Assembly (NCBI GenBank): GCA_030694265.1
Contig: JAUXYP010000020.1
Location: 100,862-164,861 of the forward strand
Source of the DNA: Sulfuricurvum sp.
GTDB lineage: Bacteria > Campylobacterota > Campylobacteria > Campylobacterales > Sulfurimonadaceae
Length of the DNA stretch: 64,000 nucleotides
Direction of reading: 5' to 3'
This document shows positions 1-64,000 of this stretch, in pieces (positions within the stretch are counted from its first letter, which is position 1; every line of letters starts with the position of its first letter). The notes beneath the pieces are model-generated. The model worked only from the letters and a program-made list of their open reading frames with translations. It ran no database searches and was not told the origin of the DNA. The translations under genes and the position numbers were made by a program.

Positions 1-572
1 ACACGGCGAACGATGGCACTAACAACATCACCGACTTTGAATTTCTCACCTTTGATACGATTCTTCATCGGTAACACGGCACGAATTTCATCGATTTCGA
101 TAGTCGTGTTTTGGTCATTGTCTACACGCGTGACACGACCGGATACGATTTGGTTGATTTTACTTTTGTATTTGTCATAGAGATCATTTTCAACAAGACG
201 TTGAATATGAAACTCGATTTCCCGGTGAAGGGTTGCAAATGCACTTCGGCCATAGGTCTCAATATCATGTTCCATTTGGAGTTGATCACCGATTTCTGCT
301 TCATCATCGATCTCTTTGGCAGCAGTAATACTCATGTAGGCACCTGCTTGCTCACCTTCGAGTTCGGGCGCATCATCAGCAATAACCGTAATGACTTGAC
401 GTAACTTAACACCTTTTGTTTCATCATCAATATCGGCTTCAAATGCAAAAGTTGGATTGATAATACGTTTGGCTGTTTGGATAAAAGAGGTTTTTATTGC
501 CTCTTTTACATTCTCTTGGCTTAGCCCTTTTTCGCTGGCTATTGAATCAATAATGTCTAAAATATTTTCCAT
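1..572 (-). CDS. nusA: Transcription termination/antitermination factor NusA (3' part missing)
   Basis: NusA binds RNA polymerase and modulates pausing, termination and antitermination in the cytoplasm. Only the N-terminal roughly 190 residues lie in the window; the gene runs off the left edge. The translation starts MENILDIIDSIASEKG, matching the NusA N-terminal polymerase-binding domain, and then enters an S1-type RNA-binding segment (IVSGRVTRVDNDQNTTIEI, then GEKFKVGDVV). The ATG at 572 has an AGGA ribosome site seven bases upstream. It is divergent from the HP0268-like gene, with 166 bases between. The call is firm; the KH domains are not visible because of truncation. Confidence 0.93.
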   Translation of the reverse strand, partial: MENILDIIDSIASEKGLSQENVKEAIKTSFIQTAKRIINPTFAFEADIDDETKGVKLRQVITVIADDAPELEGEQAGAYMSITAAKEIDDEAEIGDQLQMEHDIETYGRSAFATLHREIEFHIQRLVENDLYDKYKSKINQIVSGRVTRVDNDQNTTIEIDEIRAVLPMKNRIKGEKFKVGDVVSAIVRR

Positions 573-690
573 GGAAATGTCCTCATTTGGGGTATATCAT
601 AAAAAAATAATGGGTAAATGGGAAGCTTTTTTATGAAGAAGTTGGATTATACAATAGATTCACTTAATGGGATATTTATTGAAACACGGA

Positions 691-696
691 TATAAT
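691..696 (+). promoter_or_regulatory. Probable -10 element of the HP0268-miaB operon
   Basis: A perfect TATAAT lies 43 bases before the ATG at 739. It falls inside the longer reading frame that would begin at 667, which argues that 739 is the true start. The rest of the 573-738 gap is AT-rich divergent promoter DNA, and I see no other gene in it. Confidence 0.5.
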
Positions 697-738
697 CCCC
701 TATTAATCAAGAACTCAAATAACCCAAGGGGTAGACAC

Positions 739-981
739 ATGGAACTTAAACTAGCGCGCAACGATACTGATACTAAACCAAAAAAAATTGACCTTAAAAA
801 AATGACAGAGATGCTTGAGAAAAGTAACTCTTTGATTTTCTATTTTGACCGTGAAAATTCACATAAAGATCTTTTGGCATTGCAAGATCATTTTGAGGGA
901 ATAGGAAAAAGCTTCTACATGCGTGAAGTTCGTTTTGGTCTTTCTGCAAATGAATACATGTATGAGGTTCATATTCTCTAA
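739..981 (+). CDS. HP0268-family small conserved protein
   Basis: This is an 80-residue protein of a family restricted, as far as I know, to Campylobacterota. Helicobacter pylori HP0268 is its studied member and has been described as a small nuclease with an Smr-like fold. The pattern MELKLARN, then [13 protein letters not shown], then YMREVRFG and a final YEVHIL matches that family along its length. I place the start at ATG 739, not at an upstream in-frame codon, because AAGGGG lies eight bases before it and a TATAAT promoter lies between the two candidates. The stop overlaps the miaB start (TAATG), so the genes are co-translated. The biochemical role here is unproven. Confidence 0.8.
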
Positions 982-2282
982 TGTCTAAAAAGCTTTTTAT
1001 TGAGACTCTCGGATGCGCGATGAATGTTCGCGATTCCGAGCATATGATTGCCGAACTCAATGCTCATGAAGGGTACGAACTCACAACTGATGCGCGTGAA
1101 GCTGATCTTATCATGATCAACACCTGTTCAGTTCGTGAGAAGCCGGTCCACAAACTTTTTTCAGAGTTGGGTGTTTTTAACCGACTTAAAAAAGAGGGTG
1201 CCAAAATTGGTGTTTGCGGTTGTACAGCATCGCATTTGGGTAAAGAGATCATAAAAAAAGCGCCCTTTGTTAATTTCGTATTGGGTGCTCGTAATGTCTC
1301 TAAAATCGCAGATATAATACATAGGGATAAAGCGGTAGAGATTGACATTGATTACGATGAATCTCAATTCGCCTTCAAAGATTTTCGCTCCAGTGGATAC
1401 AAAGCTTACATCAATATCTCTATCGGATGTGATAAACAGTGTACCTTTTGTATTGTTCCAAAAACACGCGGTGACGAGATATCCATTCCTGCAGATCTGA
1501 TTGTTGCAGAAGCTGTAAAAGCTGCTGAAAATGGTGTGAAAGAGATCTTTTTATTGGGTCAAAATGTAAACAATTATGGCCGCCGTTTTTCAGGTGAACA
1601 TGACAAAGTTAATTTTACCGAACTGCTCCGTCGGGTAAGTGCAGTTGAAGGTGTTGAGCGAATACGATTTACGTCACCGCATCCGTTACACATGGACGAT
1701 GAATTTATCGAAGAGTTTGCCAAAAATCCTAAAATTTGTAAATCGATGCACATGCCTCTGCAAAGCGGATCAACAGAAATACTCAAAGCAATGAAGCGCG
1801 GATATACCAAAGAGTGGTTTTTAAACCGTGTGGAAAAACTGCGAACAATGGTTCCGAATGTAAGTATTAGTACCGATATCATAGTCGCATTTCCGGGTGA
1901 GAGTGATGAAGATTTTGAACACACGATGGATGTGGTGCGAAAGGTACGTTTTGAGCAGGTATTTAGTTTTAAATATTCACCTCGACCACTAACCGAAGCG
2001 GAGGCATTTACGAATGTTGTTGATTCAGAAGTGGGATCTGAGCGTTTAAGCACCCTTCAAGCCTATCATGATTCTATTTTGGATGATCTCAAGGCAGTGA
2101 ATCTTGGCAAAATCGTAGACGTTTATTTTGAAGAACTTCGAAGTGACGGTTATGTAGCAGGGCGCAGTGATAACAATATCATGATTAAAGCCAAAGGAAG
2201 CGAAGAGTGGCTTGGAAAAATAGCCAAAGTAAAAATAACGGAGGTTTCCCGTATGGTTCAGTACGGAGAAATTCTTGCGTAA
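981..2282 (+). CDS. miaB: tRNA-2-methylthio-N6-isopentenyladenosine(37) synthase MiaB
   Basis: MiaB is a radical-SAM methylthiotransferase that converts i6A37 to ms2i6A37 in tRNAs reading UNN codons. The protein has 433 residues, the usual length. Three N-terminal cysteines (about C12, C49, C81) should bind the auxiliary 4Fe-4S cluster. The radical-SAM CxxxCxxC is at C150, C154 and C157 (GCDKQCTFC). A TRAM-like RNA-binding region follows near the C-terminus. It overlaps the HP0268-like gene by one base and the acyltransferase gene by eight. Its paralogue rimO is at 11383-12699; the MiaB call rests on the N-terminal [15 protein letters not shown] pattern. Confidence 0.95.
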
Positions 2283-2901
2283 ACGTTTTTTACGTACGCT
2301 TGCCCTCACGTTAGTCCCGTTAGTCGGGGCACTTCTTATCCGTATTATCTATTTCACTTCCAAGAAATATTTCCATATGCCTCATGTTATTCCTCAAGAA
2401 CCTGTCATCTTTGCATTTTGGCACGGTGATTTACTTCTTCAGCCGTATCTCTACTATCAATTTCGAAAAATTCCTAAAGCAAAAGTGTTAATAAGCGATC
2501 ACTTTGACGGTCAGATTATTGCACGTGTTATAAAATTTTTTGGTATAGGAACCATTCATGGTTCCACAACACGTGGCGGAGCGAAAGTACTGATACAAGG
2601 GCTGAAATCGTTATCTCAAGGTTATGATATCGGTATTACACCCGATGGCCCAAAAGGGCCTCGTTATACAGTGAGTGACGGGGTCGTTGTGATGGCGCAA
2701 AAACGTCAGGCAAAAGTGATCGTATACAGTTGTGTCCCTTCATCCTTTTGGCAGCTTGGAAGCTGGGACCGTTTTGTGATTCCAAAGCCGTTTGGCGTTC
2801 TAAACTTTTATGCCTCTGAACCGATTGATTTGGAAGGACTAGAGATGAATGAAGCCAAAGAACGTTTGCATAAAGCGCTAATGCTTCATACCTTGTCATG
2901 A
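2275..2901 (+). CDS. DUF374 / LPLAT-family acyltransferase
   Basis: This 208-residue protein of the lysophospholipid acyltransferase superfamily (DUF374 branch) probably transfers an acyl chain onto a lipid or lipid A-like acceptor at the inner membrane. The acyltransferase block is seen as FWHGDLLLQ, followed by [22 protein letters not shown] and [10 protein letters not shown], the usual order for DUF374. A hydrophobic N-terminal segment (about residues 7-22) can anchor it. The start is TTG at 2275, supported by GGAG seven bases upstream; it overlaps miaB by eight bases and xerH by four (ATGA). The exact substrate cannot be told from sequence. Confidence 0.85.
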
Positions 2902-3743
2902 TTGATTTACACCATCAAAAAGAAGAGTTTCTCAAATATTGTGAGGAGTTCAGAGGGTATTCTCCTCTGACTATTTTTAGTTATGAAGAGTCCATTAGGG
3001 AGATGATAAAGCACGCTGATATTGAATATTTAGGTCAAGAGATACAGATTAATTTAATACCGTTACGGATAAAGATTGCTTCGCTAAAAGCCAAAACAAT
3101 CGCACGTAAACTAAGTGCGATTCGCAGTTTTGTTAAATACCTTCGCCGTGAGGGGATGGTCATTCATCTGAAGGCAGATGAGAGTATCAAAGTTCCTAAG
3201 ACTCTTCCAAAGCCTGCATCTCATGAACATATTCTAGGGGCACTTTCTCATGCTCCTATAATGGAGCATTTAGCTATTTTGATGCTTTATACGATGGGAT
3301 TGAGAATCAGTGAGCTGACAACGTTACGGACAGAAAATGTGGGAGCGCAGTGGTGCAGGGTGATGGGAAAAGGGTCTAAAGAACGTGATGTGCCAGTTTT
3401 AGAGCACGTTTATGAGGCAATAAACCACTATAAAGTTCAAATGGGAGAAGGGAAATTTCTCTTTGAGGCAAACGGAGAAAAATTAAGCGAAAATAGTCTA
3501 AGATACTCTATTATGAAGGTTTTTAAAGAGGTTGGATTACATGTTACACCTCACCAACTTCGACATGCATACGCAACGGAATTATTAAATAATAACGCCA
3601 GAATTGCCGATGTTAGCGAATTACTCGGTCATTCGAGTATGGCAACCACACAGATTTATACTAAGTTGGGAAATGCGTTGAAAATGGATCATTACCTCAA
3701 GTCGCACCCTTTATGTCACAAAACAGAGGATAAAGAGTGTTAG
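2898..3743 (+). CDS. xerH: Tyrosine recombinase, XerH type
   Basis: This site-specific recombinase probably resolves chromosome dimers at a dif site; Campylobacterota typically use one XerH protein instead of an XerC/XerD pair. In 281 residues the full catalytic set is visible: R136 (GLRISEL), K158 (GKGSKER), H219 and R222 (HQLRH), H245 (LGHSS) and nucleophile Y254 (TQIYTKL). The N-terminal SAM-like core-binding domain covers about residues 5-95. It sits in an operon, not beside an integron or phage, so a housekeeping role is favoured. No difH site was recognised nearby. The start overlaps the upstream stop as ATGA. Confidence 0.88.
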   Translation: MIDLHHQKEEFLKYCEEFRGYSPLTIFSYEESIREMIKHADIEYLGQEIQINLIPLRIKIASLKAKTIARKLSAIRSFVKYLRREGMVIHLKADESIKVPKTLPKPASHEHILGALSHAPIMEHLAILMLYTMGLRISELTTLRTENVGAQWCRVMGKGSKERDVPVLEHVYEAINHYKVQMGEGKFLFEANGEKLSENSLRYSIMKVFKEVGLHVTPHQLRHAYATELLNNNARIADVSELLGHSSMATTQIYTKLGNALKMDHYLKSHPLCHKTEDKEC

Positions 3744-4771
3744 AACGACTATTTCAAAAAATATTTGTCTCCATTCTTCCTGTTGAAGATGGTCATGAAG
3801 TGCTGATCGTTGCTCTTAAAAATAAAAAAGTTTTGTATAAAGAGCAGCGCCATTTTGAGGGTAGTGAACCTTCACGTGCGATGAATCGTTACATCGAAGA
3901 AGCTGTTGATGCCTCTCCTATCTACTACATCAGTACTATAAATACTCAGGCTCATCAAGGCGCTCATGTAGGGTGCTCAAATAATGGAAAAACACAGCAT
4001 AGCGATGATACTCGTGTGAGTGAAGTTTGCCGGAATAAGAAATGGACACTGTATGCTTCTTTGGACGATTTGCATTCATTAACCTATGAGTATCATACCG
4101 TAGGGCTTGATTTTATTTTTTCTCCATTTTCAGTTCTCGAATATTCTTTTGTAGATAAGATAAAGGATACCTTTGCTCTTTATGCCTTTTCGATGCCGGG
4201 TCTCTTTACTGTTGCTATTTTTGACAGTGGCAGACTTGAATATGCCCACCATTATTCGCATGACAATAGCCAGGTAGCAGAGGATACATCAGAGGCTTTG
4301 GCTATTGATTTTACCTCCACTATACCTGAAGAAGAGGATAAAGACGGGTTGATAAACCTGGATGATATTGAGGGACTTGAAGATCTTGATATTATTGATG
4401 ATTTAGACTCCCTTAGCGATATTGACGACCTTAATGAACTTGAAGAGGTTCATGAGTTTAGTGAAGATATGCCTACGAGCGAAGAGAAGCGTTTGTCACG
4501 AGAACATTCGATGATTAAAGAGAACATAGATGACTCCGCTGAGGATTATCAGCATTTTAACTACATCCAAAAAACATTACATCAGTTTTACAGTATGGAA
4601 GAGTGTGGCAATCGTTTTGTGGAAACAGTGTGTATCGCAGATTCCAAAGGTGCGAGTGAAGAGTTAAAGCGCTATTTGGAAGAAGAACTTTTTTTGAATG
4701 TTCTGGTGCGTAAAGTAGATGTTATTGAAACCATTAATGCCCTTGCAATGCAAGAAGAGGAGGGGCTTTGA
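3737..4771 (+). CDS. PilM/GspL-like protein with acidic insert (tentative)
   Basis: I do not recognise this 344-residue protein as a named family. It has no signal peptide or membrane span. It reads as two folded halves (about residues 1-185 and 270-344) joined by a very acidic stretch of about 80 residues rich in D, L and E (LDDIEGLEDLDIIDDL). It precedes a one-span coiled-coil gene and a second such gene, with overlaps of four bases each, which is the order of PilM-PilN-PilO or GspL-GspM type assembly proteins. By position it would be the cytoplasmic PilM/GspL-like member. The GTG start at 3737 has an AGAGGA ribosome site. The function is inferred from context only. Confidence 0.45.
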   Translation: MLERLFQKIFVSILPVEDGHEVLIVALKNKKVLYKEQRHFEGSEPSRAMNRYIEEAVDASPIYYISTINTQAHQGAHVGCSNNGKTQHSDDTRVSEVCRNKKWTLYASLDDLHSLTYEYHTVGLDFIFSPFSVLEYSFVDKIKDTFALYAFSMPGLFTVAIFDSGRLEYAHHYSHDNSQVAEDTSEALAIDFTSTIPEEEDKDGLINLDDIEGLEDLDIIDDLDSLSDIDDLNELEEVHEFSEDMPTSEEKRLSREHSMIKENIDDSAEDYQHFNYIQKTLHQFYSMEECGNRFVETVCIADSKGASEELKRYLEEELFLNVLVRKVDVIETINALAMQEEEGL

Positions 4772-5295
4772 AATACAGTTTAATTACTCCTCGACGTAAA
4801 AAAATCATTAGTGGGGAACTTCAGCTTGCTCTTTTTTTCTTTATGGTGAGCATTACTATGGTTGTGGGGACGTATGTATTTTTGAGCTATAAAACCTATG
4901 AGTTCAAATCACAGCATGCAAATATAGGAAAAAGAATAGAGAATTTGAACGAGAAGACGCGTATTTTAGAAAAAAATATTGAAAATATTGACTTAGCGGT
5001 TCGGGCACATGAGGATATCACGACGAATAACATAGTGATGAAAGAGAGTATTCGTAACCTATTTGATCTTGTGCCGGATAAAATAACCCTGACCCGTGCA
5101 GAACTAGGGGCTACATCTTTAGTCCTTTCGGGTATTACTCCTAGCAAAGAGACGTATGAATTTTTATTGCAGGCACCCTTACGGTCTATCTTTCATCGAA
5201 CGTATACGAGTTATTATCCCGCCCAAAACGGCTGGTATCGCTTTACGTCGACGAACTATTTGGATGATGAAACTGCTGCAGAGGTGATTGAATGA
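4768..5295 (+). CDS. PilN-like inner-membrane assembly protein (tentative)
   Basis: This 175-residue bitopic protein has a short basic cytoplasmic start (TPRRKKIISGE), one membrane span (about residues 18-40), a coiled-coil region (about 48-75) and a small C-terminal alpha/beta domain. That is the classical layout of PilN of type IV pilus and type II secretion alignment complexes. Start and stop codons interlock with the neighbours: TTGA at the start and ATGA at the end. The TTG start has a strong GAGGAGG site. In Campylobacter, comparable machinery serves DNA uptake (Cts proteins), but I cannot assign this protein to a named Cts member. Confidence 0.55.
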   Translation: MKYSLITPRRKKIISGELQLALFFFMVSITMVVGTYVFLSYKTYEFKSQHANIGKRIENLNEKTRILEKNIENIDLAVRAHEDITTNNIVMKESIRNLFDLVPDKITLTRAELGATSLVLSGITPSKETYEFLLQAPLRSIFHRTYTSYYPAQNGWYRFTSTNYLDDETAAEVIE

Positions 5296-5813
5296 GTCAA
5301 CGCACGAATCATCGGACTTTGTATTTAGTGCTGATATCGTTATTTTTATTTACAGGTATTGTGGTGTTTTCAGTTCTTTTCCTGATTCCAAAGGGTAAAG
5401 AATATCGTACATTACGACTAGAAAGTAAAAAAGAACAACAAATGATCGGCAGAGCACAAGCGGAATATGACCGAGTGAATGAAAAGCTAGAGAAGATAAA
5501 GAGTGAAAATGCCCATACCATCACAGCATTTCGAACAGCATTTGATCCGAAAAAATTTACGAAAAATAATGATCAGGACTTTGAAAATTTGTATTTAACA
5601 GAGATTGAAATGGCGGACCATAACGGTTCGTTTAAAGTCTATGAAGTGAATGCTACAACGAAGATTACATCACCGCAGGTCTTTTATCAGTTTCTTGAAA
5701 AAATAAATAAGAGTGACTGGATTATTGCGGTTAATTTTCCTATTTATTTTGAGCGTGACGAGGATAGAATTAAATCATCTTTTACGATGAAAGTTCATCG
5801 TAGCGCTATTTAA
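5292..5813 (+). CDS. PilO-like inner-membrane assembly protein (tentative)
   Basis: This is a 173-residue protein with one N-terminal membrane span (about residues 10-32), a coiled coil (about 40-75) and a C-terminal periplasmic domain that includes ITSPQVFYQFLEKINKSDW, the kind of helix-strand element seen in PilO domains. It overlaps the PilN-like gene by four bases. Its end converges with proC, overlapping it by eight bases. PilN and PilO normally form a heterodimer linking the cytoplasmic PilM to the secretin. No pilP or pilQ follows, so the set is incomplete here. Confidence 0.5.
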   Translation: MSQRTNHRTLYLVLISLFLFTGIVVFSVLFLIPKGKEYRTLRLESKKEQQMIGRAQAEYDRVNEKLEKIKSENAHTITAFRTAFDPKKFTKNNDQDFENLYLTEIEMADHNGSFKVYEVNATTKITSPQVFYQFLEKINKSDWIIAVNFPIYFERDEDRIKSSFTMKVHRSAI

Positions 5814-6570
5814 AACTTTTAGCCTTTTCATATGCTAAGTGGATAGCTTCCATGCATCCGTTGCGTACGCCAGATTTTTCTAATGCTCCGTAACCTGCTG
5901 CTGTTGTTCCTCCTGGACTCATTACGTTGTCTTTGAGTAAAGCTGGATGGGATGTTTGTATGAGTACCCCAAATCCTTCAAAAAGTCCTCGCATAAGAGT
6001 CATAGCATCGTCTCGTTTGAGTCCCTCGCGTACTGCGCCATCCGTCAGCGCTTCTGCTATAAGCGTGAGATAAGCAGGACCGCTTCCCGCGAGAGCTGTT
6101 GCAATATCAAGTTCTTTTTCACTTCCAAGCCACAATGTTTTACCGATCGAGCTAAATAATGCAACTGCCTCATTTTGTAGGGAGGTATCGCCTACCAGTG
6201 AGGTCATGGATAGACCCACTTCGGCGGCAAGATTTGGCATGGCACGTACATAGCTAACGGCACTAATGCAGTGGAGTGAAGATAACGGTGTTCCCGCCAA
6301 TACCGAATAAAGAGCTTTTGCTTTACCTCGTAAACGGGTGGAAATTTCGGGAAGATTGTAAGGCTTGACACATACAATCAGCGTCTTTCCTTCACAAGTA
6401 GATTCTTCATAGAGTGTTTTTTGAACACTACTCCCCAGTGCGGTTTCAAATTGATCTAAAGCTTCTTGTGTGCGTCCTATAATTTCAAGTGAATAGCTCT
6501 CTTTTAACCCTTTCGCAATGGATAACGCCATTTTTCCATTGCCTATGAAGGTAATGGCAGGTTTACTCAT
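5806..6570 (-). CDS. proC: Pyrroline-5-carboxylate reductase ProC
   Basis: ProC makes proline by NAD(P)H-dependent reduction of pyrroline-5-carboxylate. The 254-residue product begins with a Rossmann motif (FIGNGKMALSIAKGL) and contains the C-terminal dimerisation and active-site block (ALAGSGPAYLTLIAEALTDGAVREGL, read as two adjoining pieces) and SPGGTTAAGYGALE, both diagnostic. The ATG at 6570 is preferred over a codon 15 residues upstream because the Rossmann strand begins right after it and AAGG lies upstream. It overlaps fliW by eight bases. The pairing fliW-proC is also found in Campylobacter jejuni (Cj1075-Cj1076). Confidence 0.95.
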   Translation of the reverse strand: MSKPAITFIGNGKMALSIAKGLKESYSLEIIGRTQEALDQFETALGSSVQKTLYEESTCEGKTLIVCVKPYNLPEISTRLRGKAKALYSVLAGTPLSSLHCISAVSYVRAMPNLAAEVGLSMTSLVGDTSLQNEAVALFSSIGKTLWLGSEKELDIATALAGSGPAYLTLIAEALTDGAVREGLKRDDAMTLMRGLFEGFGVLIQTSHPALLKDNVMSPGGTTAAGYGALEKSGVRNGCMEAIHLAYEKAKSFK

Positions 6571-6952
6571 TGGATTGGCCTTTGAGATAGTTTCGAATCG
6601 GTTCTGCAATCGCAAAATCAGGACGGTTGTCGATGATAATTTGTGCCATAGTTTGATTGTCTGTGTTAAAAATCAAGGGAGCTACAAAATTGATGGTTGA
6701 ATCTTCAATGGTACTGTTTAAAATAACAATGTTATAAATGAGCAAATTTGTGGCCTGGGTAATTTGCATTGCAGCTTGGAGAGATGTCGGGATATCAAAA
6801 GAGTATTCGCGCAAAGCATACGGATTGATGAGGGTAAAAGAAGGGCCACCATCCACGCTTTCGACACGCATAAAAATGTCATCAATTTTTTGAAGTTCCA
6901 TGTGAGTCACGGACTCGAAACCAAGCATAGGAAGTTGTAAAGTAAACTGCAT
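6563..6952 (-). CDS. fliW: Flagellar assembly factor FliW
   Basis: FliW binds flagellin and the translational regulator CsrA, linking flagellin level to its own translation. The 129-residue protein has the expected length and typical segments: LPMLGFESVTHMELQKID near the start, the SFTLINPYALREYSFDI strand-turn block, then the VAPLIFN motif (INFVAPLIFNTDNQ). The ATG at 6952 has a GAGG site. It is translationally coupled to proC. The 162-base divergent gap to bamD (6953-7114) is AT-rich and holds promoters only. No flagellar genes or csrA are in this window. Confidence 0.93.
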   Translation of the reverse strand: MQFTLQLPMLGFESVTHMELQKIDDIFMRVESVDGGPSFTLINPYALREYSFDIPTSLQAAMQITQATNLLIYNIVILNSTIEDSTINFVAPLIFNTDNQTMAQIIIDNRPDFAIAEPIRNYLKGQSNE

Positions 6953-7075
6953 AATAGCCTCACAAAGTTAAGGATTGTTCACGATTTTAACACATGATCT
7001 ATAAAAAAGTCACATAGAGAGAATATTCACTCTACAACTAGGGTAAATATCTACTTTATATTAATTTCTTTTTGG

Positions 7076-7081
7076 TAAAAT
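7076..7081 (+). promoter_or_regulatory. Probable extended -10 of bamD-lon
   Basis: TAAAAT preceded by TG one base upstream (TTTTGGTAAAAT) lies about 34 bases before the bamD start. This fits an extended -10 promoter, the usual Campylobacterota form, where the -35 box is weak or absent. Confidence 0.4.
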
Positions 7082-7114
7082 GGTTCTAACTTAACAGAAA
7101 ATGGACACGATGAA

Positions 7115-7939
7115 ATGATAATTCGAATCGTAATTATGGCAGCAATGACGGTACTCTTTTTAACTGGTTGCGGAAAAGATATTGAGGAATACAATAAGCC
7201 TGCTGACTATTGGTACGCAAAAATGATTACCTCCGTTTCAGATGGAAATTTGGAAAAAGCGGATGGGTATTTTAGTTCGTTACAAAGCGAGCATGTGGCT
7301 TCCCCGTTATTAAGCGAAGCAACATTGATTATGGCACAAGCGCACATGGCCTATGAAGAGTATTTACTCGCGGAACATTTTTTAGATGAGTACAATCGCC
7401 GTTATGCGACTTCTGCAGGGAAGGAATACGCTGAGTTTTTGAAAATAAAGTCGAAATTTTTAGCACTTCCTAATCCTGGACGAGATCAGGGGCTGATTGA
7501 TGAAACGTTAAAAGGGGCGATAGCATTTAAGGCGAATTATCCTTATTCAATCTATACACCGTTAATCACTACGATGGAGACGCAGTTGCAATTGGCAAAG
7601 TCAACATTGAATGGGCAAATTGCAGGATTGTACGATCGATTGGGAAAACCAAAAGGGGCAGTTGCTTATCGTAATAATGCTCCTGTTACATGGATTGACC
7701 CTTCCGAAGTACAAGCAGCGCAAGTGCCATGGTATCGTGAGATGTTCGAAGGGGATGGAAGCAGCAGCTGGTATGCATTTATGATTCCAAAAACGCGCAG
7801 TGTTATTTCAATGGACGATAATGATACCTTTGTTCCCGTGGTAACACCCTATGAAAAATCACCGATCGATAACAATAATACGTTACTTGAAACTTCGAAA
7901 GTAACGTCGTGGTATGATTTTTTAATTCCTTCTTTCTAA
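7115..7939 (+). CDS. bamD: Outer membrane protein assembly lipoprotein BamD
   Basis: BamD is the TPR lipoprotein of the BAM complex that inserts beta-barrels into the outer membrane. The 274-residue product starts with a lipoprotein signal (VLFLTGCGKD, lipid-modified Cys at about residue 19). It continues with helical repeats typical of BamD/YfiO, including ADYWYAKMITSVSDGNLEKA and EEYLLAEHFLDEYNRRY. The C-terminal 70 residues after RNNAPV are a lineage extension without recognisable domain. It lies just before lon; the same order (BamD homologue next to lon, fliW and proC) is known from C. jejuni. Confidence 0.88.
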   Translation: MIIRIVIMAAMTVLFLTGCGKDIEEYNKPADYWYAKMITSVSDGNLEKADGYFSSLQSEHVASPLLSEATLIMAQAHMAYEEYLLAEHFLDEYNRRYATSAGKEYAEFLKIKSKFLALPNPGRDQGLIDETLKGAIAFKANYPYSIYTPLITTMETQLQLAKSTLNGQIAGLYDRLGKPKGAVAYRNNAPVTWIDPSEVQAAQVPWYREMFEGDGSSSWYAFMIPKTRSVISMDDNDTFVPVVTPYEKSPIDNNNTLLETSKVTSWYDFLIPSF

Positions 7940-7996
7940 AAATATTTATGTGTCTAGTAGACGAAAAAATAGATAAATTATTATAGGATTTTTATA

Positions 7997-10420
7997 ATGC
8001 AACTTAGTAATTACAGCCCGTTTCCAACCGTTTTACCGGTTATTGCGGAGGATGATCTTTTTTTATATCCTTTTATGATTTCTCCGCTTTTTTTGAATGA
8101 TGAGAAAAACATAGCCGCTGCAGCGGAAGCGATTGAAAACAATTCGTTGGTGATCGTTTGTCCGGTTAAGCCGGATCACGAAGGTGAACGTGACGGTTCA
8201 TCGGTTTATGCTGCAGGGGTTATTGGCTCCATTATGCGTAAAGTAGTTCTCCCTGATGGACGGATCAAAATTTTATTTCAAGGTCTTGCACGCGGTCATA
8301 TTATGGAATTTAGTAATGATAATCCGTTACGGGCGCATGTTGAGATTATCGCTTCTGAAAGTGTCAGTAATCTGAAGATGGATGCTATTCTCGAAGTATT
8401 ACGTGAAAAAGTGCGTGCATTGTCACAGGTTAGCAACTATTTTCCAGCAGATTTACTACGTACCATCGAAGAAAATCATGAGTATAACCGTATCATCGAT
8501 CTGATCTGCAGTTCAATCAAGCTTAAAAAAGAAAACGCCTATCAGCTTTTTATCGAACGTGATCCGGAAAAGCGTTTTTTAATGCTTATTGATGAACTCA
8601 TTGAAGAGACAGAAGCAGCACGATTACAAAAAGAAATTCGCTCTAAAGTACATACGCGTATTGAGAAAGTGAACAAAGAATATTTTTTGAAAGAACAGCT
8701 CAAGCAGATTCAAAAAGAGCTTGGTACGGATACGCATCGTGATGAAGAGATAGAAGAGTTTCGTAAAAAGCTGGAGAGCAAGAAATCAAAGATGCATGAA
8801 GATGCCTACAAAGAGATCAATAAACAGTTAGAACGTTTTGCCCGTATGCATCCGGATAGTGCAGATGCTGGGATGATACAAACGTACTTGGAATGGGTCC
8901 TGGATATTCCTTATGGGGAAGAGGCCAAAAAATCGCTTCATGTACATGAGGTGGAAACACAGCTTAATAAGGATCACTTTTCTCTTCGTAAACCAAAAGA
9001 ACGAATTTTGGAATATTTCTCTGTTAAAGAGCTTTTAGAGCTACGAGGAATGGGGGAAAAAGAGGGGCGTGGAGCTATTTTATGTTTTGTAGGCCCTCCG
9101 GGTGTGGGTAAAACATCGTTGGCAAACTCTATTGCCGTTGCATTGAAGCGCCCTTTGATTCGAATAGCTTTGGGTGGATTGGAAGATGTGAATGAGTTAC
9201 GAGGACATCGTCGTACCTATGTTGGAGCAATGCCGGGTCGTGTTGTTCAAGGATTGATCGAAGCAAAAAAGATGAATCCAGTTATAGTTTTAGATGAAAT
9301 TGATAAAGTAGCGAAATCAAACCGTGGTGATCCGACTGCAGTATTACTTGAAATTTTAGACCCGGAGCAAAACAGCCATTTTAGAGATTATTACCTCAAC
9401 TTCAATCTCGATTTAAGTCGTGCAATTTTTATTGCAACGGCCAATGATGCAGGTCAGATTCCAGGACCTTTGCGTGATCGGATGGAATTTATACCGGTTA
9501 GTTCCTATACACCGCAAGAGAAATTTCAAATAGCTAAACAGTATTTGATCCCTCAAGAGCTCAAAAAGCACGGATTGAAATCTTCGGAGCTCTCTATTTC
9601 TAAAACGGCTTTAGCAGATGTGATTGAGAAGCATACGCGAGAAGCCGGGGTACGAAATCTTCGTCGCCGTATTGCGGACATTGTTCGTAAAAGTGCCAAG
9701 CGAATTTTAGAGAATTCGAATGCGGAGAAAATTAATGTAACTATTAAAAATCTCAAAGACTTTTTGGAGAAAACGGTTTTTGAGATTGAAAAAACGGATC
9801 ATGTTGATCGTGTCGGGGTTGTAAACGGCCTTGCGTGGACGGCAGTAGGCGGAGATGTTCTCAAAATCGAGGCAATCCGTATTAATGGAAAAGGGACATT
9901 ACAGCTTACCGGAAGTTTGGGAGATGTGATGAAAGAGTCTGCGCGCATCGCACTCTCTGTCGTCAAAACACTTATTGACAGCGGTAAGGTTACGGTGGAT
10001 CATTCGGTTATTCCTCTAAGTACATCTGAACGCGAGAGTAATGTGACAGTGGATGCGAGTGAAGTGTACAAACGTTTTGATTTGCACATTCACGTTCCTG
10101 ACGGCGCTACACCAAAAGATGGTCCAAGTGCTGGGATAGCTATGTGCACGGTAATCGCTTCTATTCTTAGCAATAAAAAAGTACGTGCGGATATCGCAAT
10201 GACGGGAGAAGTATCCCTCAGTGGTAATGTTCTTCCAATCGGTGGGCTTAAAGAAAAATTGATTGCGGCCCATCGTGCAGGAATGGTGTTAGCGCTGATT
10301 CCGCAAAAAAACTATGAGCGTGATTTGAATGACATTCCGGATGAAGTGAAAAACGCCTTGGAAATTGTGGGTGTTAGTCGTATAGAAGAGGTTTTAGATC
10401 GTCTTTTAATCGACGTATAG
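7997..10420 (+). CDS. lon: ATP-dependent protease Lon
   Basis: This is the cytoplasmic ATP-dependent serine protease. The 807-residue length is typical. The N-terminal substrate-binding domain covers about residues 8-210, followed by a coiled region. The AAA+ module has Walker A (GPPGVGKTS) and Walker B (VIVLDEIDKV). The C-terminal proteolytic domain carries the catalytic serine in KDGPSAGIA, with the partner lysine in the following domain core. Its last 47 bases overlap tilS on the opposite strand. A 57-base gap separates it from bamD, so co-transcription is likely. Confidence 0.97.
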   Translation: MQLSNYSPFPTVLPVIAEDDLFLYPFMISPLFLNDEKNIAAAAEAIENNSLVIVCPVKPDHEGERDGSSVYAAGVIGSIMRKVVLPDGRIKILFQGLARGHIMEFSNDNPLRAHVEIIASESVSNLKMDAILEVLREKVRALSQVSNYFPADLLRTIEENHEYNRIIDLICSSIKLKKENAYQLFIERDPEKRFLMLIDELIEETEAARLQKEIRSKVHTRIEKVNKEYFLKEQLKQIQKELGTDTHRDEEIEEFRKKLESKKSKMHEDAYKEINKQLERFARMHPDSADAGMIQTYLEWVLDIPYGEEAKKSLHVHEVETQLNKDHFSLRKPKERILEYFSVKELLELRGMGEKEGRGAILCFVGPPGVGKTSLANSIAVALKRPLIRIALGGLEDVNELRGHRRTYVGAMPGRVVQGLIEAKKMNPVIVLDEIDKVAKSNRGDPTAVLLEILDPEQNSHFRDYYLNFNLDLSRAIFIATANDAGQIPGPLRDRMEFIPVSSYTPQEKFQIAKQYLIPQELKKHGLKSSELSISKTALADVIEKHTREAGVRNLRRRIADIVRKSAKRILENSNAEKINVTIKNLKDFLEKTVFEIEKTDHVDRVGVVNGLAWTAVGGDVLKIEAIRINGKGTLQLTGSLGDVMKESARIALSVVKTLIDSGKVTVDHSVIPLSTSERESNVTVDASEVYKRFDLHIHVPDGATPKDGPSAGIAMCTVIASILSNKKVRADIAMTGEVSLSGNVLPIGGLKEKLIAAHRAGMVLALIPQKNYERDLNDIPDEVKNALEIVGVSRIEEVLDRLLIDV

Positions 10421-11390
10421 CCTCATAGGCTTTGGGATGTGTGGCGAGATAGCCGCGCATTTTAGGCTCAATTTTTTGGATTCTGCACACTTCTTTAAAC
10501 TCTTTTTGCATAGTGGTTTCTGTAATATACGGCGTTATATACGTATAGGTGTCTTCGATAGTGACCACATATGTGCGACCTACAATCAGCGATTTTTCCC
10601 GCTTTAAAAGTTCTTTTTCATTTCCTCGCATAACATGTCCTAGCGATTTCAAAATACTATCTACTGCAACGATGAGAGAATGACTGTTTTTAGGATTGCA
10701 AAAGTAATAAAGCTCGTCTATGCATTCAATGCGAACATCGTCAATAAGGGCTGCATTGTCTTCTTCCAGATAGCGAAAACTGCGCTTGATTGCTTCGCGG
10801 TATTCTTGCATTAACGGGGTGCTGAAACGACGACGAAAGATGTTACGGGTGTAGCGATCATCGGTATTGCTTTCATCGATAAAATGGTGTAAGTTGTGTT
10901 GGGCTAAATAGGCTTCGATACTTTCTCTATCGTGCTCAAGCAAGGGGCGGATAAGTGTCATTCCCTCTCTGTGATCGATTGAACGGATACCTAGCAGCTC
11001 CGGCAACCCAGAACCGCGGCAAAACTGCATCATAAGCCATTCTAGCCGGTCGTTAAGCTGATGTGCAGTGAGCACGTAGTTGTAACCGTGTTTTTCTACC
11101 AGATACTGTAAAAAGGTATAACGCTCTTCTCTGGCACGGTGTTCAAAATTTTTCCCCTCCAAACGACAGGAATGGGTATAACAGCGAAGATTATGGGTTA
11201 GGGCAAGTTCTTCCGCACTTTGGGCTTCTTGATCGCTTGAGGGTCTGGTATGGTAGTTGACATGGGCAATATCAAAGGTAATACTGTGGGAATGCAGAAG
11301 ATGAAAAAGGGCAGAAGAATCAACACCTCCGGAGAAGGCAAGGAGAACTTTCCCTTTTTTAAGCAGGTCTAGGTGTAAAAGACTAAGCAT
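10374..11390 (-). CDS. tilS: tRNA(Ile)-lysidine synthase TilS
   Basis: TilS attaches lysine to C34 of tRNA-Ile(CAU), so that it reads AUA. The PP-loop ATP-binding motif SGGVDSS is near the N-terminus (about residues 17-23), followed by ANVNYHTR-like and LTAHQLNDRLEW motifs typical of the N-type PP-loop family. The product is 338 residues when started at ATG 11390, which overlaps the rimO stop by eight bases; an upstream start would add 18 residues that do not fit the family. The 3' end overlaps lon by 47 bases in antisense. Confidence 0.92.
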   Translation of the reverse strand: MLSLLHLDLLKKGKVLLAFSGGVDSSALFHLLHSHSITFDIAHVNYHTRPSSDQEAQSAEELALTHNLRCYTHSCRLEGKNFEHRAREERYTFLQYLVEKHGYNYVLTAHQLNDRLEWLMMQFCRGSGLPELLGIRSIDHREGMTLIRPLLEHDRESIEAYLAQHNLHHFIDESNTDDRYTRNIFRRRFSTPLMQEYREAIKRSFRYLEEDNAALIDDVRIECIDELYYFCNPKNSHSLIVAVDSILKSLGHVMRGNEKELLKREKSLIVGRTYVVTIEDTYTYITPYITETTMQKEFKEVCRIQKIEPKMRGYLATHPKAYEAIRRLKDDLKPLLYD

Positions 11391-12699
11391 CGCCTGTAAT
11401 CGTAGCCAATGGGTGCTTGTCGGTGATCTCAGTGATACGGGCACGATAGATTTTCCCGTAAGTCAGCTCTTCGTCGATTTCACGGTCATTAACATAGATT
11501 TCACCGTCAACATCCGGTGCCCAAAGCAGTGCGCGTGCACTCAAAAGGAATTCGTGCTCATCACTTTCACCATCTATGATAAGAAGGATTTCTGTACCGA
11601 TAAGTTTGTCTAAGCTTTCAACTTCCACTTTGGAAGCAATTTTTCCCAGTTTTTTAGCACGTTCATTGATCGTTTTAGCGGGAACTTTTTCTTCGATTTT
11701 GTAGGCACTTGTCCCTTCTTCATCTGAATAGCTAAACACGTTCATACGGTCAAATCCAAAAGAGGCAGCAAACTGAGCCATCTCATCAAACATTTCTTGC
11801 GTTTCTAGTGGGTGGCCCACGATGAAACTGGTACGGACAAAAGAGTTTGGCAACGCACGCATGGCATTAAGCAGCTCAATCGTTTTGTCTTTTCCAAAAC
11901 CGCGCTTCATGATACGCAGCATCTCATCATTGATGTGTTGGATCGGCATGTCAAAATAGTTGTGAAATATTTTTGAATCGCCGATAGTTTTGATCAGTTT
12001 AAGTGTTGTAGTAGATGGATAGAGGTACAAGATACGCGCACTTGTCACACCCTCAATGAGTTCGATACGTTTGATGAGATGAATCAGCCCCTCAGGGACG
12101 TTTTGATCACGCAAGTACGAACTAGAATCTTGAGAGATAAAGGTGAAATCATAGTAGCCTTTTGCAACCAATCCTTCCACTTCTTTTGCGATGCTGTCCA
12201 AGTTACGGGAATTGAGTTTTCCTTTGAACGAGGGAATTGCACAGAAACTGCACTGTTGATTACACCCCTCGGAGAGTTTGATGTAGGCATGGTACGTCGA
12301 ACCCGTCACAACACGCTCGGCACCGTCGATGAGATAGACTTCAGGGGTAAAACGGCTTTGCTTGAGAGCGAGAAGTTCATCGATTTTATCGTAATCACCA
12401 ACACCTGTAAAGATATCGACTTCGGTAAGCTCTTTGGCCAAATCATCCTGATAGCGTTCACTCAAACATCCCGCCATAACTAAGACCGAATCTTTTTTAC
12501 GCCCTGCATTGAGGTTGAATACCGTATTGAGAGACTCTTGCTTGGCGGCATCAATAAACCCACATGTATTGACGATGATAACGTCGGCTTCGGTGCTAGC
12601 GTCCGTCATTTCATACTCTTGGAGTCGTCCCAACATGACCTCGGTATCAACGAGATTTTTGGTGCACCCCAGTGAAACGATGTGAAGTTTTTTAGCCAT
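11383..12699 (-). CDS. rimO: Ribosomal protein S12 methylthiotransferase RimO
   Basis: RimO is a radical-SAM enzyme that methylthiolates the conserved aspartate of ribosomal protein S12. It has 438 residues. N-terminal auxiliary-cluster cysteines appear in VSLGCTKNLVDTEVM, IVNTCGFIDAAK and MAGCLSERY. The radical-SAM triad is in EGCNQQCSFCAIP. A C-terminal TRAM-like region is present. LGCTKNLVD distinguishes RimO from MiaB. The ATG at 12699 has AAGGG upstream. It is coupled to tilS downstream, so both act on the translation apparatus. Confidence 0.95.
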   Translation of the reverse strand: MAKKLHIVSLGCTKNLVDTEVMLGRLQEYEMTDASTEADVIIVNTCGFIDAAKQESLNTVFNLNAGRKKDSVLVMAGCLSERYQDDLAKELTEVDIFTGVGDYDKIDELLALKQSRFTPEVYLIDGAERVVTGSTYHAYIKLSEGCNQQCSFCAIPSFKGKLNSRNLDSIAKEVEGLVAKGYYDFTFISQDSSSYLRDQNVPEGLIHLIKRIELIEGVTSARILYLYPSTTTLKLIKTIGDSKIFHNYFDMPIQHINDEMLRIMKRGFGKDKTIELLNAMRALPNSFVRTSFIVGHPLETQEMFDEMAQFAASFGFDRMNVFSYSDEEGTSAYKIEEKVPAKTINERAKKLGKIASKVEVESLDKLIGTEILLIIDGESDEHEFLLSARALLWAPDVDGEIYVNDREIDEELTYGKIYRARITEITDKHPLATITGDA

Positions 12700-12751
12700 T
12701 TACCAACCCTTGGATATTATTAGTGCAATTATAGCTAACTAGAGGTCTCTC

Positions 12752-13678
12752 ATGCTTATACGTAAAAATTACAATCAGATAGGGTCGTCTGAAATCACAG
12801 AGGAATCGATCTATTACCAAAGACGTGATCTCATGAAGTTGGCTGCTTCGGCGGTAGCCTTAGCAGGGGCACCGTTATTTGCGGCACTGAGCTTTGAGCG
12901 AGAAAAAGCCAATCGGGGATTGGAACTCACCTCCTACGATCAAATTACGACTTATAATAACTTCTATGAGTTTTCAACCGACAAAGAAGCACCTGCAAGA
13001 CTGGCAAAAAATTTTAAACCCAAAGCATGGACACTAAGCATCGGGGGAGAAGTGCAGAAAAAAGTGACGCTGGACATCGATCAACTGCTTAAACTCATCC
13101 CTGCGCAAGAGCGTATATATCGTTTCAGATGTGTAGAGGGGTGGTCGATGGTGGTGCCTTGGGTTGGCATACCTCTGGCTTCTGTTCTTAAACATGTGGG
13201 CTTGACGTCAAAATCCAAATTCGTGGAATTTCAAACGCTGTTTGATCCCAAACAATTTCCGGCGCAAGGGCAAACTTTTGGTACTATTTCGTTTCCCTAT
13301 CGTGAAGGGTTGCGTATCGATGAAGCGATGAATCCATTGACACTTTTGGCAGTGGGCTTGTACGGCAAAGAGCTGTTGCCGCAAAACGGTGCTCCGATCC
13401 GACTTGTTGTCCCTTGGAAATACGGATTTAAAAGTATCAAGAGTATTGTGAGCATTACACTGCATGAGAGCCAAACGCGTTCAACATGGAATGAAATGGC
13501 ACCCAAAGAGTACGGATTTTTTGCCAATGTAAATCCTAGTGTTGATCATCCACGATGGTCGCAGGCACGTGAACGTCCATTGGGCCGTTTTTTCAAGCAG
13601 GATACGTTGATGTTTAACGGGTATGGGAAAGAAGTCGCCCATATGTACAAGAATGTCGATTTACGTAAGTTTTTTTAA
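12752..13678 (+). CDS. msrP: Protein-methionine-sulfoxide reductase catalytic subunit MsrP
   Basis: MsrP is a periplasmic molybdopterin enzyme that repairs oxidised methionine in envelope proteins. The 308-residue precursor has a Tat-type signal (QRRDLMKLAASAVALAGAP). The sulfite-oxidase-fold core contains the molybdenum-ligating cysteine in YRFRCVEGWSMVVPW, and LVVPWKYGFKSIKSI is diagnostic of YedY/MsrP. It is followed after 12 bases by the membrane haem subunit gene msrQ, the canonical pair. Confidence 0.95.
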   Translation: MLIRKNYNQIGSSEITEESIYYQRRDLMKLAASAVALAGAPLFAALSFEREKANRGLELTSYDQITTYNNFYEFSTDKEAPARLAKNFKPKAWTLSIGGEVQKKVTLDIDQLLKLIPAQERIYRFRCVEGWSMVVPWVGIPLASVLKHVGLTSKSKFVEFQTLFDPKQFPAQGQTFGTISFPYREGLRIDEAMNPLTLLAVGLYGKELLPQNGAPIRLVVPWKYGFKSIKSIVSITLHESQTRSTWNEMAPKEYGFFANVNPSVDHPRWSQARERPLGRFFKQDTLMFNGYGKEVAHMYKNVDLRKFF

Positions 13679-13690
13679 AAAGGGTAGACA

Positions 13691-14293
13691 TTGAGAATTT
13701 TGATTTGGTTAGGGGCATTGTCGCCACTTGTGTATGCGGCATTGCGATTTAGCGTTGAGTTTCATCCTCAAGTCCTGCACGATATTTTGGTATCTATAGA
13801 ATCTTATATTCATGTCACATTGACAAAAATACCTACCGATCCATTGAAGTTTTTGAGTGATCTAGTCGGAAACAGCGCTCTATGGCTGTTGGCTATAACG
13901 CTGTTACTCACACCGTTACGCAGTTATATCGGGATCAATTTTCTAAAATATCGACGTCTTTTAGGATTGTTTGCCTTTTTTTACGCGTTGCTTCATGCAC
14001 TTATGTTTATCGGTATTGATCAGCAATTTGATCTCATAGGGGTCAATCATGAAGTAGTGAGTAAACCTTTTATCGCATTTGGGATGGGGGCTTTTTTGAT
14101 CTTATTGATCATGGCCCTCACTTCGACTAAAAAACTCTTTGCCAAGTTTCGATCATGGCATAAGATGGTCTATATAGCAGTTGTCTTGATTGCAATTCAT
14201 TATCTTATGAGTCATAAAACGATCACACTAACACATGTTACCGTTGTGGGGACTCTCTTCTTATTATTAGCATTACGGTTGGTAAAGCGATGA
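13691..14293 (+). CDS. msrQ: Membrane haem-binding subunit MsrQ
   Basis: MsrQ (YedZ) passes electrons from the quinone pool to MsrP. The 200-residue protein has about six membrane spans and belongs to the ferric-reductase-like transmembrane family. The haem-ligand histidines fit FYALLHALMF, FRSWHKMVYIAV and IAIHYLMSHK. LLTPLRSYIGINFLKYRRLLGL is the typical loop. The start is TTG at 13691 with an AGGG site six bases upstream. Its last four bases overlap the next flavoprotein gene. Confidence 0.93.
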   Translation: MRILIWLGALSPLVYAALRFSVEFHPQVLHDILVSIESYIHVTLTKIPTDPLKFLSDLVGNSALWLLAITLLLTPLRSYIGINFLKYRRLLGLFAFFYALLHALMFIGIDQQFDLIGVNHEVVSKPFIAFGMGAFLILLIMALTSTKKLFAKFRSWHKMVYIAVVLIAIHYLMSHKTITLTHVTVVGTLFLLLALRLVKR

Positions 14294-15450
14294 AGCATTT
14301 CGATGTGATTATTTTGGGAGCAGGGGCGAGTGGACTCATGTGTGCGGCACAGCTGCGTGAAAAGAGTTCATTAAAGGTCGCACTCATTGAGGGTAATATG
14401 AAGCCCGCACTAAAACTCAAGGCTTCGGGTGGGGGAAAGTGCAATCTGACCAATGTTGAGGTAGACGCAAGCCATTTTTTGGGAGAAGAGTCACTGGTTT
14501 CTAATGCACTTAGTGTTTTTTCCAAAGAGGCACTTCTACAATATTTTCATGATGGCGGATTGCGTCCCGTAATTCGTAAAGAGCGGTACTATTTTTGTCC
14601 CAAAAGTTCCGATGAGGTGATTTCTATCTTGATAGGAAAATCGCAAGGGTGCGAGATGCTGATGGGGTATAAGATTGTGTCGGTTGAGGGAAACTTACCA
14701 TTTGTTGTCACTACGGACAAGGGAAAGTTTAGCGCGTCAAAAGTAGTGATGGCAACAGGCGGTGCAAGTTACAAAGAGCTGGGAGCCAGTGATATCGGTC
14801 TGAAAATCGCACAAGAGTACGGGCATACTGTTGTTCCGTTTGCTCCTGCATTGGTGGGATTAACACTGCAGCCCAAAGAATTTTGGATGAAAGAGCTCAG
14901 CGGTGTAAGCGTAAAAGCACGTATAGACGTAGCGGGCAAAACATTGGATGAAGATCTTTTGTTTGCGCACAAAGGGATCAGTGGTCCCGTAGTTCTCTCC
15001 GCATCTCTGTATTGGCATCGCGGTGAGATTGCCATCAATTTTTGTCCTGATTTTGATTTGAGCACTCTTGAAAGTGAGAAGAAACTCCTTAGTACGGCAT
15101 TGCCTTTGCCTAAACGGTTTAGTAAAGCGTTTTTGGAAGCGATTGGATTAGAAGACAAACCATGCAACCGTTTGAATGGGGATGAACGCGATAAATTAGC
15201 TCTGATACAAACGTACAAAATGGCGCCTTCGGGGACATTTGGCTTGACCAAAGCCGAAGTGTGCCGTGGTGGCTTGGCATGCGAAGAGCTAGAGGTGGAT
15301 ACGATGCAAAGCACGAAGATAGATGGACTTTATTTCATCGGTGAAACCGTCGATGTCACGGGCGAGCTTGGCGGGTATAATTTTCAATGGGCGTTTAGTT
15401 CCGCGGTGGTGTGTGCTGCTTCAATTGTTAAAAATAATTTCAAAAAATGA
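14290..15450 (+). CDS. BaiN/HI0933-family FAD-dependent oxidoreductase
   Basis: This is a 386-residue flavoprotein with an N-terminal dinucleotide motif (VIILGAGASGLMCAA), the family signature KASGGGKCNLTN, and a C-terminal FAD-closing segment (GLYFIGETVDVTGELGGYNF). These identify the HI0933/YhiN/BaiN family, whose physiological substrate is generally unknown. The gene overlaps msrQ by four bases (ATGA), so it is expressed with the sulfoxide reductase pair; whether it supplies electrons to that system is speculation. Confidence 0.88.
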   Translation: MKHFDVIILGAGASGLMCAAQLREKSSLKVALIEGNMKPALKLKASGGGKCNLTNVEVDASHFLGEESLVSNALSVFSKEALLQYFHDGGLRPVIRKERYYFCPKSSDEVISILIGKSQGCEMLMGYKIVSVEGNLPFVVTTDKGKFSASKVVMATGGASYKELGASDIGLKIAQEYGHTVVPFAPALVGLTLQPKEFWMKELSGVSVKARIDVAGKTLDEDLLFAHKGISGPVVLSASLYWHRGEIAINFCPDFDLSTLESEKKLLSTALPLPKRFSKAFLEAIGLEDKPCNRLNGDERDKLALIQTYKMAPSGTFGLTKAEVCRGGLACEELEVDTMQSTKIDGLYFIGETVDVTGELGGYNFQWAFSSAVVCAASIVKNNFKK

Positions 15451-15456
15451 TATAAT
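15451..15456 (+). promoter_or_regulatory. Probable extended -10 before the NDH-2-like gene
   Basis: TATAAT with an upstream TG (TGATATAAT) lies 33 bases before the ATG at 15490, immediately after the preceding stop codon. It suggests that the NADH dehydrogenase-like gene has its own transcript. Confidence 0.45.
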
Positions 15457-15489
15457 CTTTTTTAATAGTATTGTAACCAAGGGATTGGC

Positions 15490-16719
15490 ATGGAGCGTAA
15501 GCGCGTCATTATCGTGGGTGGGGGTTATGCGGGTGTGCAGGCCCTAAAGATACTAGCCACGTCAGGTGAGTGTGATGTTGTATTAATTGATCAACACCCT
15601 TATCACTATTTGCAGACAGAAGCATATGAGCTTATTGCCAATGAGTGTTCGATGACGAGAGTGATGATCGATCTGGTTGCATTATGTCTAAGCTATGGTT
15701 CACACGTCACCTACATCAAAGATACCATACGAGAAATTAATTATGAGTCCAAGCGAATAATCGGTCAAACATCAGGGCACTCGTATGACTATATGTTGCT
15801 GTGTACAGGTAGTCGTACGGCGTACAATGGAGCGACAGAAGGATTGCGTCAATATTCTCATGGGGTGAAAACCTTGCAAAGTGCACTGTCGTTTAAGCAG
15901 CAATTTGAGCAGCGTTTGTATTCTCGTTTGGAGAGTGAAGGTGGATGGTGCTCTGAGCCTTTTAACATCGTCATCGGTGGTGGGGGATTGAGCGGTGTCG
16001 AAATAGCTGCAGAGATGGCGCATTATATTCGTGTTTTTCATAAAGATAATACCCTGACATGTGACAATATCCATATTTTCTTGATTATTCCTCATGAAAC
16101 GGTGCTGGAGGGGATGGAAGAATATCTGATCAAGCAGGCAACAAGACGCTTGAATCAATTGGGGGTGAATATCATTAACCATTCACGCATAACTTCCGTG
16201 AAAGAACATCTCCTTACTCTCAATGAAAGTGAAGCTATCTGTTTTGATTTTATGATTTTTACAGGGGGAATTGTTGCTTCTACTCTGACCGCAGGGATGA
16301 AAGTAGCAAAAAATAAGAAGTCACAATTGATCGTAGATGAATATATGAGGGTTGTAGAATACGATAGTGTCTTTGCTGCAGGTGACATTGCGCAGCTCCA
16401 TGATCCAGAAGGGAAAATGGTTCCTCCCACGGCGCAAGGAGCAGAAGCGAGTGGAATAAGTGCCGCTATAAATATTCTAGCGCTCATCCAAGGAAAGTCG
16501 ATGACGCGTTCCAATATTAGGCTAAAAGGGATGATGATTGCCCTTGGGGGAAATTATGCGAGTATTTCATTGTTGGGATGGATACGCGTTAGTGGGGTGT
16601 TAGGGTATGGAATCAAAGCGATAATCATGCGCGGATACCGTTATCTTCTACATCGTCAATGCGCAAAGGGATTGGAACACATGCCACAAAACAAACGTAA
16701 ATGTCGAATGGGATTTTAA
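15490..16719 (+). CDS. Type II NADH:quinone oxidoreductase-like flavoprotein
   Basis: The 409-residue protein has two Rossmann motifs, one for FAD (VIIVGGGYAGVQAL) and one for NAD(P)H (NIVIGGGGLSGVEIAAE). The late FAD motif VFAAGDIAQL and the TAQGAEASG segment resemble NDH-2 enzymes. A C-terminal amphipathic stretch (LGWIRVSGVLGYGIKAIIMRGYRYLL) could bind the membrane face. It most likely oxidises NADH and reduces menaquinone without pumping protons. Sulfide:quinone oxidoreductase was considered, but the catalytic cysteines of that family are not in place. It appears monocistronic. Confidence 0.78.
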   Translation: MERKRVIIVGGGYAGVQALKILATSGECDVVLIDQHPYHYLQTEAYELIANECSMTRVMIDLVALCLSYGSHVTYIKDTIREINYESKRIIGQTSGHSYDYMLLCTGSRTAYNGATEGLRQYSHGVKTLQSALSFKQQFEQRLYSRLESEGGWCSEPFNIVIGGGGLSGVEIAAEMAHYIRVFHKDNTLTCDNIHIFLIIPHETVLEGMEEYLIKQATRRLNQLGVNIINHSRITSVKEHLLTLNESEAICFDFMIFTGGIVASTLTAGMKVAKNKKSQLIVDEYMRVVEYDSVFAAGDIAQLHDPEGKMVPPTAQGAEASGISAAINILALIQGKSMTRSNIRLKGMMIALGGNYASISLLGWIRVSGVLGYGIKAIIMRGYRYLLHRQCAKGLEHMPQNKRKCRMGF

Positions 16720-16764
16720 TCTAATCGCCAGTACAATACGTCCATAAACACATAGGAGCTTTTT

Positions 16765-17562
16765 ATGATATTGATGGCGGGACCATGTGTAATTGAAAGT
16801 GAAGAAAATCTTTTTAGAATAGCAAAAGAGCTGGAGCATTATCACAATGATACACGTTTTGATTTTTATTTCAAATCGAGCTTTGATAAAGCAAACCGTA
16901 CATCTCTTGACAGCTACCGCGGACCAGGACTCGAAGAGGGTTTGCGATTACTTCAAAAAGTAAAAGATGATTTTGGCTACAAGATCGTCACCGATGTTCA
17001 TGAAAGCTATCAAGTACCGTTGGTAGCTGAGGTTGTTGATATGATTCAAATTCCCGCTTTTTTATGCCGTCAGACAGATTTACTCGTGGCTGCGGGGAAA
17101 ACCGATAAAATTGTTAATATTAAAAAAGGGCAGTTTATGACGCCCAGCGATATGCAGTATTCCGTTATGAAAGTGCTCAAAACACGCGGATGTGATGAAC
17201 TGAGCTACGAGGCCTCCAAGAAAAATGGGGTCTTTTTGTGTGAACGCGGATCGAGCTTCGGATACGGTAATTTGGTAGTGGATATGCGATCACTTCATAT
17301 CATGCGCCAATTTGCTCCTGTTATTTTCGATGCGACCCACTCGGTACAGATGCCGGGAATCGGCGGCGGTAAAACAGGAGGGGACAGTTCAATGGTTCCT
17401 CATCTCGCGCGTGCTGCTGCGGCAGTCGGTGTTGATGGATTTTTCTTTGAAACTCATTTTGACCCAACGTGCGCTTTGAGTGATGGCCCAAATATGCTAA
17501 CATTAGAGCAATTAAGTGCTCTCACGGAAACATTATTAAAACTTGATGCAGTAAAAGGATAA
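16765..17562 (+). CDS. kdsA: 3-deoxy-8-phosphooctulonate synthase KdsA
   Basis: KdsA condenses arabinose-5-phosphate and phosphoenolpyruvate to KDO-8-phosphate for the LPS inner core. It has 265 residues. Key motifs are [10 protein letters not shown] at the N-terminus, [46 protein letters not shown] and DATHSVQ. It starts the block kdsA-ribH-nusB, an order shared with Campylobacter jejuni (Cj0384c-Cj0382c). The GGAG site before ATG 16765 supports the start. Confidence 0.97.
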
Positions 17563-17567
17563 AAAAC

Positions 17568-18038
17568 ATGAAAGTAATCGAAGGAAATCTTAGAGTTCGT
17601 GCTGAGAAAAAAGTAGCTATTGTAAGTACAAGATGGAACCATTTTATAGTGGATAGATTGGTGGAGGGAGCAAAAGATGCTTACTCAAGACACGGTGGTA
17701 ATGATGATGATTTAACACACGTATTGGCTCCGGGCGCATTTGAACTGCCGATGGTAATCGATCAGCTTTTAAACAGCGGAAAATACGATGCTGTTTGTGC
17801 TCTTGGTGCAGTAATCCGTGGTTCAACTCCTCACTTTGATTATGTTTCTGCGGAAGCTACCAAAGGGATCGCAACGGTCAGTTTAAAGCATAAAAAACCG
17901 GTATCTTTTGGTCTTTTAACGACAGATACGATTGAACAAGCCATCGAGCGTGCAGGTACAAAAGCAGGTAATAAAGGTTTTGAAGCGATGACGGTTGTTA
18001 TCGAATTGCTTGATCTTTATGAAGCGATGGAGGCATAA
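17568..18038 (+). CDS. ribH: 6,7-dimethyl-8-ribityllumazine synthase RibH
   Basis: RibH is the penultimate enzyme of riboflavin synthesis. It has 156 residues, the usual length. Characteristic stretches are [42 protein letters not shown] and [15 protein letters not shown], including the active-site histidine in TPHFDYV. It follows kdsA by five bases and shares one base with nusB (TAATG). Confidence 0.97.
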
Positions 18039-18436
18039 TGGCGACACGACATCAAGCCCGTATGGCCGTTGTAAGTTTGCTGTATGCCTATGATTTAGGA
18101 AACCAAAGTATCCTTGATTTCAGCGATGAAATTTTAGAAGAAAAAAAGATTCGTAATAAACAGCGTGATTTTGCCCTTGATTTGTTCAAAGGGGTTGTGG
18201 AACATTTGACGCCCGTTGATGAAGCGATTGAAAAGCATCTTAAAGATTGGGATTTTGACCGTTTAGGTTCAATCGAGCGCGCGACACTACGTTTGGGTGC
18301 CTACGAAATCATGTTTGGGGAACTCGATTCTGCCGTTATTATCAACGAAGCGATCGAAGTGACCAAAGCATTCGGCAGTGAACAATCGCCTAAATTTATC
18401 AATGGTGTTCTTGATGCCATTGCAAAAGACAAATAG
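18038..18436 (+). CDS. nusB: Transcription antitermination factor NusB
   Basis: NusB acts with NusE on boxA to protect rRNA transcripts from termination. The all-helical 132-residue protein begins ATRHQARMAVVSLLYAYD and ends with AVIINEAIEVTKAFGSEQSPKFINGVLDAI, the typical NusB C-terminal block. The ribH-nusB linkage is widespread. The mqnC gene follows after eight bases. Confidence 0.95.
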   Translation: MATRHQARMAVVSLLYAYDLGNQSILDFSDEILEEKKIRNKQRDFALDLFKGVVEHLTPVDEAIEKHLKDWDFDRLGSIERATLRLGAYEIMFGELDSAVIINEAIEVTKAFGSEQSPKFINGVLDAIAKDK

Positions 18437-18444
18437 GCAGCACG

Positions 18445-19491
18445 ATGCGACTCACTAAAGAACAAGCTTTAGACCTTATCCGTAACGGCGATCTAAAAGA
18501 ACTGGGGAAAATGGCAACCGCGCGTAAGCGTGAACTTCATCCCAAAGGGATCACAACGTTTGTGGTTGATCGTAACATCAACTATACCAATGTGTGTTGG
18601 GTGGATTGTAAGTTTTGTGCTTTTTACCGCAGTCCAAAAGCGGATGATGCCTATGTCTTGACGTTTGAAGAGATCGATCAAAAAATCGATGAGCTTTTGG
18701 AAATCGGTGGAACACAGATATTGTTCCAAGGCGGGGTTCATCCCAAGCTCAAAATAGAGTGGTATGAAGACCTCGTAGAGCATATTCATACCAAATATCC
18801 GACGATTACGATTCACGGGTTTTCCTCGATTGAGCTGGATTACATTGCAAAAGTTTCCAAGATTACGATACAAGAGTGTTTGTCACGCCTTCATGCAAAA
18901 GGGTTAGCATCGATTCCGGGTGCAGGTGCAGAGATACTCAGTGACCGTGTTCGCGATATTATCGCACCCAAAAAGATTGACAGTGCTGTATGGTTGGAAG
19001 TTCACCGTGAAGCACATAAGCTGGGGATCATGTCAACGGCTACGATGATGTACGGTACGGTAGAGACGGATGAAGAGATCATTGAGCATTGGAATCTTAT
19101 ACGTGATTTGCAAGATGAGACAGGCGGTTTCCGTGCGTTTATCATGTGGTCATTTCAGGGAATGAATACGCAATTAATCCAAGAACATCCTGAGATTGAA
19201 AAACAGTCATCAAACCGTTATTTGCGTCTTTTGGCAGTGTCCCGTTTGTTCTTGGATAACTTTAAAAACATACAAAGCTCATGGGTCACACAAGGACCGT
19301 ATGTAGGTCAAATGGCACTTCTTTACGGCGCTAATGATTTGGGATCAACGATGATGGAAGAAAATGTAGTACGCAGTGCGGGTGCAGGTTTTCGTATGGC
19401 AAAAGAGGAGATGATTCGTTTGATCCATGACATAGGAGAAATTCCTGCGATTCGTAACACAGCTTATGAGACGCTAGAGAAATTTGCGTGA
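18445..19491 (+). CDS. mqnC: Cyclic dehypoxanthinyl futalosine synthase MqnC
   Basis: MqnC is a radical-SAM enzyme of the futalosine route to menaquinone and forms cyclic dehypoxanthinyl futalosine. It has 348 residues. The cluster motif is NVCWVDCKFCAFYR; the FCAFYR form points to MqnC, not to aminofutalosine synthase MqnE. Further family blocks are LFQGGVHPKLKIEWYEDL, SIPGAGAEILSDRVR and TATMMYGTVET. The pathway is the one used by Campylobacterota. The stop overlaps the next start as GTGA. Confidence 0.92.
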   Translation: MRLTKEQALDLIRNGDLKELGKMATARKRELHPKGITTFVVDRNINYTNVCWVDCKFCAFYRSPKADDAYVLTFEEIDQKIDELLEIGGTQILFQGGVHPKLKIEWYEDLVEHIHTKYPTITIHGFSSIELDYIAKVSKITIQECLSRLHAKGLASIPGAGAEILSDRVRDIIAPKKIDSAVWLEVHREAHKLGIMSTATMMYGTVETDEEIIEHWNLIRDLQDETGGFRAFIMWSFQGMNTQLIQEHPEIEKQSSNRYLRLLAVSRLFLDNFKNIQSSWVTQGPYVGQMALLYGANDLGSTMMEENVVRSAGAGFRMAKEEMIRLIHDIGEIPAIRNTAYETLEKFA

Positions 19492-20867
19492 AATATATTA
19501 ATGAAAAACGCCAAAGGAGCAAAGCCCCTTTAGGCTACGTTAACACTATGTTCTCTTCAGCAGAGGGCTCACGCGCATTTTATCGCGCTTTCTTTTTAAC
19601 GATATTATTTTTAGGGCAGACACTAATGGCAAGTACTTTGGAATTTATAGAGGTTAAAGGGGTGAAAGTCCCGTTCATTCACGAAGAGGATAAGCGCCTT
19701 CCGATCGTATCAATGCAATTGGTTTTTACAGGAAGTGGCAGTATCGATGAGGGGAAAAGCGCAGGATTGGCCCGAATCAGTGCAAAAATGATGAATGAGG
19801 GAACACTCAAACGCGGAGCCGTCGGTTTTGCGGATGCACTGGATGCACGGGCTATACAGCTTAGTACCAATGCCGGAAATGAGTCGTTTGTTATAGAACT
19901 GGGTACGCTCAAAGAAGAGTTTGATACAGGACTTTCTCTAATGGCAGAACTGCTCAAAGAGCCTAACCTCACAGAAGAAACATTGGGAAAAGTTAAAACC
20001 AGAGCCCTTAGTGACATTGCACGTAAAGAAGCAGATTTTGATACGGTAGCCTCCGATGAGCTCAAAGCAATTTTGTTTGAGGGGACGCCGATGGCTACTC
20101 CTAATATCGGTACCAAAGAGTCGATTGGCGGGTTAAAACTTGATCAAATAAAAAGCTTTTTATTAGAGCATCGAGTTTTATCCAATGCTCTTATCGTTAT
20201 AGGCGGTGATATTGATACGCAAACGGCCAAAGCCAAAGTGATACACTTACTCAGTGACTTTAGCGTAGGAACCAAGACAAAAGAGCGTTATTATGAACCG
20301 CGTAAAACACCTAAAGAGTCGATTTTAAAACGCCCTAGTACCGAGCAAGCCTATTTGTATTTCGGATCCCCTTTTGCAATGCGTGAAGGTGATGCAGAGT
20401 TTTACAAATCCCGTGTGGCCATGTTTATTTTAGGCTCGAGTGGATTTGGAAGCCGTATGATGGAAGAGATTCGTGTCAAACGCGGGTTGGCGTATTCTGC
20501 GTATTCACGTTTAGGTGTAGCAAAAACCAACACCTATTTCAGCGGGTACCTCCAGACTAAACTGGAGTCCCAAGCTGAAGCCAAAAAAACCGTTGCCGAA
20601 GTTATTGATACCTTTGTCACGAGCGGTGTAACTCAAGGAGAACTGGATCAAGCTAAAAAATTTATGCTAGGTTCTGAACCGCTTCGTGTGGAAACGCTTT
20701 CACAGCGCCTTGGACGTACTTTTAGTGAATACTATGGAGGAAAACCTTTAGGATATTCACTCACAGAGCTCAAACAGATTGGCGATTTGACACTTGCTGA
20801 TCTCAATGACTTTATAAAACGCCATGGTGAAATTCGCGATCTTAGCTACGCAATTGTCACTAAGTAG
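19488..20867 (+). CDS. M16-family peptidase homologue lacking the zinc motif
   Basis: This is a 459-residue exported M16B-fold protein. A hydrophobic segment ending in LGQTLMA (about residues 33-47) is a probable signal peptide. The first M16 domain has GLARISAKMMNEGT where active members have HxxEH, so zinc-binding residues are absent. The second domain keeps the RGLAYSAYSRLG stretch that helps bind substrate. Families of this kind often act as the non-catalytic partner of an active M16 subunit, which is not encoded next to it. The start is uncertain: GTG 19488 overlaps mqnC (GTGA), and ATG 19548 also leaves a signal peptide. Confidence 0.78.
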   Translation: MKYINEKRQRSKAPLGYVNTMFSSAEGSRAFYRAFFLTILFLGQTLMASTLEFIEVKGVKVPFIHEEDKRLPIVSMQLVFTGSGSIDEGKSAGLARISAKMMNEGTLKRGAVGFADALDARAIQLSTNAGNESFVIELGTLKEEFDTGLSLMAELLKEPNLTEETLGKVKTRALSDIARKEADFDTVASDELKAILFEGTPMATPNIGTKESIGGLKLDQIKSFLLEHRVLSNALIVIGGDIDTQTAKAKVIHLLSDFSVGTKTKERYYEPRKTPKESILKRPSTEQAYLYFGSPFAMREGDAEFYKSRVAMFILGSSGFGSRMMEEIRVKRGLAYSAYSRLGVAKTNTYFSGYLQTKLESQAEAKKTVAEVIDTFVTSGVTQGELDQAKKFMLGSEPLRVETLSQRLGRTFSEYYGGKPLGYSLTELKQIGDLTLADLNDFIKRHGEIRDLSYAIVTK

Positions 20868-22659
20868 CGAGGAAACAGCCAAGTTTCACACGTTAGGTGT
20901 GAGCAGTGTTACAGCTCTTTCTTTACTAGCCCCCTCCACCTTTGAAGATCGCCGTCTAAGCTGCGAACTAACCCATAATGCCTCTTGTGTTATTGACGCA
21001 ACGGTTGAACATATTGTTCGAACTCCCAAAACCCTCAAAATCACTTTTTTTGCGCACAATTTGGACATAATACTCGAAGGGGTGATATTTGGGCCAAAGC
21101 CCTACATGATACATCAGTTTCCAAAAAGTACACGCGGCTTTTTTAGCGGTAAAGCAGTATTGGAACAGGGAAGATGGCAGATTATGCAACCATTGAAGAT
21201 TGCAGGAGTGGGTACTGTAGTACCTATCTATAAAACTGCTTTACGCGCTGATGTAATGCGCCGTTTGGTGCAAAAGACACTTACCGTTGAGGCGTTATGC
21301 GCTGAGGGACTTCCACAAACAATTGCACAAACACTGTATGAAATCCATTTTCCAAAACAGCCTAAACCACTGAATGAACAGCAGCTTCACGCACTAAAAT
21401 TTGCAGAGTTGTATGATTATATGGGACGTCTACGCCATAAACGCAGGTTCCACCCAACACAGTACCGCTCCAGCGCAAGTGCGGATAAGTGGATGAACAG
21501 CCTCCCGTTTGAGCTGACACACGATCAGCAAAATGCGATTACTGACATATCCAACGATCTTCGCGCACCCAATGCTGCACGACGTATGATTGTGGGGGAT
21601 GTCGGGTCGGGAAAAACAATGGTGATCTTTGCCTCGGTCATTTTGATGCAGCCATATCGTTCACTGTTGATGGCACCAACGACGATTTTAGCCAATCAGT
21701 TGTATGAAGAGGCGCAGAAGTATTTGCCGCATCTCAAAACGGTACTGGTAACGAGTGCGATTAAAAAAGGCTCATTGGACGCGTATGATTTCATTATCGG
21801 TACGCATGCGGTTTTACATCGCCCCATACCCGAATGTGCATTGGTGATGGTAGATGAACAACACCGATTTGGTACCGCACAGCGCCATGCCCTCACAAAA
21901 CTCACCGATAATGAAACACTACCCCATTTTTTGCAGTTTTCTGCCACACCGATACCGCGTACCCTTGCGATGATCGAATCAGCGCATATAGATGTAAGCC
22001 TAATCGTCCAAACACCGTTTGTTAAAAATATTGCAACCAAGATCCTCCATAAAAATGATTTTACAGCCTTGTTGGAACATATACACTCAGAGATTGTTCA
22101 AGATCACCAAGTATTGATTGTATATCCGCTTGTAGAGTCATCCGAGAGTATCAACTACCAAAGCATAGAAGAAGCACGAGGGTATTGGGAAAACAAGTTT
22201 GACAATGTCTATGTCACCCACGGAAAAGATAAGGAAAAAGAACAAGTCTTGATTGATTTTCGCCAATCAGGATCCATTCTACTTGCAACAACCGTTGTCG
22301 AGGTTGGTATTTCGCTTCCGCGTCTCTCTACCATTGTGATTGTCGGTGCTGAACGATTGGGATTATCGACACTGCATCAGTTGCGCGGACGTGTCAGTCG
22401 TACCGGATTACAGGGGTATTGCTATTTGTACACCAATACAACAGGAAAAAATGAGCGATTGGAATCATTTGGTACATGTGTCAGCGGATTTGAAATCGCG
22501 GCATTGGATTTGAAATTTCGAAAAAGCGGTGATCTGCTCGAGGGGAGACTCCAAAGCGGTAATAAATTTCGTTGGGTCGATATGGGAGAAGATGAAGAGG
22601 TGGTTCGAGAGGTCAAGGATTGTTTAGGTTACGTTCACCCTGAGCCTGTCGAAGGGTAA
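20824..22659 (+). CDS. recG: ATP-dependent DNA helicase RecG
   Basis: RecG reverses stalled replication forks and migrates Holliday junctions. The 611-residue protein has an N-terminal OB-fold wedge region and superfamily-2 helicase motifs: Walker A GDVGSGKTMV, LLMAPTTILANQ, Walker B variant VDEQHRFG, SATPIPRTLA, and the C-terminal block STLHQLRGRVSRTG. It is somewhat shorter than E. coli RecG, as in other Campylobacterota. The start at ATG 20824 overlaps the M16 gene by 44 bases; a TTG at 20854 is an alternative. The last nine residues (YVHPEPVEG) are encoded by the palindromic repeat at 22632-22691. Confidence 0.93.
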   Translation: MVKFAILATQLSLSSEETAKFHTLGVSSVTALSLLAPSTFEDRRLSCELTHNASCVIDATVEHIVRTPKTLKITFFAHNLDIILEGVIFGPKPYMIHQFPKSTRGFFSGKAVLEQGRWQIMQPLKIAGVGTVVPIYKTALRADVMRRLVQKTLTVEALCAEGLPQTIAQTLYEIHFPKQPKPLNEQQLHALKFAELYDYMGRLRHKRRFHPTQYRSSASADKWMNSLPFELTHDQQNAITDISNDLRAPNAARRMIVGDVGSGKTMVIFASVILMQPYRSLLMAPTTILANQLYEEAQKYLPHLKTVLVTSAIKKGSLDAYDFIIGTHAVLHRPIPECALVMVDEQHRFGTAQRHALTKLTDNETLPHFLQFSATPIPRTLAMIESAHIDVSLIVQTPFVKNIATKILHKNDFTALLEHIHSEIVQDHQVLIVYPLVESSESINYQSIEEARGYWENKFDNVYVTHGKDKEKEQVLIDFRQSGSILLATTVVEVGISLPRLSTIVIVGAERLGLSTLHQLRGRVSRTGLQGYCYLYTNTTGKNERLESFGTCVSGFEIAALDLKFRKSGDLLEGRLQSGNKFRWVDMGEDEEVVREVKDCLGYVHPEPVEG

Positions 22660-22691
22660 ACGCTCATGGTTCGACAGGCTCACCACGAACG
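22632..22691. repeat. Dispersed palindromic intergenic repeat (REP-like)
   Basis: Two 22-base arms (22632-22653 and 22670-22691) are inverted copies with 18 of 22 positions matching; the four mismatches are contiguous and would form an internal loop. The shared core, TTCGACAGGCTCA on the right arm, is one I recall as a dispersed intergenic element in many bacterial genomes. It sits between the convergent genes recG and hpf, contains the recG stop codon, and can form a hairpin able to terminate transcription from both sides. Confidence 0.8.
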
Positions 22692-22697
22692 GGAATT

Positions 22698-23234
22698 TTA
22701 ATAAAGTCCGAATTTTCCGTCATTGCGTTTGTACATAACGCGCATTTTGCCCTCATTGTCCATAAAGACTTCAAAAACTTTGGTACTCTCTTTGAGTTTT
22801 TCAACGATTTCGGCTACTTCTTGGGGTTTGTAAAGTACAAGTTCTGTCGGAACGATTTCATCTTCCATCCCTTCACTGATTGCATGCAGATCCACAGGAG
22901 TGGCAGCAGCGGCTTTGGCCTCATTGATACCGACATGGCGATGGTCGCTCTCTCTGTCATGAAGACGGCGAAGCGCTTTTTGCGCACGATCGATGGCGAT
23001 GTCGATTGCCGCGTACAAATCATCGTCACGCTGTGAAATAACGATCGTATTTTTACCGGCGATGTTGATGGTAAATTCAACGCTCACCCCTTTTTTACGT
23101 TCATTCATGGAAGCTACAGCACTGACGCTGATAAGGTCGAGATGGTATTTTTCGAGTGTTTCAATAGAGCGCATTAAATGTTCTTTATTAGTATCGCTTA
23201 GTTCGATATGACGTCCGACGAGAGAAATATTCAT
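22698..23234 (-). CDS. hpf: Ribosome hibernation-promoting factor, long form
   Basis: Long-form HPF binds the 30S subunit and dimerises ribosomes into inactive 100S particles during starvation. The 178-residue product has the N-terminal HPF/RaiA domain (MNISLVGRHIELSDTNKEHL, with DDLYAAIDIAIDRAQKALRR) and the C-terminal dimerisation domain (LYKPQEVAEIVEKLKES, then MDNEGKMRVMYKRNDGKFGLY read in two parts). The ATG at 23234 is chosen over a GTG three codons upstream because AAGGTGG is then correctly spaced. The 309 bases upstream (23235-23543) hold its promoter and, further on, the structured leader of the opposite operon. Confidence 0.93.
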   Translation of the reverse strand: MNISLVGRHIELSDTNKEHLMRSIETLEKYHLDLISVSAVASMNERKKGVSVEFTINIAGKNTIVISQRDDDLYAAIDIAIDRAQKALRRLHDRESDHRHVGINEAKAAAATPVDLHAISEGMEDEIVPTELVLYKPQEVAEIVEKLKESTKVFEVFMDNEGKMRVMYKRNDGKFGLY

Positions 23235-23420
23235 GGATTCCACCTTGTGCTAATATTGTAAGAAATTTGATTATAACATACAAATAACAAACGTCAATAT
23301 ACAGGTGAAAATAAATGAGATACAATAAAAATAAATAGTAATCTTAATTTCTTTTTAATAATCTTAGGAATAAACTGATGTAAATTGTGCTCTTTCTCAT
23401 TAGCATCGTGTGAGATAATT

Positions 23421-23538
23421 GGGATAGGGCTTGAAAATATGGGTTTTTTGGTCGATATGGTGTGATTCATACTGTTTATTTTATCACGTGTATGCTACCG
23501 AGCCCTGATTATGCAGCGCCCTAAAAATCCCTAGGAGG
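23421..23538 (+). ncRNA. Candidate structured 5' leader (riboswitch-like) of the 23544-30013 operon
   Basis: A long-range stem can form from GGGA (23421-23424) with TCCC (23528-23531) and TAGGGC (23425-23430) with GCCCTA (23518-23523). Its 3' strand ends two bases before the ribosome site AGGAGG (23533-23538). A competing stem pairs AGGGCT (23426-23431) with AGCCCT (23501-23506). Between them GTGAT (23462-23466) can pair with ATCAC (23483-23487), and CATAC (23468-23472) with GTATG (23490-23494); these interleave as a pseudoknot. I could not match the conserved cores of known riboswitch classes from memory. The alternative is chance pairing in an ordinary leader. Confidence 0.4.
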
Positions 23539-23543
23539 ATGAA

Positions 23544-26500
23544 ATGAAATCTTTTACGCTTTTACCGCGGTTATTTGCCGTTTTTGGACTGGTGGTGATT
23601 TTTGCTGTATCGTGTTTTGGCGATACATTACCTGATACAGATGATTTCAACACAAGTGCTAAAGATGGCTGGAGCGGAACAAATGTTACATGGGATAGTA
23701 CAAATTTACGACTTTCCATCAATCGTGACAATACAGCTTCAAAAACCTATGATTATGGTGTGGCAAATGCCAATAAAAATGTTTTGTTTACTTTGAGCGC
23801 TATTGAAATTAGTAGTTGGGAATCGGATGATGATTTAGAGATATATGTCAATGGAGCAAAGGTTGTCGATAATACGGTGGATGGAACGAAACAATATTCT
23901 TTTTCGGCTATACTCGATGCAAATGGACAAGTGACTATAACAATAAAACCAAATACCGATGATAATGCTGAGGACGTTCAAATTGATAATATTACGGTTA
24001 ATATCAGTTCTGTTTATCTAGGATATACGACAGGAGATTTTCTTTTACGTAAACAGATCTATGCCAAGGGGAACATGAAAACCATTGGAAATACTGTTTT
24101 AGTTGCTCCCAATGGGAGTGATAACAATAATTATTGTGCGACATACACTAATGGAGCATTTATTATAGATGCTACTGAAAGAAATAGTGCTTATTATTTA
24201 TGTGGGTACAGTGTAGATGGGACCCAAACAAATGCTACGACTTCGGAACTTACAATGTCATCATCGTCTTCCAAAGTCTTATGGGCGGGATTGTATTGGC
24301 AGGCACTTGTAGCGGAAGGAAATTTTAATGCTTCGATGAGCATTGGGTTACGTCGGGAAGAAGACACTGGATCATCGTATGTGAATCTTCAGCCAGATGA
24401 ATTGCATTATCAGCATGATTCACAGGAGACTGACTATACCAGTTATTCTGCGTTTAAAGATGTAACCTCCACATTTTTGTCCAATGATTGGCAAGAGGGA
24501 AATTATACGGTTTCCAATGTACTGGTCCATGAAGGAAAAGCTGGTGGTTTGGGTAGCTATGGTGCATGGTCTTTAGTGGTAATTTATGAGGATACGAGTG
24601 CAGCGGCCAAAGAAAAATTTCGTAGTTTTTCAATCTTTGACGGATGGAAGCAAGTTACCAGCGGTACGGATGCCATTATTCCGGTAAGCGGATTTTATAC
24701 TCCCGATCGGGTTTTGACATCGAGTCAGGCAAAAGTATCGGTATTTACAGCAGAAGGGGATAAAAATATCCTTGGAGATAAATTTGAAACGACAAATTAT
24801 AATACAACTTTACCCGTAGTGCTTCCCTCTGGATCTGGTAATACATTTCAATCATTAGTGACAGGAGGTGGAGCGCGTACCCCAGATGCGATCAACAATC
24901 AGGGTATTGACATTCAGACATTTGACATTGGGGATCTTCTCACAAAAAAACAAACGGACATGAGTTTCACGTTATCATCAACCGGAGATGTTTATTGGCC
25001 CTCTATGGTGGCATTTTCAACAGAGCTTATTGCCCCAAATTTGTGTTATGACTACTCGTTTAGACAGGACGGTGCATATCTTAAAACTGATAATAATGGT
25101 ACACAGCCTCCGCTTATTACGGGGTACATCAGTAACTCTTTAATTGATACATCGATTTATATACGTAATAATGAAGCGGATATTTTGGCACAGGGAATGT
25201 CTTTTTCTAGTGATGTCAATGATTCAATGTTTCAGTATGTCCCTGGAAGTGCTGCTAGTTCGAATGTCAATGGATCAAGTTTAATCACCAGGGCAGATAC
25301 GGTTGGAACGTGTGGCTATACGGATTCTGCAACAACACCGGTTGCCTGTACAAATGGATCAGATATTCGTATCGGTTTGGGGAGAAATGCAGCAGGTTAC
25401 AGCCAAGGTTCTGCCGGAACGCTCGGTGACAAAGAATTTGTCTATGCTAAATTTACTATGAATCCCATAGGTATTGCAGGATTAGGGGATGTGAATCAAT
25501 CCTTGGGCTTCAAATTGAGTTATTACATTATTCCAAAAACAGGGGCAGCAGCAATTCCGTATACCTATGAGCTTGGAGAAGACATTGGCATGTGTCCACC
25601 GACCTCTGGTTATGAACCTGCATGGGGTACTTTTAATACAGTCGAAACTGGAGCAACAACCGTTGGGGGAATACCGGTTAACAATATTCGGACAAAGGTC
25701 TCACGAGAACCCTTCAGGATAGATGTTGCCGGATATGGAAAAAATGCGGTAACACAGAAATATGATGTTAAACCAACTACGGATATTGCAACGACACTTT
25801 TGGTCGAAGCGATCGATAGCGGTGCTTATCATGATGCAAATGCGACGTGTGCTAATCCTGCTTCTTCTATATCTCCTGCAGTTTTCGTTCCATATACCTA
25901 CTCGACTGCAGTTGGGGATACTACTGTTTCACTTCCGCTTCAAAATGTGGCTTTTCATAACTTTGCGGTTAAAAATGGAGCATTCCGTATTTGGTATTTT
26001 GACGATAGCAATGGGACGTTGATTCAAAACTGGACGGCTAGTACTTCGGACGCGACACGTTTGACTTTGACAGGTATTAGCGGTTTGTATAAGAGTGGAA
26101 CTCATACGGTGTGTACGACGGAATGTTCTGTTTCGACATCGGTTAGCTGTTTTAACTGTATCAAAGCTAATTATGCCAAACCGTTATGTTCGAGAGATAA
26201 TTTTTCAGTACGCCCTGAGTCGTATGACATACGATTATATGATGTGAATCAGACTCTTGCTCAAAATGATGCCATTAAAGATAATACGAAGGTTGCCATT
26301 TCTGAGCAATATCATTATCCGCCGGCGTATGCAACATCATTGGGAAGAATGCCTCTCGCAGCAGGTTATACCTATCGTTACGATTTAAATGCGACCGGTC
26401 ATGATACGGATTTGTCGAGAGTTCCTGGTTATACACGTAATTTTAATAATGCGGATCCTGAATATACGGCAACGATGAAATGGGGTTCGGCTCTAACAAC

Positions 26501-27902
26501 GGCTACATGTAATGATACATCCGACAAGCCAGTCAGTTTTTATGTTGCAAGTGGTCAGCTAAGCAATTTGGAACATGCAGTGGATGAGGTAGGTGAATAT
26601 AGATTCAACATGTATGATGCCTCGTGGACAGAAGTGGATTGGAAAACATCGCTACTAGCACATCATACTATTCTAAATGGTTTCGAGCTTATTAGTGGCG
26701 ATGCTTCCGATTGTAGAAAAGGAGTTACGTCGTCTGATGTTGATGCTTATAAAAGAGTAGGATGTGATATCTCGAGTGATCATAATAATACGGTAACAAG
26801 CCAATATTACAAGGATCCATTGGCACAATTTAAGCCTGCAAAATTTGATCTTACTGGAGTTGCGTATGGTCTTGGGATGAATTCAGCACTTATAGCAACT
26901 GGAGGTACAGGATTCGTTTACGATTCGAATCTAAGCATCCCTGGTGACATGCCAATGGCGGTGAGTTCTAGTGGAAGTATTAAGGCCTTGGGATATAATA
27001 ATACTGTATTGAGTAACTTTGTGACGGAGTGTTACGCATCTGATATTAACGTTTCAGTCTCGCATGATGCCAATGATACGTACAGTTTTATGGGTCGTAT
27101 TGATAGCAATGCCACCTATAATGCCACAACATCACCGATGCAGACAATAGCCCAAAACAGTTTTTTGAAGGCTAATAATGGTGCGACCAGTCCTACGATA
27201 CGACTCAATGTTGATCGAGATGTGAAAGCACCTCAGTTACCGCTTACGGTTCACTACAATGATCAAAATGTTTCGTGTGCTAATACATCAGAGTGTGATA
27301 TGAGTGCAATGTCGTTAAGTGTTCCCAATACGGCAACAGGTAGTAAAGCAATGAACTTTGATGTGACCCATGTATATGGACGAGTTATTCCTAGCAATGT
27401 ACGGATTATGGGGCTAATAGCGTTTGAGACGATCGCACGATACGAAGTATACATGATGGATAATCTTGTGGGGACACCATTGATTGCTGATCCTTTTGAT
27501 GCAGCATGGTATGTTAATACATTGCATACGGAAGCACAGTATGGAGATGCAATCGTAGGCTATGTAGATCCGGTTGCTGGGTCATCACTACCTGCTACAT
27601 CAACGTATGCTACGGGGGTAGAAACGTATCGCTTCAATCCATATACAATACGTCAGGGATATAAAGGACATATAAACACTGAGGGATGGTTGTGGTACGG
27701 TACGAATGCTTTGTCTTATATTGATCCTGATGCGGGGCATTTAGATTGCTTAACGCATCCGTGTTTTGATATCACCTTTGGGAGATTGATCGGCAATACG
27801 GGAAGTGCAAAAACGGAATCTGAAGTGCATAAGTCGAACAAAAAAACATCTACAGGGACAGGCTGGAACACTACGAGTGAATATGCGCCTGCAATTCGAT
27901 GA
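23544..27902 (+). CDS. Very large exported protein of a prepilin operon (MshQ/PilY1-like position)
   Basis: This 1452-residue protein has a signal peptide (MKSFTLLPRLFAVFGLVVIF, cut near residue 31). An N-terminal beta-sandwich-like domain (about 32-155) is followed by a block resembling DUF11-type surface proteins, with KVLWAGLYWQ, VTSTFLSNDWQ and GSYGAWSLVVIYED. A cysteine-rich segment (about 860-890) ends in CSRDNFSVRPESYDI, which recalls the mid-region of MshQ/DUF6701 proteins. The rest is beta-rich with scattered cysteine pairs (CANTSECD, DCLTHPCFD), suggesting disulfides. No membrane anchor or sorting signal is seen at the end. It is followed by three prepilin-like genes with a four-base overlap, so it is probably displayed or exported by them. 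The family is not recognised with certainty. Confidence 0.7.
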   Translation: MKSFTLLPRLFAVFGLVVIFAVSCFGDTLPDTDDFNTSAKDGWSGTNVTWDSTNLRLSINRDNTASKTYDYGVANANKNVLFTLSAIEISSWESDDDLEIYVNGAKVVDNTVDGTKQYSFSAILDANGQVTITIKPNTDDNAEDVQIDNITVNISSVYLGYTTGDFLLRKQIYAKGNMKTIGNTVLVAPNGSDNNNYCATYTNGAFIIDATERNSAYYLCGYSVDGTQTNATTSELTMSSSSSKVLWAGLYWQALVAEGNFNASMSIGLRREEDTGSSYVNLQPDELHYQHDSQETDYTSYSAFKDVTSTFLSNDWQEGNYTVSNVLVHEGKAGGLGSYGAWSLVVIYEDTSAAAKEKFRSFSIFDGWKQVTSGTDAIIPVSGFYTPDRVLTSSQAKVSVFTAEGDKNILGDKFETTNYNTTLPVVLPSGSGNTFQSLVTGGGARTPDAINNQGIDIQTFDIGDLLTKKQTDMSFTLSSTGDVYWPSMVAFSTELIAPNLCYDYSFRQDGAYLKTDNNGTQPPLITGYISNSLIDTSIYIRNNEADILAQGMSFSSDVNDSMFQYVPGSAASSNVNGSSLITRADTVGTCGYTDSATTPVACTNGSDIRIGLGRNAAGYSQGSAGTLGDKEFVYAKFTMNPIGIAGLGDVNQSLGFKLSYYIIPKTGAAAIPYTYELGEDIGMCPPTSGYEPAWGTFNTVETGATTVGGIPVNNIRTKVSREPFRIDVAGYGKNAVTQKYDVKPTTDIATTLLVEAIDSGAYHDANATCANPASSISPAVFVPYTYSTAVGDTTVSLPLQNVAFHNFAVKNGAFRIWYFDDSNGTLIQNWTASTSDATRLTLTGISGLYKSGTHTVCTTECSVSTSVSCFNCIKANYAKPLCSRDNFSVRPESYDIRLYDVNQTLAQNDAIKDNTKVAISEQYHYPPAYATSLGRMPLAAGYTYRYDLNATGHDTDLSRVPGYTRNFNNADPEYTATMKWGSALTTATCNDTSDKPVSFYVASGQLSNLEHAVDEVGEYRFNMYDASWTEVDWKTSLLAHHTILNGFELISGDASDCRKGVTSSDVDAYKRVGCDISSDHNNTVTSQYYKDPLAQFKPAKFDLTGVAYGLGMNSALIATGGTGFVYDSNLSIPGDMPMAVSSSGSIKALGYNNTVLSNFVTECYASDINVSVSHDANDTYSFMGRIDSNATYNATTSPMQTIAQNSFLKANNGATSPTIRLNVDRDVKAPQLPLTVHYNDQNVSCANTSECDMSAMSLSVPNTATGSKAMNFDVTHVYGRVIPSNVRIMGLIAFETIARYEVYMMDNLVGTPLIADPFDAAWYVNTLHTEAQYGDAIVGYVDPVAGSSLPATSTYATGVETYRFNPYTIRQGYKGHINTEGWLWYGTNALSYIDPDAGHLDCLTHPCFDITFGRLIGNTGSAKTESEVHKSNKKTSTGTGWNTTSEYAPAIR

Positions 27903-28612
27903 GTAGTATAATGAAATTTCGCCGAGCTATGGCTATGATTGAGCTTATATTTGCCATTGTTATTATCGCCATTACGGTCATCACTATTCCTGTTATGATA
28001 AATGTTGCAGGTGAGTTAAGCAAACGAATGTCGATAGATGATGATGTGATGACACGTTTGACCAGTCAGATGATTGATAAATTTCAGGCACGCTGGGGTG
28101 GTGAATACACAGGGGTTGATACCAATGAATCAACCCCTGTGTATATCTCAGAAATCAATACCTCGGCTGATTTGAGATGTTTACGCACGGATGGCCTTCA
28201 TTTCTGGCGCCTTAATCCTGATTCAAGCGTTGAATGCAATGCGTCGCAAGCTCCGCAAGAAATTCCAGCTGCATCAACAGCAGATGGAGGAACAGCAAGT
28301 GGTGATGTTGCAGGTGGTTTAGAGATGCTTAATGCAGGTACGGAAACATTGGCAGTGACTTCATCGACGGGAGAATCGGTTGATATTAATGCAACCTATA
28401 ATGTTCGTTATGTTGACTCTAATGTCACAATCATAGGCAATACTGCCACTGCTGTTTGGAGACTGGGTTCATCGGGTACGATTACTGAACATAATGGCGG
28501 ATCACTGAATTCTCCAACGCACTTAAAACGTGTGGTTGTTCGTTTTTGGAATCCTAATATGCAAGTGGATACGACACTGAGCTTTTTTAAATCGAATATA
28601 GGGAGCAATTAA
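27899..28612 (+). CDS. Prepilin-like protein 1 (type IV pilin/pseudopilin N-terminus)
   Basis: This is a 237-residue protein with a class III signal: FRRA, then MAMIELIFAIVIIAI. Cleavage would fall after A10, leaving Glu at position +5 of the mature protein. The hydrophobic helix spans about residues 11-35. The rest has Thr/Ser/Gly-rich segments (PAASTADGGTASGDVAGG) and ends in a beta-rich stretch. It overlaps the giant gene by four bases and the next prepilin by one (TAATG). It is probably a minor pilin or pseudopilin of GspI/GspJ or PilV/PilW type; the exact class is not assignable. Confidence 0.75.
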   Translation: MSSIMKFRRAMAMIELIFAIVIIAITVITIPVMINVAGELSKRMSIDDDVMTRLTSQMIDKFQARWGGEYTGVDTNESTPVYISEINTSADLRCLRTDGLHFWRLNPDSSVECNASQAPQEIPAASTADGGTASGDVAGGLEMLNAGTETLAVTSSTGESVDINATYNVRYVDSNVTIIGNTATAVWRLGSSGTITEHNGGSLNSPTHLKRVVVRFWNPNMQVDTTLSFFKSNIGSN

Positions 28613-29538
28613 TGAAACCATTACGACGCGCCTTTACGATGATCGAATTATTGTTTGTTATTGTCATCCTAGGAATTATTGGCGGAATTGCACTCGAAAC
28701 AATACGACAATATTATGAGGGGATATATCGTACTCAGACATACACACAGCGTATTAGTGAAGCAGATCATATTTTGGATCAGTTGACGAAGTATTTTGAA
28801 AATGCAATTGATCTCTCAATTACAAATATGGATATGGATGCAGCTGATGGAGCGCTTGTAGGTAACTGTGTGGGTGATCCAACAATTGAGGCTGAAAATG
28901 CAGCACATGATTATACGACAACATTCGTAGGTGTTGATATTGATGGTCTGCGCTCTCCTGGAAAACCGGGATGGAGTGAAATGGCGCAAACAGGATTTAT
29001 AGGAACTTCGATTACTTCAAATGATGCGAATTTTTCGGCTGCAAATTCGATTATAACGGCACTTTATCCTGCATCCAATATTCAAAACTCTGCAATTTAT
29101 AATTATAATGGTGTCACATATGATTCGTGTGCTGATTTTTATGCACTTAATGGTGACGCTTATTACACAGTTACTGGTGCATTGGTTGGTAATACCTTGC
29201 CTTTGGCCAATAATGCAGGTACAGCTTCTCCCAAGTCTGATCGCAAATATCTTCTTCGAACAGGATATGCATTTAGGGTTTTAGATACAGGTGAGTTTGC
29301 AATGTTTTCAAATTTTAGACCATGGAAAGGCGAAGTTTACAGTGCTGGAAAAAGAAGTATTTTAGGCCAGAACGTTGCCAGTTTCTATGCTGATTTCAAT
29401 AACACTAATAATTTTAACACAAGAGGAACATTGTGGCGTCTTAAAGTGTGTATGAGAGGGCTAGAATCCAATCTAAGCGATAGTGATACAGCAACACAGG
29501 AAATCTGTCGTGAAAGGAAAGTCCATGTACGTTACTAA
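28612..29538 (+). CDS. Prepilin-like protein 2 (PilW/GspJ-like)
   Basis: This 308-residue protein has a textbook Campylobacterota prepilin leader: MKPLRRA before FTMIELLFVIVILGI, with Glu at +5 after cleavage behind A7. The large C-terminal domain contains cysteines in GNCVGD, DSCADF, KVCMRG and EICRER. The size and the position before a protein lacking the +5 Glu fit a PilW/GspJ-like minor pilin. Its 3' end overlaps the next gene by 14 bases. Confidence 0.78.
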   Translation: MKPLRRAFTMIELLFVIVILGIIGGIALETIRQYYEGIYRTQTYTQRISEADHILDQLTKYFENAIDLSITNMDMDAADGALVGNCVGDPTIEAENAAHDYTTTFVGVDIDGLRSPGKPGWSEMAQTGFIGTSITSNDANFSAANSIITALYPASNIQNSAIYNYNGVTYDSCADFYALNGDAYYTVTGALVGNTLPLANNAGTASPKSDRKYLLRTGYAFRVLDTGEFAMFSNFRPWKGEVYSAGKRSILGQNVASFYADFNNTNNFNTRGTLWRLKVCMRGLESNLSDSDTATQEICRERKVHVRY

Positions 29539-30013
29539 GCGCAAGGGTTTTGCGATGATATTGGCAATATTTATTATTGTACTGGTAGCTTTGGGCGGCG
29601 TTTTATTGTTAGGTAATGCGTCGATAGGGACAAAAACCGCAGGTGATAACTATTTCCGAGCACAAGCAGAACTTTTGGTCGACAGTGCGACTGAATTTGC
29701 GGTGATGAGAGCGCAGGATGTTAACACTTCTGTAGTAGCACCCAATAATCATTGTTTGGAAAACTTGAATATTACGGTTCAAGATGCTGCTGGAGCAGCT
29801 GCATACGATGTCAATGTGACGATACGATACTCTTTTCAAGGTGCTGCACCATTAGCTTGCTTACCTGCTCTAGCGGATATTAATACTGTTTTAGCGCAAA
29901 ATACGGGTAATCCAACCATGATGCTCATTGATACTACGGTGACAACAAATACAGCTGCAAATTTATCAACGGAACCGATACGGGTACATAAAAGATCTTG
30001 GCAGAAGCTGTAA
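29525..30013 (+). CDS. Prepilin-like protein 3 lacking Glu+5 (PilX/GspK-like)
   Basis: The 162-residue product begins MYVTKRKG before FAMILAIFIIVLVALGG. After cleavage behind G8 position +5 is Leu, not Glu. Loss of that glutamate is typical of GspK, the tip pseudopilin of type II secretion systems, so this may be the tip-complex member. The start at ATG 29525 has AAAGGAAAG upstream and is preferred to codons 14 residues earlier. It is the last gene of the operon; a short hairpin follows at 30034-30050. Confidence 0.65.
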   Translation: MYVTKRKGFAMILAIFIIVLVALGGVLLLGNASIGTKTAGDNYFRAQAELLVDSATEFAVMRAQDVNTSVVAPNNHCLENLNITVQDAAGAAAYDVNVTIRYSFQGAAPLACLPALADINTVLAQNTGNPTMMLIDTTVTTNTAANLSTEPIRVHKRSWQKL

Positions 30014-30033
30014 ATAAAGAGAAGTGATACTTT

Positions 30034-30050
30034 CGCGGGAGAATCCCGTG
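30034..30050. terminator. Short hairpin between convergent operons
   Basis: A seven-base stem (30034-30040 with 30044-30050, one G-U pair) with a GAA loop lies between the prepilin operon and the convergent signalling genes. No clear T-run follows on either side, so terminator function is only suggested by position. Confidence 0.35.
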
Positions 30051-30064
30051 AATGATATGAAGGG

Positions 30065-30442
30065 TTAAATGGTAAGCTGAGCGATTTTAGAGATAACGTC
30101 TTTCTCGCGCACTGGCTTCATTAAAAAACCGTTTGCCCCACACTCTAGTGCTTCTGTTTTCTTCGTTTCATCGGTTGTTAGTATGATGACAGGAAGCTGA
30201 CGAAGGGATTCGTCGGCTCGAATGACTTTGAGCATTTCAATACCCCCCATAACAGGCATAATGATATCCAGCAAGATAATATCAATATCATCTTGAGCCT
30301 TGAGAATTCCTATAGCGTCAGCACCATTCTTGGCTTCTACTACTTGGTAGACATTTGGGGCTTTCATAAGCATCGTTTTGAGTAATTTTAAATTGATCAT
30401 ATCATCATCAACTGCTAGTACTTTTAGTTTGTTATCGACCAT
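30065..30442 (-). CDS. Single-domain response regulator (CheY-like)
   Basis: This is a 125-residue receiver domain with nothing attached. The acidic pair is in VLAVDDDMINLKLL, the phospho-acceptor aspartate in IDIILLDIIMPVMGG, the switch threonine in VIILTTDE and the lysine in FLMKPVRE, so it should be phosphorylatable. It is the last gene of a four-gene signalling operon on the minus strand, 14 bases after the hybrid kinase, and is a likely output or shuttle of that relay. Without a DNA-binding or enzymatic domain its target must be another protein. Confidence 0.88.
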   Translation of the reverse strand: MVDNKLKVLAVDDDMINLKLLKTMLMKAPNVYQVVEAKNGADAIGILKAQDDIDIILLDIIMPVMGGIEMLKVIRADESLRQLPVIILTTDETKKTEALECGANGFLMKPVREKDVISKIAQLTI

Positions 30443-30456
30443 TCATGATTCCTAAT

Positions 30457-33400
30457 TTAGATAAATTTTTCAAATACAAGACGTAATAGGTCTTTGTTGA
30501 CTATATTTTTGATAATCTCATGTACATACATGGCGTCGTTCTCGTCTTCTTTAACATTCGGATCAATCAACATGACCAACGAAATGTCGCTGTTCTTGGC
30601 ACGAATGGCATTATACAGTTCTTTGAGGTCGAGTTCTTTCAATGTTTTGTCAAATAACGCAACCTTGTAGCGTTTATTGGCAATATTTTCCTGTAACTGT
30701 GCTACAGAATCAACACATTCGTAAGTGTATCCCAAATCATCGAGAATTCGACTAAACAGTTTCATCTCAAGGGAATTTTGTTTTGCTAGTAAGACGTCTG
30801 CATCATACGCTGAAACTTTTGGCTCAGGTAGAGATTCACTTATCTCTGGAATGGCTGTTTCAACTTCTGTGACTATTTCATCTTCGGTAATCTCACCCTC
30901 CACGCTAAATTCCAAGTCCGGTAAAATTTCATTATCATTTACGGTTGCAACACTCTCATCAACTGCTTCACTCGAGAGGTGATCTGCTGATTTTGGTACA
31001 ACATTCAGCTCTACAATTTTATGCGAGAGAAAATTATTGAGCAATGAAATGATCTCGCTACGAACCAGTGGTTTCGTTGTATATTCATCCATACCTGCGG
31101 CCAAGAAACGCTCACGGTCACCCTTAAGAGCATTCGCGGTCAGGGCAATAATTGGTATGTGATGCTGATCGTAATCGGCTTCATAATCAAGAATCTCTTG
31201 AGTAGCTTCGATACCATCGAGTACAGGCATCTGAATGTCCATAAAGATAAGATCAAATTGATAGTTTTTGCGTTTCTCAAAGGCTTCTAAACCATTGTTA
31301 GCGACGGTAACATCCAGTCCAATATCTTCTAGGGTACGACGTATCAGTTTTTGATTGATGATGTTGTCTTCTGCTACAAGGACGGATGCTTCAAAACGTG
31401 AGTTCTTCTCATCGAATTTTTTACGACGTGAAGATTTTTGCTTTCGATTGTTAAATGCTTCAATATCATAGGTTTCAAGTATGGTACGAATTTTACTGCT
31501 GTTGACCGGCTCATAAAGAACTTTGAATAAATCGAGACCCATAGCATCAATTTTTTTCATATAGTACGACTTTGTAATAAGGACTAATTGTTCTTGAGTT
31601 GATGAAAACTGTATTAAATCAACATCATTTGTGTAGTCATTGTCGATAAATAAAAGGTCGTAATTGACTTGACGTTCGAGGAGTTTCAGCTCTTCAACAT
31701 CATGAAAGGTCGTGTAACTGACCCCAAAGTAATCTAAATATTCTTTGAGATAGGTTGATTGTGTTTTTTTCTTGCTTCTGCTCTCATGAATAACGGCATT
31801 GATATTTGAGAAAGAACCTTTAATAGGGTCATTCAGCGTCTCAATTTCTTCGAAGGAGAGGGTAAAGAAGAACATGGTTCCATCACCTGGAGTACTCTCA
31901 AGATCCAGTTTACCTCCCATAAGTTCGACAAAACGGCTTGAAATAGTCAGTCCAAGACCTGTTCCGCCATATTTTCGGGTAATAGAGGTATCTGCTTGAG
32001 AAAATGCTTCAAAAATACGTGATTTTTGCTCACTTGTAACTCCAATACCACTGTCTTTTACCTGGAAGCGTACGTGTGCACGATTTGGCTCATCACTCTC
32101 AATTCGGCGTACATCAACATTGACACTGCCCCCTGCATTGGTGAATTTAACCGCATTACTGAGAAGATTAATAATAACTTCTTTAATTTTGGTTGGATCC
32201 CCTTTGAGAGGACGTTCAAGGCTTGGATCAATGAAACATCCAAGGTCAATGTGTTTTTCAGATGCACGTACGGCATAAACGTCAACGGCACTTTCAAACT
32301 CTTCAATAGGGTTAAAGGCAATGTCTTCGATTTCGAGTTTATTGCTCTCAATTTTTGAAAGGTCAAGAATGTTATTGATGATTTCGAGGAGGTTTTCAGA
32401 ACTTTTTTCAATAATATCAATAAATTCACGTTGTTCATCATGGAGTTCTGTATCTTTGAGAAGCTCGGTAAATCCAACAATACCATTGAGCGGTGTACGA
32501 ATTTCATGGGACATATTGGCCAAAAACATGGACTTGGCTTCACTGGCTTCTTGCGCAAATTGTTTATCACCCATTGTTTGCTCAATGATACGTTCTAGAA
32601 GCGCATAGGCTTGGGCGGTACCATCGGCAGTATCAAGGTTGATTGATTTACTGAGGGCATCTGCCTCGTTATCATGTGTATCTTCAGCAACACGTTTAAG
32701 AACGGACTCAAGATTTTTGATATTTTTTGCAATTTCATTGGAGAGCAAGATTCCCAAAATACCGATCAGTATAGAGACGATCCATACGGTAATAGCAGTG
32801 ATGAGAAATTGGATTGCTTGTGCTTTTACAACGGAAGCTCTATTATCCATCGAATCCAAAATAATCTTTTCACCCTCATTGATTGCGTTGACTTTTTCAG
32901 AGATCATTGCAAACCAAATACCGGATTGGGTATCGTAGTCTCCTTTTGTACTGGAGCGTAAAATACTGCCTCTTTCAGTTGTAATATCCTGTAATAATTC
33001 TGTATTGTCCTCGGAAAGAAGAGAAGCTTTGAGAGCTGATTGAAGTCCCTTGTCTGTAACTCCTTCTAGGTTCAGAGCATCTGCATTACCGATGAGGGTG
33101 ATCCACTTGTCAAGCTCTTCATCCTCTAAGGCATTTCCACGTGATAGCAAATAGGTTAAATAGTCACGCTCTAAGCTGGTGTATTCATTGGCACGTACCA
33201 AAGAGAGATAATTGTTAGCCATGGATGCAACTTTATCATCCAATAATACGGTTGAAAGAGAGGAAAGCTCTTTAATAAGGGCCTCTTGCGGTTTACCGTA
33301 AACGTCATTAAAAATTTCTTCAAAATCAGCCGTTTTATTGTCTACCGAAGGGCGCGACTGATGGCGTGATTTTTCCAATGCCGCAATGATGGCTACGATT

Positions 33401-33705
33401 TGAGGGGAATTATTATGAGCACTAAATTCCTTGATTGTAGTATTAACTATGGCACGTTGTGCATGCAGTGATTTTAGAGTGGCTGCAGAAGCATTTCCCA
33501 AATACATCACCGTCATACCACGCTCACGCGCAATGTCGTTGATCATGTTATTTAGTTGCTTATTACTCTCTAGTCTTGCTTGGAGGATTTGGGCAGATTG
33601 AAAGCTTATATAAGAAGTATAAACGTAATAAGTAGCGAGTGAAAATAGGATCAATATCGGAAAGAGACTGATCAGGCGAAGTCGATTTTTAAGTCCTAAG
33701 TGCAT
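30457..33705 (-). CDS. Hybrid sensor histidine kinase with NIT sensor domain and three receivers
   Basis: This is a 1082-residue inner-membrane kinase. TM1 (about residues 12-32) and TM2 (298-322) flank a periplasmic helical domain whose [18 protein letters not shown] stretch matches the nitrate/nitrite-sensing NIT family. Then come HisKA with H400 ([11 protein letters not shown]), HATPase_c with [10 protein letters not shown] and YGGTGLGL, a degenerate receiver (about 635-750; the lysine position reads YEPV), a complete receiver (775-895) with D823 in [12 protein letters not shown] and a TKPL lysine, and a degenerate C-terminal receiver (about 983-1082; the acidic pair is replaced by AKQN). 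It is 13 bases from the HPt gene. Ligand identity is inferred from family only. Confidence 0.85.
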
Positions 33706-33717
33706 AGTGGATTCCTC

Positions 33718-35313
33718 TTAAAGTTGTTCAAGATAGCTAATAAGGCGTGAAGAAGCTTTTTTGGCTTCTTGGGCATCATTGGTAATGGATAAAATAGCGA
33801 GCTCATCAGAAATTTCGCTAAGACGTAAATTGTCGCTAATGCCTTTGAGCTTAGCGGCACTGCTCCTCCATGTATGGGTATCAAATGCTTTGATAGCTTG
33901 AATAATTGTTGTACTCATCGCTAATGCGTCGGCTTTATAGTCATTGAGTAATTCTTCCATGAAGCTGGGTTCCATACCAAGCGCCCCAGCAACTGCGTTT
34001 AGATCGTAATGCAGTGGTACTACTATAGTTTCTTCATCAAGAACAGTATCTAAAAGTTCTTCTTCTAATTCAAAAAATTCCTTTTTAAAAGGGACCTCTT
34101 CTTCTTTTACATCAGCGGATAGGTCATCTTCTAAATCAATGTCATCGAGATGCACCAAAAGTGATTCATCATCATTTTGCTTGAGAGAAAATGCGTAAAT
34201 ATCTTCTATGGGTTCAGGGGTGATTTCTATGGAAGGCTTGGTTTCTTCTTTTTGCACAGAAGGTGATTCTTGAACTTCTGTGACTTCTTTTCCCTCTAAT
34301 TTTGCAATAATGCTGTAATAATACTTGAGATTGGCCTCGACCTCAATGGGATCAGAAGAGCTGTTAATAACACTGAGCGTTTCAAAAGCGTTTTCAACGC
34401 GAAGATTGGCAGCAACTCCTTTGAGTTTATGAGAGAGAATGTGCAATGTATTGATGTCATTTTTTGTGGCTGCTTCAAAGAGTTCATTTTTAAATTCATG
34501 CGATTGCTGGATAAAGTCACCGATAAATTCTTCAATTAAGTCAACAGGCAGACCAAGTTCATTGGCGGCAACACGCGGATCGTATATGTAAGAACTATCA
34601 ACTTTATGATGGGAAAGATATCCTTTTTCTGCCGTAGAATATTGAGTACTTCCAAGCATTGGACGTTGTTCTGCTGCGGGAGAAACTTGAGCTGGTTTAG
34701 TTACAGGTGTTACAATTTCTTTTGCGTGCTCTTCTGGAAATACATCAAGCTCTTCAGCGCTTAATGGAGCCATTAGGGAGGCATAAATGTCATCCGTGTC
34801 ATCAAGTGAAGTTGGCTGTGTTTTGGGAATATCAAAGATAGTAGGTTCACTTAACTGGGTGGCAGCAAGGTGTGTGTAATCAGGTAGCGGCGCCGTTTGG
34901 ATATTTTGTACGATAGGTTCACTTGGCGGAGTTAACTCTTTGATTGGTGCTTTAGGAGTTATAACGTGTGGTTTGAATTCCTCACCGCTGATGCTTTTTA
35001 TCTGGGACATTTCGATACTATAGCCATTTGCGGAAGGTTGATTGCACAGATGAAAAGGGCTAACGCTGAGGCGGCAGCTGAATGTGCGTCCGTTTCCATG
35101 TACGATTGCACTTGAGGCATCCGAATCGGCATGCAGCAGAAAATCTATCCATCCAAAATTTTTAAAATTATGAATATAGCCTGGTTCGTTGGCAAAAAGA
35201 TCAGCAACATCGGAGCAAACGTTTAAAAGTTCTTCTAATGAATCATAATTGAGAAGATGCAAACCCTCATCGTCAATACCAATAAATTCTTGTTTATTAT
35301 TATAAAGTAACAC
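33718..35313 (-). CDS. HPt phosphotransfer protein with one intact and one degenerate HPt domain
   Basis: The 531-residue soluble protein has an N-terminal PAS-like or FIST-unrelated alpha/beta region (about 1-105), a long Pro/Glu-rich linker and two HPt-like helical domains. The first (about 250-345) has the acceptor H295 in LSHKLKGVAANLRVENA. The second (about 437-531) has AAKLKGISDNLRLSEI with alanine at the histidine position, so it cannot be phosphorylated but may still bind receivers. Between them lies another acidic linker. It should relay phosphate between the neighbouring hybrid kinase and the single-domain regulator. Confidence 0.75.
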   Translation of the reverse strand: MLLYNNKQEFIGIDDEGLHLLNYDSLEELLNVCSDVADLFANEPGYIHNFKNFGWIDFLLHADSDASSAIVHGNGRTFSCRLSVSPFHLCNQPSANGYSIEMSQIKSISGEEFKPHVITPKAPIKELTPPSEPIVQNIQTAPLPDYTHLAATQLSEPTIFDIPKTQPTSLDDTDDIYASLMAPLSAEELDVFPEEHAKEIVTPVTKPAQVSPAAEQRPMLGSTQYSTAEKGYLSHHKVDSSYIYDPRVAANELGLPVDLIEEFIGDFIQQSHEFKNELFEAATKNDINTLHILSHKLKGVAANLRVENAFETLSVINSSSDPIEVEANLKYYYSIIAKLEGKEVTEVQESPSVQKEETKPSIEITPEPIEDIYAFSLKQNDDESLLVHLDDIDLEDDLSADVKEEEVPFKKEFFELEEELLDTVLDEETIVVPLHYDLNAVAGALGMEPSFMEELLNDYKADALAMSTTIIQAIKAFDTHTWRSSAAKLKGISDNLRLSEISDELAILSITNDAQEAKKASSRLISYLEQL

Positions 35314-35325
35314 TTTTTCTCCCTT

Positions 35326-35739
35326 TTAGCTTTCTTTTGCAATCATTTGTTGGTAGAGAAGTGCAGTTTCTTCGATGTTTCTGCGTGAAGCCGGTTTGCG
35401 AGCAGCCATGTATCCTTTTGGTTTACCGTTATCATCAAATATAGGAGACACTTCGGTATCAACCCAATAATATTTTCCATCTTTACGAAGATTTTTTACC
35501 AATCCATGCCAAATCGTACCGGATAAAATAGTCTTCCATAATTGTTCAAAAGCCGCTTTTGGCATATCGGGATGGCGGATGATGTTATGTGCTTCTCCTA
35601 CAAGTTCATTGACGCTATAGCCGGAAATTTCACAAAAACGTCGATTGGCAAAGGTAATAATCCCATTTAGATCGGTTTCACTAACAATGGCACGTCCGTC
35701 AAAAAAATATTCTTCATCGACAGGATTGGGTCTATCCAT
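35326..35739 (-). CDS. Stand-alone PAS domain protein (Aer/CetB-like)
   Basis: This 137-residue protein is essentially one PAS domain: TDLNGIITFANRRFCEISGY, then GEAHNIIRHPDMPKAAFEQLW, then WHGLVKNLRKDGKYYWVDTEV. That pattern is typical of the redox-sensing PAS domains of Aer and of Campylobacter CetB, which bind FAD. There is no output domain, so it must signal to a partner, probably the hybrid kinase or HPt protein encoded next to it. It is the first gene of the four-gene set. Confidence 0.8.
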   Translation of the reverse strand: MDRPNPVDEEYFFDGRAIVSETDLNGIITFANRRFCEISGYSVNELVGEAHNIIRHPDMPKAAFEQLWKTILSGTIWHGLVKNLRKDGKYYWVDTEVSPIFDDNGKPKGYMAARKPASRRNIEETALLYQQMIAKES

Positions 35740-35805
35740 AAAAACTCCTTAATTACTAGCACTATAAACACAAGTATAGGAATATGGCATAAACAAGGTA
35801 AAAGA

Positions 35806-37614
35806 TTACTGAGATTTTGGTAAATTATAATAATTATGAACATTTTTAGCCCCAGATGTTCCAATAAGCTCTTGCAGGGTTTTAAAATCCGCTTTTGCAA
35901 TCGTTTCAAAGGTCCCGTAGTACGTGAGTAATTTTTGAACTTTGCCGGGGGTGATTCCTGGAATGGTTAGAAGATGAGAACTTTGATCCTCTTTTAGTTT
36001 GCTTTTTTTGTGAAAGATTATGGCACATCGATGGGCTTCATCTCTGAGTAATTGGATCAATTGGAGTCGTTTATCGCTGGTGTCAAGTCTAAAAATACCC
36101 TCATCGCTATGAAGAATATCTTTGGCAGAACCTTTTGCACGGTGAGCTTTTGCATCCACTTTTTCTTTACTAATACCGATGACATCAATGAGTGTGCCGT
36201 TGGAGTGCAATAATTCCACGGCAAGAGAACGCAGGGTTTCGCCTCCGTCGATGACCCATAAATCTGGAGGAGGATTGGTTTCGAATCCTTTAATTCTGCG
36301 TGTGAGCATTTCACGCATTTGAGAATATTCGTCTTTATGTTCCAAATGATAGGTACGGTACCCTTTTTTATCAAAACTACCATTGCTGTAGGCAACCATT
36401 GCCCCCACAGTAGCCTGCCCTGCAAAATGAGAGTTGTCGAAGGCTTCAATGCGATTGGGGATATTTTCAAGCCCAAACAGCTTGGTGATTTGTTCAAGGA
36501 TAATGCTTTTATCGCTTCGCGGTGATTTGAGTAGCTCAAGCGCATTTATATAAGCTAACGCGGTGAGTTCTTTTTTTATTCCCTGCTTTGGAAGTATAAT
36601 GGAAGCTTTTTTTTCAAATAATTGACTCAGATGCTGTGTGACCCAATCTTGGGATTCAAATGCTTCATGGAGTAGAATAGGGGCGATAATAGGAGGCTTT
36701 TCGTTTCCATAGTAGTTAACAAGTGCTCGTTCATAGGCTTCATCACGTGAATAAAGGTCATTGGCCACAAAAAAATCATGGCTACTGGAGGCGATTTTCC
36801 CTTCACGGATAAACAGGCGCACAATGCATCCGCGCAGTTCATCAGTCGCAATAGCAAAAATATCGTAGGCTTCGTTGGAGGCAAGGTCGATTTGAGAGTG
36901 TTCTGTACTGCGCCCAATTCGCTCAAGTCGGTCACGTAGGGCTTTAGCTTCTTCAAAGCGTAATTCTTCGGCATAAAATTCCATTTTATCACGAAGTTTT
37001 GGGATGAAGAGCTCTTTATTCGCTACGTATTTCGTTGCAGTGTCTATCATTGTTTTATAGTGGCCCTTATCAACGGGAAATTCACACGGTCCTAAACATT
37101 GATTCATTTGATAATAGAGGCATGCCTTTTTCCCTTTAAGGCAGCTTTTTTTCTGAACCAAAGGGAGCAGTTCATAAAGAGAATCGAGAATATCCCGTGC
37201 TCCCGTAGAAAAAGGGCCAAAATAGCGTATGGCTTTGCCTTTGATAATTTTTCGCGTAATGTCAAAGCGCGGATATTCTTCCTCGAGATTGACGTAGATA
37301 TAGGGGTAGGTCTTATCATCTCGCAGGAGAATATTATACTTTGGTTTGAGCTGTTTGATAAGTGAGTTTTCCAAGATAAGGGCATCATGCTCGTTTTCAA
37401 CGATGAGGTAATGCAATGAGGACGTTTCATTGAGCATTTTTTGGATGCGCAACGACAATGTGGCTTTTGGGGAGAGGTGTGGCGTGAGATTGAAATAGCT
37501 TTTGACCCGTTTTGATAGGTTTTTGGCTTTTCCAATATAGAGAATGCGCCCTTTGGCATCCAGATATTGGTAGATACCGGCGCAATGAGGCAGTGAGCGT
37601 ATTTTTTCAATCAT
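35806..37614 (-). CDS. uvrC: UvrABC system protein C
   Basis: UvrC makes the dual incisions in nucleotide excision repair. It has 602 residues. The N-terminal GIY-YIG nuclease (AGIYQYLDAKGRILYIGKAKN) is followed by a cysteine-containing zone (KKSCLKGKKACLYYQMNQCLGPC), the UvrB-binding UVR motif (DKMEFYAEELRFEEAKALRDRLE), and the RNase H-like C-terminal nuclease (EAFDNSHFAGQATVGAMVAYS, DGGETLRSLAVE), plus a terminal helix-hairpin-helix (TIPGITPGKVQKLLTYYGTF). It looks complete. The preceding gap of 66 bases separates it from the PAS gene. Confidence 0.95.
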   Translation of the reverse strand: MIEKIRSLPHCAGIYQYLDAKGRILYIGKAKNLSKRVKSYFNLTPHLSPKATLSLRIQKMLNETSSLHYLIVENEHDALILENSLIKQLKPKYNILLRDDKTYPYIYVNLEEEYPRFDITRKIIKGKAIRYFGPFSTGARDILDSLYELLPLVQKKSCLKGKKACLYYQMNQCLGPCEFPVDKGHYKTMIDTATKYVANKELFIPKLRDKMEFYAEELRFEEAKALRDRLERIGRSTEHSQIDLASNEAYDIFAIATDELRGCIVRLFIREGKIASSSHDFFVANDLYSRDEAYERALVNYYGNEKPPIIAPILLHEAFESQDWVTQHLSQLFEKKASIILPKQGIKKELTALAYINALELLKSPRSDKSIILEQITKLFGLENIPNRIEAFDNSHFAGQATVGAMVAYSNGSFDKKGYRTYHLEHKDEYSQMREMLTRRIKGFETNPPPDLWVIDGGETLRSLAVELLHSNGTLIDVIGISKEKVDAKAHRAKGSAKDILHSDEGIFRLDTSDKRLQLIQLLRDEAHRCAIIFHKKSKLKEDQSSHLLTIPGITPGKVQKLLTYYGTFETIAKADFKTLQELIGTSGAKNVHNYYNLPKSQ

Positions 37615-37645
37615 AACTTGGTCTTAATCAATAATTTATGGTAGC

Positions 37646-37651
37646 TATTAT
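37646..37651 (+). promoter_or_regulatory. Probable -10 of the lptM-like/nadB operon
   Basis: TATTAT lies about 36 bases before the lipoprotein ATG at 37687, in the divergent gap between uvrC and this operon. No good -35 element is seen, as is usual in this lineage. Confidence 0.35.
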
Positions 37652-37686
37652 ACCATCCCTATTGAAAACATGGCACAGGGAAGAAG

Positions 37687-37815
37687 ATGACTAAATTATT
37701 GGTAATTGCGTTTACAGGTGCTGCTTTGATGCTGAGTCTAAGTGGATGCGGGTATAAAGCACCACCATATTATGAGAAACCAATTTCAGATAAAGGCTCA
37801 ACCATTGCGCTATGA
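37687..37815 (+). CDS. Tiny LptM-like lipoprotein
   Basis: This is a 42-residue lipoprotein. The hydrophobic signal is followed by the lipobox LSGC at residues 18-21 and the mature start CGYKAPPYYEKP. That short Pro-rich form resembles LptM (YifL), which helps assemble the LPS translocon LptD; lptD itself is encoded at 49197. The start ATG at 37687 has an AAGAAG-type site. The gene overlaps the proposed nadB start by 11 bases. Its small size means annotation pipelines may miss it. The function is inferred from motif and size only. Confidence 0.6.
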   Translation: MTKLLVIAFTGAALMLSLSGCGYKAPPYYEKPISDKGSTIAL

Positions 37816-39259
37816 TGTTGTCATTATCGGTTCAGGAATAGCAGGTCTCTATGCTGCTCTGAATCTTCCTAAATCGCTCAAAGTATTGTTGATTAACAAG
37901 TCACATCCGTGGGAATGCAATACCTATTATGCTCAAGGGGGTGTCACCACGGCATATGATGATGCGGATATTGATCTGCATATCCAAGATACCCTAGATG
38001 CGGGCTCAGGAATGTGTGATGCCAATGCGGTGCGCCTAATGAGTGAAAGTTCGCAAGGAATCATCAAAGATTTGATTCAACGGGGCTTTGTATTCGATAC
38101 GGACGTTGCAGGAAATCTCCTTTACACTAAGGAAGCGGCCCACTCACGCAATCGAATTTTACATGCAGGCGGAGATGCGACGGGTCGTTATTTACACCTC
38201 TTTTTATTGCAGCAAAATCCTCATCCGATGCTCTCCGATGCAACCGTGGTTGATTTGTTGATACGTGAGGGTATTTGTTGCGGGGTAGAGGTTGTTACTG
38301 AGGGGAAACGGCGTTTAATAGAAGCCAAAAACGTGATCATCGCCAGCGGCGGTGTCGGATCACTGTATGAATACCATACTAACGCGCATACTATCAGTGC
38401 GGATATACATGGAATCTGTCTTGAAAAAGGAATTCCGCTAGAATCAATGGAAATGATGCAGTTTCATCCGACGGTTTTTGTTTCAGGTACGGGAGCGCGA
38501 AAGCTTTTGTTAACTGAAGCATTGCGGGGGGAGGGAGCGCATGTTGTGGATGACGCCGATTACCGCTTTTTGTTTGAATACGATGAGAGAGGTGAATTGG
38601 CACCGCGTGATATCGTTAGCCGTGCAATTTTTGATTACAAACTACGCACCGGAAAGCAAGTATATCTGGGGTGTGAAAATTTTGAAAAAGAGTATTTCCA
38701 AGAACGTTTTCCTAATATTTACAAAGCACTCTATGATTTGGGCTATCATTTGCCAAAAGACAGAGTCCCCATTTCTCCAGCATTTCATTACTCTGTGGGC
38801 GGTATCAAAAGCGATTTAGAGGGTAAAGTTCCGGGGGTACAAGGACTCTATGTCATTGGAGAAGCAGCGTGTACCGGCGTGCATGGTGCAAACCGTCTTG
38901 CAAGCAACTCACTGCTTGAGGGGCTTGTATTTGCGGTAAAAGTGGCCAATAGTATAGTGCAAACACCGATGAATGGATGTAGCGGAACGTTTCTTGTAGG
39001 CGATGCTCCACTAGAACTGCCCTCTGACAAAGAGAAAAAAGATCTGCTGCGCAAAATCATGTGGGAAAAGGTCTCCATTGTCCGTACAACTGAGGGTTTG
39101 CACAGTGCCTTGGATGCTGTTGAAAGTATGCTCAGTCAAAGCGTGGGGCGATTGCTTCTTTTACGTCTTTTGAGTGCAAAGTGCATTATTGAATCGGCCT
39201 TGAAGCGCACAGAATCGATAGGGGTGCATTACATTATTCACGAAGGAAATAAAAAATGA
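37805..39259 (+). CDS. nadB: L-aspartate oxidase NadB
   Basis: NadB oxidises L-aspartate to iminoaspartate in NAD synthesis. The FAD motif VVIIGSGIAGLYAAL is followed by NTYYAQGGVTTAYDDAD, HSRNRILHAGGDATGR, MMQFHPTVF and GANRLASNSLLEGLVF, all typical of the family. I prefer the TTG at 37805, giving a start of MRYDVVIIG, because AAAGG lies eight bases upstream. ATG 37772 would add 11 residues but has no ribosome site. The stop overlaps nhaD as ATGA. No nadA or nadC is in the window. Confidence 0.92.
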   Translation: MRYDVVIIGSGIAGLYAALNLPKSLKVLLINKSHPWECNTYYAQGGVTTAYDDADIDLHIQDTLDAGSGMCDANAVRLMSESSQGIIKDLIQRGFVFDTDVAGNLLYTKEAAHSRNRILHAGGDATGRYLHLFLLQQNPHPMLSDATVVDLLIREGICCGVEVVTEGKRRLIEAKNVIIASGGVGSLYEYHTNAHTISADIHGICLEKGIPLESMEMMQFHPTVFVSGTGARKLLLTEALRGEGAHVVDDADYRFLFEYDERGELAPRDIVSRAIFDYKLRTGKQVYLGCENFEKEYFQERFPNIYKALYDLGYHLPKDRVPISPAFHYSVGGIKSDLEGKVPGVQGLYVIGEAACTGVHGANRLASNSLLEGLVFAVKVANSIVQTPMNGCSGTFLVGDAPLELPSDKEKKDLLRKIMWEKVSIVRTTEGLHSALDAVESMLSQSVGRLLLLRLLSAKCIIESALKRTESIGVHYIIHEGNKK

Positions 39260-40584
39260 CACAGGAAGCTGTTCAAACGGTTGCTATAAATTTTGTAGGG
39301 CACCCTTTTGGATGGCTTTTGTTGGCCGTATTTGTGATTGGATATTATTTTATAGCTACTGAAGAAAATTATCATATTGACAAAGCAAAACCTGCCCTTT
39401 TTGTGGGGACGTTTATGTTTGTCCTAATTGGGCTGTATTACGCGGTTGAAGGTTTGAATTTTACCCCTTTTGAGCATGCAATAGACCATTTAATATTGGA
39501 AATAGCGGAAATCTTCTTTTTCCTATTTGTCGCGATGACTTACATCGAAGCATTAATTGAACGGGGTGTTTTTAATGCCCTTAAAGCCAAGCTGATCGCC
39601 AAAGGGTACAGCTATCGAGAGCTTTTCTGGATTACAGGGACTTTGGCTTTTTTCATCTCTCCGGTTGCGGATAATCTTACGACGGCGTTGATCCTCTCAA
39701 CGGTACTCTTAACGATAGAAACCAAAAATAAAGCGTTTTTAGTACCCAGTGCTATCAATGTAGTCGTTGCCGCAAATGCGGGAGGGGCGTGGAGCCCGTT
39801 TGGTGATATTACGACGTTGATGGTCTGGACGGCTGAAAAGGGGAGTTTTATTGAATTTTTGTATCTTTTCCCGGCAGCATTTTTGGGATGGCTCGTCACT
39901 GCATATTTATTAAGCCGGTATGTTCCCGATCTGGATCCTCTCAAAGAGGGTGATCCCGCTGCAGCCGAAAAAATAGAAATTCTAAAAGGCGGCAAGATGA
40001 TTGTGGCGTTTGGGGCATTAACCATTGCGCTGGCCGTTATCGGAAAGCAGGTGATGCATTTGCCTCCGATGTGGGGGATGTTATTTGGGCTTTCTCTTCT
40101 ACAGCTGTACATGTATTTTCTCAAAAAAAATCATCATCAAGATGTGAGTATTTTTTTAGCTATGAGTAAGATTGAGAACAATACGCTTCTCTTTTTCTTC
40201 GGTATATTAGCGGCAGTTGGTGCATTGCATTTTATTGGTTTCTTGGAATATGCAGCGAAACTGTATGAAATATTTAATCCGACGATTGTGAATATTGGAG
40301 TAGGATTTTTATCGGCGATTGTGGACAATGTTCCGGTAATGTCGGCGGTACTAAAAGCAAATCCTACCTTGGATCAAGCACAATGGATGTTAGTAACAAT
40401 GACAGCAGGTATCGGCGGATCATTGATCAGTTTTGGGAGTGCCGCAGGGGTAGGAGTCATGGGTAAAATGGCCGGTATTTATACCTTTGCCTCCCACATA
40501 CGACTTGCATGGACCGTGTTAGTGGGTTATATCGTCTCGTTGAGCGTATGGTATTTTCAATTTATTGTGTTGGGTATTTATTAA
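39256..40584 (+). CDS. nhaD: Sodium:proton antiporter NhaD
   Basis: This 442-residue inner-membrane protein has about 12 predicted spans. Blocks typical of NhaD are FFISPVADNLTTALILSTV, NAGGAWSPFGDITTLMVW and FLSAIVDNVPVMSAVL. It would expel Na+ in exchange for protons. It overlaps nadB by four bases and is followed after 36 bases by a SulP transporter gene. If that transporter is Na+-driven, the antiporter could restore the sodium gradient; that link is inference. Confidence 0.93.
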   Translation: MTQEAVQTVAINFVGHPFGWLLLAVFVIGYYFIATEENYHIDKAKPALFVGTFMFVLIGLYYAVEGLNFTPFEHAIDHLILEIAEIFFFLFVAMTYIEALIERGVFNALKAKLIAKGYSYRELFWITGTLAFFISPVADNLTTALILSTVLLTIETKNKAFLVPSAINVVVAANAGGAWSPFGDITTLMVWTAEKGSFIEFLYLFPAAFLGWLVTAYLLSRYVPDLDPLKEGDPAAAEKIEILKGGKMIVAFGALTIALAVIGKQVMHLPPMWGMLFGLSLLQLYMYFLKKNHHQDVSIFLAMSKIENNTLLFFFGILAAVGALHFIGFLEYAAKLYEIFNPTIVNIGVGFLSAIVDNVPVMSAVLKANPTLDQAQWMLVTMTAGIGGSLISFGSAAGVGVMGKMAGIYTFASHIRLAWTVLVGYIVSLSVWYFQFIVLGIY

Positions 40585-40620
40585 ACCACATTACTAAAAT
40601 CATCTCTTTAAGGACACCTA

Positions 40621-42114
40621 TTGTTATTATTATCCACTAAACAAGAGTGGTTCGGCAACATTCGAGGCGATATTCTCGCCGGTATCGTTGTTGCCCTCGC
40701 GCTTATCCCTGAAGCGATAGCCTTTTCGATCATCGCAGGGGTTGATCCCAAAGTGGGACTCTATGCCTCGTTTTGTATCGCGACGGTAATTGCGTTTGTC
40801 GGAGGGCGTGCGGGGATGATCTCTGCAGCCACAGGAGCGATGGCATTGTTGATGGTGACACTGGTCAAAGAGCATGGACTGCAGTATCTGATGGCAGCGA
40901 CATTGCTGACGGGTGTATTGCAAATCGCGGCAGGATATTTGAAGCTCGGAACATTGATGAGTTTTGTTTCCCGTACCGTTGTTATCGGTTTTGTGAATGC
41001 GTTGGCAATTTTGATCTTTATGGCGCAGTTACCTGAACTCACGAATGTCACATGGCACGTGTACGCGCTTACTGCCGCAGGATTAGGAATTATTTATCTC
41101 TTTCCCTATCTCCCTAAAATCGGGAAACTGATTCCCTCACCGTTGGTGACGATTGTGGTTTTGACCGTGGTTACCGTAGCTATGGGCATTGAGGTTCGTA
41201 CGGTCGGAGATATGGGGGCATTACCCGATACACTGCCGATCTTTTTGTGGCCGCAGGTGCCTTTTAATTTTGAAACACTGGCGATTATCTTCCCATACGC
41301 TGCAGCATTGGCGGCAGTTGGATTGCTTGAATCGCTGATGACGGCGACGATTATTGATGATATGACCGATACCGACAGCGATAAAAATCGTGAGTGCAAA
41401 GGACAGGGGATCGCCAACATTGCTTCAGGTGCTATTGGCGGTATGGCGGGTTGTGCGATGATCGGTCAATCGGTTATCAATGTTAAATCAGGCGGTCGAG
41501 GTCGTCTTTCCACTCTCATAGCAGGAATATTGCTCCTCATCATGGTGGTATTTATGTCCGATTTGATCAAAATTATCCCGATGGCGGCATTGGTGGCCGT
41601 GATGATTATGGTCTCAATCGGAACGTTCAACTGGGCATCAATCAAGGGGCTTAAAACATTGCCCCTTTCGACAAACATCGTGATGCTCTCAACCGTTATT
41701 GTAGTTGTATGGACGCATAATCTGGCGCTTGGAGTCTTTACGGGGGTATTACTTGCCTCGTTATTCTTTGCCAACAAAATTAGCCATTTTATGTATTGGA
41801 AAAAATCATTTGAAGAGACGAGCAGTACGCGGGTCTATAAATTTATAGGGCAAGTGTTTTTTAACTCAGCGGATCGTTTTGCGAATGCATTCGATTACAA
41901 AGAGGATGTTAAAAATGTCATTATCGATGTAACCCGTGCCCATTTTTGGGATATATCGGCAGTGTATGCTCTGGATAAAGCAGTGATTAAACTGCGTAAA
42001 ATGGGCAAAGAAGTTGAAGTGATCGGACACAATGAAGCGACGCAAACGATCATCGACCGTTTTGGTGTTCATGATAAACCCGCAGAAATTGAGAAGGTTA
42101 TGGGAGGGCATTGA
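40621..42114 (+). CDS. SulP/SLC26-family anion transporter with STAS domain (putative bicarbonate uptake)
   Basis: This is a 497-residue transporter. The N-terminal SulP signature is [20 protein letters not shown], about 11-12 spans follow, and a C-terminal STAS domain covers about 405-485 ([20 protein letters not shown]). SulP proteins carry sulfate, bicarbonate or other anions. The SulP neighbour, the carbonic anhydrase gene and the autotrophic lineage favour bicarbonate. The start is TTG at 40621 with AGGA upstream. The substrate is not readable from sequence. Confidence 0.85.
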
Positions 42115-42213
42115 AACTAGCTTCTTTATAGGTGACTATTGCATTGGAGGCATACTTTTAATACTAATAATTATTACTAATATATCTCTCAAAATTCATT
42201 TACTTAACATTGC

Positions 42214-42219
42214 TATAGT
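42214..42219 (+). promoter_or_regulatory. Extended -10 immediately before the small exported protein gene
   Basis: TGCTATAGT provides an extended -10 only six bases before the ATG at 42226. Transcription would start at or next to the A of that ATG, so the message may be leaderless; no ribosome site is seen. Confidence 0.4.
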
Positions 42220-42225
42220 TCGCTC

Positions 42226-42519
42226 ATGAAATATTTAGCAATCATACTATTCGCATTTGTGTTGAATTTATCAGCTTTAAATGCCACTTTCTATGTGAAT
42301 GAAGTTAAGACATTAACAACATCGAGTATTGAAATGGGCAGTGAGAAGATGGATGTGTCGGAATCAAGTGATTTGTATGATGACCCTTATTTTAATCTCA
42401 TATCTTCTCCCTATATTCCCCTGGATGTATCCAATACTCATCTCAGTTTTTCGGATTTTTACCCTTATGAAAAAATCTTTATCCTTCTCGAACCCCCGGA
42501 ATCAAACCTTTTCGTCTAA
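42226..42519 (+). CDS. Small exported protein of unknown function
   Basis: I do not recognise this 97-residue protein. A clear signal peptide (MKYLAIILFAFVLNLSALNA) would leave a 77-residue mature form that is acidic and rich in Ser, Pro and Tyr (SSPYIPLDVS, FSDFYPYEKI), without cysteines. It lies between a SulP transporter and a carbonic anhydrase gene and 45 bases before the latter. No ribosome site is visible, and an extended -10 sits directly in front of the ATG. It may be periplasmic and related to carbon uptake, but this is only positional. Confidence 0.5.
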   Translation: MKYLAIILFAFVLNLSALNATFYVNEVKTLTTSSIEMGSEKMDVSESSDLYDDPYFNLISSPYIPLDVSNTHLSFSDFYPYEKIFILLEPPESNLFV

Positions 42520-42564
42520 TCCCCTTTAATTTTAAAAATACAATTTTACTAAGGTAGATAGAAA

Positions 42565-43209
42565 ATGATTAAAAAAAGCAGTTTATTAAACGGCAATGAA
42601 ATGTTCAAAAAAAGTTATTTCAAGAAAAATGAGAAAGAGCTATTGGATTTGGTGCATAACGGTCAGCATCCAAAAGCACTGTTTATCGGTTGTGCCGATT
42701 CGCGCGTTGTCCCGAATTTGATTACACAAACCAATCCGGGTGAGTTGTTTGTGTTGCGAAACGTTGGAAATCTTGTTGCTCCGTATAAACCGGATGAAGA
42801 TTACCATTCGACGGCGGCAGGGATCGAATATGCGGTGACTGCGCTGGAGGTTTCGGAAATCATCATCTGCGGGCATACCCACTGTGGTGCTATCGCATCC
42901 CTTTTTCAAGAGATCGATGAAAAACCGTTTGTTCACACGAAAAAATGGCTGACTTTGGGAAATAAGGCCAAGTCATTGGCACTGCTTGCTCTGGGTAAAG
43001 ACGCTGAAAAAGAAGTGTTGTTGCGATTAACCGAAAAACTTTCGGTTATTTCCCAAATTGAAAATCTGTTGACCTATCCTTATGTGAAAGAACAAGTCGA
43101 TGCGGGACGCTTGCATTTACATGGGTGGATGTACGACATTGAAAACGGAGACATTGAATATTACGATCCTGATGAGTATGAGTTTAAATCGCTCAGTGAT
43201 GTTAGTTAA
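42565..43209 (+). CDS. Beta-class carbonic anhydrase
   Basis: This is a cytoplasmic zinc enzyme interconverting CO2 and bicarbonate. In 214 residues the zinc ligands and active-site dyad are all present: C43, with D45 and R47 (IGCADSRVVP), H104 and C107 (CGHTHCGA). It lacks a signal peptide. It is nine bases before a SulP transporter gene, so it probably acts on the bicarbonate pool that the transporter supplies. The lineage fixes CO2 through the reductive TCA cycle, which uses both CO2 and bicarbonate (established for the group, not shown here). Confidence 0.93.
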   Translation: MIKKSSLLNGNEMFKKSYFKKNEKELLDLVHNGQHPKALFIGCADSRVVPNLITQTNPGELFVLRNVGNLVAPYKPDEDYHSTAAGIEYAVTALEVSEIIICGHTHCGAIASLFQEIDEKPFVHTKKWLTLGNKAKSLALLALGKDAEKEVLLRLTEKLSVISQIENLLTYPYVKEQVDAGRLHLHGWMYDIENGDIEYYDPDEYEFKSLSDVS

Positions 43210-43218
43210 GGATTTAAG

Positions 43219-44787
43219 ATGATAAACACAACTGTTTTTAAAGAAATAAAAAGTGATTTGCCCGCGAGTATCGTTGTTTTTTTCGTGGCATTGCCCTTAT
43301 GTTTAGGGATAGCTCTAGCTTCGGGTGCTCCTTTGTTCGCCGGAGTCATTGCCGGTGTTATCGGCGGGATTGTTGTAGGAATGGCGAGTGGATCGCGTTT
43401 TGGGGTTAGCGGTCCTGCTGCTGGATTAGCGGTGGTTGTTTTCGGTGCCATCACGACGTTGGGCTCATGGGAGGCATTTTTGGCGGCCTTGGTAGTTGCA
43501 GGTATCTTTCAAATTGCCATGGGATATGCGAAGGCCGGATTTATTGCTTTCTTTTTTCCTACATCGGTTATTACGGGGCTTTTAAGCGGCATCGGGTTAC
43601 TTATTGTATTAAAGCAAATTCCTCATGCCCTTGGATACGATTTTGATTACGAAGGAGACGAATCTTTTTTTGGGAATAATGGGGAGAATACTTTTTCAGC
43701 AATCATCGATGCGTGGAACTACATAACTCCCGGTGCGATCGTCATTGCATCCGTTTCCATAGCGCTATTGATTTTATGGGACAAAGTTTTGCTGAGGAAA
43801 CACTGTATTTTTCAGTTAATCCAAGGGCCGATCGTGGTGGTTTTTTTTGGTATTTTGATGAACTATTTGTATCAAAACGGTTTGTTTGCTTTTACCCTTA
43901 ATTCAGATCAAGTTGTGAATCTGCCGCTGGTATCCAATCTATCCGAGCTGATGAATCAATTCACATCTCCTGACTTTTCGGTTCTCACCAATCCTGAAGT
44001 GTATAAAATCGCTGTCGTATTAGCCATTGTTGCGAGTTTGGAAACATTACTGTGCGTGGAAGCAACGGACAAGCTTGACCCGTACAAGAGGGTAACTCCT
44101 ACCAATCGTGAGCTCAAAGCACAAGGGTTGGGAAATATGATTTCGGGCTTAGTCGGAGGTTTGCCTATAACGCAGGTTGTGGTTCGCAGTTCCGCTAATA
44201 TTACTTTTGGGGCAAAATCAAAACTTTCAGCGATATTGCACGGTTTTTTCTTGCTAATCAGTGTTGTGACGATTGCAAATTTGCTCAACATGATCCCTTA
44301 TGCCAGCTTGGCCGCCATCTTAATCTTTATTGGATACAAACTGGCGCAGCCATCACTTTTTAAGACTATGTATCATCTTGGATGGGAACAGTTTATTCCA
44401 TTTAGTGTGACTGTTTTGGTGATGTTAGTAACTGATTTGCTAACGGGCGTTTTGTACGGTCTTGCAGCTAGTATCTTTTTTACCCTTCATCACAGTTATC
44501 GAAATTCTTATTCAATGAAAGACGTTATCGAAACAGCTGAGGGAAAAAGTGTTCATCATATTGTATTGGCAGAAGAGGTTTCATTTTTTAACAAAGCAAG
44601 CATCATTAAGACATTGGAAGCGATTCCAGAAAATTCGACGGTTATTATCGATTGTTCGAATTCCAAATCGATAGCCTATGATGTTGTAGAATTTATTCAC
44701 AATTATCCGATGCATGCAAAATTAAAAAACATTACGGTTGAAATGATTAATTTCATTCCGCCAAAATTTTCTGTGCAAGGTCATTGA
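43219..44787 (+). CDS. SulP/SLC26-family transporter paired with carbonic anhydrase
   Basis: This 522-residue SulP transporter is clearly different from the one at 40621. It starts with SDLPASIVVFFVALPLCLGIALASGAPLF (read in two parts) and has SRFGVSGPAAGLAVVVFG, TNRELKAQGLGNMISGLVGG and about 11-12 spans, then a short STAS-like tail (about 440-515). SulP genes of this subtype are often found next to or fused with beta-carbonic anhydrases, which supports bicarbonate as substrate. The gap to the anhydrase gene is nine bases. A 14-base hairpin follows the stop. Confidence 0.87.
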   Translation: MINTTVFKEIKSDLPASIVVFFVALPLCLGIALASGAPLFAGVIAGVIGGIVVGMASGSRFGVSGPAAGLAVVVFGAITTLGSWEAFLAALVVAGIFQIAMGYAKAGFIAFFFPTSVITGLLSGIGLLIVLKQIPHALGYDFDYEGDESFFGNNGENTFSAIIDAWNYITPGAIVIASVSIALLILWDKVLLRKHCIFQLIQGPIVVVFFGILMNYLYQNGLFAFTLNSDQVVNLPLVSNLSELMNQFTSPDFSVLTNPEVYKIAVVLAIVASLETLLCVEATDKLDPYKRVTPTNRELKAQGLGNMISGLVGGLPITQVVVRSSANITFGAKSKLSAILHGFFLLISVVTIANLLNMIPYASLAAILIFIGYKLAQPSLFKTMYHLGWEQFIPFSVTVLVMLVTDLLTGVLYGLAASIFFTLHHSYRNSYSMKDVIETAEGKSVHHIVLAEEVSFFNKASIIKTLEAIPENSTVIIDCSNSKSIAYDVVEFIHNYPMHAKLKNITVEMINFIPPKFSVQGH

Positions 44788-44790
44788 TTT

Positions 44791-44825
44791 CATACTCTAG
44801 CGAGCAACCGCCTCGCTGAGGTATG
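44791..44825 (+). terminator. Long hairpin after the SulP gene
   Basis: A 14-base stem (44791-44804 with 44812-44825, two G-U pairs) with a seven-base loop begins three bases after the stop codon. No T-run follows, so it may terminate weakly or protect the 3' end of the transcript. Confidence 0.5.
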
Positions 44826-44873
44826 ATCGAAAATGATATTTCAAGCTATGAAGTAGCTAAAATAGTTTTATAA

Positions 44874-44983
44874 GGGTGAGTGAGAAAAATCTATATCCAA
44901 AATTAAACTACGATGAGGTATGATTTCATTACTATAAAGGGTTTTTATCCCTCTTCAAAATATCTTCATCCAAAGGCTCACCC
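44874..44983 (+). promoter_or_regulatory. Possible long-range pairing in the guaA leader
   Basis: GGGTGAG at 44874-44880 is fully complementary to CTCACCC at 44977-44983, which lies between the AGG ribosome site and the GTG start of guaA. Pairing could mask initiation. It is seven base pairs only, and no known purine-sensing riboswitch core was recognised in between. Confidence 0.25.
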
Positions 44984-46528
44984 GTGAAAGAAGTCAGCAT
45001 TATCGTCCTTGATTTCGGCTCCCAATACACTCAGCTGATTGCACGCCGTTTACGCGAAGAAAAAATCTATTGTGAAGTATTGCCATACCATGCTAAACTA
45101 GCGGCAATAGCTGCAAAAAATCCAAAAGGGATTATTTTAAGCGGCGGTCCATCGTCGGTGTATAATAAAGACGCGTATGAAGTAGATCAGGGTGTCTATA
45201 CGATGGGGATTCCTGTCTTGGGTATCTGCTACGGTATGCAGCGTATTGCTGCGGATTTCGGAGGATCGGTGATTCGCAGTGATCATCATGAGTATGGCAA
45301 AGCAGAACTTTTTATCGATCAAACGAAAAAATCTCCACTTTTTGACAATTGTGAAGATGAGCGTATTGTTTGGATGAGCCACTCAGATAAAGTTGATGTC
45401 TTGCCGGTTGGATTTAGTCCTATTGCCCACTCTGCAAATTCACCGTATGCGGCAATTGCGGATGAAACACGCCGTATTTATGCAATGCAGTACCATCCTG
45501 AGGTTAACCACTCAGAAGAAGGGTATTTGATGCTCCGCAATTTTGCCCGTAACATTTGCGGTATCACTGAAAAATGGGATATGGGTCATTTTCTCAAAGA
45601 GCAGATTGTCAAAATCCGTGCGCAAGTAGGTGATGGAAAAGTTCTTTGTGCCCTCAGCGGCGGGGTTGATTCATCGGTTGTTGCGGCATTGTTGTACGAA
45701 GCGATTGGAAATCAGCTGATCCCTGTCTTTGTCGATAATGGGCTGTTACGCAAAGATGAGCGTGAATCGGTAGAAAATATTTTTAAAGTTCATCTTAAAG
45801 TGCCTCTCGTGGTTGCCGATGCTGCGGAAAATTTCCTCGGTAAACTTTCGGGTGTGACGGATCCTGAGGAAAAGCGTAAAATCATCGGTCATACGTTCAT
45901 CGAGGTATTTGAACAAGAAGCAAAAAAACATGACGGTATCAAATTTTTGGCGCAGGGAACACTCTATCCGGATGTCATTGAATCCGTATCGGTCAATGGT
46001 CCATCCGTGACGATCAAAAGTCATCATAATGTCGGTGGATTGCCAGATTGGATGGATTTTGAGCTGATTGAACCGCTACGTGATTTGTTTAAAGACGAAG
46101 TACGTAAATTGGGTCTTGAACTCGGACTTCCGGATTATCTGGTCAATCGCCACCCTTTCCCGGGACCGGGTTTAGGAATTCGTATCATGGGCGAAGTCAA
46201 TAAGCCTGATTTGTACATTCTTCGAGAAGCCGATGCAATTTTACTTGATGAACTTAAAGTCAGCGGCTATTATGCAAAAACATGGCAAGCATTTGCTGTA
46301 CTTCTAAATGTTAAATCCGTGGGAGTTATGGGCGATAACCGTACGTATGACAACACGGTGTGTGTTCGTGTCGTTGAAGCCGTCGATGGTATGACCGCAA
46401 CATTTGCCCATTTGCCGCACACGCTGTTAGAGCGTATCAGCCGTCGTATTATCAACGAAGTAGACGGTATCAACCGCGTTGTGTATGATATCAGTTCCAA
46501 GCCTCCTGCTACCATTGAGTGGGAATAA
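44984..46528 (+). CDS. guaA: GMP synthase (glutamine-hydrolysing) GuaA
   Basis: GuaA aminates XMP to GMP with glutamine and ATP. It has 514 residues. The N-terminal class I amidotransferase has the nucleophile in GICYGMQ and the histidine in QYHPEVNHS. The ATP pyrophosphatase domain has the P-loop [14 protein letters not shown]. The C-terminal dimerisation block includes [13 protein letters not shown] and ends with [11 protein letters not shown]. The GTG start at 44984 is followed by [16 protein letters not shown], the expected N-terminus. The order guaA to pnp matches Campylobacter jejuni (Cj1248-Cj1253). Confidence 0.97.
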
Positions 46529-47186
46529 GCGAAAGATTTTTCTTTTGCGCCCCATCTATCTTATCTCCAAAACTTCTCATGATAATGCTGTAGGCGTTAT
46601 TCATATCCCTATTCTAGCTATCAAATTTTTACAGCCTGAAATTGATTTTTCCCTTTACGATGGCATTATTGTGACTTCAAAAGAGGGTGCAAGAGCATTG
46701 CAAAACTACGATATTGAGTGGAAGAAATTGGATGTTCTTTGTGTAGGTGAATCAACGGCGAGTGAAATCAGTGCGATGGGCGGATGTAATATTACCGTAG
46801 CATCGGGTTATGGAGATTCGATTTTAGACATATTGGAAAATCAATACGCCCGTTGGCTCTATATCAGACCACGTTCAATCGTATCATCATGGCCGCAAAA
46901 AGCGCGTGTCATGGGCAAAAAAATCGATGAAGTGATCATTTATGAAACAACCTGCAACGACGATATGGAAGAAATCCAAATAGTAAAAAATGGTGTACTC
47001 ATTTTTACGTCACCATCGGGCATAGAATGTTTTTGTAAGAGAGCAGATATTTTGCCAACCCATGATGTCGTCGTCATTGGTACAACAACACAAAAAGCAC
47101 TCCCTTTAGGGATAAAATCGACACTAAGCCTGGAAACCAGTGTCATTTCCTGTATTGAAAAGGCGCGTGAAATAGCCGTTTCTTGA
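46515..47186 (+). CDS. hemD: Uroporphyrinogen-III synthase HemD
   Basis: HemD closes and inverts ring D of the haem precursor. The roughly 223-residue protein has the weakly conserved two-domain pattern: [56 protein letters not shown] and [12 protein letters not shown]. The start is uncertain: TTG at 46515 (overlapping guaA by 14 bases) or TTG at 46542, which would give a start of MRPIYLIS; neither has a strong ribosome site. The 6S RNA gene follows about 45 bases downstream. Confidence 0.83.
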
Positions 47187-47218
47187 AATTCTATTATCCA
47201 TATTAAGCTTTTTGAGGT

Positions 47219-47224
47219 TATAAT
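47219..47224 (+). promoter_or_regulatory. -10 element of the 6S RNA gene
   Basis: A perfect TATAAT sits seven bases before the first base of the 6S stem (about 47231), giving the expected distance to a transcription start. Confidence 0.55.
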
Positions 47225-47230
47225 TATCTT

Positions 47231-47421
47231 CACCTGGGCGCAGCGAGTAATCGCATTTGAGGGTTCTACATATACACTTAGTGGTATCGGTAGTCACCTT
47301 GGTGTGTCGGTGGTCTCGTTTGAGTACGCAAGTGCGAGAGATTGCCGCCGGAGGGGTGCTCGATCTGCTTAATTACGCTTTGAGAACCAAAGCTACTGCG
47401 AAAACGCCCGCCTGGGCTTTT
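47231..47421 (+). ncRNA. ssrS: 6S RNA
   Basis: 6S RNA binds the housekeeping RNA polymerase holoenzyme by mimicking an open promoter. This intergenic stretch folds into one long interrupted hairpin of about 190 bases. The closing stem pairs GGGCG (47236-47240) with CGCCC (47405-47409) and CAG with CTG just inside; GGTTCT (47262-47267) pairs with AGAACC (47383-47388). A large unpaired central region follows on both strands. An apical arm pairs GGTGGTCTC with GAGA and GCCGCC around a small GTAC/GTGC hairpin with a GCAA loop. Size, central bubble, TATAAT promoter and terminator all fit. In Campylobacterota I recall 6S RNA next to purD, as here. Confidence 0.72.
47406..47421 (+). terminator. Intrinsic terminator of 6S RNA
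   Basis: GCCC (47406-47409), loop GCCT, then GGGC (47414-47417), followed by TTTT and a second T-run at 47425-47429. The left arm is shared with the closing stem of the 6S fold. Confidence 0.5.
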
Positions 47422-47486
47422 ACCTTTTTAAAATGTCAATTTTTTGGTATTTTAAAAGTGTATTATTTTATTCAAACGGGGTGTGT

Positions 47487-48755
47487 ATGCGTGTAATGAT
47501 AATCGGCAGTGGTGGGCGTGAGTTTTCAATCGGAAGAGTATTGACACAAGACAGTGCAGTTGAAAAAGTCTATTTCGCCCCCGGTAACGGTGCTACCCCT
47601 ATGTTGGGTGAGAATGTTGCGCTCAGCGATTTTCATGAACTTGCACAATTCGCTCTTGATAATGCGATTGATTTAACCATTGTCGGTCCTGAGGGTCCAT
47701 TGAGCGAAGGAATTGTCGATGTTTTCAAAGCAAAAGGGTTGGTGATTTTTGGTCCTACCAAAGCTGCAGCGCAGCTGGAGGGTTCAAAAGTATATATGAA
47801 AAACTTTTTGGCCAAATACGCGATTCCTACAGCACGCTATATCGAAACAGACCGTATCGAAGACGCATTCAAGTTCATCGATAGTTTGCCGTTGCCGATT
47901 GTTGTCAAAGCGGATGGTTTGTGCGCAGGCAAAGGGGTTATTATTGCCCTAACCTACGATGAAGCAAAAATAGCGGTTTCTGAAATGCTTAGCGGCAAGT
48001 CGTTCGGTGATGCAGGCAGACACGTGGTTGTCGAAGAGTTCTTGGACGGGTATGAGCTTTCTATGTTTGCTTTGTGTGATGGAAAAGACTTTATCCTTCT
48101 CCCTGCAGCACAAGACCATAAGCGTTTATTGGATAACGATCAAGGACCAAATACGGGAGGGATGGGAGCGTATGCTCCAACACCGCTTGTAGATGATGTG
48201 ATTTATGAGAAAGTAAAAGAGCGTGTTGTACGTCCTACGTTGCTAGGGATGCAAGAGGAGGGCGCTCCGTTTGAGGGTGTTCTCTTTATTGGAATTATGG
48301 TCGTGAATGGCGAGCCAATCACGCTGGAATTCAATGTCCGTTTTGGGGACCCTGAGTGTGAAATATTGATGCCGTTACTCAAAACACCGGCAAGCGAACT
48401 GTTTTACAAAGCCGCAACGAAACAGCTCGACACGCTGAATATCGAATTCCATGACAAATATGCTGTGGGCGTGGTGATGGCGAGTAAAAATTATCCGTAT
48501 GACAACTCTGTTCCCGCTGAGATTGTAGTTGACGATATCCATCATGACGAAATTGCACAAAATACCCATATAGCGTATGCAGGTGTGAGTGCAGAAGATG
48601 GAAAACTCTATGCAAATGGCGGGCGTGTTCTCGTATGTGTTGGAGTGGGTGACAGTATTAAAAGCGCGCGTGATCGTGCCTATATGCTCTGTGGTCAAGT
48701 CCATTTTGCCGGTAAAAAACTGCGTACAGATATAGCCTATCAAGCGCTTCGCTAA
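47487..48755 (+). CDS. purD: Phosphoribosylamine-glycine ligase PurD
   Basis: PurD catalyses the second step of purine synthesis, an ATP-grasp ligation of glycine to phosphoribosylamine. It has 422 residues when started at ATG 47487, giving [16 protein letters not shown]; an in-frame extension upstream would run into the 6S terminator region. Family blocks are [57 protein letters not shown] and [19 protein letters not shown]. It shares one base with the RDD gene (TAATG). Confidence 0.96.
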
Positions 48756-49204
48756 TGAATGAACAGCTCGATGACGTGTTAGATCGTGAACATCTAAAAA
48801 TTGCCTCATCCAAAGCACGTTCAGCAGCTTTTGTAATAGATGAAGTGTTGATTTCGACACTGCTTTTTATTGTTCTTTGGGATAATATTTCACAAGCAAA
48901 ATCAGTAGAGGCGATCATTGGACTTACAAATCACTTTTTACTGGAATTTATGGCAATTAAAATTGTCTATCAAACCTTTTTTACGATGCAGTACGGAGCT
49001 ACATTGGGAAAAATTGTGATGAAAATTCGTGTTATTGAAGTGAAAACGTTGTCAAATCCAGCCTTTTTCTCGGCATTTAATCGAGCTGTTTTTCGTATTG
49101 TCAGTGAATCACTTTTGTATTTTGGATTTTTATGGGCCTTTTTAGACCCTTATCGACGTAGCTGGCATGATTTAACGGCTAAAACGGTGGTTATAGATGC
49201 GTAG
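48755..49204 (+). CDS. RDD-family inner-membrane protein
   Basis: This is a 149-residue membrane protein with about three spans. RDD features are the first-helix region KARSAAFVIDEVLISTLLF, the loop QYGATLGKIVMKIRVIE, and a C-terminal DPYRRSWHDLTAKTVVID block typical of the family. RDD proteins have been linked to ion exchange and envelope functions in a few species, but no general role is known. It lies between purD and lptD with overlapping codons, an arrangement conserved in Campylobacter. Confidence 0.85.
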   Translation: MNEQLDDVLDREHLKIASSKARSAAFVIDEVLISTLLFIVLWDNISQAKSVEAIIGLTNHFLLEFMAIKIVYQTFFTMQYGATLGKIVMKIRVIEVKTLSNPAFFSAFNRAVFRIVSESLLYFGFLWAFLDPYRRSWHDLTAKTVVIDA

Positions 49205-51332
49205 GTCAATTTTTATAAGCATTGTCGCGTGCAGTGTTCTGTTGGCCGATGATCGTGTAGAGTTATTTGGGTCAAATGTTGAAACTAATGGATCGGTAGT
49301 TAATGCCTATGGCAATCCCATTATCACTTACCAGGGTAAAATTTTAACGGCCGAACGGCTCTCATATGACCGAAATACAAGTATTATTGAAGCTGAGGGA
49401 AATGTCACTGTTTTTCAAGATGGGAAGAATCACGCTATAAGTGATTATACGAAACTCAACATGGATACTGATACACGTCAATCACGTCCTTTGTACATGA
49501 TTGATCATCAAACGGGATTATGGATAAGTACAAAACAATCTGATGCATGTGAAAGTCAAATCGATCTTGCTAGTGGCATGGTATCGGGATGTAATTCTGC
49601 GGATCCTTTGTGGAAAATACGCTTTAGCAGCGCGGATTATAATACCGAAAAAATGTGGATGAATCTTTATAATGCCCGTTTATACGTTGAGGATGTTCCC
49701 CTCTTTTATCTCCCTTATTTTGGCTATCCTACAGATAAAACACGTCGAAGCGGTTTATTGATCCCTACTTTGGGATATTCTGGTTCTGAAGGATTTTATT
49801 ATCAGCAACCAATATACATTGCACCGCAGAACTGGTGGGATCTAGAATTACGCCCTCAGATTCGTACGTCACGGGGTTCTGGCCTTTATACAGATTTTCG
49901 TTTTATAGATACACCATCTTCTCAAGGGTCCATTAGAACCGGTTATTTTAAAGAGCAAGCAGAATATGCGCAAGAGCGTGATTTGGCACACATTAAACAT
50001 TATGGATATGATATTCATTATAGGCATAATGCTTTTTTACAGGAGTGGTTTGATATGAAGCTTGATGGAGAATCAGGTTTGTATGTCAATGGAAGTTGGA
50101 TGAATGATGTCGATTATCTGAACCTGCAAGGAACAGATGAAACTCAGAATATTACAACGAGTCAAGTTTTGTCACGTATTAATACGTACTATAGTAATGA
50201 AGATGACTATTTGGGAATGTATCTGAAACACTATCAATATTTAGATAGAGTGGATAACAGTAAAACGATTCAAATTTTACCCACTCTTCATTATCATCAC
50301 TACTTAGAAAATTTACTGGGAGATCATTTTTTATTCAATGCAGATACATCCGTAAGCAACTTTTATAGACCAGATGGTAAGCGGGCGATTGAAGGAAATG
50401 TAAATATTCCTTTAACACTGCAAACAGGATTGTTTGATAACACGATAGATGTAAGCTATACGGCGAATGCCAGTGGACGAATGATTGGGTTTTATGGAAA
50501 CGTTCAGTCTGGAGAAAGTCACAATGACTATGAGTCAGGAGAATATGCGCAAATTGATCATACGTTTAAAATAGGAAGCAGCTTAGTAAGGTCGTATGGT
50601 GAAACAACACACGTCATCGCACCTGAAGTTGCTTATACGCTAGCAGGAGCTCGTCGTTACGATGGCTATTATGATCGTTATCATGGAGCGTGTGGTGTAG
50701 GTAACACTAATTTGGCATGTGAGTTTTATACCTTGCAAGATCCAAGTGACACTCTTTCGTTAGGGTTAAATAACTACCTTTTTAAGAATGGCAAGCAAAC
50801 ATTGGCAGATCGTCTTTCTCAAAATTTTCGTTACGATAATATAGGGAATTATTACGGCGAATTAATGAATGAATTGGAATTACAGATCGCAGATGCGATC
50901 AGTTATTATAATATCACTGCATATGACCATGATCGTGCTCGTGTTACAAAAGAGATAAACTCTGTAGGATATAAAAATGGTGCCTTGTCGGGAGCACTCA
51001 ATCATACCTACACGGATGCGTTACGTAATGGTTTGGCTGTGTATTCAAGCTATTGGTCAGGTGATATATCCTATCAATATAATCGATACTACCGTATTTT
51101 TGGACTTATAGCTTATGATTATCATGAAAAATTAATGAAAAGAAATGAGATCGGTATTATGTATTCGCAGCGATGTTTAGATCTTGGGATACGTTTTGTG
51201 CAAAATAATCGTCCTGTATTAACCAATACGAATGCAGGAAGTTCTGTAAATGATTCTTATATCTTTCTAACACTTATTTTGAAGCCGATAGGTGGCTCAG
51301 AATTTAATTACAAAATCACGAATCACCAATAG
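49197..51332 (+). CDS. lptD: LPS-assembly outer membrane protein LptD
   Basis: LptD is the outer-membrane beta-barrel that places LPS on the cell surface. It has 711 residues with a signal peptide (about 1-18). An N-terminal OstA jellyroll region (GNPIITYQGKILTAERLSYD, EAEGNVTVFQDG) is followed by the OstA_C barrel beginning near WKIRFSSADYN, with PLFYLPYFGYPTDKTRRSGLLIP, the highly conserved plug-barrel junction. It overlaps the RDD gene by eight bases. The tiny LptM-like lipoprotein at 37687 may assist its folding. Confidence 0.93.
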   Translation: MRRSIFISIVACSVLLADDRVELFGSNVETNGSVVNAYGNPIITYQGKILTAERLSYDRNTSIIEAEGNVTVFQDGKNHAISDYTKLNMDTDTRQSRPLYMIDHQTGLWISTKQSDACESQIDLASGMVSGCNSADPLWKIRFSSADYNTEKMWMNLYNARLYVEDVPLFYLPYFGYPTDKTRRSGLLIPTLGYSGSEGFYYQQPIYIAPQNWWDLELRPQIRTSRGSGLYTDFRFIDTPSSQGSIRTGYFKEQAEYAQERDLAHIKHYGYDIHYRHNAFLQEWFDMKLDGESGLYVNGSWMNDVDYLNLQGTDETQNITTSQVLSRINTYYSNEDDYLGMYLKHYQYLDRVDNSKTIQILPTLHYHHYLENLLGDHFLFNADTSVSNFYRPDGKRAIEGNVNIPLTLQTGLFDNTIDVSYTANASGRMIGFYGNVQSGESHNDYESGEYAQIDHTFKIGSSLVRSYGETTHVIAPEVAYTLAGARRYDGYYDRYHGACGVGNTNLACEFYTLQDPSDTLSLGLNNYLFKNGKQTLADRLSQNFRYDNIGNYYGELMNELELQIADAISYYNITAYDHDRARVTKEINSVGYKNGALSGALNHTYTDALRNGLAVYSSYWSGDISYQYNRYYRIFGLIAYDYHEKLMKRNEIGIMYSQRCLDLGIRFVQNNRPVLTNTNAGSSVNDSYIFLTLILKPIGGSEFNYKITNHQ

Positions 51333-51340
51333 GGGTAGAG

Positions 51341-52741
51341 ATGAAACTGGAAGCGAAGATAGGCCTTTTTGTTCTAATGGTACTGGGAGCGTTGCTCGTA
51401 TTGTCAACTCAGGTAACGTCACTTGGCAAATGGGGTCAAAGCGGCTATCCCATTCAAGCCTATGTGGATGATGCTTCAGGGCTTGAAAAGCATACGCATG
51501 TATTGATGAACGGTGTTACGATCGGTGAAGTTGAAGAGATTACGATTGAGGGAAAGCATGTTCGTTTGAGCCTGCTGATTAACGACGGAGTTAAAATTCC
51601 AAATGATTCCTCAGTAATAGTAGTACAAGAGTCACTATTAGGATCAAAAGTTTTGAATATCGTTGTTGGAGATGCAACCAGTATGCTCAAAAAAGGCGAC
51701 GTATTGGTACAGTCTAAACGATATGCATCATTCGATCAGACGAGTGACTCTGTCAATGCCGCTGCTAAAGAGATGGAACTTTTATTGCACGATTTTAGAG
51801 AAACCTTGGATGATGAACACCGTAAAGCGATTCAAGAAGCAATTATTGCCTTTCGTGATGTTGGGGTTAACCTCAATGGGGTTATCGGGGACAATCGTGA
51901 TAATCTCCATTCTGCCATTGCTAATTTTAAAGATATGAGTGCTGGATTTAGCCAAACTGCTGATACGGTAAATAAAGATTTACCTGAGATAATGAAAAGG
52001 GTTAATTCACTGACGACGCGTTTGGATAATATCAGCGGTGCGTTGGAAACTAAACTTCCAGAAGCCGTGGATAAATTTACGAAGATTGAAGATAATGTGA
52101 GTGTTATGCTCGCTGAAAACCGTGCTGGGCTCAAAGAAACGATTTCCTCAGCCGGATCATTTTTCAAAAGCGGTGAAGAGGCATTTGGTAAGGTAGACAC
52201 GATGCTCTCAAACTTCACAACCAGCGAACTGCAAGTGGCAATGCATACGGACTATATGATGCGGGATCAATATGCAAAGATATATTTGGGAATAACCTAT
52301 CTTCCAAATCCTGAAACTTATTATATGCTTGATTTAATTAGTGCAGATGATTATTCTATCAATGCTACGCAGGCTCCAGGTACCCATGTAAAAGGAAGAA
52401 CTACCTACTCAGCACAGTATGGAAAACGGTTTGATGACTTTTTATTACGCTTTGGAGCCATAGAGTCAACTGGGGGGGTTGGTGTAGATTATTATACGAA
52501 ACATGATCGCTTGAAAATATCAGGTGAAGCATTTGACTTTAATGCACTCAATGATCATCGCAGCGATCGTGCTCACCTCAAAGCACAGCTTCGTTATCAA
52601 ATGCTTAAGCATCTTGAAGTCTATGGCGGATGGGATAATTTTCTTAATTCAAAATCACAAAATCTTTTCTTAGGATTAGGATTACGCTTCATTGATAACG
52701 ATATAAAATACACCTTTGGCGCCGCATCGATGGCACGATAA
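51341..52741 (+). CDS. MCE-domain protein (MlaD-like) with beta-rich C-terminal domain
   Basis: This is a 466-residue envelope protein. A signal anchor (about residues 6-26) leads to an MCE domain (about 37-115; QAYVDDASGLEKHTHVLMNGVTIGEVEEI, read in two parts), typical of periplasmic lipid-transfer rings. A long helical part (about 130-295) follows. The last 160 residues are alternating amphipathic strands (IYLGITYLPNPETYYMLDL, TTYSAQYGKRFDDFLLRFGA, NLFLGLGLRF) like an outer-membrane barrel or porin-like sheet. Ordinary MlaD proteins are much shorter and lack that part. No mlaE, mlaF or other Mla genes are next to it; it sits nine bases after lptD. Confidence 0.8.
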   Translation: MKLEAKIGLFVLMVLGALLVLSTQVTSLGKWGQSGYPIQAYVDDASGLEKHTHVLMNGVTIGEVEEITIEGKHVRLSLLINDGVKIPNDSSVIVVQESLLGSKVLNIVVGDATSMLKKGDVLVQSKRYASFDQTSDSVNAAAKEMELLLHDFRETLDDEHRKAIQEAIIAFRDVGVNLNGVIGDNRDNLHSAIANFKDMSAGFSQTADTVNKDLPEIMKRVNSLTTRLDNISGALETKLPEAVDKFTKIEDNVSVMLAENRAGLKETISSAGSFFKSGEEAFGKVDTMLSNFTTSELQVAMHTDYMMRDQYAKIYLGITYLPNPETYYMLDLISADDYSINATQAPGTHVKGRTTYSAQYGKRFDDFLLRFGAIESTGGVGVDYYTKHDRLKISGEAFDFNALNDHRSDRAHLKAQLRYQMLKHLEVYGGWDNFLNSKSQNLFLGLGLRFIDNDIKYTFGAASMAR

Positions 52742-52759
52742 AATTTAACAGGGATTACA

Positions 52760-54940
52760 ATGAAATACACTATAGAGTTAGCTTTAAAGAACAAACAAGA
52801 GTCGTATGCGCTCAATCAAGTAGCGGCGCAAGCCAATGGCGCCGTATGGCTAAAATCGGGTAATACTGTTATTTTGGCTACGGTTGTTATCGATGAAACC
52901 CATTTTGTAGATGAAGATTTTTTGCCATTAACAGTACAGTATCTTGAGAAAAGTTATGCGGCGGGGAAATTTCCGGGTGGTTTTATCAAGCGTGAGACAA
53001 AACCAAGTGATTTTGAGGCATTGACATCGCGTATTATTGATCGTTCATTGCGCCCCTTGTTTCCAAAAGGGTTTGCAAATCCGATACAAATTTCTGTCTT
53101 AGTGCTCAGTGCGGATGCGGATGCAGATTTGCAAGTCTTGGGCCTTAATGCTGCATCGGCTGCGTTGTATCTTTCAGATATTGATATCTTCAATTCGGTA
53201 ACGGGTGTGCGTGTTGCAAAAATCGATGGGGAGATTGTTTTCAATCCAAAACACAGTGATCTGCAACGAAGTACGTTTGATCTGTATTTAGCAGGAAGCA
53301 AAGACGATATGCTTATGATTGAGATGCAAGCCCTTGGAAGTGACGAAGCTCAAATTATCGAAGTTGGAGGGTTGGTAGATCCTTTTATTGATCCAATGAT
53401 GGCATCTCAAACGATTGCGATCCGTCAATCCAATGCGATGGGTGAAGATGAACTTATTGATGTACTCGCACAGGCACAAGCCGTTCTTTTAGAAGCCAAT
53501 ACGATGTATGAGAATGCCTTTAAACCGTATGCCAAAGCAGCGTTTGAATTGCAATGTGTGATAAAAGAGATTGATACCCAAATGTGTGACTATGTTGTCA
53601 AAAATCATACGGATGACTTAAAACGCGGAATCAGTCAAATGGCTAAAACAGAACGATCAACAGCTTTAAGAACCATTCGTAAAGCCGTTATGACAGAAAT
53701 GCCACAATGGGATGAACATGAACTCAAGAAGGCGATTGAATCGGTTAAGCGCTCTATGGTACGTACCCAAATCTTGGATGAAAACGTACGCGCAGACGGT
53801 CGTGCTTTGAGAGAAGTACGTCCAATTTCTATTGAAACAAATGTATTGCCAAGTGCACATGCCTCGGCTCTGTTTACCCGTGGTCAAACACAGGCACTGG
53901 TTGTATTGACATTAGGGGGTCCAAAAGATGCTCAAATGTACGAAGGGTTAACGGATAACGGTACGCAAAATGAAGGCTTCATGGTTCATTATAATTTTCC
54001 AGGTTTTAGCGTAGGAGAGGCATCGCCAATCGGTGCTCCAAGACGTCGTGAATTGGGTCATGGAAACTTGGCGAAAAGAGCATTAGAAGGCGCTACGGTT
54101 CGCAATGGTCAGACGGTTCGGATCGTTTCTGAGATTTTGGAGTCAAACGGTTCATCGTCAATGGCAACCGTATGTGGCGGCTATATGGCATTGCGTGCCG
54201 GTGATATCGAAGTGTGCGATCCGATTGCGGGTGTTGCTATGGGGATGGTACAAGAAGGGAATCGTCACGCGATTTTGACTGATATTATGGGTCTTGAAGA
54301 TCATGACGGGGATTTGGATTTCAAAGTAGCCGGATCAAAAGCGGGTATTACTGCGATGCAAATGGATATTAAACTTGGAGGAATCCACTTGGATGTCCTA
54401 AAAGAAGCACTGTACCAAGCTAAAGAAGCACGTGCACATATTATTGATATTATGATGTCATCCGAAGAAAATATTGAACTAAACGAAGGGACATTGCCGA
54501 GCACCGATTTATTTCATGTTGATCCTAGTTTTATAGGTGATATTATCGGTCAAGCGGGCAAAACAATACGTGAAATTATTGAACGTTTCGATGTTGCCAT
54601 TGATATCGATAAGAAAAAAGGATCTGTAAAACTAACCGGCAAAAATCGTGAAGGCATCAAAGGGGCACGTGACCATATCGAAGGGATCACTAGCGGTTTG
54701 ACACCGGTCGAAAAAGTTGACTATAAAGTGGGTGATATCGTACAGGGGAAAGTGAAAAAAATAGTTGATTTTGGAGCGTTTATCGAGCTTCCTGGCGGAA
54801 TTGATGGTCTGATTCACATCTCAAAGCTCTCTGATGGTCACGTGGGCCGTGTGAGTGATGTTATCAAAGAGGGCGATGAATTGATGGTAGAGATCGTTGA
54901 ATTCAAAGGTAATAAAATTGGCCTTGGCCGAGCTAAGTAA
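52760..54940 (+). CDS. pnp: Polyribonucleotide nucleotidyltransferase PNPase
   Basis: PNPase degrades RNA phosphorolytically from the 3' end. It has 726 residues. Two RNase PH domains are visible (QVAAQANGAVWLKSGNTVIL and the catalytic second copy with FPGFSVGEASPIGAPRRRELGHG, read in pieces). They are followed by KH (SFIGDIIGQAGKTIREI) and S1 (GDIVQGKVKKIVDFGAFIELPGG) domains. It is the last gene of the guaA-pnp block; a hairpin spans its stop codon. Confidence 0.97.
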   Translation: MKYTIELALKNKQESYALNQVAAQANGAVWLKSGNTVILATVVIDETHFVDEDFLPLTVQYLEKSYAAGKFPGGFIKRETKPSDFEALTSRIIDRSLRPLFPKGFANPIQISVLVLSADADADLQVLGLNAASAALYLSDIDIFNSVTGVRVAKIDGEIVFNPKHSDLQRSTFDLYLAGSKDDMLMIEMQALGSDEAQIIEVGGLVDPFIDPMMASQTIAIRQSNAMGEDELIDVLAQAQAVLLEANTMYENAFKPYAKAAFELQCVIKEIDTQMCDYVVKNHTDDLKRGISQMAKTERSTALRTIRKAVMTEMPQWDEHELKKAIESVKRSMVRTQILDENVRADGRALREVRPISIETNVLPSAHASALFTRGQTQALVVLTLGGPKDAQMYEGLTDNGTQNEGFMVHYNFPGFSVGEASPIGAPRRRELGHGNLAKRALEGATVRNGQTVRIVSEILESNGSSSMATVCGGYMALRAGDIEVCDPIAGVAMGMVQEGNRHAILTDIMGLEDHDGDLDFKVAGSKAGITAMQMDIKLGGIHLDVLKEALYQAKEARAHIIDIMMSSEENIELNEGTLPSTDLFHVDPSFIGDIIGQAGKTIREIIERFDVAIDIDKKKGSVKLTGKNREGIKGARDHIEGITSGLTPVEKVDYKVGDIVQGKVKKIVDFGAFIELPGGIDGLIHISKLSDGHVGRVSDVIKEGDELMVEIVEFKGNKIGLGRAK

Positions 54941-54951
54941 TTTTTTAGCTC
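54930..54951 (+). terminator. Hairpin across the pnp stop codon
   Basis: GAGCTAA (54930-54936) pairs with TTAGCTC (54945-54951) around an eight-base loop that contains the stop codon and a T-run. It is a weak terminator candidate just before the atpE promoter. Confidence 0.35.
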
Positions 54952-54959
54952 CTCCCCAC

Positions 54960-54965
54960 TATAAT
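54960..54965 (+). promoter_or_regulatory. -10 element of atpE
   Basis: A perfect TATAAT lies 67 bases before the atpE start; GGAG is at the right distance before the ATG at 55033. It gives atpE its own transcript, as expected for a subunit needed in excess. Confidence 0.5.
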
Positions 54966-55032
54966 TTCGCCTACAAAGTGATAAGTAGGGAAACTATCCG
55001 AACAGACTTTGATTTAAATACGGAGATTACTC

Positions 55033-55410
55033 ATGAAAAAAGTTCTATTTCTTATGGCTGCATTCGCAGCTGCAGCATTCGGTGCTGATGAAGCAGCAGC
55101 GGTTGTAGAAACTGCTGTTGACGCTGCTCCTGCAGTAGCTGCTGCAGCCGGTGACGTTGCTAACCAAACACTTAAGGCGTACTCAATGATCGCTGCGGGT
55201 GTTGGTCTTGGTTTGGCTGCACTTGGTGGTGCTATCGGTATGGGTAACACTGCTGCTGCAACTATCGCTGGTACTGCACGTAACCCAGGTCTTGGCGGAA
55301 AATTGATGACTACTATGTTTATCGCTCTTGCTATGATCGAAGCGCAAGTTATCTATACATTGGTAATCGCTCTTATCGCTCTTTACGCTAACCCATATTT
55401 GGTAGCGTAA
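55033..55410 (+). CDS. atpE: F0F1 ATP synthase subunit c
   Basis: Subunit c forms the rotating ring of the ATP synthase in the inner membrane. The precursor has 125 residues. An N-terminal signal-like segment (MKKVLFLMAAFAAAAFGADE) precedes an Ala-rich linker, then the two-helix hairpin with the polar loop GTARNPG and the ion-binding carboxylate E103 (FIALAMIEAQVIY). The N-terminal extension is known from other Campylobacterota. The GAAR-like loop and the sequence GLAALGGAIGMGNTAAATIAG make the call firm. It stands alone, away from the atp operon. Confidence 0.97.
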   Translation: MKKVLFLMAAFAAAAFGADEAAAVVETAVDAAPAVAAAAGDVANQTLKAYSMIAAGVGLGLAALGGAIGMGNTAAATIAGTARNPGLGGKLMTTMFIALAMIEAQVIYTLVIALIALYANPYLVA

Positions 55411-55427
55411 GTTTTATCAAACCTCAC

Positions 55428-55455
55428 GGTCAGCTTCGGCTGATCGACTCTTTTA
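55428..55455 (+). terminator. Intrinsic terminator after atpE
   Basis: A seven-base stem with a stable TTCG tetraloop (55428-55445, one G-U pair) is followed by CTCTTTTAT. It lies 18 bases after the atpE stop and directly before the tRNA-Leu gene. Confidence 0.6.
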
Positions 55456-55458
55456 TAT

Positions 55459-55542
55459 GCGGTCGTGGTGGAATGGTAGACACGCTACCTTGAGGTGGTA
55501 GTGCCAACAGGTGTGGGGGTTCAAATCCCCCCGACCGCACCA
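55459..55542 (+). tRNA. tRNA-Leu (anticodon GAG)
   Basis: This is an 84-base class II tRNA with an encoded CCA end. The acceptor stem pairs GCGGTCG with CGACCGC. The anticodon arm is CTACC, loop TTGAGGT, GGTAG, giving anticodon GAG, which reads CUC and CUU. A variable arm follows (GTGCCAACAGGTGT), as expected for leucine tRNA. The T-arm is GGGGG, TTCAAAT, CCCCC. A T-run after the gene may serve as terminator. Confidence 0.97.
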
Positions 55543-55669
55543 ACTTTTTTCTTCAGTAAATAATCTTAAAAACTTCTCTTTATATGCAAACAATTCCCTT
55601 TAAATAAAAATATTACTTTAAGTTCACTTCCGTTACCATCCAGCAATATTAGTGTGTAGAGGTAAATAA

Positions 55670-56578
55670 ATGCAAAAAGTTTTTCTATTGTGTGTAATGG
55701 CAATGGTCAATGTATGGGGGTGGGATGCATTGCAAACCACGGCACAGGTTGCAAGTGCCCTTAATGATCCTAAGGTATTGATTATTGATGTGTCTGATCT
55801 TGAGAACTATCATAAAGAGGGACATATTCACGGGGCTGTTCGTACAGATATCAGTGCATGGAGAATAGCACAGGAAAAACATTTTTTACTTAAGACACCT
55901 GATGAAATACAAAATCATATGCGTTCTTTGGGGATTAATTCGGATTCAAATATTATTTTATACGGGCATTTAGGAGCTGCAAAAGACCTTTTGTTCAGTA
56001 CCTATATTTATTGGGCTATGAAATCTAGCGGAGTTAAAAACGTAGCCATTATGGATGGCGGATTGCAACAATGGAAGGCAGAAAAACGTTTTGTACTCAG
56101 TGATGATCCAAAAGTACCTGAAGGGAACTTTACGGTTCAACGAATACCTGAAATGGTGGCTGATTTGTCCTATGTAAAACAAAACATCGGTAAAGTGGCG
56201 ATGATTGATGCCCGTGCCAGCGAAAACTATTTTGGGGTATTGGCATCTAACGGTGTTGAAAGATTAGGGCATATATCAGGGGCAATGAGCTATTTTTGGA
56301 CGTACAGTATTACGCCGGAATTAAAGGTTAAACCACATGAAGTACTGAAAAATATTTTTGCAGATGGTTTTGGTTTAGCACCGGCTCAACCTATTGTCGT
56401 TTACTGTACGGGCGGGCTTGAGACCTCTTTTAACTATTTTGTTCTTAGTGGTATCTTGGGGTATACAAATGTTAGGCTTTATGATGCATCCATGCGTGAA
56501 TGGGGCAATCGGCAGGATACTCCTATGATTCAATATAAATGGGAAGAGTTTCATCCAATTTCAGAAGTTATCAAGTAG
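55670..56578 (+). CDS. Exported two-domain rhodanese-like sulfurtransferase
   Basis: This 302-residue protein has a signal peptide (MQKVFLLCVMAMVNVWGWDA) and two rhodanese domains. The N-terminal one (about 22-140) has no active-site cysteine. The C-terminal one (about 165-290) carries C246 in VVYCTGGLETS. The layout matches thiosulfate or 3-mercaptopyruvate sulfurtransferases (SseA-like), here targeted to the periplasm, which would suit a sulfur-oxidising organism. It is eight bases upstream of the cyclic-di-GMP enzyme gene. The donor substrate is not evident. Confidence 0.85.
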   Translation: MQKVFLLCVMAMVNVWGWDALQTTAQVASALNDPKVLIIDVSDLENYHKEGHIHGAVRTDISAWRIAQEKHFLLKTPDEIQNHMRSLGINSDSNIILYGHLGAAKDLLFSTYIYWAMKSSGVKNVAIMDGGLQQWKAEKRFVLSDDPKVPEGNFTVQRIPEMVADLSYVKQNIGKVAMIDARASENYFGVLASNGVERLGHISGAMSYFWTYSITPELKVKPHEVLKNIFADGFGLAPAQPIVVYCTGGLETSFNYFVLSGILGYTNVRLYDASMREWGNRQDTPMIQYKWEEFHPISEVIK

Positions 56579-56586
56579 GTAATGAG

Positions 56587-58524
56587 ATGTTGTTAAGTGA
56601 TCTTATTACGGATAAGGAAGATCATTTCAAGGATGCGGATGCATTAGCAGAAGCGTATATCACCATTCATAATAACCGTCCGCTTGATATGGCAATAGAG
56701 ATAATGGATGATCATAAAATTGATCGAATCACATTACTGGATGAAAATGAGCAGTATGCTGGAACGTTAGCAAAAGCGGATATTGGTCGGTATCGTGATA
56801 CTTTAAATGATAAAGAGAAGCTTCAAATATTTTCTGGAGAAGCTTCTGAGTGCAGAGCGATAGAGGCTAAATTAAGGGATGCAAAAGCGACATATAACAT
56901 GTTGGGTATTGCATTTTGTGAAATTATTTATGTTCAAGATATGCAAATTATACGGTGGCTTAATGCGGAAGCGATGATGACATTTGGGGTTAACATTGAC
57001 GATCCGATAGCCAAGATGTTGACGCCAGAGAGATGGGATCATCTTATGACACTGTTCAATGCACATGGGGGTGTTGAACACGAGCGTATAGAAGTGCACG
57101 GCCGTATTTATGAAGTTACATTGATGGAAGTTGAACTGTTAGGTCAAAGGATATTAAAACTTTTTTTAAATGATGTCAGTGAGCTGGTTCGCTTGGGGGA
57201 TGAATTACGTCGATCTTTAGAGCGGACAATCGAGCATATCGCCCATTATGATGCTTTGACCGATTTGCCAAACCGTTTGTTGTTATTGGCAAAATTGGAT
57301 CATACCATTGCACATCTTAAGCGTCAAAATGAAAAAGTGGTTATCTTAGATTTAAATCTTGACCATTTCAAAGACATTAATGAATCCTATGGTTATGCAG
57401 TTGGAGACAGTGTTATAGTACAAGTGGCACAAAAACTGGTTTCCGTGCTTGGACGAGAGGATGTTTTGGCACGAGTGGGGGGTGATGAATTCATCATTGT
57501 ACTTGAGGGATTAGAAGATGTAATGAAAAGTGAAGAGGTTGTTAAAAAAATACAAGCTCTTTTTGAGAATAGTATTACGGTTGATGGGATAGATTTCAAG
57601 CTATCAGCGAGTATTGGTATTGCCATATTCCCCGATGATGCAGAGAATGGGGAACTTCTTTTGAAAAATGCGGACATTGCATTGCGTCGAGCAAAAGATG
57701 ATGGGCGTAATAATTATTGTTTCTTTTCTTCTGAAATGAGTGTTCAACTGTTTGAACGGATTTTGTTGGAACGTGAGCTGAGACGTGGAATTGATGCCTC
57801 AGAATTTTTGGTTTATTATCAACCGCAGGTGAGTTTAATAACCGGAAAGCTGATTGGAGCAGAAGCTTTAGTCCGGTGGAACCATCCTGTAATGGGGATT
57901 GTCTCTCCTGATGTTTTTATCCCTTTATGCGAGAGTAATAACTTGATCATACCAATTGGTGAACAGATATTGAGGGATGCGTGTTTTCAAGTGAAGGAAT
58001 GGAAAGAAAAAGGGCTTTTTGAAGGGCGTATTTCGGTCAATGTATCAGGAAAGCAGTTTGAGCGCGTTGATGTTGTTGAAACGATCAAAGCCATCATTGA
58101 TGAGATACAATTTGAACCTCATTATCTGGAATTAGAAATGACAGAAAGTGTCTTGATGGGAAATCCTCAAGTGTTTGGAGAAAAGTTAATTGAACTTAAA
58201 GCGCTTGGCATTGAAGTGGCTATTGATGATTTTGGGACAGGGTATTCGAGTTTGAGTTATCTTAAACAGTTCCCGATTGACAAACTCAAGATTGATCAAT
58301 CGTTTGTTGGTGGGATTCCTCATAACGAGCAGGATATGGCGATTGTGAAAGCCGTAATTGCAATGTCACAGGCACTAGGGTTTCGAACGATTGCTGAGGG
58401 AATTGAAAAAGAAGAACAAGCAGAATTTTTAAAAAACTTTGGTTGTGAACAAGGGCAGGGATATCTTTATTCCCGTCCATTAAGTACGGAAAAGTTTGAG
58501 GAATTTTTAAAGGCTTTGGTATAA
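56587..58524 (+). CDS. CBS-PAS-GGDEF-EAL cyclic-di-GMP signalling protein
   Basis: This is a 645-residue soluble protein. An N-terminal CBS-like segment (about 12-72; RPLDMAIEIMDDHKIDRITLLD, read in two parts) is followed by a PAS-like region (about 95-200), a GGDEF domain with an intact motif at 298-302 (RVGGDEFI) and an EAL domain with E426-A-L, DDFGTGYSSL and KIDQSF. Both the cyclase and phosphodiesterase motifs look functional. The canonical RxxD inhibitory site before GGDEF is not present. The ATG at 56587 is preferred over upstream codons inside the rhodanese gene because AGG lies eight bases before it. Confidence 0.88.
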   Translation: MLLSDLITDKEDHFKDADALAEAYITIHNNRPLDMAIEIMDDHKIDRITLLDENEQYAGTLAKADIGRYRDTLNDKEKLQIFSGEASECRAIEAKLRDAKATYNMLGIAFCEIIYVQDMQIIRWLNAEAMMTFGVNIDDPIAKMLTPERWDHLMTLFNAHGGVEHERIEVHGRIYEVTLMEVELLGQRILKLFLNDVSELVRLGDELRRSLERTIEHIAHYDALTDLPNRLLLLAKLDHTIAHLKRQNEKVVILDLNLDHFKDINESYGYAVGDSVIVQVAQKLVSVLGREDVLARVGGDEFIIVLEGLEDVMKSEEVVKKIQALFENSITVDGIDFKLSASIGIAIFPDDAENGELLLKNADIALRRAKDDGRNNYCFFSSEMSVQLFERILLERELRRGIDASEFLVYYQPQVSLITGKLIGAEALVRWNHPVMGIVSPDVFIPLCESNNLIIPIGEQILRDACFQVKEWKEKGLFEGRISVNVSGKQFERVDVVETIKAIIDEIQFEPHYLELEMTESVLMGNPQVFGEKLIELKALGIEVAIDDFGTGYSSLSYLKQFPIDKLKIDQSFVGGIPHNEQDMAIVKAVIAMSQALGFRTIAEGIEKEEQAEFLKNFGCEQGQGYLYSRPLSTEKFEEFLKALV

Positions 58525-58552
58525 TAAGGGACATAGAATACAAGGAGCAATT

Positions 58553-58900
58553 ATGGCTTACATCGAACAATTAAAACATTTAATAGAAAATGAGCTTATT
58601 CCTGACGTTGAGGATCATGTTGACGAACTTTTTGAGGGGATCGCGTCTGCAAAAGATGCAACTACCGATGAGCGAACACAGCTAGAAGATATGCAGGCAC
58701 TTCGTGACGAGTATAAAGAATTACTCAAAGAGCTTAAAAGCGGTGATATTGACGAAGAAGAAGCAGAACAGCTTTATACAGAACTAACGGCTATGCGCGA
58801 AGAGGGCGAAGAGGATGATGAAGGTCTGTATGACGAAGAAGAAGATGAGGATGAAGATGATTATGATATCTTCGACCACGATAATGACGATCAGTATTAA
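58553..58900 (+). CDS. Acidic small protein of unknown function
   Basis: I do not recognise this 115-residue protein. The first 75 residues are predicted helical and charged (MAYIEQLKHLIENELIPDVE, then LRDEYKELLKELKSGDIDEE). The last 40 are almost entirely acidic (EEEDEDEDDYDIFDHDNDD). There is no signal or membrane segment. CAAGGAG before ATG 58553 supports expression. It is two bases before an exonuclease gene. A DNA-mimic or chaperone-like role is conceivable but not supported beyond composition. Confidence 0.6.
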   Translation: MAYIEQLKHLIENELIPDVEDHVDELFEGIASAKDATTDERTQLEDMQALRDEYKELLKELKSGDIDEEEAEQLYTELTAMREEGEEDDEGLYDEEEDEDEDDYDIFDHDNDDQY

Positions 58901-58902
58901 GG

Positions 58903-59646
58903 ATGGCGAAATACATCATTCTTGATACGGAAACAACAGGAACCAGTGAGAACGATCGTGTTATACAGTTGGGATTTTTAGTCCTTAACGGTAAATCTGT
59001 TGATGTCTATAATGATTTATGTTCTTGTGATATTCCTATCGCTTATCCAGCAATGGAGGTGCATGGCATTACCCCTGAGATGATCGAAAATAAGCCGGTT
59101 TGTAGAGAGACAGAGGCGTTTAAAACGCTATGTGAACTCAATACTCCTGACAATGTTCTTATTATCCATAATGCACCGTTTGATTTGGGGATGCTGTCCA
59201 AAGAAAACTTTACGTCGAATATGCGATTGATCGATACGCTTCGATGTGCCAAACATCTTTTTGAAGAGGAAGATGCACATCGTCTGCAGTACTTTCGGTA
59301 TCGTTTGGAATTGTATAAACAAGAAGAAGCCGAAGCTTCGGCATTGGGCATTGTGGTAAAAGCGCACGATGCAATTGGGGATGTATTGGTTCTGAAGCTT
59401 TTTTTGAGTGAACTGCGTAAAAAGCTGGAAGAGCGTTTTGGAAGTGTTAATCCGATCGATAAAATGGTAGAGCTTACCCAAACCCCTGTCTTTTATACCA
59501 AGGCATTGAAATTCGGAAAATACAAAGGAAAAACGCTTTCAGAGATCGTGACTGCAGATAAGGGATACTTGTCATGGATGTTGGGAAATATGGAAAGTTT
59601 GGATGATGATATGCGCTACAGTATAGAGAAAGTTTTGGCCTCTTAA
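58903..59646 (+). CDS. DEDD-family 3'-5' exonuclease with ExoX-type C-terminus
   Basis: This is a 247-residue exonuclease. The DnaQ-like domain (about 1-170) has the acidic motifs DTETTG, HNAPFDLGML and the final HDAIGDVLVLKLF segment with the catalytic His-Asp. A separate C-terminal module (about 195-245; LKFGKYKGKTLSEI, YLSWMLGNM) is the type found at the end of exodeoxyribonuclease X and related proteins. It is probably a repair or proofreading nuclease on single-stranded DNA. It is co-oriented with the acidic gene and ends against tonB with a four-base overlap. Confidence 0.85.
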   Translation: MAKYIILDTETTGTSENDRVIQLGFLVLNGKSVDVYNDLCSCDIPIAYPAMEVHGITPEMIENKPVCRETEAFKTLCELNTPDNVLIIHNAPFDLGMLSKENFTSNMRLIDTLRCAKHLFEEEDAHRLQYFRYRLELYKQEEAEASALGIVVKAHDAIGDVLVLKLFLSELRKKLEERFGSVNPIDKMVELTQTPVFYTKALKFGKYKGKTLSEIVTADKGYLSWMLGNMESLDDDMRYSIEKVLAS

Positions 59647-60338
59647 CGAAGAAGATAGGATAGGGGAACGCTTAAATTGATACTCTTGGTCGGCTTTGGA
59701 AATTGAGGTGCGGTATTTTTTATCAGCGCTTTAGCATCCTCATCCAGTAGTTCAAACCCTGAACTTTGAATAACTTCGATATTTTCGACACGCCCATCAC
59801 TTTTAAGACGAAAACTCACACGAACCTCACCTTGCATTTTGAGACGCTGCGCATTTCTTGGATATCTGAGATTTTGGATGAGCAGGGTACGGATTTCTCC
59901 CAAATGGGCATCTAAAAACTCTTTTTCTACATTAACACTTTGTGCTTGCGGCTGAGGTACCGGGACACGAGCTACTTTTGGTGTTTCAATAGGTGCCATT
60001 GTTGGGACTGGCATAGCGGGTAGCGTCGGTTTTGTAACAATGGGTGGGGCTGGAACGATTGGTGTCGTTTTCTTGACCGGCAGTGTAGCAGGTGCGACGG
60101 GAGTTGGTTTTTGAATTGGGATGGGTTTTATCTGTGTTTTTGGTTGGGGAGAGGTGGGCTTAGAAAATAGGGCAGGGTTAGAGGATAGAGATATCATCTG
60201 AAGTTTCAAAGAGGTACGAGTCTCTCTTGTTGAATCATGTGAGATCGAGAAAATGAATACGGCTAGGAGAATAAGATGCATTGCCAAAGAGTATAAAAGC
60301 GGGCGAGGGATAATGATCATTTTATAGGTGCTACTCAA
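59643..60338 (-). CDS. TonB-like energy transducer
   Basis: This 231-residue protein has an N-terminal membrane anchor (about 12-36), a long Pro/Lys-rich periplasm-spanning region (QPKTQIKPIPIQKPTPVAP) and a C-terminal TonB domain (NLRYPRNAQRLKMQGEVRVSF, then VENIEVIQSSGFELLDEDA). It would pass proton-motive energy to outer-membrane receptors. No exbB, exbD or receptor gene is adjacent. The start is TTG at 60338, which overlaps the upstream stop (TTGA), or ATG at 60320. Confidence 0.85.
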   Translation of the reverse strand: MSSTYKMIIIPRPLLYSLAMHLILLAVFIFSISHDSTRETRTSLKLQMISLSSNPALFSKPTSPQPKTQIKPIPIQKPTPVAPATLPVKKTTPIVPAPPIVTKPTLPAMPVPTMAPIETPKVARVPVPQPQAQSVNVEKEFLDAHLGEIRTLLIQNLRYPRNAQRLKMQGEVRVSFRLKSDGRVENIEVIQSSGFELLDEDAKALIKNTAPQFPKPTKSINLSVPLSYLLR

Positions 60339-60778
60339 TCGTTTTTGATAACTTGAGAGCTTTCTAGTACACTGTTGTCCATATTGTGGTTGAGGGCATA
60401 CGAAATAAGATCAAAGAGGTCATGTACGATTTGAAATTCATTGTTATCAGAGTTGACAGTGACAACTGCCATATAGAGGTGCTTGGTAAAACAAATGTTT
60501 TGGACATGGGAGAGAAGATTTTCGGCTGCCTTTAACCCTTGCTCTTCATTGGCGTCATCAAAGATAATCGCGCATAGATTGGTTTGCAAAAAAATAATTT
60601 TATCACTTTCTCGAAGATGTTTTTCAAATGTATCAAGGTTGACACCCATTTCAGCAACATAGACTAATGCGATAGAATAGGGCATATGATGGCGTATAAA
60701 ACGGTAATGATATCCGGCAGTGTCAATGACTAACTGCTCTTGAAAGCGTTTTCGATGCTCATTGAAAGTGTCAATCAT
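60335..60778 (-). CDS. Small cytoplasmic protein, possible degenerate GGDEF-like fold
   Basis: I do not recognise this 147-residue protein with confidence. Its order of strands and helices (YSIALVYVAEMGVNLDTFEKHLRESDKIIFL, read in two parts, then LCAIIFDDANEEQGLKAAENLL) recalls the core of GGDEF-type cyclase domains, but the GGDEF motif is replaced by FDDAN. It would be catalytically inactive. I place the start at ATG 60778 because AGGA lies six bases upstream; a GTG five codons earlier lacks that spacing. It is coupled to the TonB-like gene. Confidence 0.5.
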   Translation of the reverse strand: MIDTFNEHRKRFQEQLVIDTAGYHYRFIRHHMPYSIALVYVAEMGVNLDTFEKHLRESDKIIFLQTNLCAIIFDDANEEQGLKAAENLLSHVQNICFTKHLYMAVVTVNSDNNEFQIVHDLFDLISYALNHNMDNSVLESSQVIKND

Positions 60779-60873
60779 CAGTTTTTCCTGCACAATTTTG
60801 TTTGATTATAACATAGTAATGAAAAGTTTAAAATATTGAGCCTATTATACACGTCCTGTATTCTTTTAGGCTG

Positions 60874-62142
60874 ATGGATTATAATGACGCAATGAATTAT
60901 GATGAACTGCATGGAAAATCGATATTGTTGTTAGGAAAACCGCGTGCCCTTAATATTGAGGAGTTTGAAACGCTTTTGAAATTGCATGACATCACCCTTT
61001 GTGCAAAATATGAAGAAGGGGTGGCACTTGTCATCGAGGGGAAGCTGATGAATCCTTTACAGCAAGATGAAAGCGCACGTCTTTATGAACAGGGTCTTGT
61101 CTCTATTGTTGCAATTGAGGGAGTTGAGCAGTGGTTGTGCGGTTCGATTGAACCTAACCGGCTCTTAATGAGTCTAAAGCTATCACGTGATCAGCAACGT
61201 TTAGTTGATTTCATCCAAAATCGCTATATCAGTGATGAGCTATTTTTTAAACTTTTGAAACTGTACGATTGGCAAGCAGAGGGATTGTTTGACAACGATA
61301 CCAATCGCAATGTGACTGCTGCTCTTATTAGCCGTTTTTATCAAGATATCGAGCGCAATCACAATGTTCAATATGCGATGAGCGGTTTAGCACATTTGAT
61401 ACAAAAATACGGGACACCCCAACTCATTGATGCGATCAGCGAGCTCTCACCTATAGTCAAAGAGTTTAAACATCCTAGTGACCGTACACTAGCGGGAGTT
61501 TTGGATGCGATGGCATTACACCCGCGTACATCCGATAATCTTTTACGAACGTTGATGGGTGAGCGGTCGCAGTTATTGGCCCGTAGAATTCCATTGGTAC
61601 TAGAAGAGGAGCTTTTGGCGCTTAAACATGAGACAATTAATCAATTGTTAGCATGCAATGAAAGTCTCTCTATTAAAGGTGCCGATGCACTTGAAGTGAC
61701 GCATCCCGAATTGATTGCTCAATTTTTTCCTCTTACAGAAGAGCGATTCGAGAGGTTGTTAAAAAAGTGCCCTCAAGCGTTGGCATTCAATACAACTTTG
61801 AGTGTTGGGATGCAGCAGGCGTTAATAAATTTGGATGAGGTCAGTGTAAATCTAGGATTATCTTCTAATGCTTCAGTGGATACAGGTTTGTTAGCGCAGT
61901 TATATGAAAGTGGACGTTATAATACGCAGATAGCTGGAAACACTGCGGTAACGCCACAGCAGTGCGAAGAACTTTGGATGTCTAATAATCCTGCCATCTT
62001 GAATGCTTTAGCTGCCAATATCTCTACCCCTGTAAAGATACTCTATCAGCTGGCGCTGGATAGCCGTTATGATCGTAGTGTCAAAACAAATGCCGCATTT
62101 GGCAAACATATACAAATCCATAATATAGGATGGCAAGTGTGA
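60874..62142 (+). CDS. Helical-repeat (LRV/HEAT-like) protein of a MoxR-VWA operon
   Basis: This is a 422-residue cytoplasmic protein. The first 90 residues form an alpha/beta unit that could be BRCT-like (LHGKSILLLGKPRALNIEEF); that reading is tentative. From about residue 190 on there are irregular helical repeats with the pattern seen in leucine-rich-repeat-variant proteins (NPAILNALAANISTPVKILY, NTAVTPQQCEELW). It overlaps the MoxR gene by four bases (GTGA), so the two products probably work together, with this one as scaffold or substrate adaptor. The start is ATG 60874 or ATG 60892; neither has a good ribosome site. Confidence 0.6.
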   Translation: MDYNDAMNYDELHGKSILLLGKPRALNIEEFETLLKLHDITLCAKYEEGVALVIEGKLMNPLQQDESARLYEQGLVSIVAIEGVEQWLCGSIEPNRLLMSLKLSRDQQRLVDFIQNRYISDELFFKLLKLYDWQAEGLFDNDTNRNVTAALISRFYQDIERNHNVQYAMSGLAHLIQKYGTPQLIDAISELSPIVKEFKHPSDRTLAGVLDAMALHPRTSDNLLRTLMGERSQLLARRIPLVLEEELLALKHETINQLLACNESLSIKGADALEVTHPELIAQFFPLTEERFERLLKKCPQALAFNTTLSVGMQQALINLDEVSVNLGLSSNASVDTGLLAQLYESGRYNTQIAGNTAVTPQQCEELWMSNNPAILNALAANISTPVKILYQLALDSRYDRSVKTNAAFGKHIQIHNIGWQV

Positions 62143-63134
62143 GAGTTTCCGATACCGTTTCGACGATGAGTTCGATGATTACCTCGAAGATACCGACTTT
62201 TTTATGGGGGCCTCCGGGGATTGGAAAATCTTCCATCATTAAACAAATAGCGCAAGATGCTGGGATAGAATGCATCGATTTGCGTTTGTCTCTCATGGAC
62301 CCGACCGATCTTAAAGGGATTCCGTTTTATGACAAAGAGGCGCATCAAGCGCTTTGGGCACCGCCGTCGTTTTTACCGCGTGAGGGGAATGGAATATTAT
62401 TTCTCGATGAACTAAACTCAGCCGCTCCTGCGGTTCAAGCCTCAGCGTATCAGCTGATTTTGGATCGTAAAGTGGGTGAGTATACCCTCCCTGAGGGTTG
62501 GGCGATTGTTGCGGCAGGAAACCGTGAGGGGGATCGCGGTGTTGTGTACCGATTGCCCTCACCGTTGGCAAACCGTTTTGTCCACATCGAGATGGAAGTG
62601 AGTGTTGAAGATTGGCGTGAATGGGCGATAAAGCGCGGTGTCGATACACGGATTGTGGCGTACATCGGATTTAAAAATGAAGCTCTTTTTACCTTTGATC
62701 CCACTCTAAATGAGCGCAGTTTTGCGACACCGCGCAGTTGGGAAGCGGTTCACAATGTTTTACAAAGTAACCTCTCTCCTGCGTTGTTACTCGAAGCCAT
62801 TGCAGGTGCAGTGGGACAAAATAATGCGGTAGACTTTCTTGGATTTTGCAAAGTGATGAGCCTCTTACCGAGTATTGATGCTATTTTAAGCGGTGAGTCG
62901 GATGAATATCCTACGGATATTTCAGCGCTCTATGCTCTTGCATCTGCCTTGGTATCGCGTATTTTACAAAATCCGCAGGAAGATCAAATCAACCACCTTC
63001 TCAGCTATACATTAAAACTGCAAAGTGAGTTTGCAGTGATGATCGTTCAAGATTTGCAGCGTCAGGATATTCGGATGGATCATCTCAAAAACTACGGGGA
63101 TTGGGTCAACGCCTTCGCTTATTTACTATGTTAG
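62139..63134 (+). CDS. MoxR-family AAA+ ATPase
   Basis: This is a 331-residue AAA+ ATPase of the MoxR group, which usually acts as a chaperone with VWA-domain partners. Walker A is FLWGPPGIGKSS, Walker B ILFLDELNSA, sensor 1 VAAGNREGD, and the arginine finger lies in PLANRFVHIEM. A C-terminal helical lid with NERSFATPRSWEAV follows. The GTG at 62139 is preferred to ATG 62130 because AGGA is eight bases upstream and the start overlaps the previous stop. It overlaps the VWA gene by seven bases. Confidence 0.88.
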   Translation: MRVSDTVSTMSSMITSKIPTFLWGPPGIGKSSIIKQIAQDAGIECIDLRLSLMDPTDLKGIPFYDKEAHQALWAPPSFLPREGNGILFLDELNSAAPAVQASAYQLILDRKVGEYTLPEGWAIVAAGNREGDRGVVYRLPSPLANRFVHIEMEVSVEDWREWAIKRGVDTRIVAYIGFKNEALFTFDPTLNERSFATPRSWEAVHNVLQSNLSPALLLEAIAGAVGQNNAVDFLGFCKVMSLLPSIDAILSGESDEYPTDISALYALASALVSRILQNPQEDQINHLLSYTLKLQSEFAVMIVQDLQRQDIRMDHLKNYGDWVNAFAYLLC

Positions 63135-64000
63135 ATTTCTCACGCGTTAAAACAAAGCTGTTAGTAGATCATCCCTATTTTGGAACATTGGTGAGTGCTT
63201 TGGAGATTGTCGTAAACGATAATATTGAAAGCTTTACCTCGCACGGGAAACGGTTTGAATACCGAGAAGATTTTTTCAATACGCTTAGCGATGAGCAAGT
63301 GGCCTTTTCTCTCGCCAATGCCTCTATGCATAGAGTCCTTTCCCATCCCTCACGGTTGGCGAATCGCAGTCCATGGCTATGGTACACGGCATGTGATCAT
63401 GCGATTAACAACATGCTTATCGATAACGAGTTTGTCCCTCCTAGCAAAATCACCTATGATCCGAGATTTCGTGGCAAGTATGCCGAAGAGATTTACGAGA
63501 TGTTGCTTGATACGATCACCCGTGAAGATTTGAATGACAAAGATAACGATTCCAGACGTAGTGACGATACGCTTGAGGATAAATTGGAAGCAGCGCAGCA
63601 GGAAATTCTGTCTCAAAACGCGTTGAACAAAGCCCAAGATATGAAAAGTTTACCGCAAGGGTTAGAGAGGCTCATACCGATTATTGCTAGAGGGGTAATC
63701 GATTGGCGTACGCAACTGCGCGATACGATTGGCGGTTATTATGTCAGTGATTACACGATTATCCCTCCCTCTAAAAAGCTCCTTTATCAGGGAATTTATT
63801 TACCTGGCGCCTATTCACGTCATTTGGAGCTTGCCATCGCGATTGACAGCTCTGGTTCGGTGGATGAAGGTTTATTGGGACAGTTCATTGCTGAGATAGA
63901 ATCGATTACGGAGCTTTTCGGGTCATACAGTATTGATTTGATAATATGCGATGACCGTGTACGCTCGCATCAAAAATTTATGAGCGGTGAATTGATCAGT
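63128..64000 (+). CDS. VWA-like DUF2201 protein, cut by window end
   Basis: The first 291 residues are visible; the gene continues past the right edge. The N-terminal part matches the DUF2201 putative metallopeptidase region (HRVLSHPSRLANRSPWLWYTACDHAINNML, read in two parts). Where other members have HExxH, this one reads NASMH, so the first His and the catalytic Glu are missing. A linker is followed by a VWA domain beginning LELAIAIDSSGSVDEG, which keeps the DxSxS metal-site pattern. It is the usual partner of MoxR ATPases. Function in this lineage is unknown. Confidence 0.8.
   Translation, partial: MLDFSRVKTKLLVDHPYFGTLVSALEIVVNDNIESFTSHGKRFEYREDFFNTLSDEQVAFSLANASMHRVLSHPSRLANRSPWLWYTACDHAINNMLIDNEFVPPSKITYDPRFRGKYAEEIYEMLLDTITREDLNDKDNDSRRSDDTLEDKLEAAQQEILSQNALNKAQDMKSLPQGLERLIPIIARGVIDWRTQLRDTIGGYYVSDYTIIPPSKKLLYQGIYLPGAYSRHLELAIAIDSSGSVDEGLLGQFIAEIESITELFGSYSIDLIICDDRVRSHQKFMSGELIS

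Follow-up and report, generated by a model that had tools for sequence, protein, structure and literature searches.

In the MSHA systems of Vibrio and Aeromonas, three minor pilins and the large MshQ protein, related to the DUF6701 family, are encoded in the order mshD-mshO-mshP-mshQ, the last of the pilins being without the glutamate at position +5 (Glu5). The structural genes mshB-mshQ of V. cholerae make up one operon and mshI-mshF another (PMC4624765). Loss of mshQ lowers piliation, and MshQ has been termed a putative adhesin only (PMC7096442) and is listed among the MSHA components of unknown function (PMC9815625). A large exported protein is likewise encoded with minor pilins in Myxococcus and Pseudomonas, where PilY1 accompanies FimU, PilV, PilW and PilX and binds the minor pilins through its C-terminal part (PMC7541494).

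The window analysed here, a stretch of 64,000 nucleotides from contig C16 of a Sulfuricurvum sp. genome of 2.15 Mb, contains a tightly packed plus-strand operon of four genes (23544-30013), which encode an exported protein of 1452 residues, hereafter the giant, and three prepilin-like proteins. The features of the operon are the following:

23534..23539, plus strand: ribosome-binding site AGGAGG of the giant gene, seen in the sequence
23544..27902, plus strand: giant exported MshQ/DUF6701-related protein, 1452 aa, proposed tip protein (open reading frame and homologues)
23622..24008, plus strand: hypervariable N-terminal region of the giant, residues 27-155, absent even from the nearest relative
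25029..25577, plus strand: Ig-like beta-sandwich domain of the giant, residues 496-678 (AlphaFold model, VIA-align)
26133..27533, plus strand: conserved DUF6701-related region of the giant, residues 864-1330 (A7 profile, bridge to PF20419)
27300..27899, plus strand: proposed C-terminal docking module of the giant, residues 1253-1452, ending in EYAPAIR (identity crossover, tail concordance)
27899..28612, plus strand: prepilin 1, 237 aa, RRA^MAMIE, Glu at +5, minor pilin in the MshD position
28612..29538, plus strand: prepilin 2, 308 aa, RRA^FTMIE, Glu5, minor pilin in the MshO position
29525..30013, plus strand: prepilin 3, 162 aa, RKG^FAMIL, Leu at +5 (no Glu5), minor pilin in the MshP position

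The giant starts with a signal-like segment, MKSFTLLPRLFAVFGLVVIFAVSCFG. Its gene overlaps that of prepilin 1 by 4 nt (ATGA), prepilins 1 and 2 overlap by 1 nt (TAATG) and prepilins 2 and 3 by 14 nt, which confirmed the chain of one exported protein and three prepilin-like genes described in the initial annotation. Prepilin 2 matched Pfam N_methyl above the cut-off, and prepilins 1 and 3 showed the type IV prepilin pattern by sequence, with a basic leader, a [G/A]^ cleavage site and a hydrophobic N-terminal helix. The missing Glu5 of prepilin 3, which had also been pointed out before, is what would be expected of a GspK/MshP-like subunit; no match of this 162-aa protein to the GspK family was found in Pfam or NCBIfam. 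The operon is bounded on one side by hpf (22698-23243, minus strand) and on the other by a minus-strand response regulator/hybrid kinase group starting at 30065. Its GC content is 41.0%, compared to 41.5% for the window, and there is therefore no compositional sign of recent foreign origin. The minus-strand group (30065-37614) comprises a response regulator, a hybrid kinase of 1082 aa and an Hpt-like protein of 531 aa; the regulator and the hybrid kinase adjoin the cassette in most of the same-genus genomes sampled and could regulate it.

The locus resembles MSHA in combining one MshQ/DUF6701-related giant with three minor pilins whose order matches and whose sizes are close (MshD 187-226, MshO 309 and MshP 157 aa), the last without Glu5, and in that its genome also encodes an MSHA-type machine. 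A complete Aeromonas MSHA locus (L227) and one MshL-bearing Legionella locus were recovered by searches of plasmid collections. Using hhalign, the window prepilins matched Aeromonas MshD, MshO and MshP at 96%, 95% and 89%, respectively, over the N-terminal ~65-80 residues only. In contrast to the D-O-P-Q order of MSHA, the giant comes first in the window (Q-D-O-P), and the structural and machine genes lie on different contigs. Furthermore, Ig-like modules in strings and a proposed separable C-terminal docking module set the window giant apart, and its own sequence relation to MshQ is only indirect. The Aeromonas caviae record that contains L227 is filed as a plasmid, but with 4.9 Mb looks like a chromosome, and its mshQ (28560-35096) is interrupted by two transposase genes.

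No significant match of the window giant was found in Pfam, NCBIfam or PHROGs, nor did a sequence search of the PDB yield any match with the giant or with the family profile; a match to an unrelated characterised family was thus not seen. DUF6701 (PF20419) was detected neither in the window giant, which stays below the cut-off, nor elsewhere in its own genome. However, hmmscan placed DUF6701 over the cut-off in four relatives, L230 (E 1.2e-14), where the same three prepilins follow, L232 (E 3.3e-13), L233 and L234. The DUF6701 region of L232 in turn matched A7, a profile built from giant residues 864-1330, at 6e-36; the region of the giant carries a CSRDNF.[VI]RP motif near its start. In a genome search, DUF6701 was over the cut-off in 15 of 101 genomes. 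This search scored L069 at 55 bits, a match that hmmscan with default filters missed, so that the DUF6701 case is built on L230, L232, L233 and L234 only. The C-terminal part of Aeromonas MshQ is a DUF6701 domain (E 6e-99). As relatives match both A7 and DUF6701, the C-terminal family of MshQ, the giant family can be tied to MshQ, and the MshQ likeness previously proposed for the giant held through these relatives. A direct profile comparison with Aeromonas MshQ was insignificant (2%); by this chain of sequence matches the giant family is related to MshQ, and its membership in the MSHA MshQ group is likely, if only by this indirect route.

Structure models of the giant were almost all beta, with a mean pLDDT of 74 for residues 26-830 and of 85 for residues 780-1452. 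Their closest structural neighbours were Gram-positive pilin-like and adhesin Ig-like domains: residues 496-678 resemble Gram-positive pilin and antigen I/II modules (Z up to 9.5, rmsd 2.6, 125 residues), and residues 886-1414 are closest to FdeC (Z 9.3, 292 residues, rmsd 6.6), a similarity that at so high an rmsd indicates no more than a comparable string of Ig domains, FdeC and invasin being outer-membrane adhesins of the intimin/invasin type. Whole-model Foldseek matches had very low TM-scores and are read only as Ig-like beta sandwiches. The match to the nearest relative (L037/G078) begins only at giant residues 133-141. Relatives' bodies carry Calx-beta, cadherin-like, Big_9 or laminin-G domains. 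The DUF11-like stretch reported earlier was likewise found in relatives (DUF11/DUF7507), but not in the window giant. The last 37 residues were of very low confidence when modelled alone, which might fit a tail that folds on a partner.

The giant shares with PilY1 a variable N-terminal and a conserved C-terminal part. However, PF05567, the PilY1 propeller, was looked for in the window giant up to E 10 and in 34-35 cropped relatives up to E 0.05 and matched none of them, and the models are beta sandwiches instead, so that a PilY1-like identity is unsupported. No such propeller appeared among the listed Foldseek matches, which alone would leave one possible. The initial annotation had suggested a tip complex with minor pilins on the model of both MshQ and PilY1. 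The complex itself is plausible, with prepilin partners that evolve with the giant and a fitting machine elsewhere in the genome, whereas the PilY1 likeness was not supported. By analogy, giant and prepilins would still work like the PilY1/minor-pilin tip complex, with the defining domain of PilY1 absent.

Far from being lineage-specific, as had been supposed, the giant belongs to a family found throughout the phylum. A search with the window giant alone gave matches in 142 of 200 same-family genomes, and A7 matched in 137 of 298 high-quality genomes of the class, representing 35 of 58 genera. Relatives with a giant include Sulfuricurvum, Sulfurimonas, Sulfurospirillum, Sulfurovum, Hydrogenimonas, Nitratifractor and Nitratiruptor. 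Of 110 distinct giants with 3 kb or more of downstream sequence, 98 had prepilins 1, 2 and 3 as the next three genes; the exceptions were mostly tandem giants and split or duplicated prepilin 2 genes, with a few loci without recognisable prepilins. The order giant-prepilin 1-prepilin 2-prepilin 3 was also held at 18 of 20 loci in other families, and the cassette usually adjoins hpf, with hpf and often recG, fliW-like or proC-like genes as common neighbours across families. The gene set is thus conserved in order across Campylobacterota families far beyond chance. A comparison of lists within the class placed prepilin 3 in 136 of the 137 giant-positive genomes and in 42 genomes without a detectable giant; most genomes with prepilin 3 (136/178) therefore also have the giant.

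Several loci depart from this layout. L132 (family f5) has a giant without adjacent prepilins, and some Campylobacteraceae-like genomes have a giant-like gene behind hpf or no adjacent one. In L242 (6419-11000) and L244 (2-4552), the prepilin trio is followed by hpf and then by a gene matching the N-terminal profile of the giant; here the giant has apparently been relocated across hpf. Two giants in tandem are found in L048, L056, L060 and L193, in L056 and L060 in front of a single prepilin set, which suggests stored alternative tip proteins. In more distant families (L131, L134, L135, L137 and L245), a fourth prepilin of the Glu5 type, of ~225-240 aa, follows prepilin 3.

The C-terminal end of the giant was found to go with the type of its prepilins. 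Among 118 complete giants, the final residue is W in 95 (mostly [RK]RhxW) and R in 23 (YxPxxR-like), and this tail type equals the type of prepilins 1 and 2 in 98/98 cassettes. It changes four times on the giant-body tree, a quick tree on which all four changes are forced by strongly supported branches, and once each on the prepilin 1 and prepilin 2 trees; the body upstream of the C-terminal module has been swapped between types about three times. Sliding identity placed the crossover near residue 1250, upstream of which identity tracks the body and downstream of which it tracks the prepilins. Between giants that share prepilins but differ in body, identity is 12-35% upstream of ~1250 and 33-56% past it, and those with similar bodies and different prepilins show the reverse. 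The distances of all four genes correlate beyond those of hpf/recG (partial r 0.48-0.82; 0/500 permutations as high). In the same-genus loci L073 and L075, all four genes are 12-30% identical to those of the window, whereas the flanking hpf/recG are 74-83% identical, so that the cassette was exchanged there as a unit, as if replaced in place.

The crossover and the tail/prepilin match are as expected of a giant that binds the minor pilins through residues 1253-1452 and whose remainder is an exchangeable binding part. More generally, exchangeable Ig-like bodies would recombine upstream of ~1250 onto a C-terminal docking module, with the RRhxW or YxPxxR tail as the lock for a given minor-pilin trio; to this modular display of adhesins as a phylum-wide and general mechanism of MshQ-type (DUF6701) tips we would give even odds. 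The final W is not conserved as a side effect of the ATGGTGA gene overlap, since 20 giants without an overlapping prepilin 1 gene keep it. The C-terminal ends of the prepilins are strongly conserved as well (NIGE..RRF, CKEKTIF and RRTIQKL, or their type-A versions, in alignments A2, A3 and A4; window 28562-28612, 29500-29538 and 29975-30013) and may be part of the binding site for the giant's tail.

As noted in the initial annotation, no motor, platform or secretin gene is close to the operon: no T2SSE, T2SSF or secretin gene was found on the window's contig, all matches being on C9, C10, C7 and C20. Contig C9 (L089) encodes, in MSHA order, three proteins in the MshI/J/K position, a secretin, an AAA ATPase, a TPR protein, an MshEN-type motor and a platform protein. 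The secretin reached 269 bits against the MshL equivalog (TIGR02519, cut-off 250), and the core proteins were the best matches to MshL, MshE, MshG and the MshM type among those compared, above those of a second machine on C10/C7 (L090, L091). No prepilin gene was found beside the C9 machine, whereas prepilins of its own adjoin the second machine. C18 carries two isolated major-pilin-like genes, and a prepilin peptidase (PilD, C20) and two PilT-family genes (C20 and C9) were over the cut-off. The pilin-less C9 machine would complement the machine-less window and C18 pilins. Across the class, a strong MshL match was found in 133 of 137 giant-positive and 114 of 161 giant-negative genomes, so that the machine can exist without the giant, for example in genus g26. 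Seen the other way, of the 247 genomes with strong MshL, 133 have the giant, as against 4 of the 51 without (Fisher p 1.7e-10, a phylogenetically clumped contrast uncorrected for kinship). Within the family, where nearly every genome has MshL (190/200), this co-occurrence carries no information.

Taken together, the four products most probably form the tip and priming complex of a type IV pilus of the MSHA type that is retracted by PilT (probability about 0.7). The three prepilins would be processed and assemble as a trio, most likely with the prepilin without Glu5 on top, by comparison with GspK/PilX, and the giant would cross the inner membrane via its signal peptide. Its C-terminal ~200 residues, with the conserved tail at the end, would dock on the trio, and the docked complex would prime the pilus for extension by the MSHA-type machine, whose motor, platform and secretin genes lie elsewhere in the genome. 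At the extreme tip of the extending pilus, the Ig-like body and the hypervariable N-terminal region would point outward and could bind a surface or neighbouring cells. We infer in this way the physical docking, the tip location, the ligand, the use of the C9 machine and adhesion rather than DNA uptake; the four genes probably build the adhesive tip of a retractable pilus across most of Campylobacterota.

Alternatively, the C9 machine could be the orthologue of the Campylobacter Cts transformation machine and the operon part of a DNA-uptake pilus or pseudopilus, with the giant as DNA tip receptor or competence plug. The gene content of the Cts machine is similar to that of the C9 machine. Because TIGR02519 extends to the secretin of Campylobacter-like genomes, in which a related machine is used for DNA uptake, the secretin cannot separate MSHA from competence use. 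Genus g26, inferred to be Campylobacter-like, has strong TIGR02519 matches and weak prepilin 3 matches (E 1e-9 to 1e-16). However, no giant was found in g26, and uptake there thus does without it. The acidic giant (pI 4.6) is poorly suited to DNA binding, the diverse bodies and the domains of the relatives are typical of adhesins, and the second machine with its own prepilins could serve uptake in the window genome. This explanation is therefore considered unlikely.

It appears less likely still, at about one chance in ten by our reckoning, that the prepilins form a T2SS-like pseudopilus cap pushing out the giant as secreted or surface-anchored cargo rather than as part of a pilus tip. Prepilin 3 lacks Glu5 like GspK, and PilY1 itself has been likened to a T2SS substrate (PMC7541494), but the machine has an MSHA-type secretin and motor, PilT is present, and the exact match of giant C-terminus and prepilins is expected more for a permanent complex than for released cargo. 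That the cassette works with the C10/C7 machine, which is present in the genome alongside that of C9, is the least probable explanation, given the prepilins adjacent to the former, their absence beside the latter and the strong MshL match in nearly all giant-positive genomes.

For the adhesive tip complex, the crossover at ~1250 and the perfect tail/prepilin match provide a precise docking hypothesis for MshQ-type proteins, and the natural chimeras show where to cut in order to test it. MshQ, a long-unexplained MSHA component, thereby gains a concrete and testable role, and the cassette points to an attachment device shared by Campylobacterota of sulfidic and hydrothermal habitats. Sulfurovum indicum induces its MshL on elemental sulfur (PMC10045233). 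The contact with minerals or sulfur once suggested for the giant itself was unsupported, with evidence neither for nor against.

A second, paralogous cassette type was observed at a different chromosomal site in other genomes of the window's genus (L229, L232, L233 and L234). It comprises a shorter DUF6701 protein with prepilin 1- and 2-like genes nearby, and the two proteins that could be read to the end terminate in GVK[LV]FR. A homologous stretch (L215) was also present on a contig labelled as Thermoproteota archaeon, a label that is probably due to a binning error.
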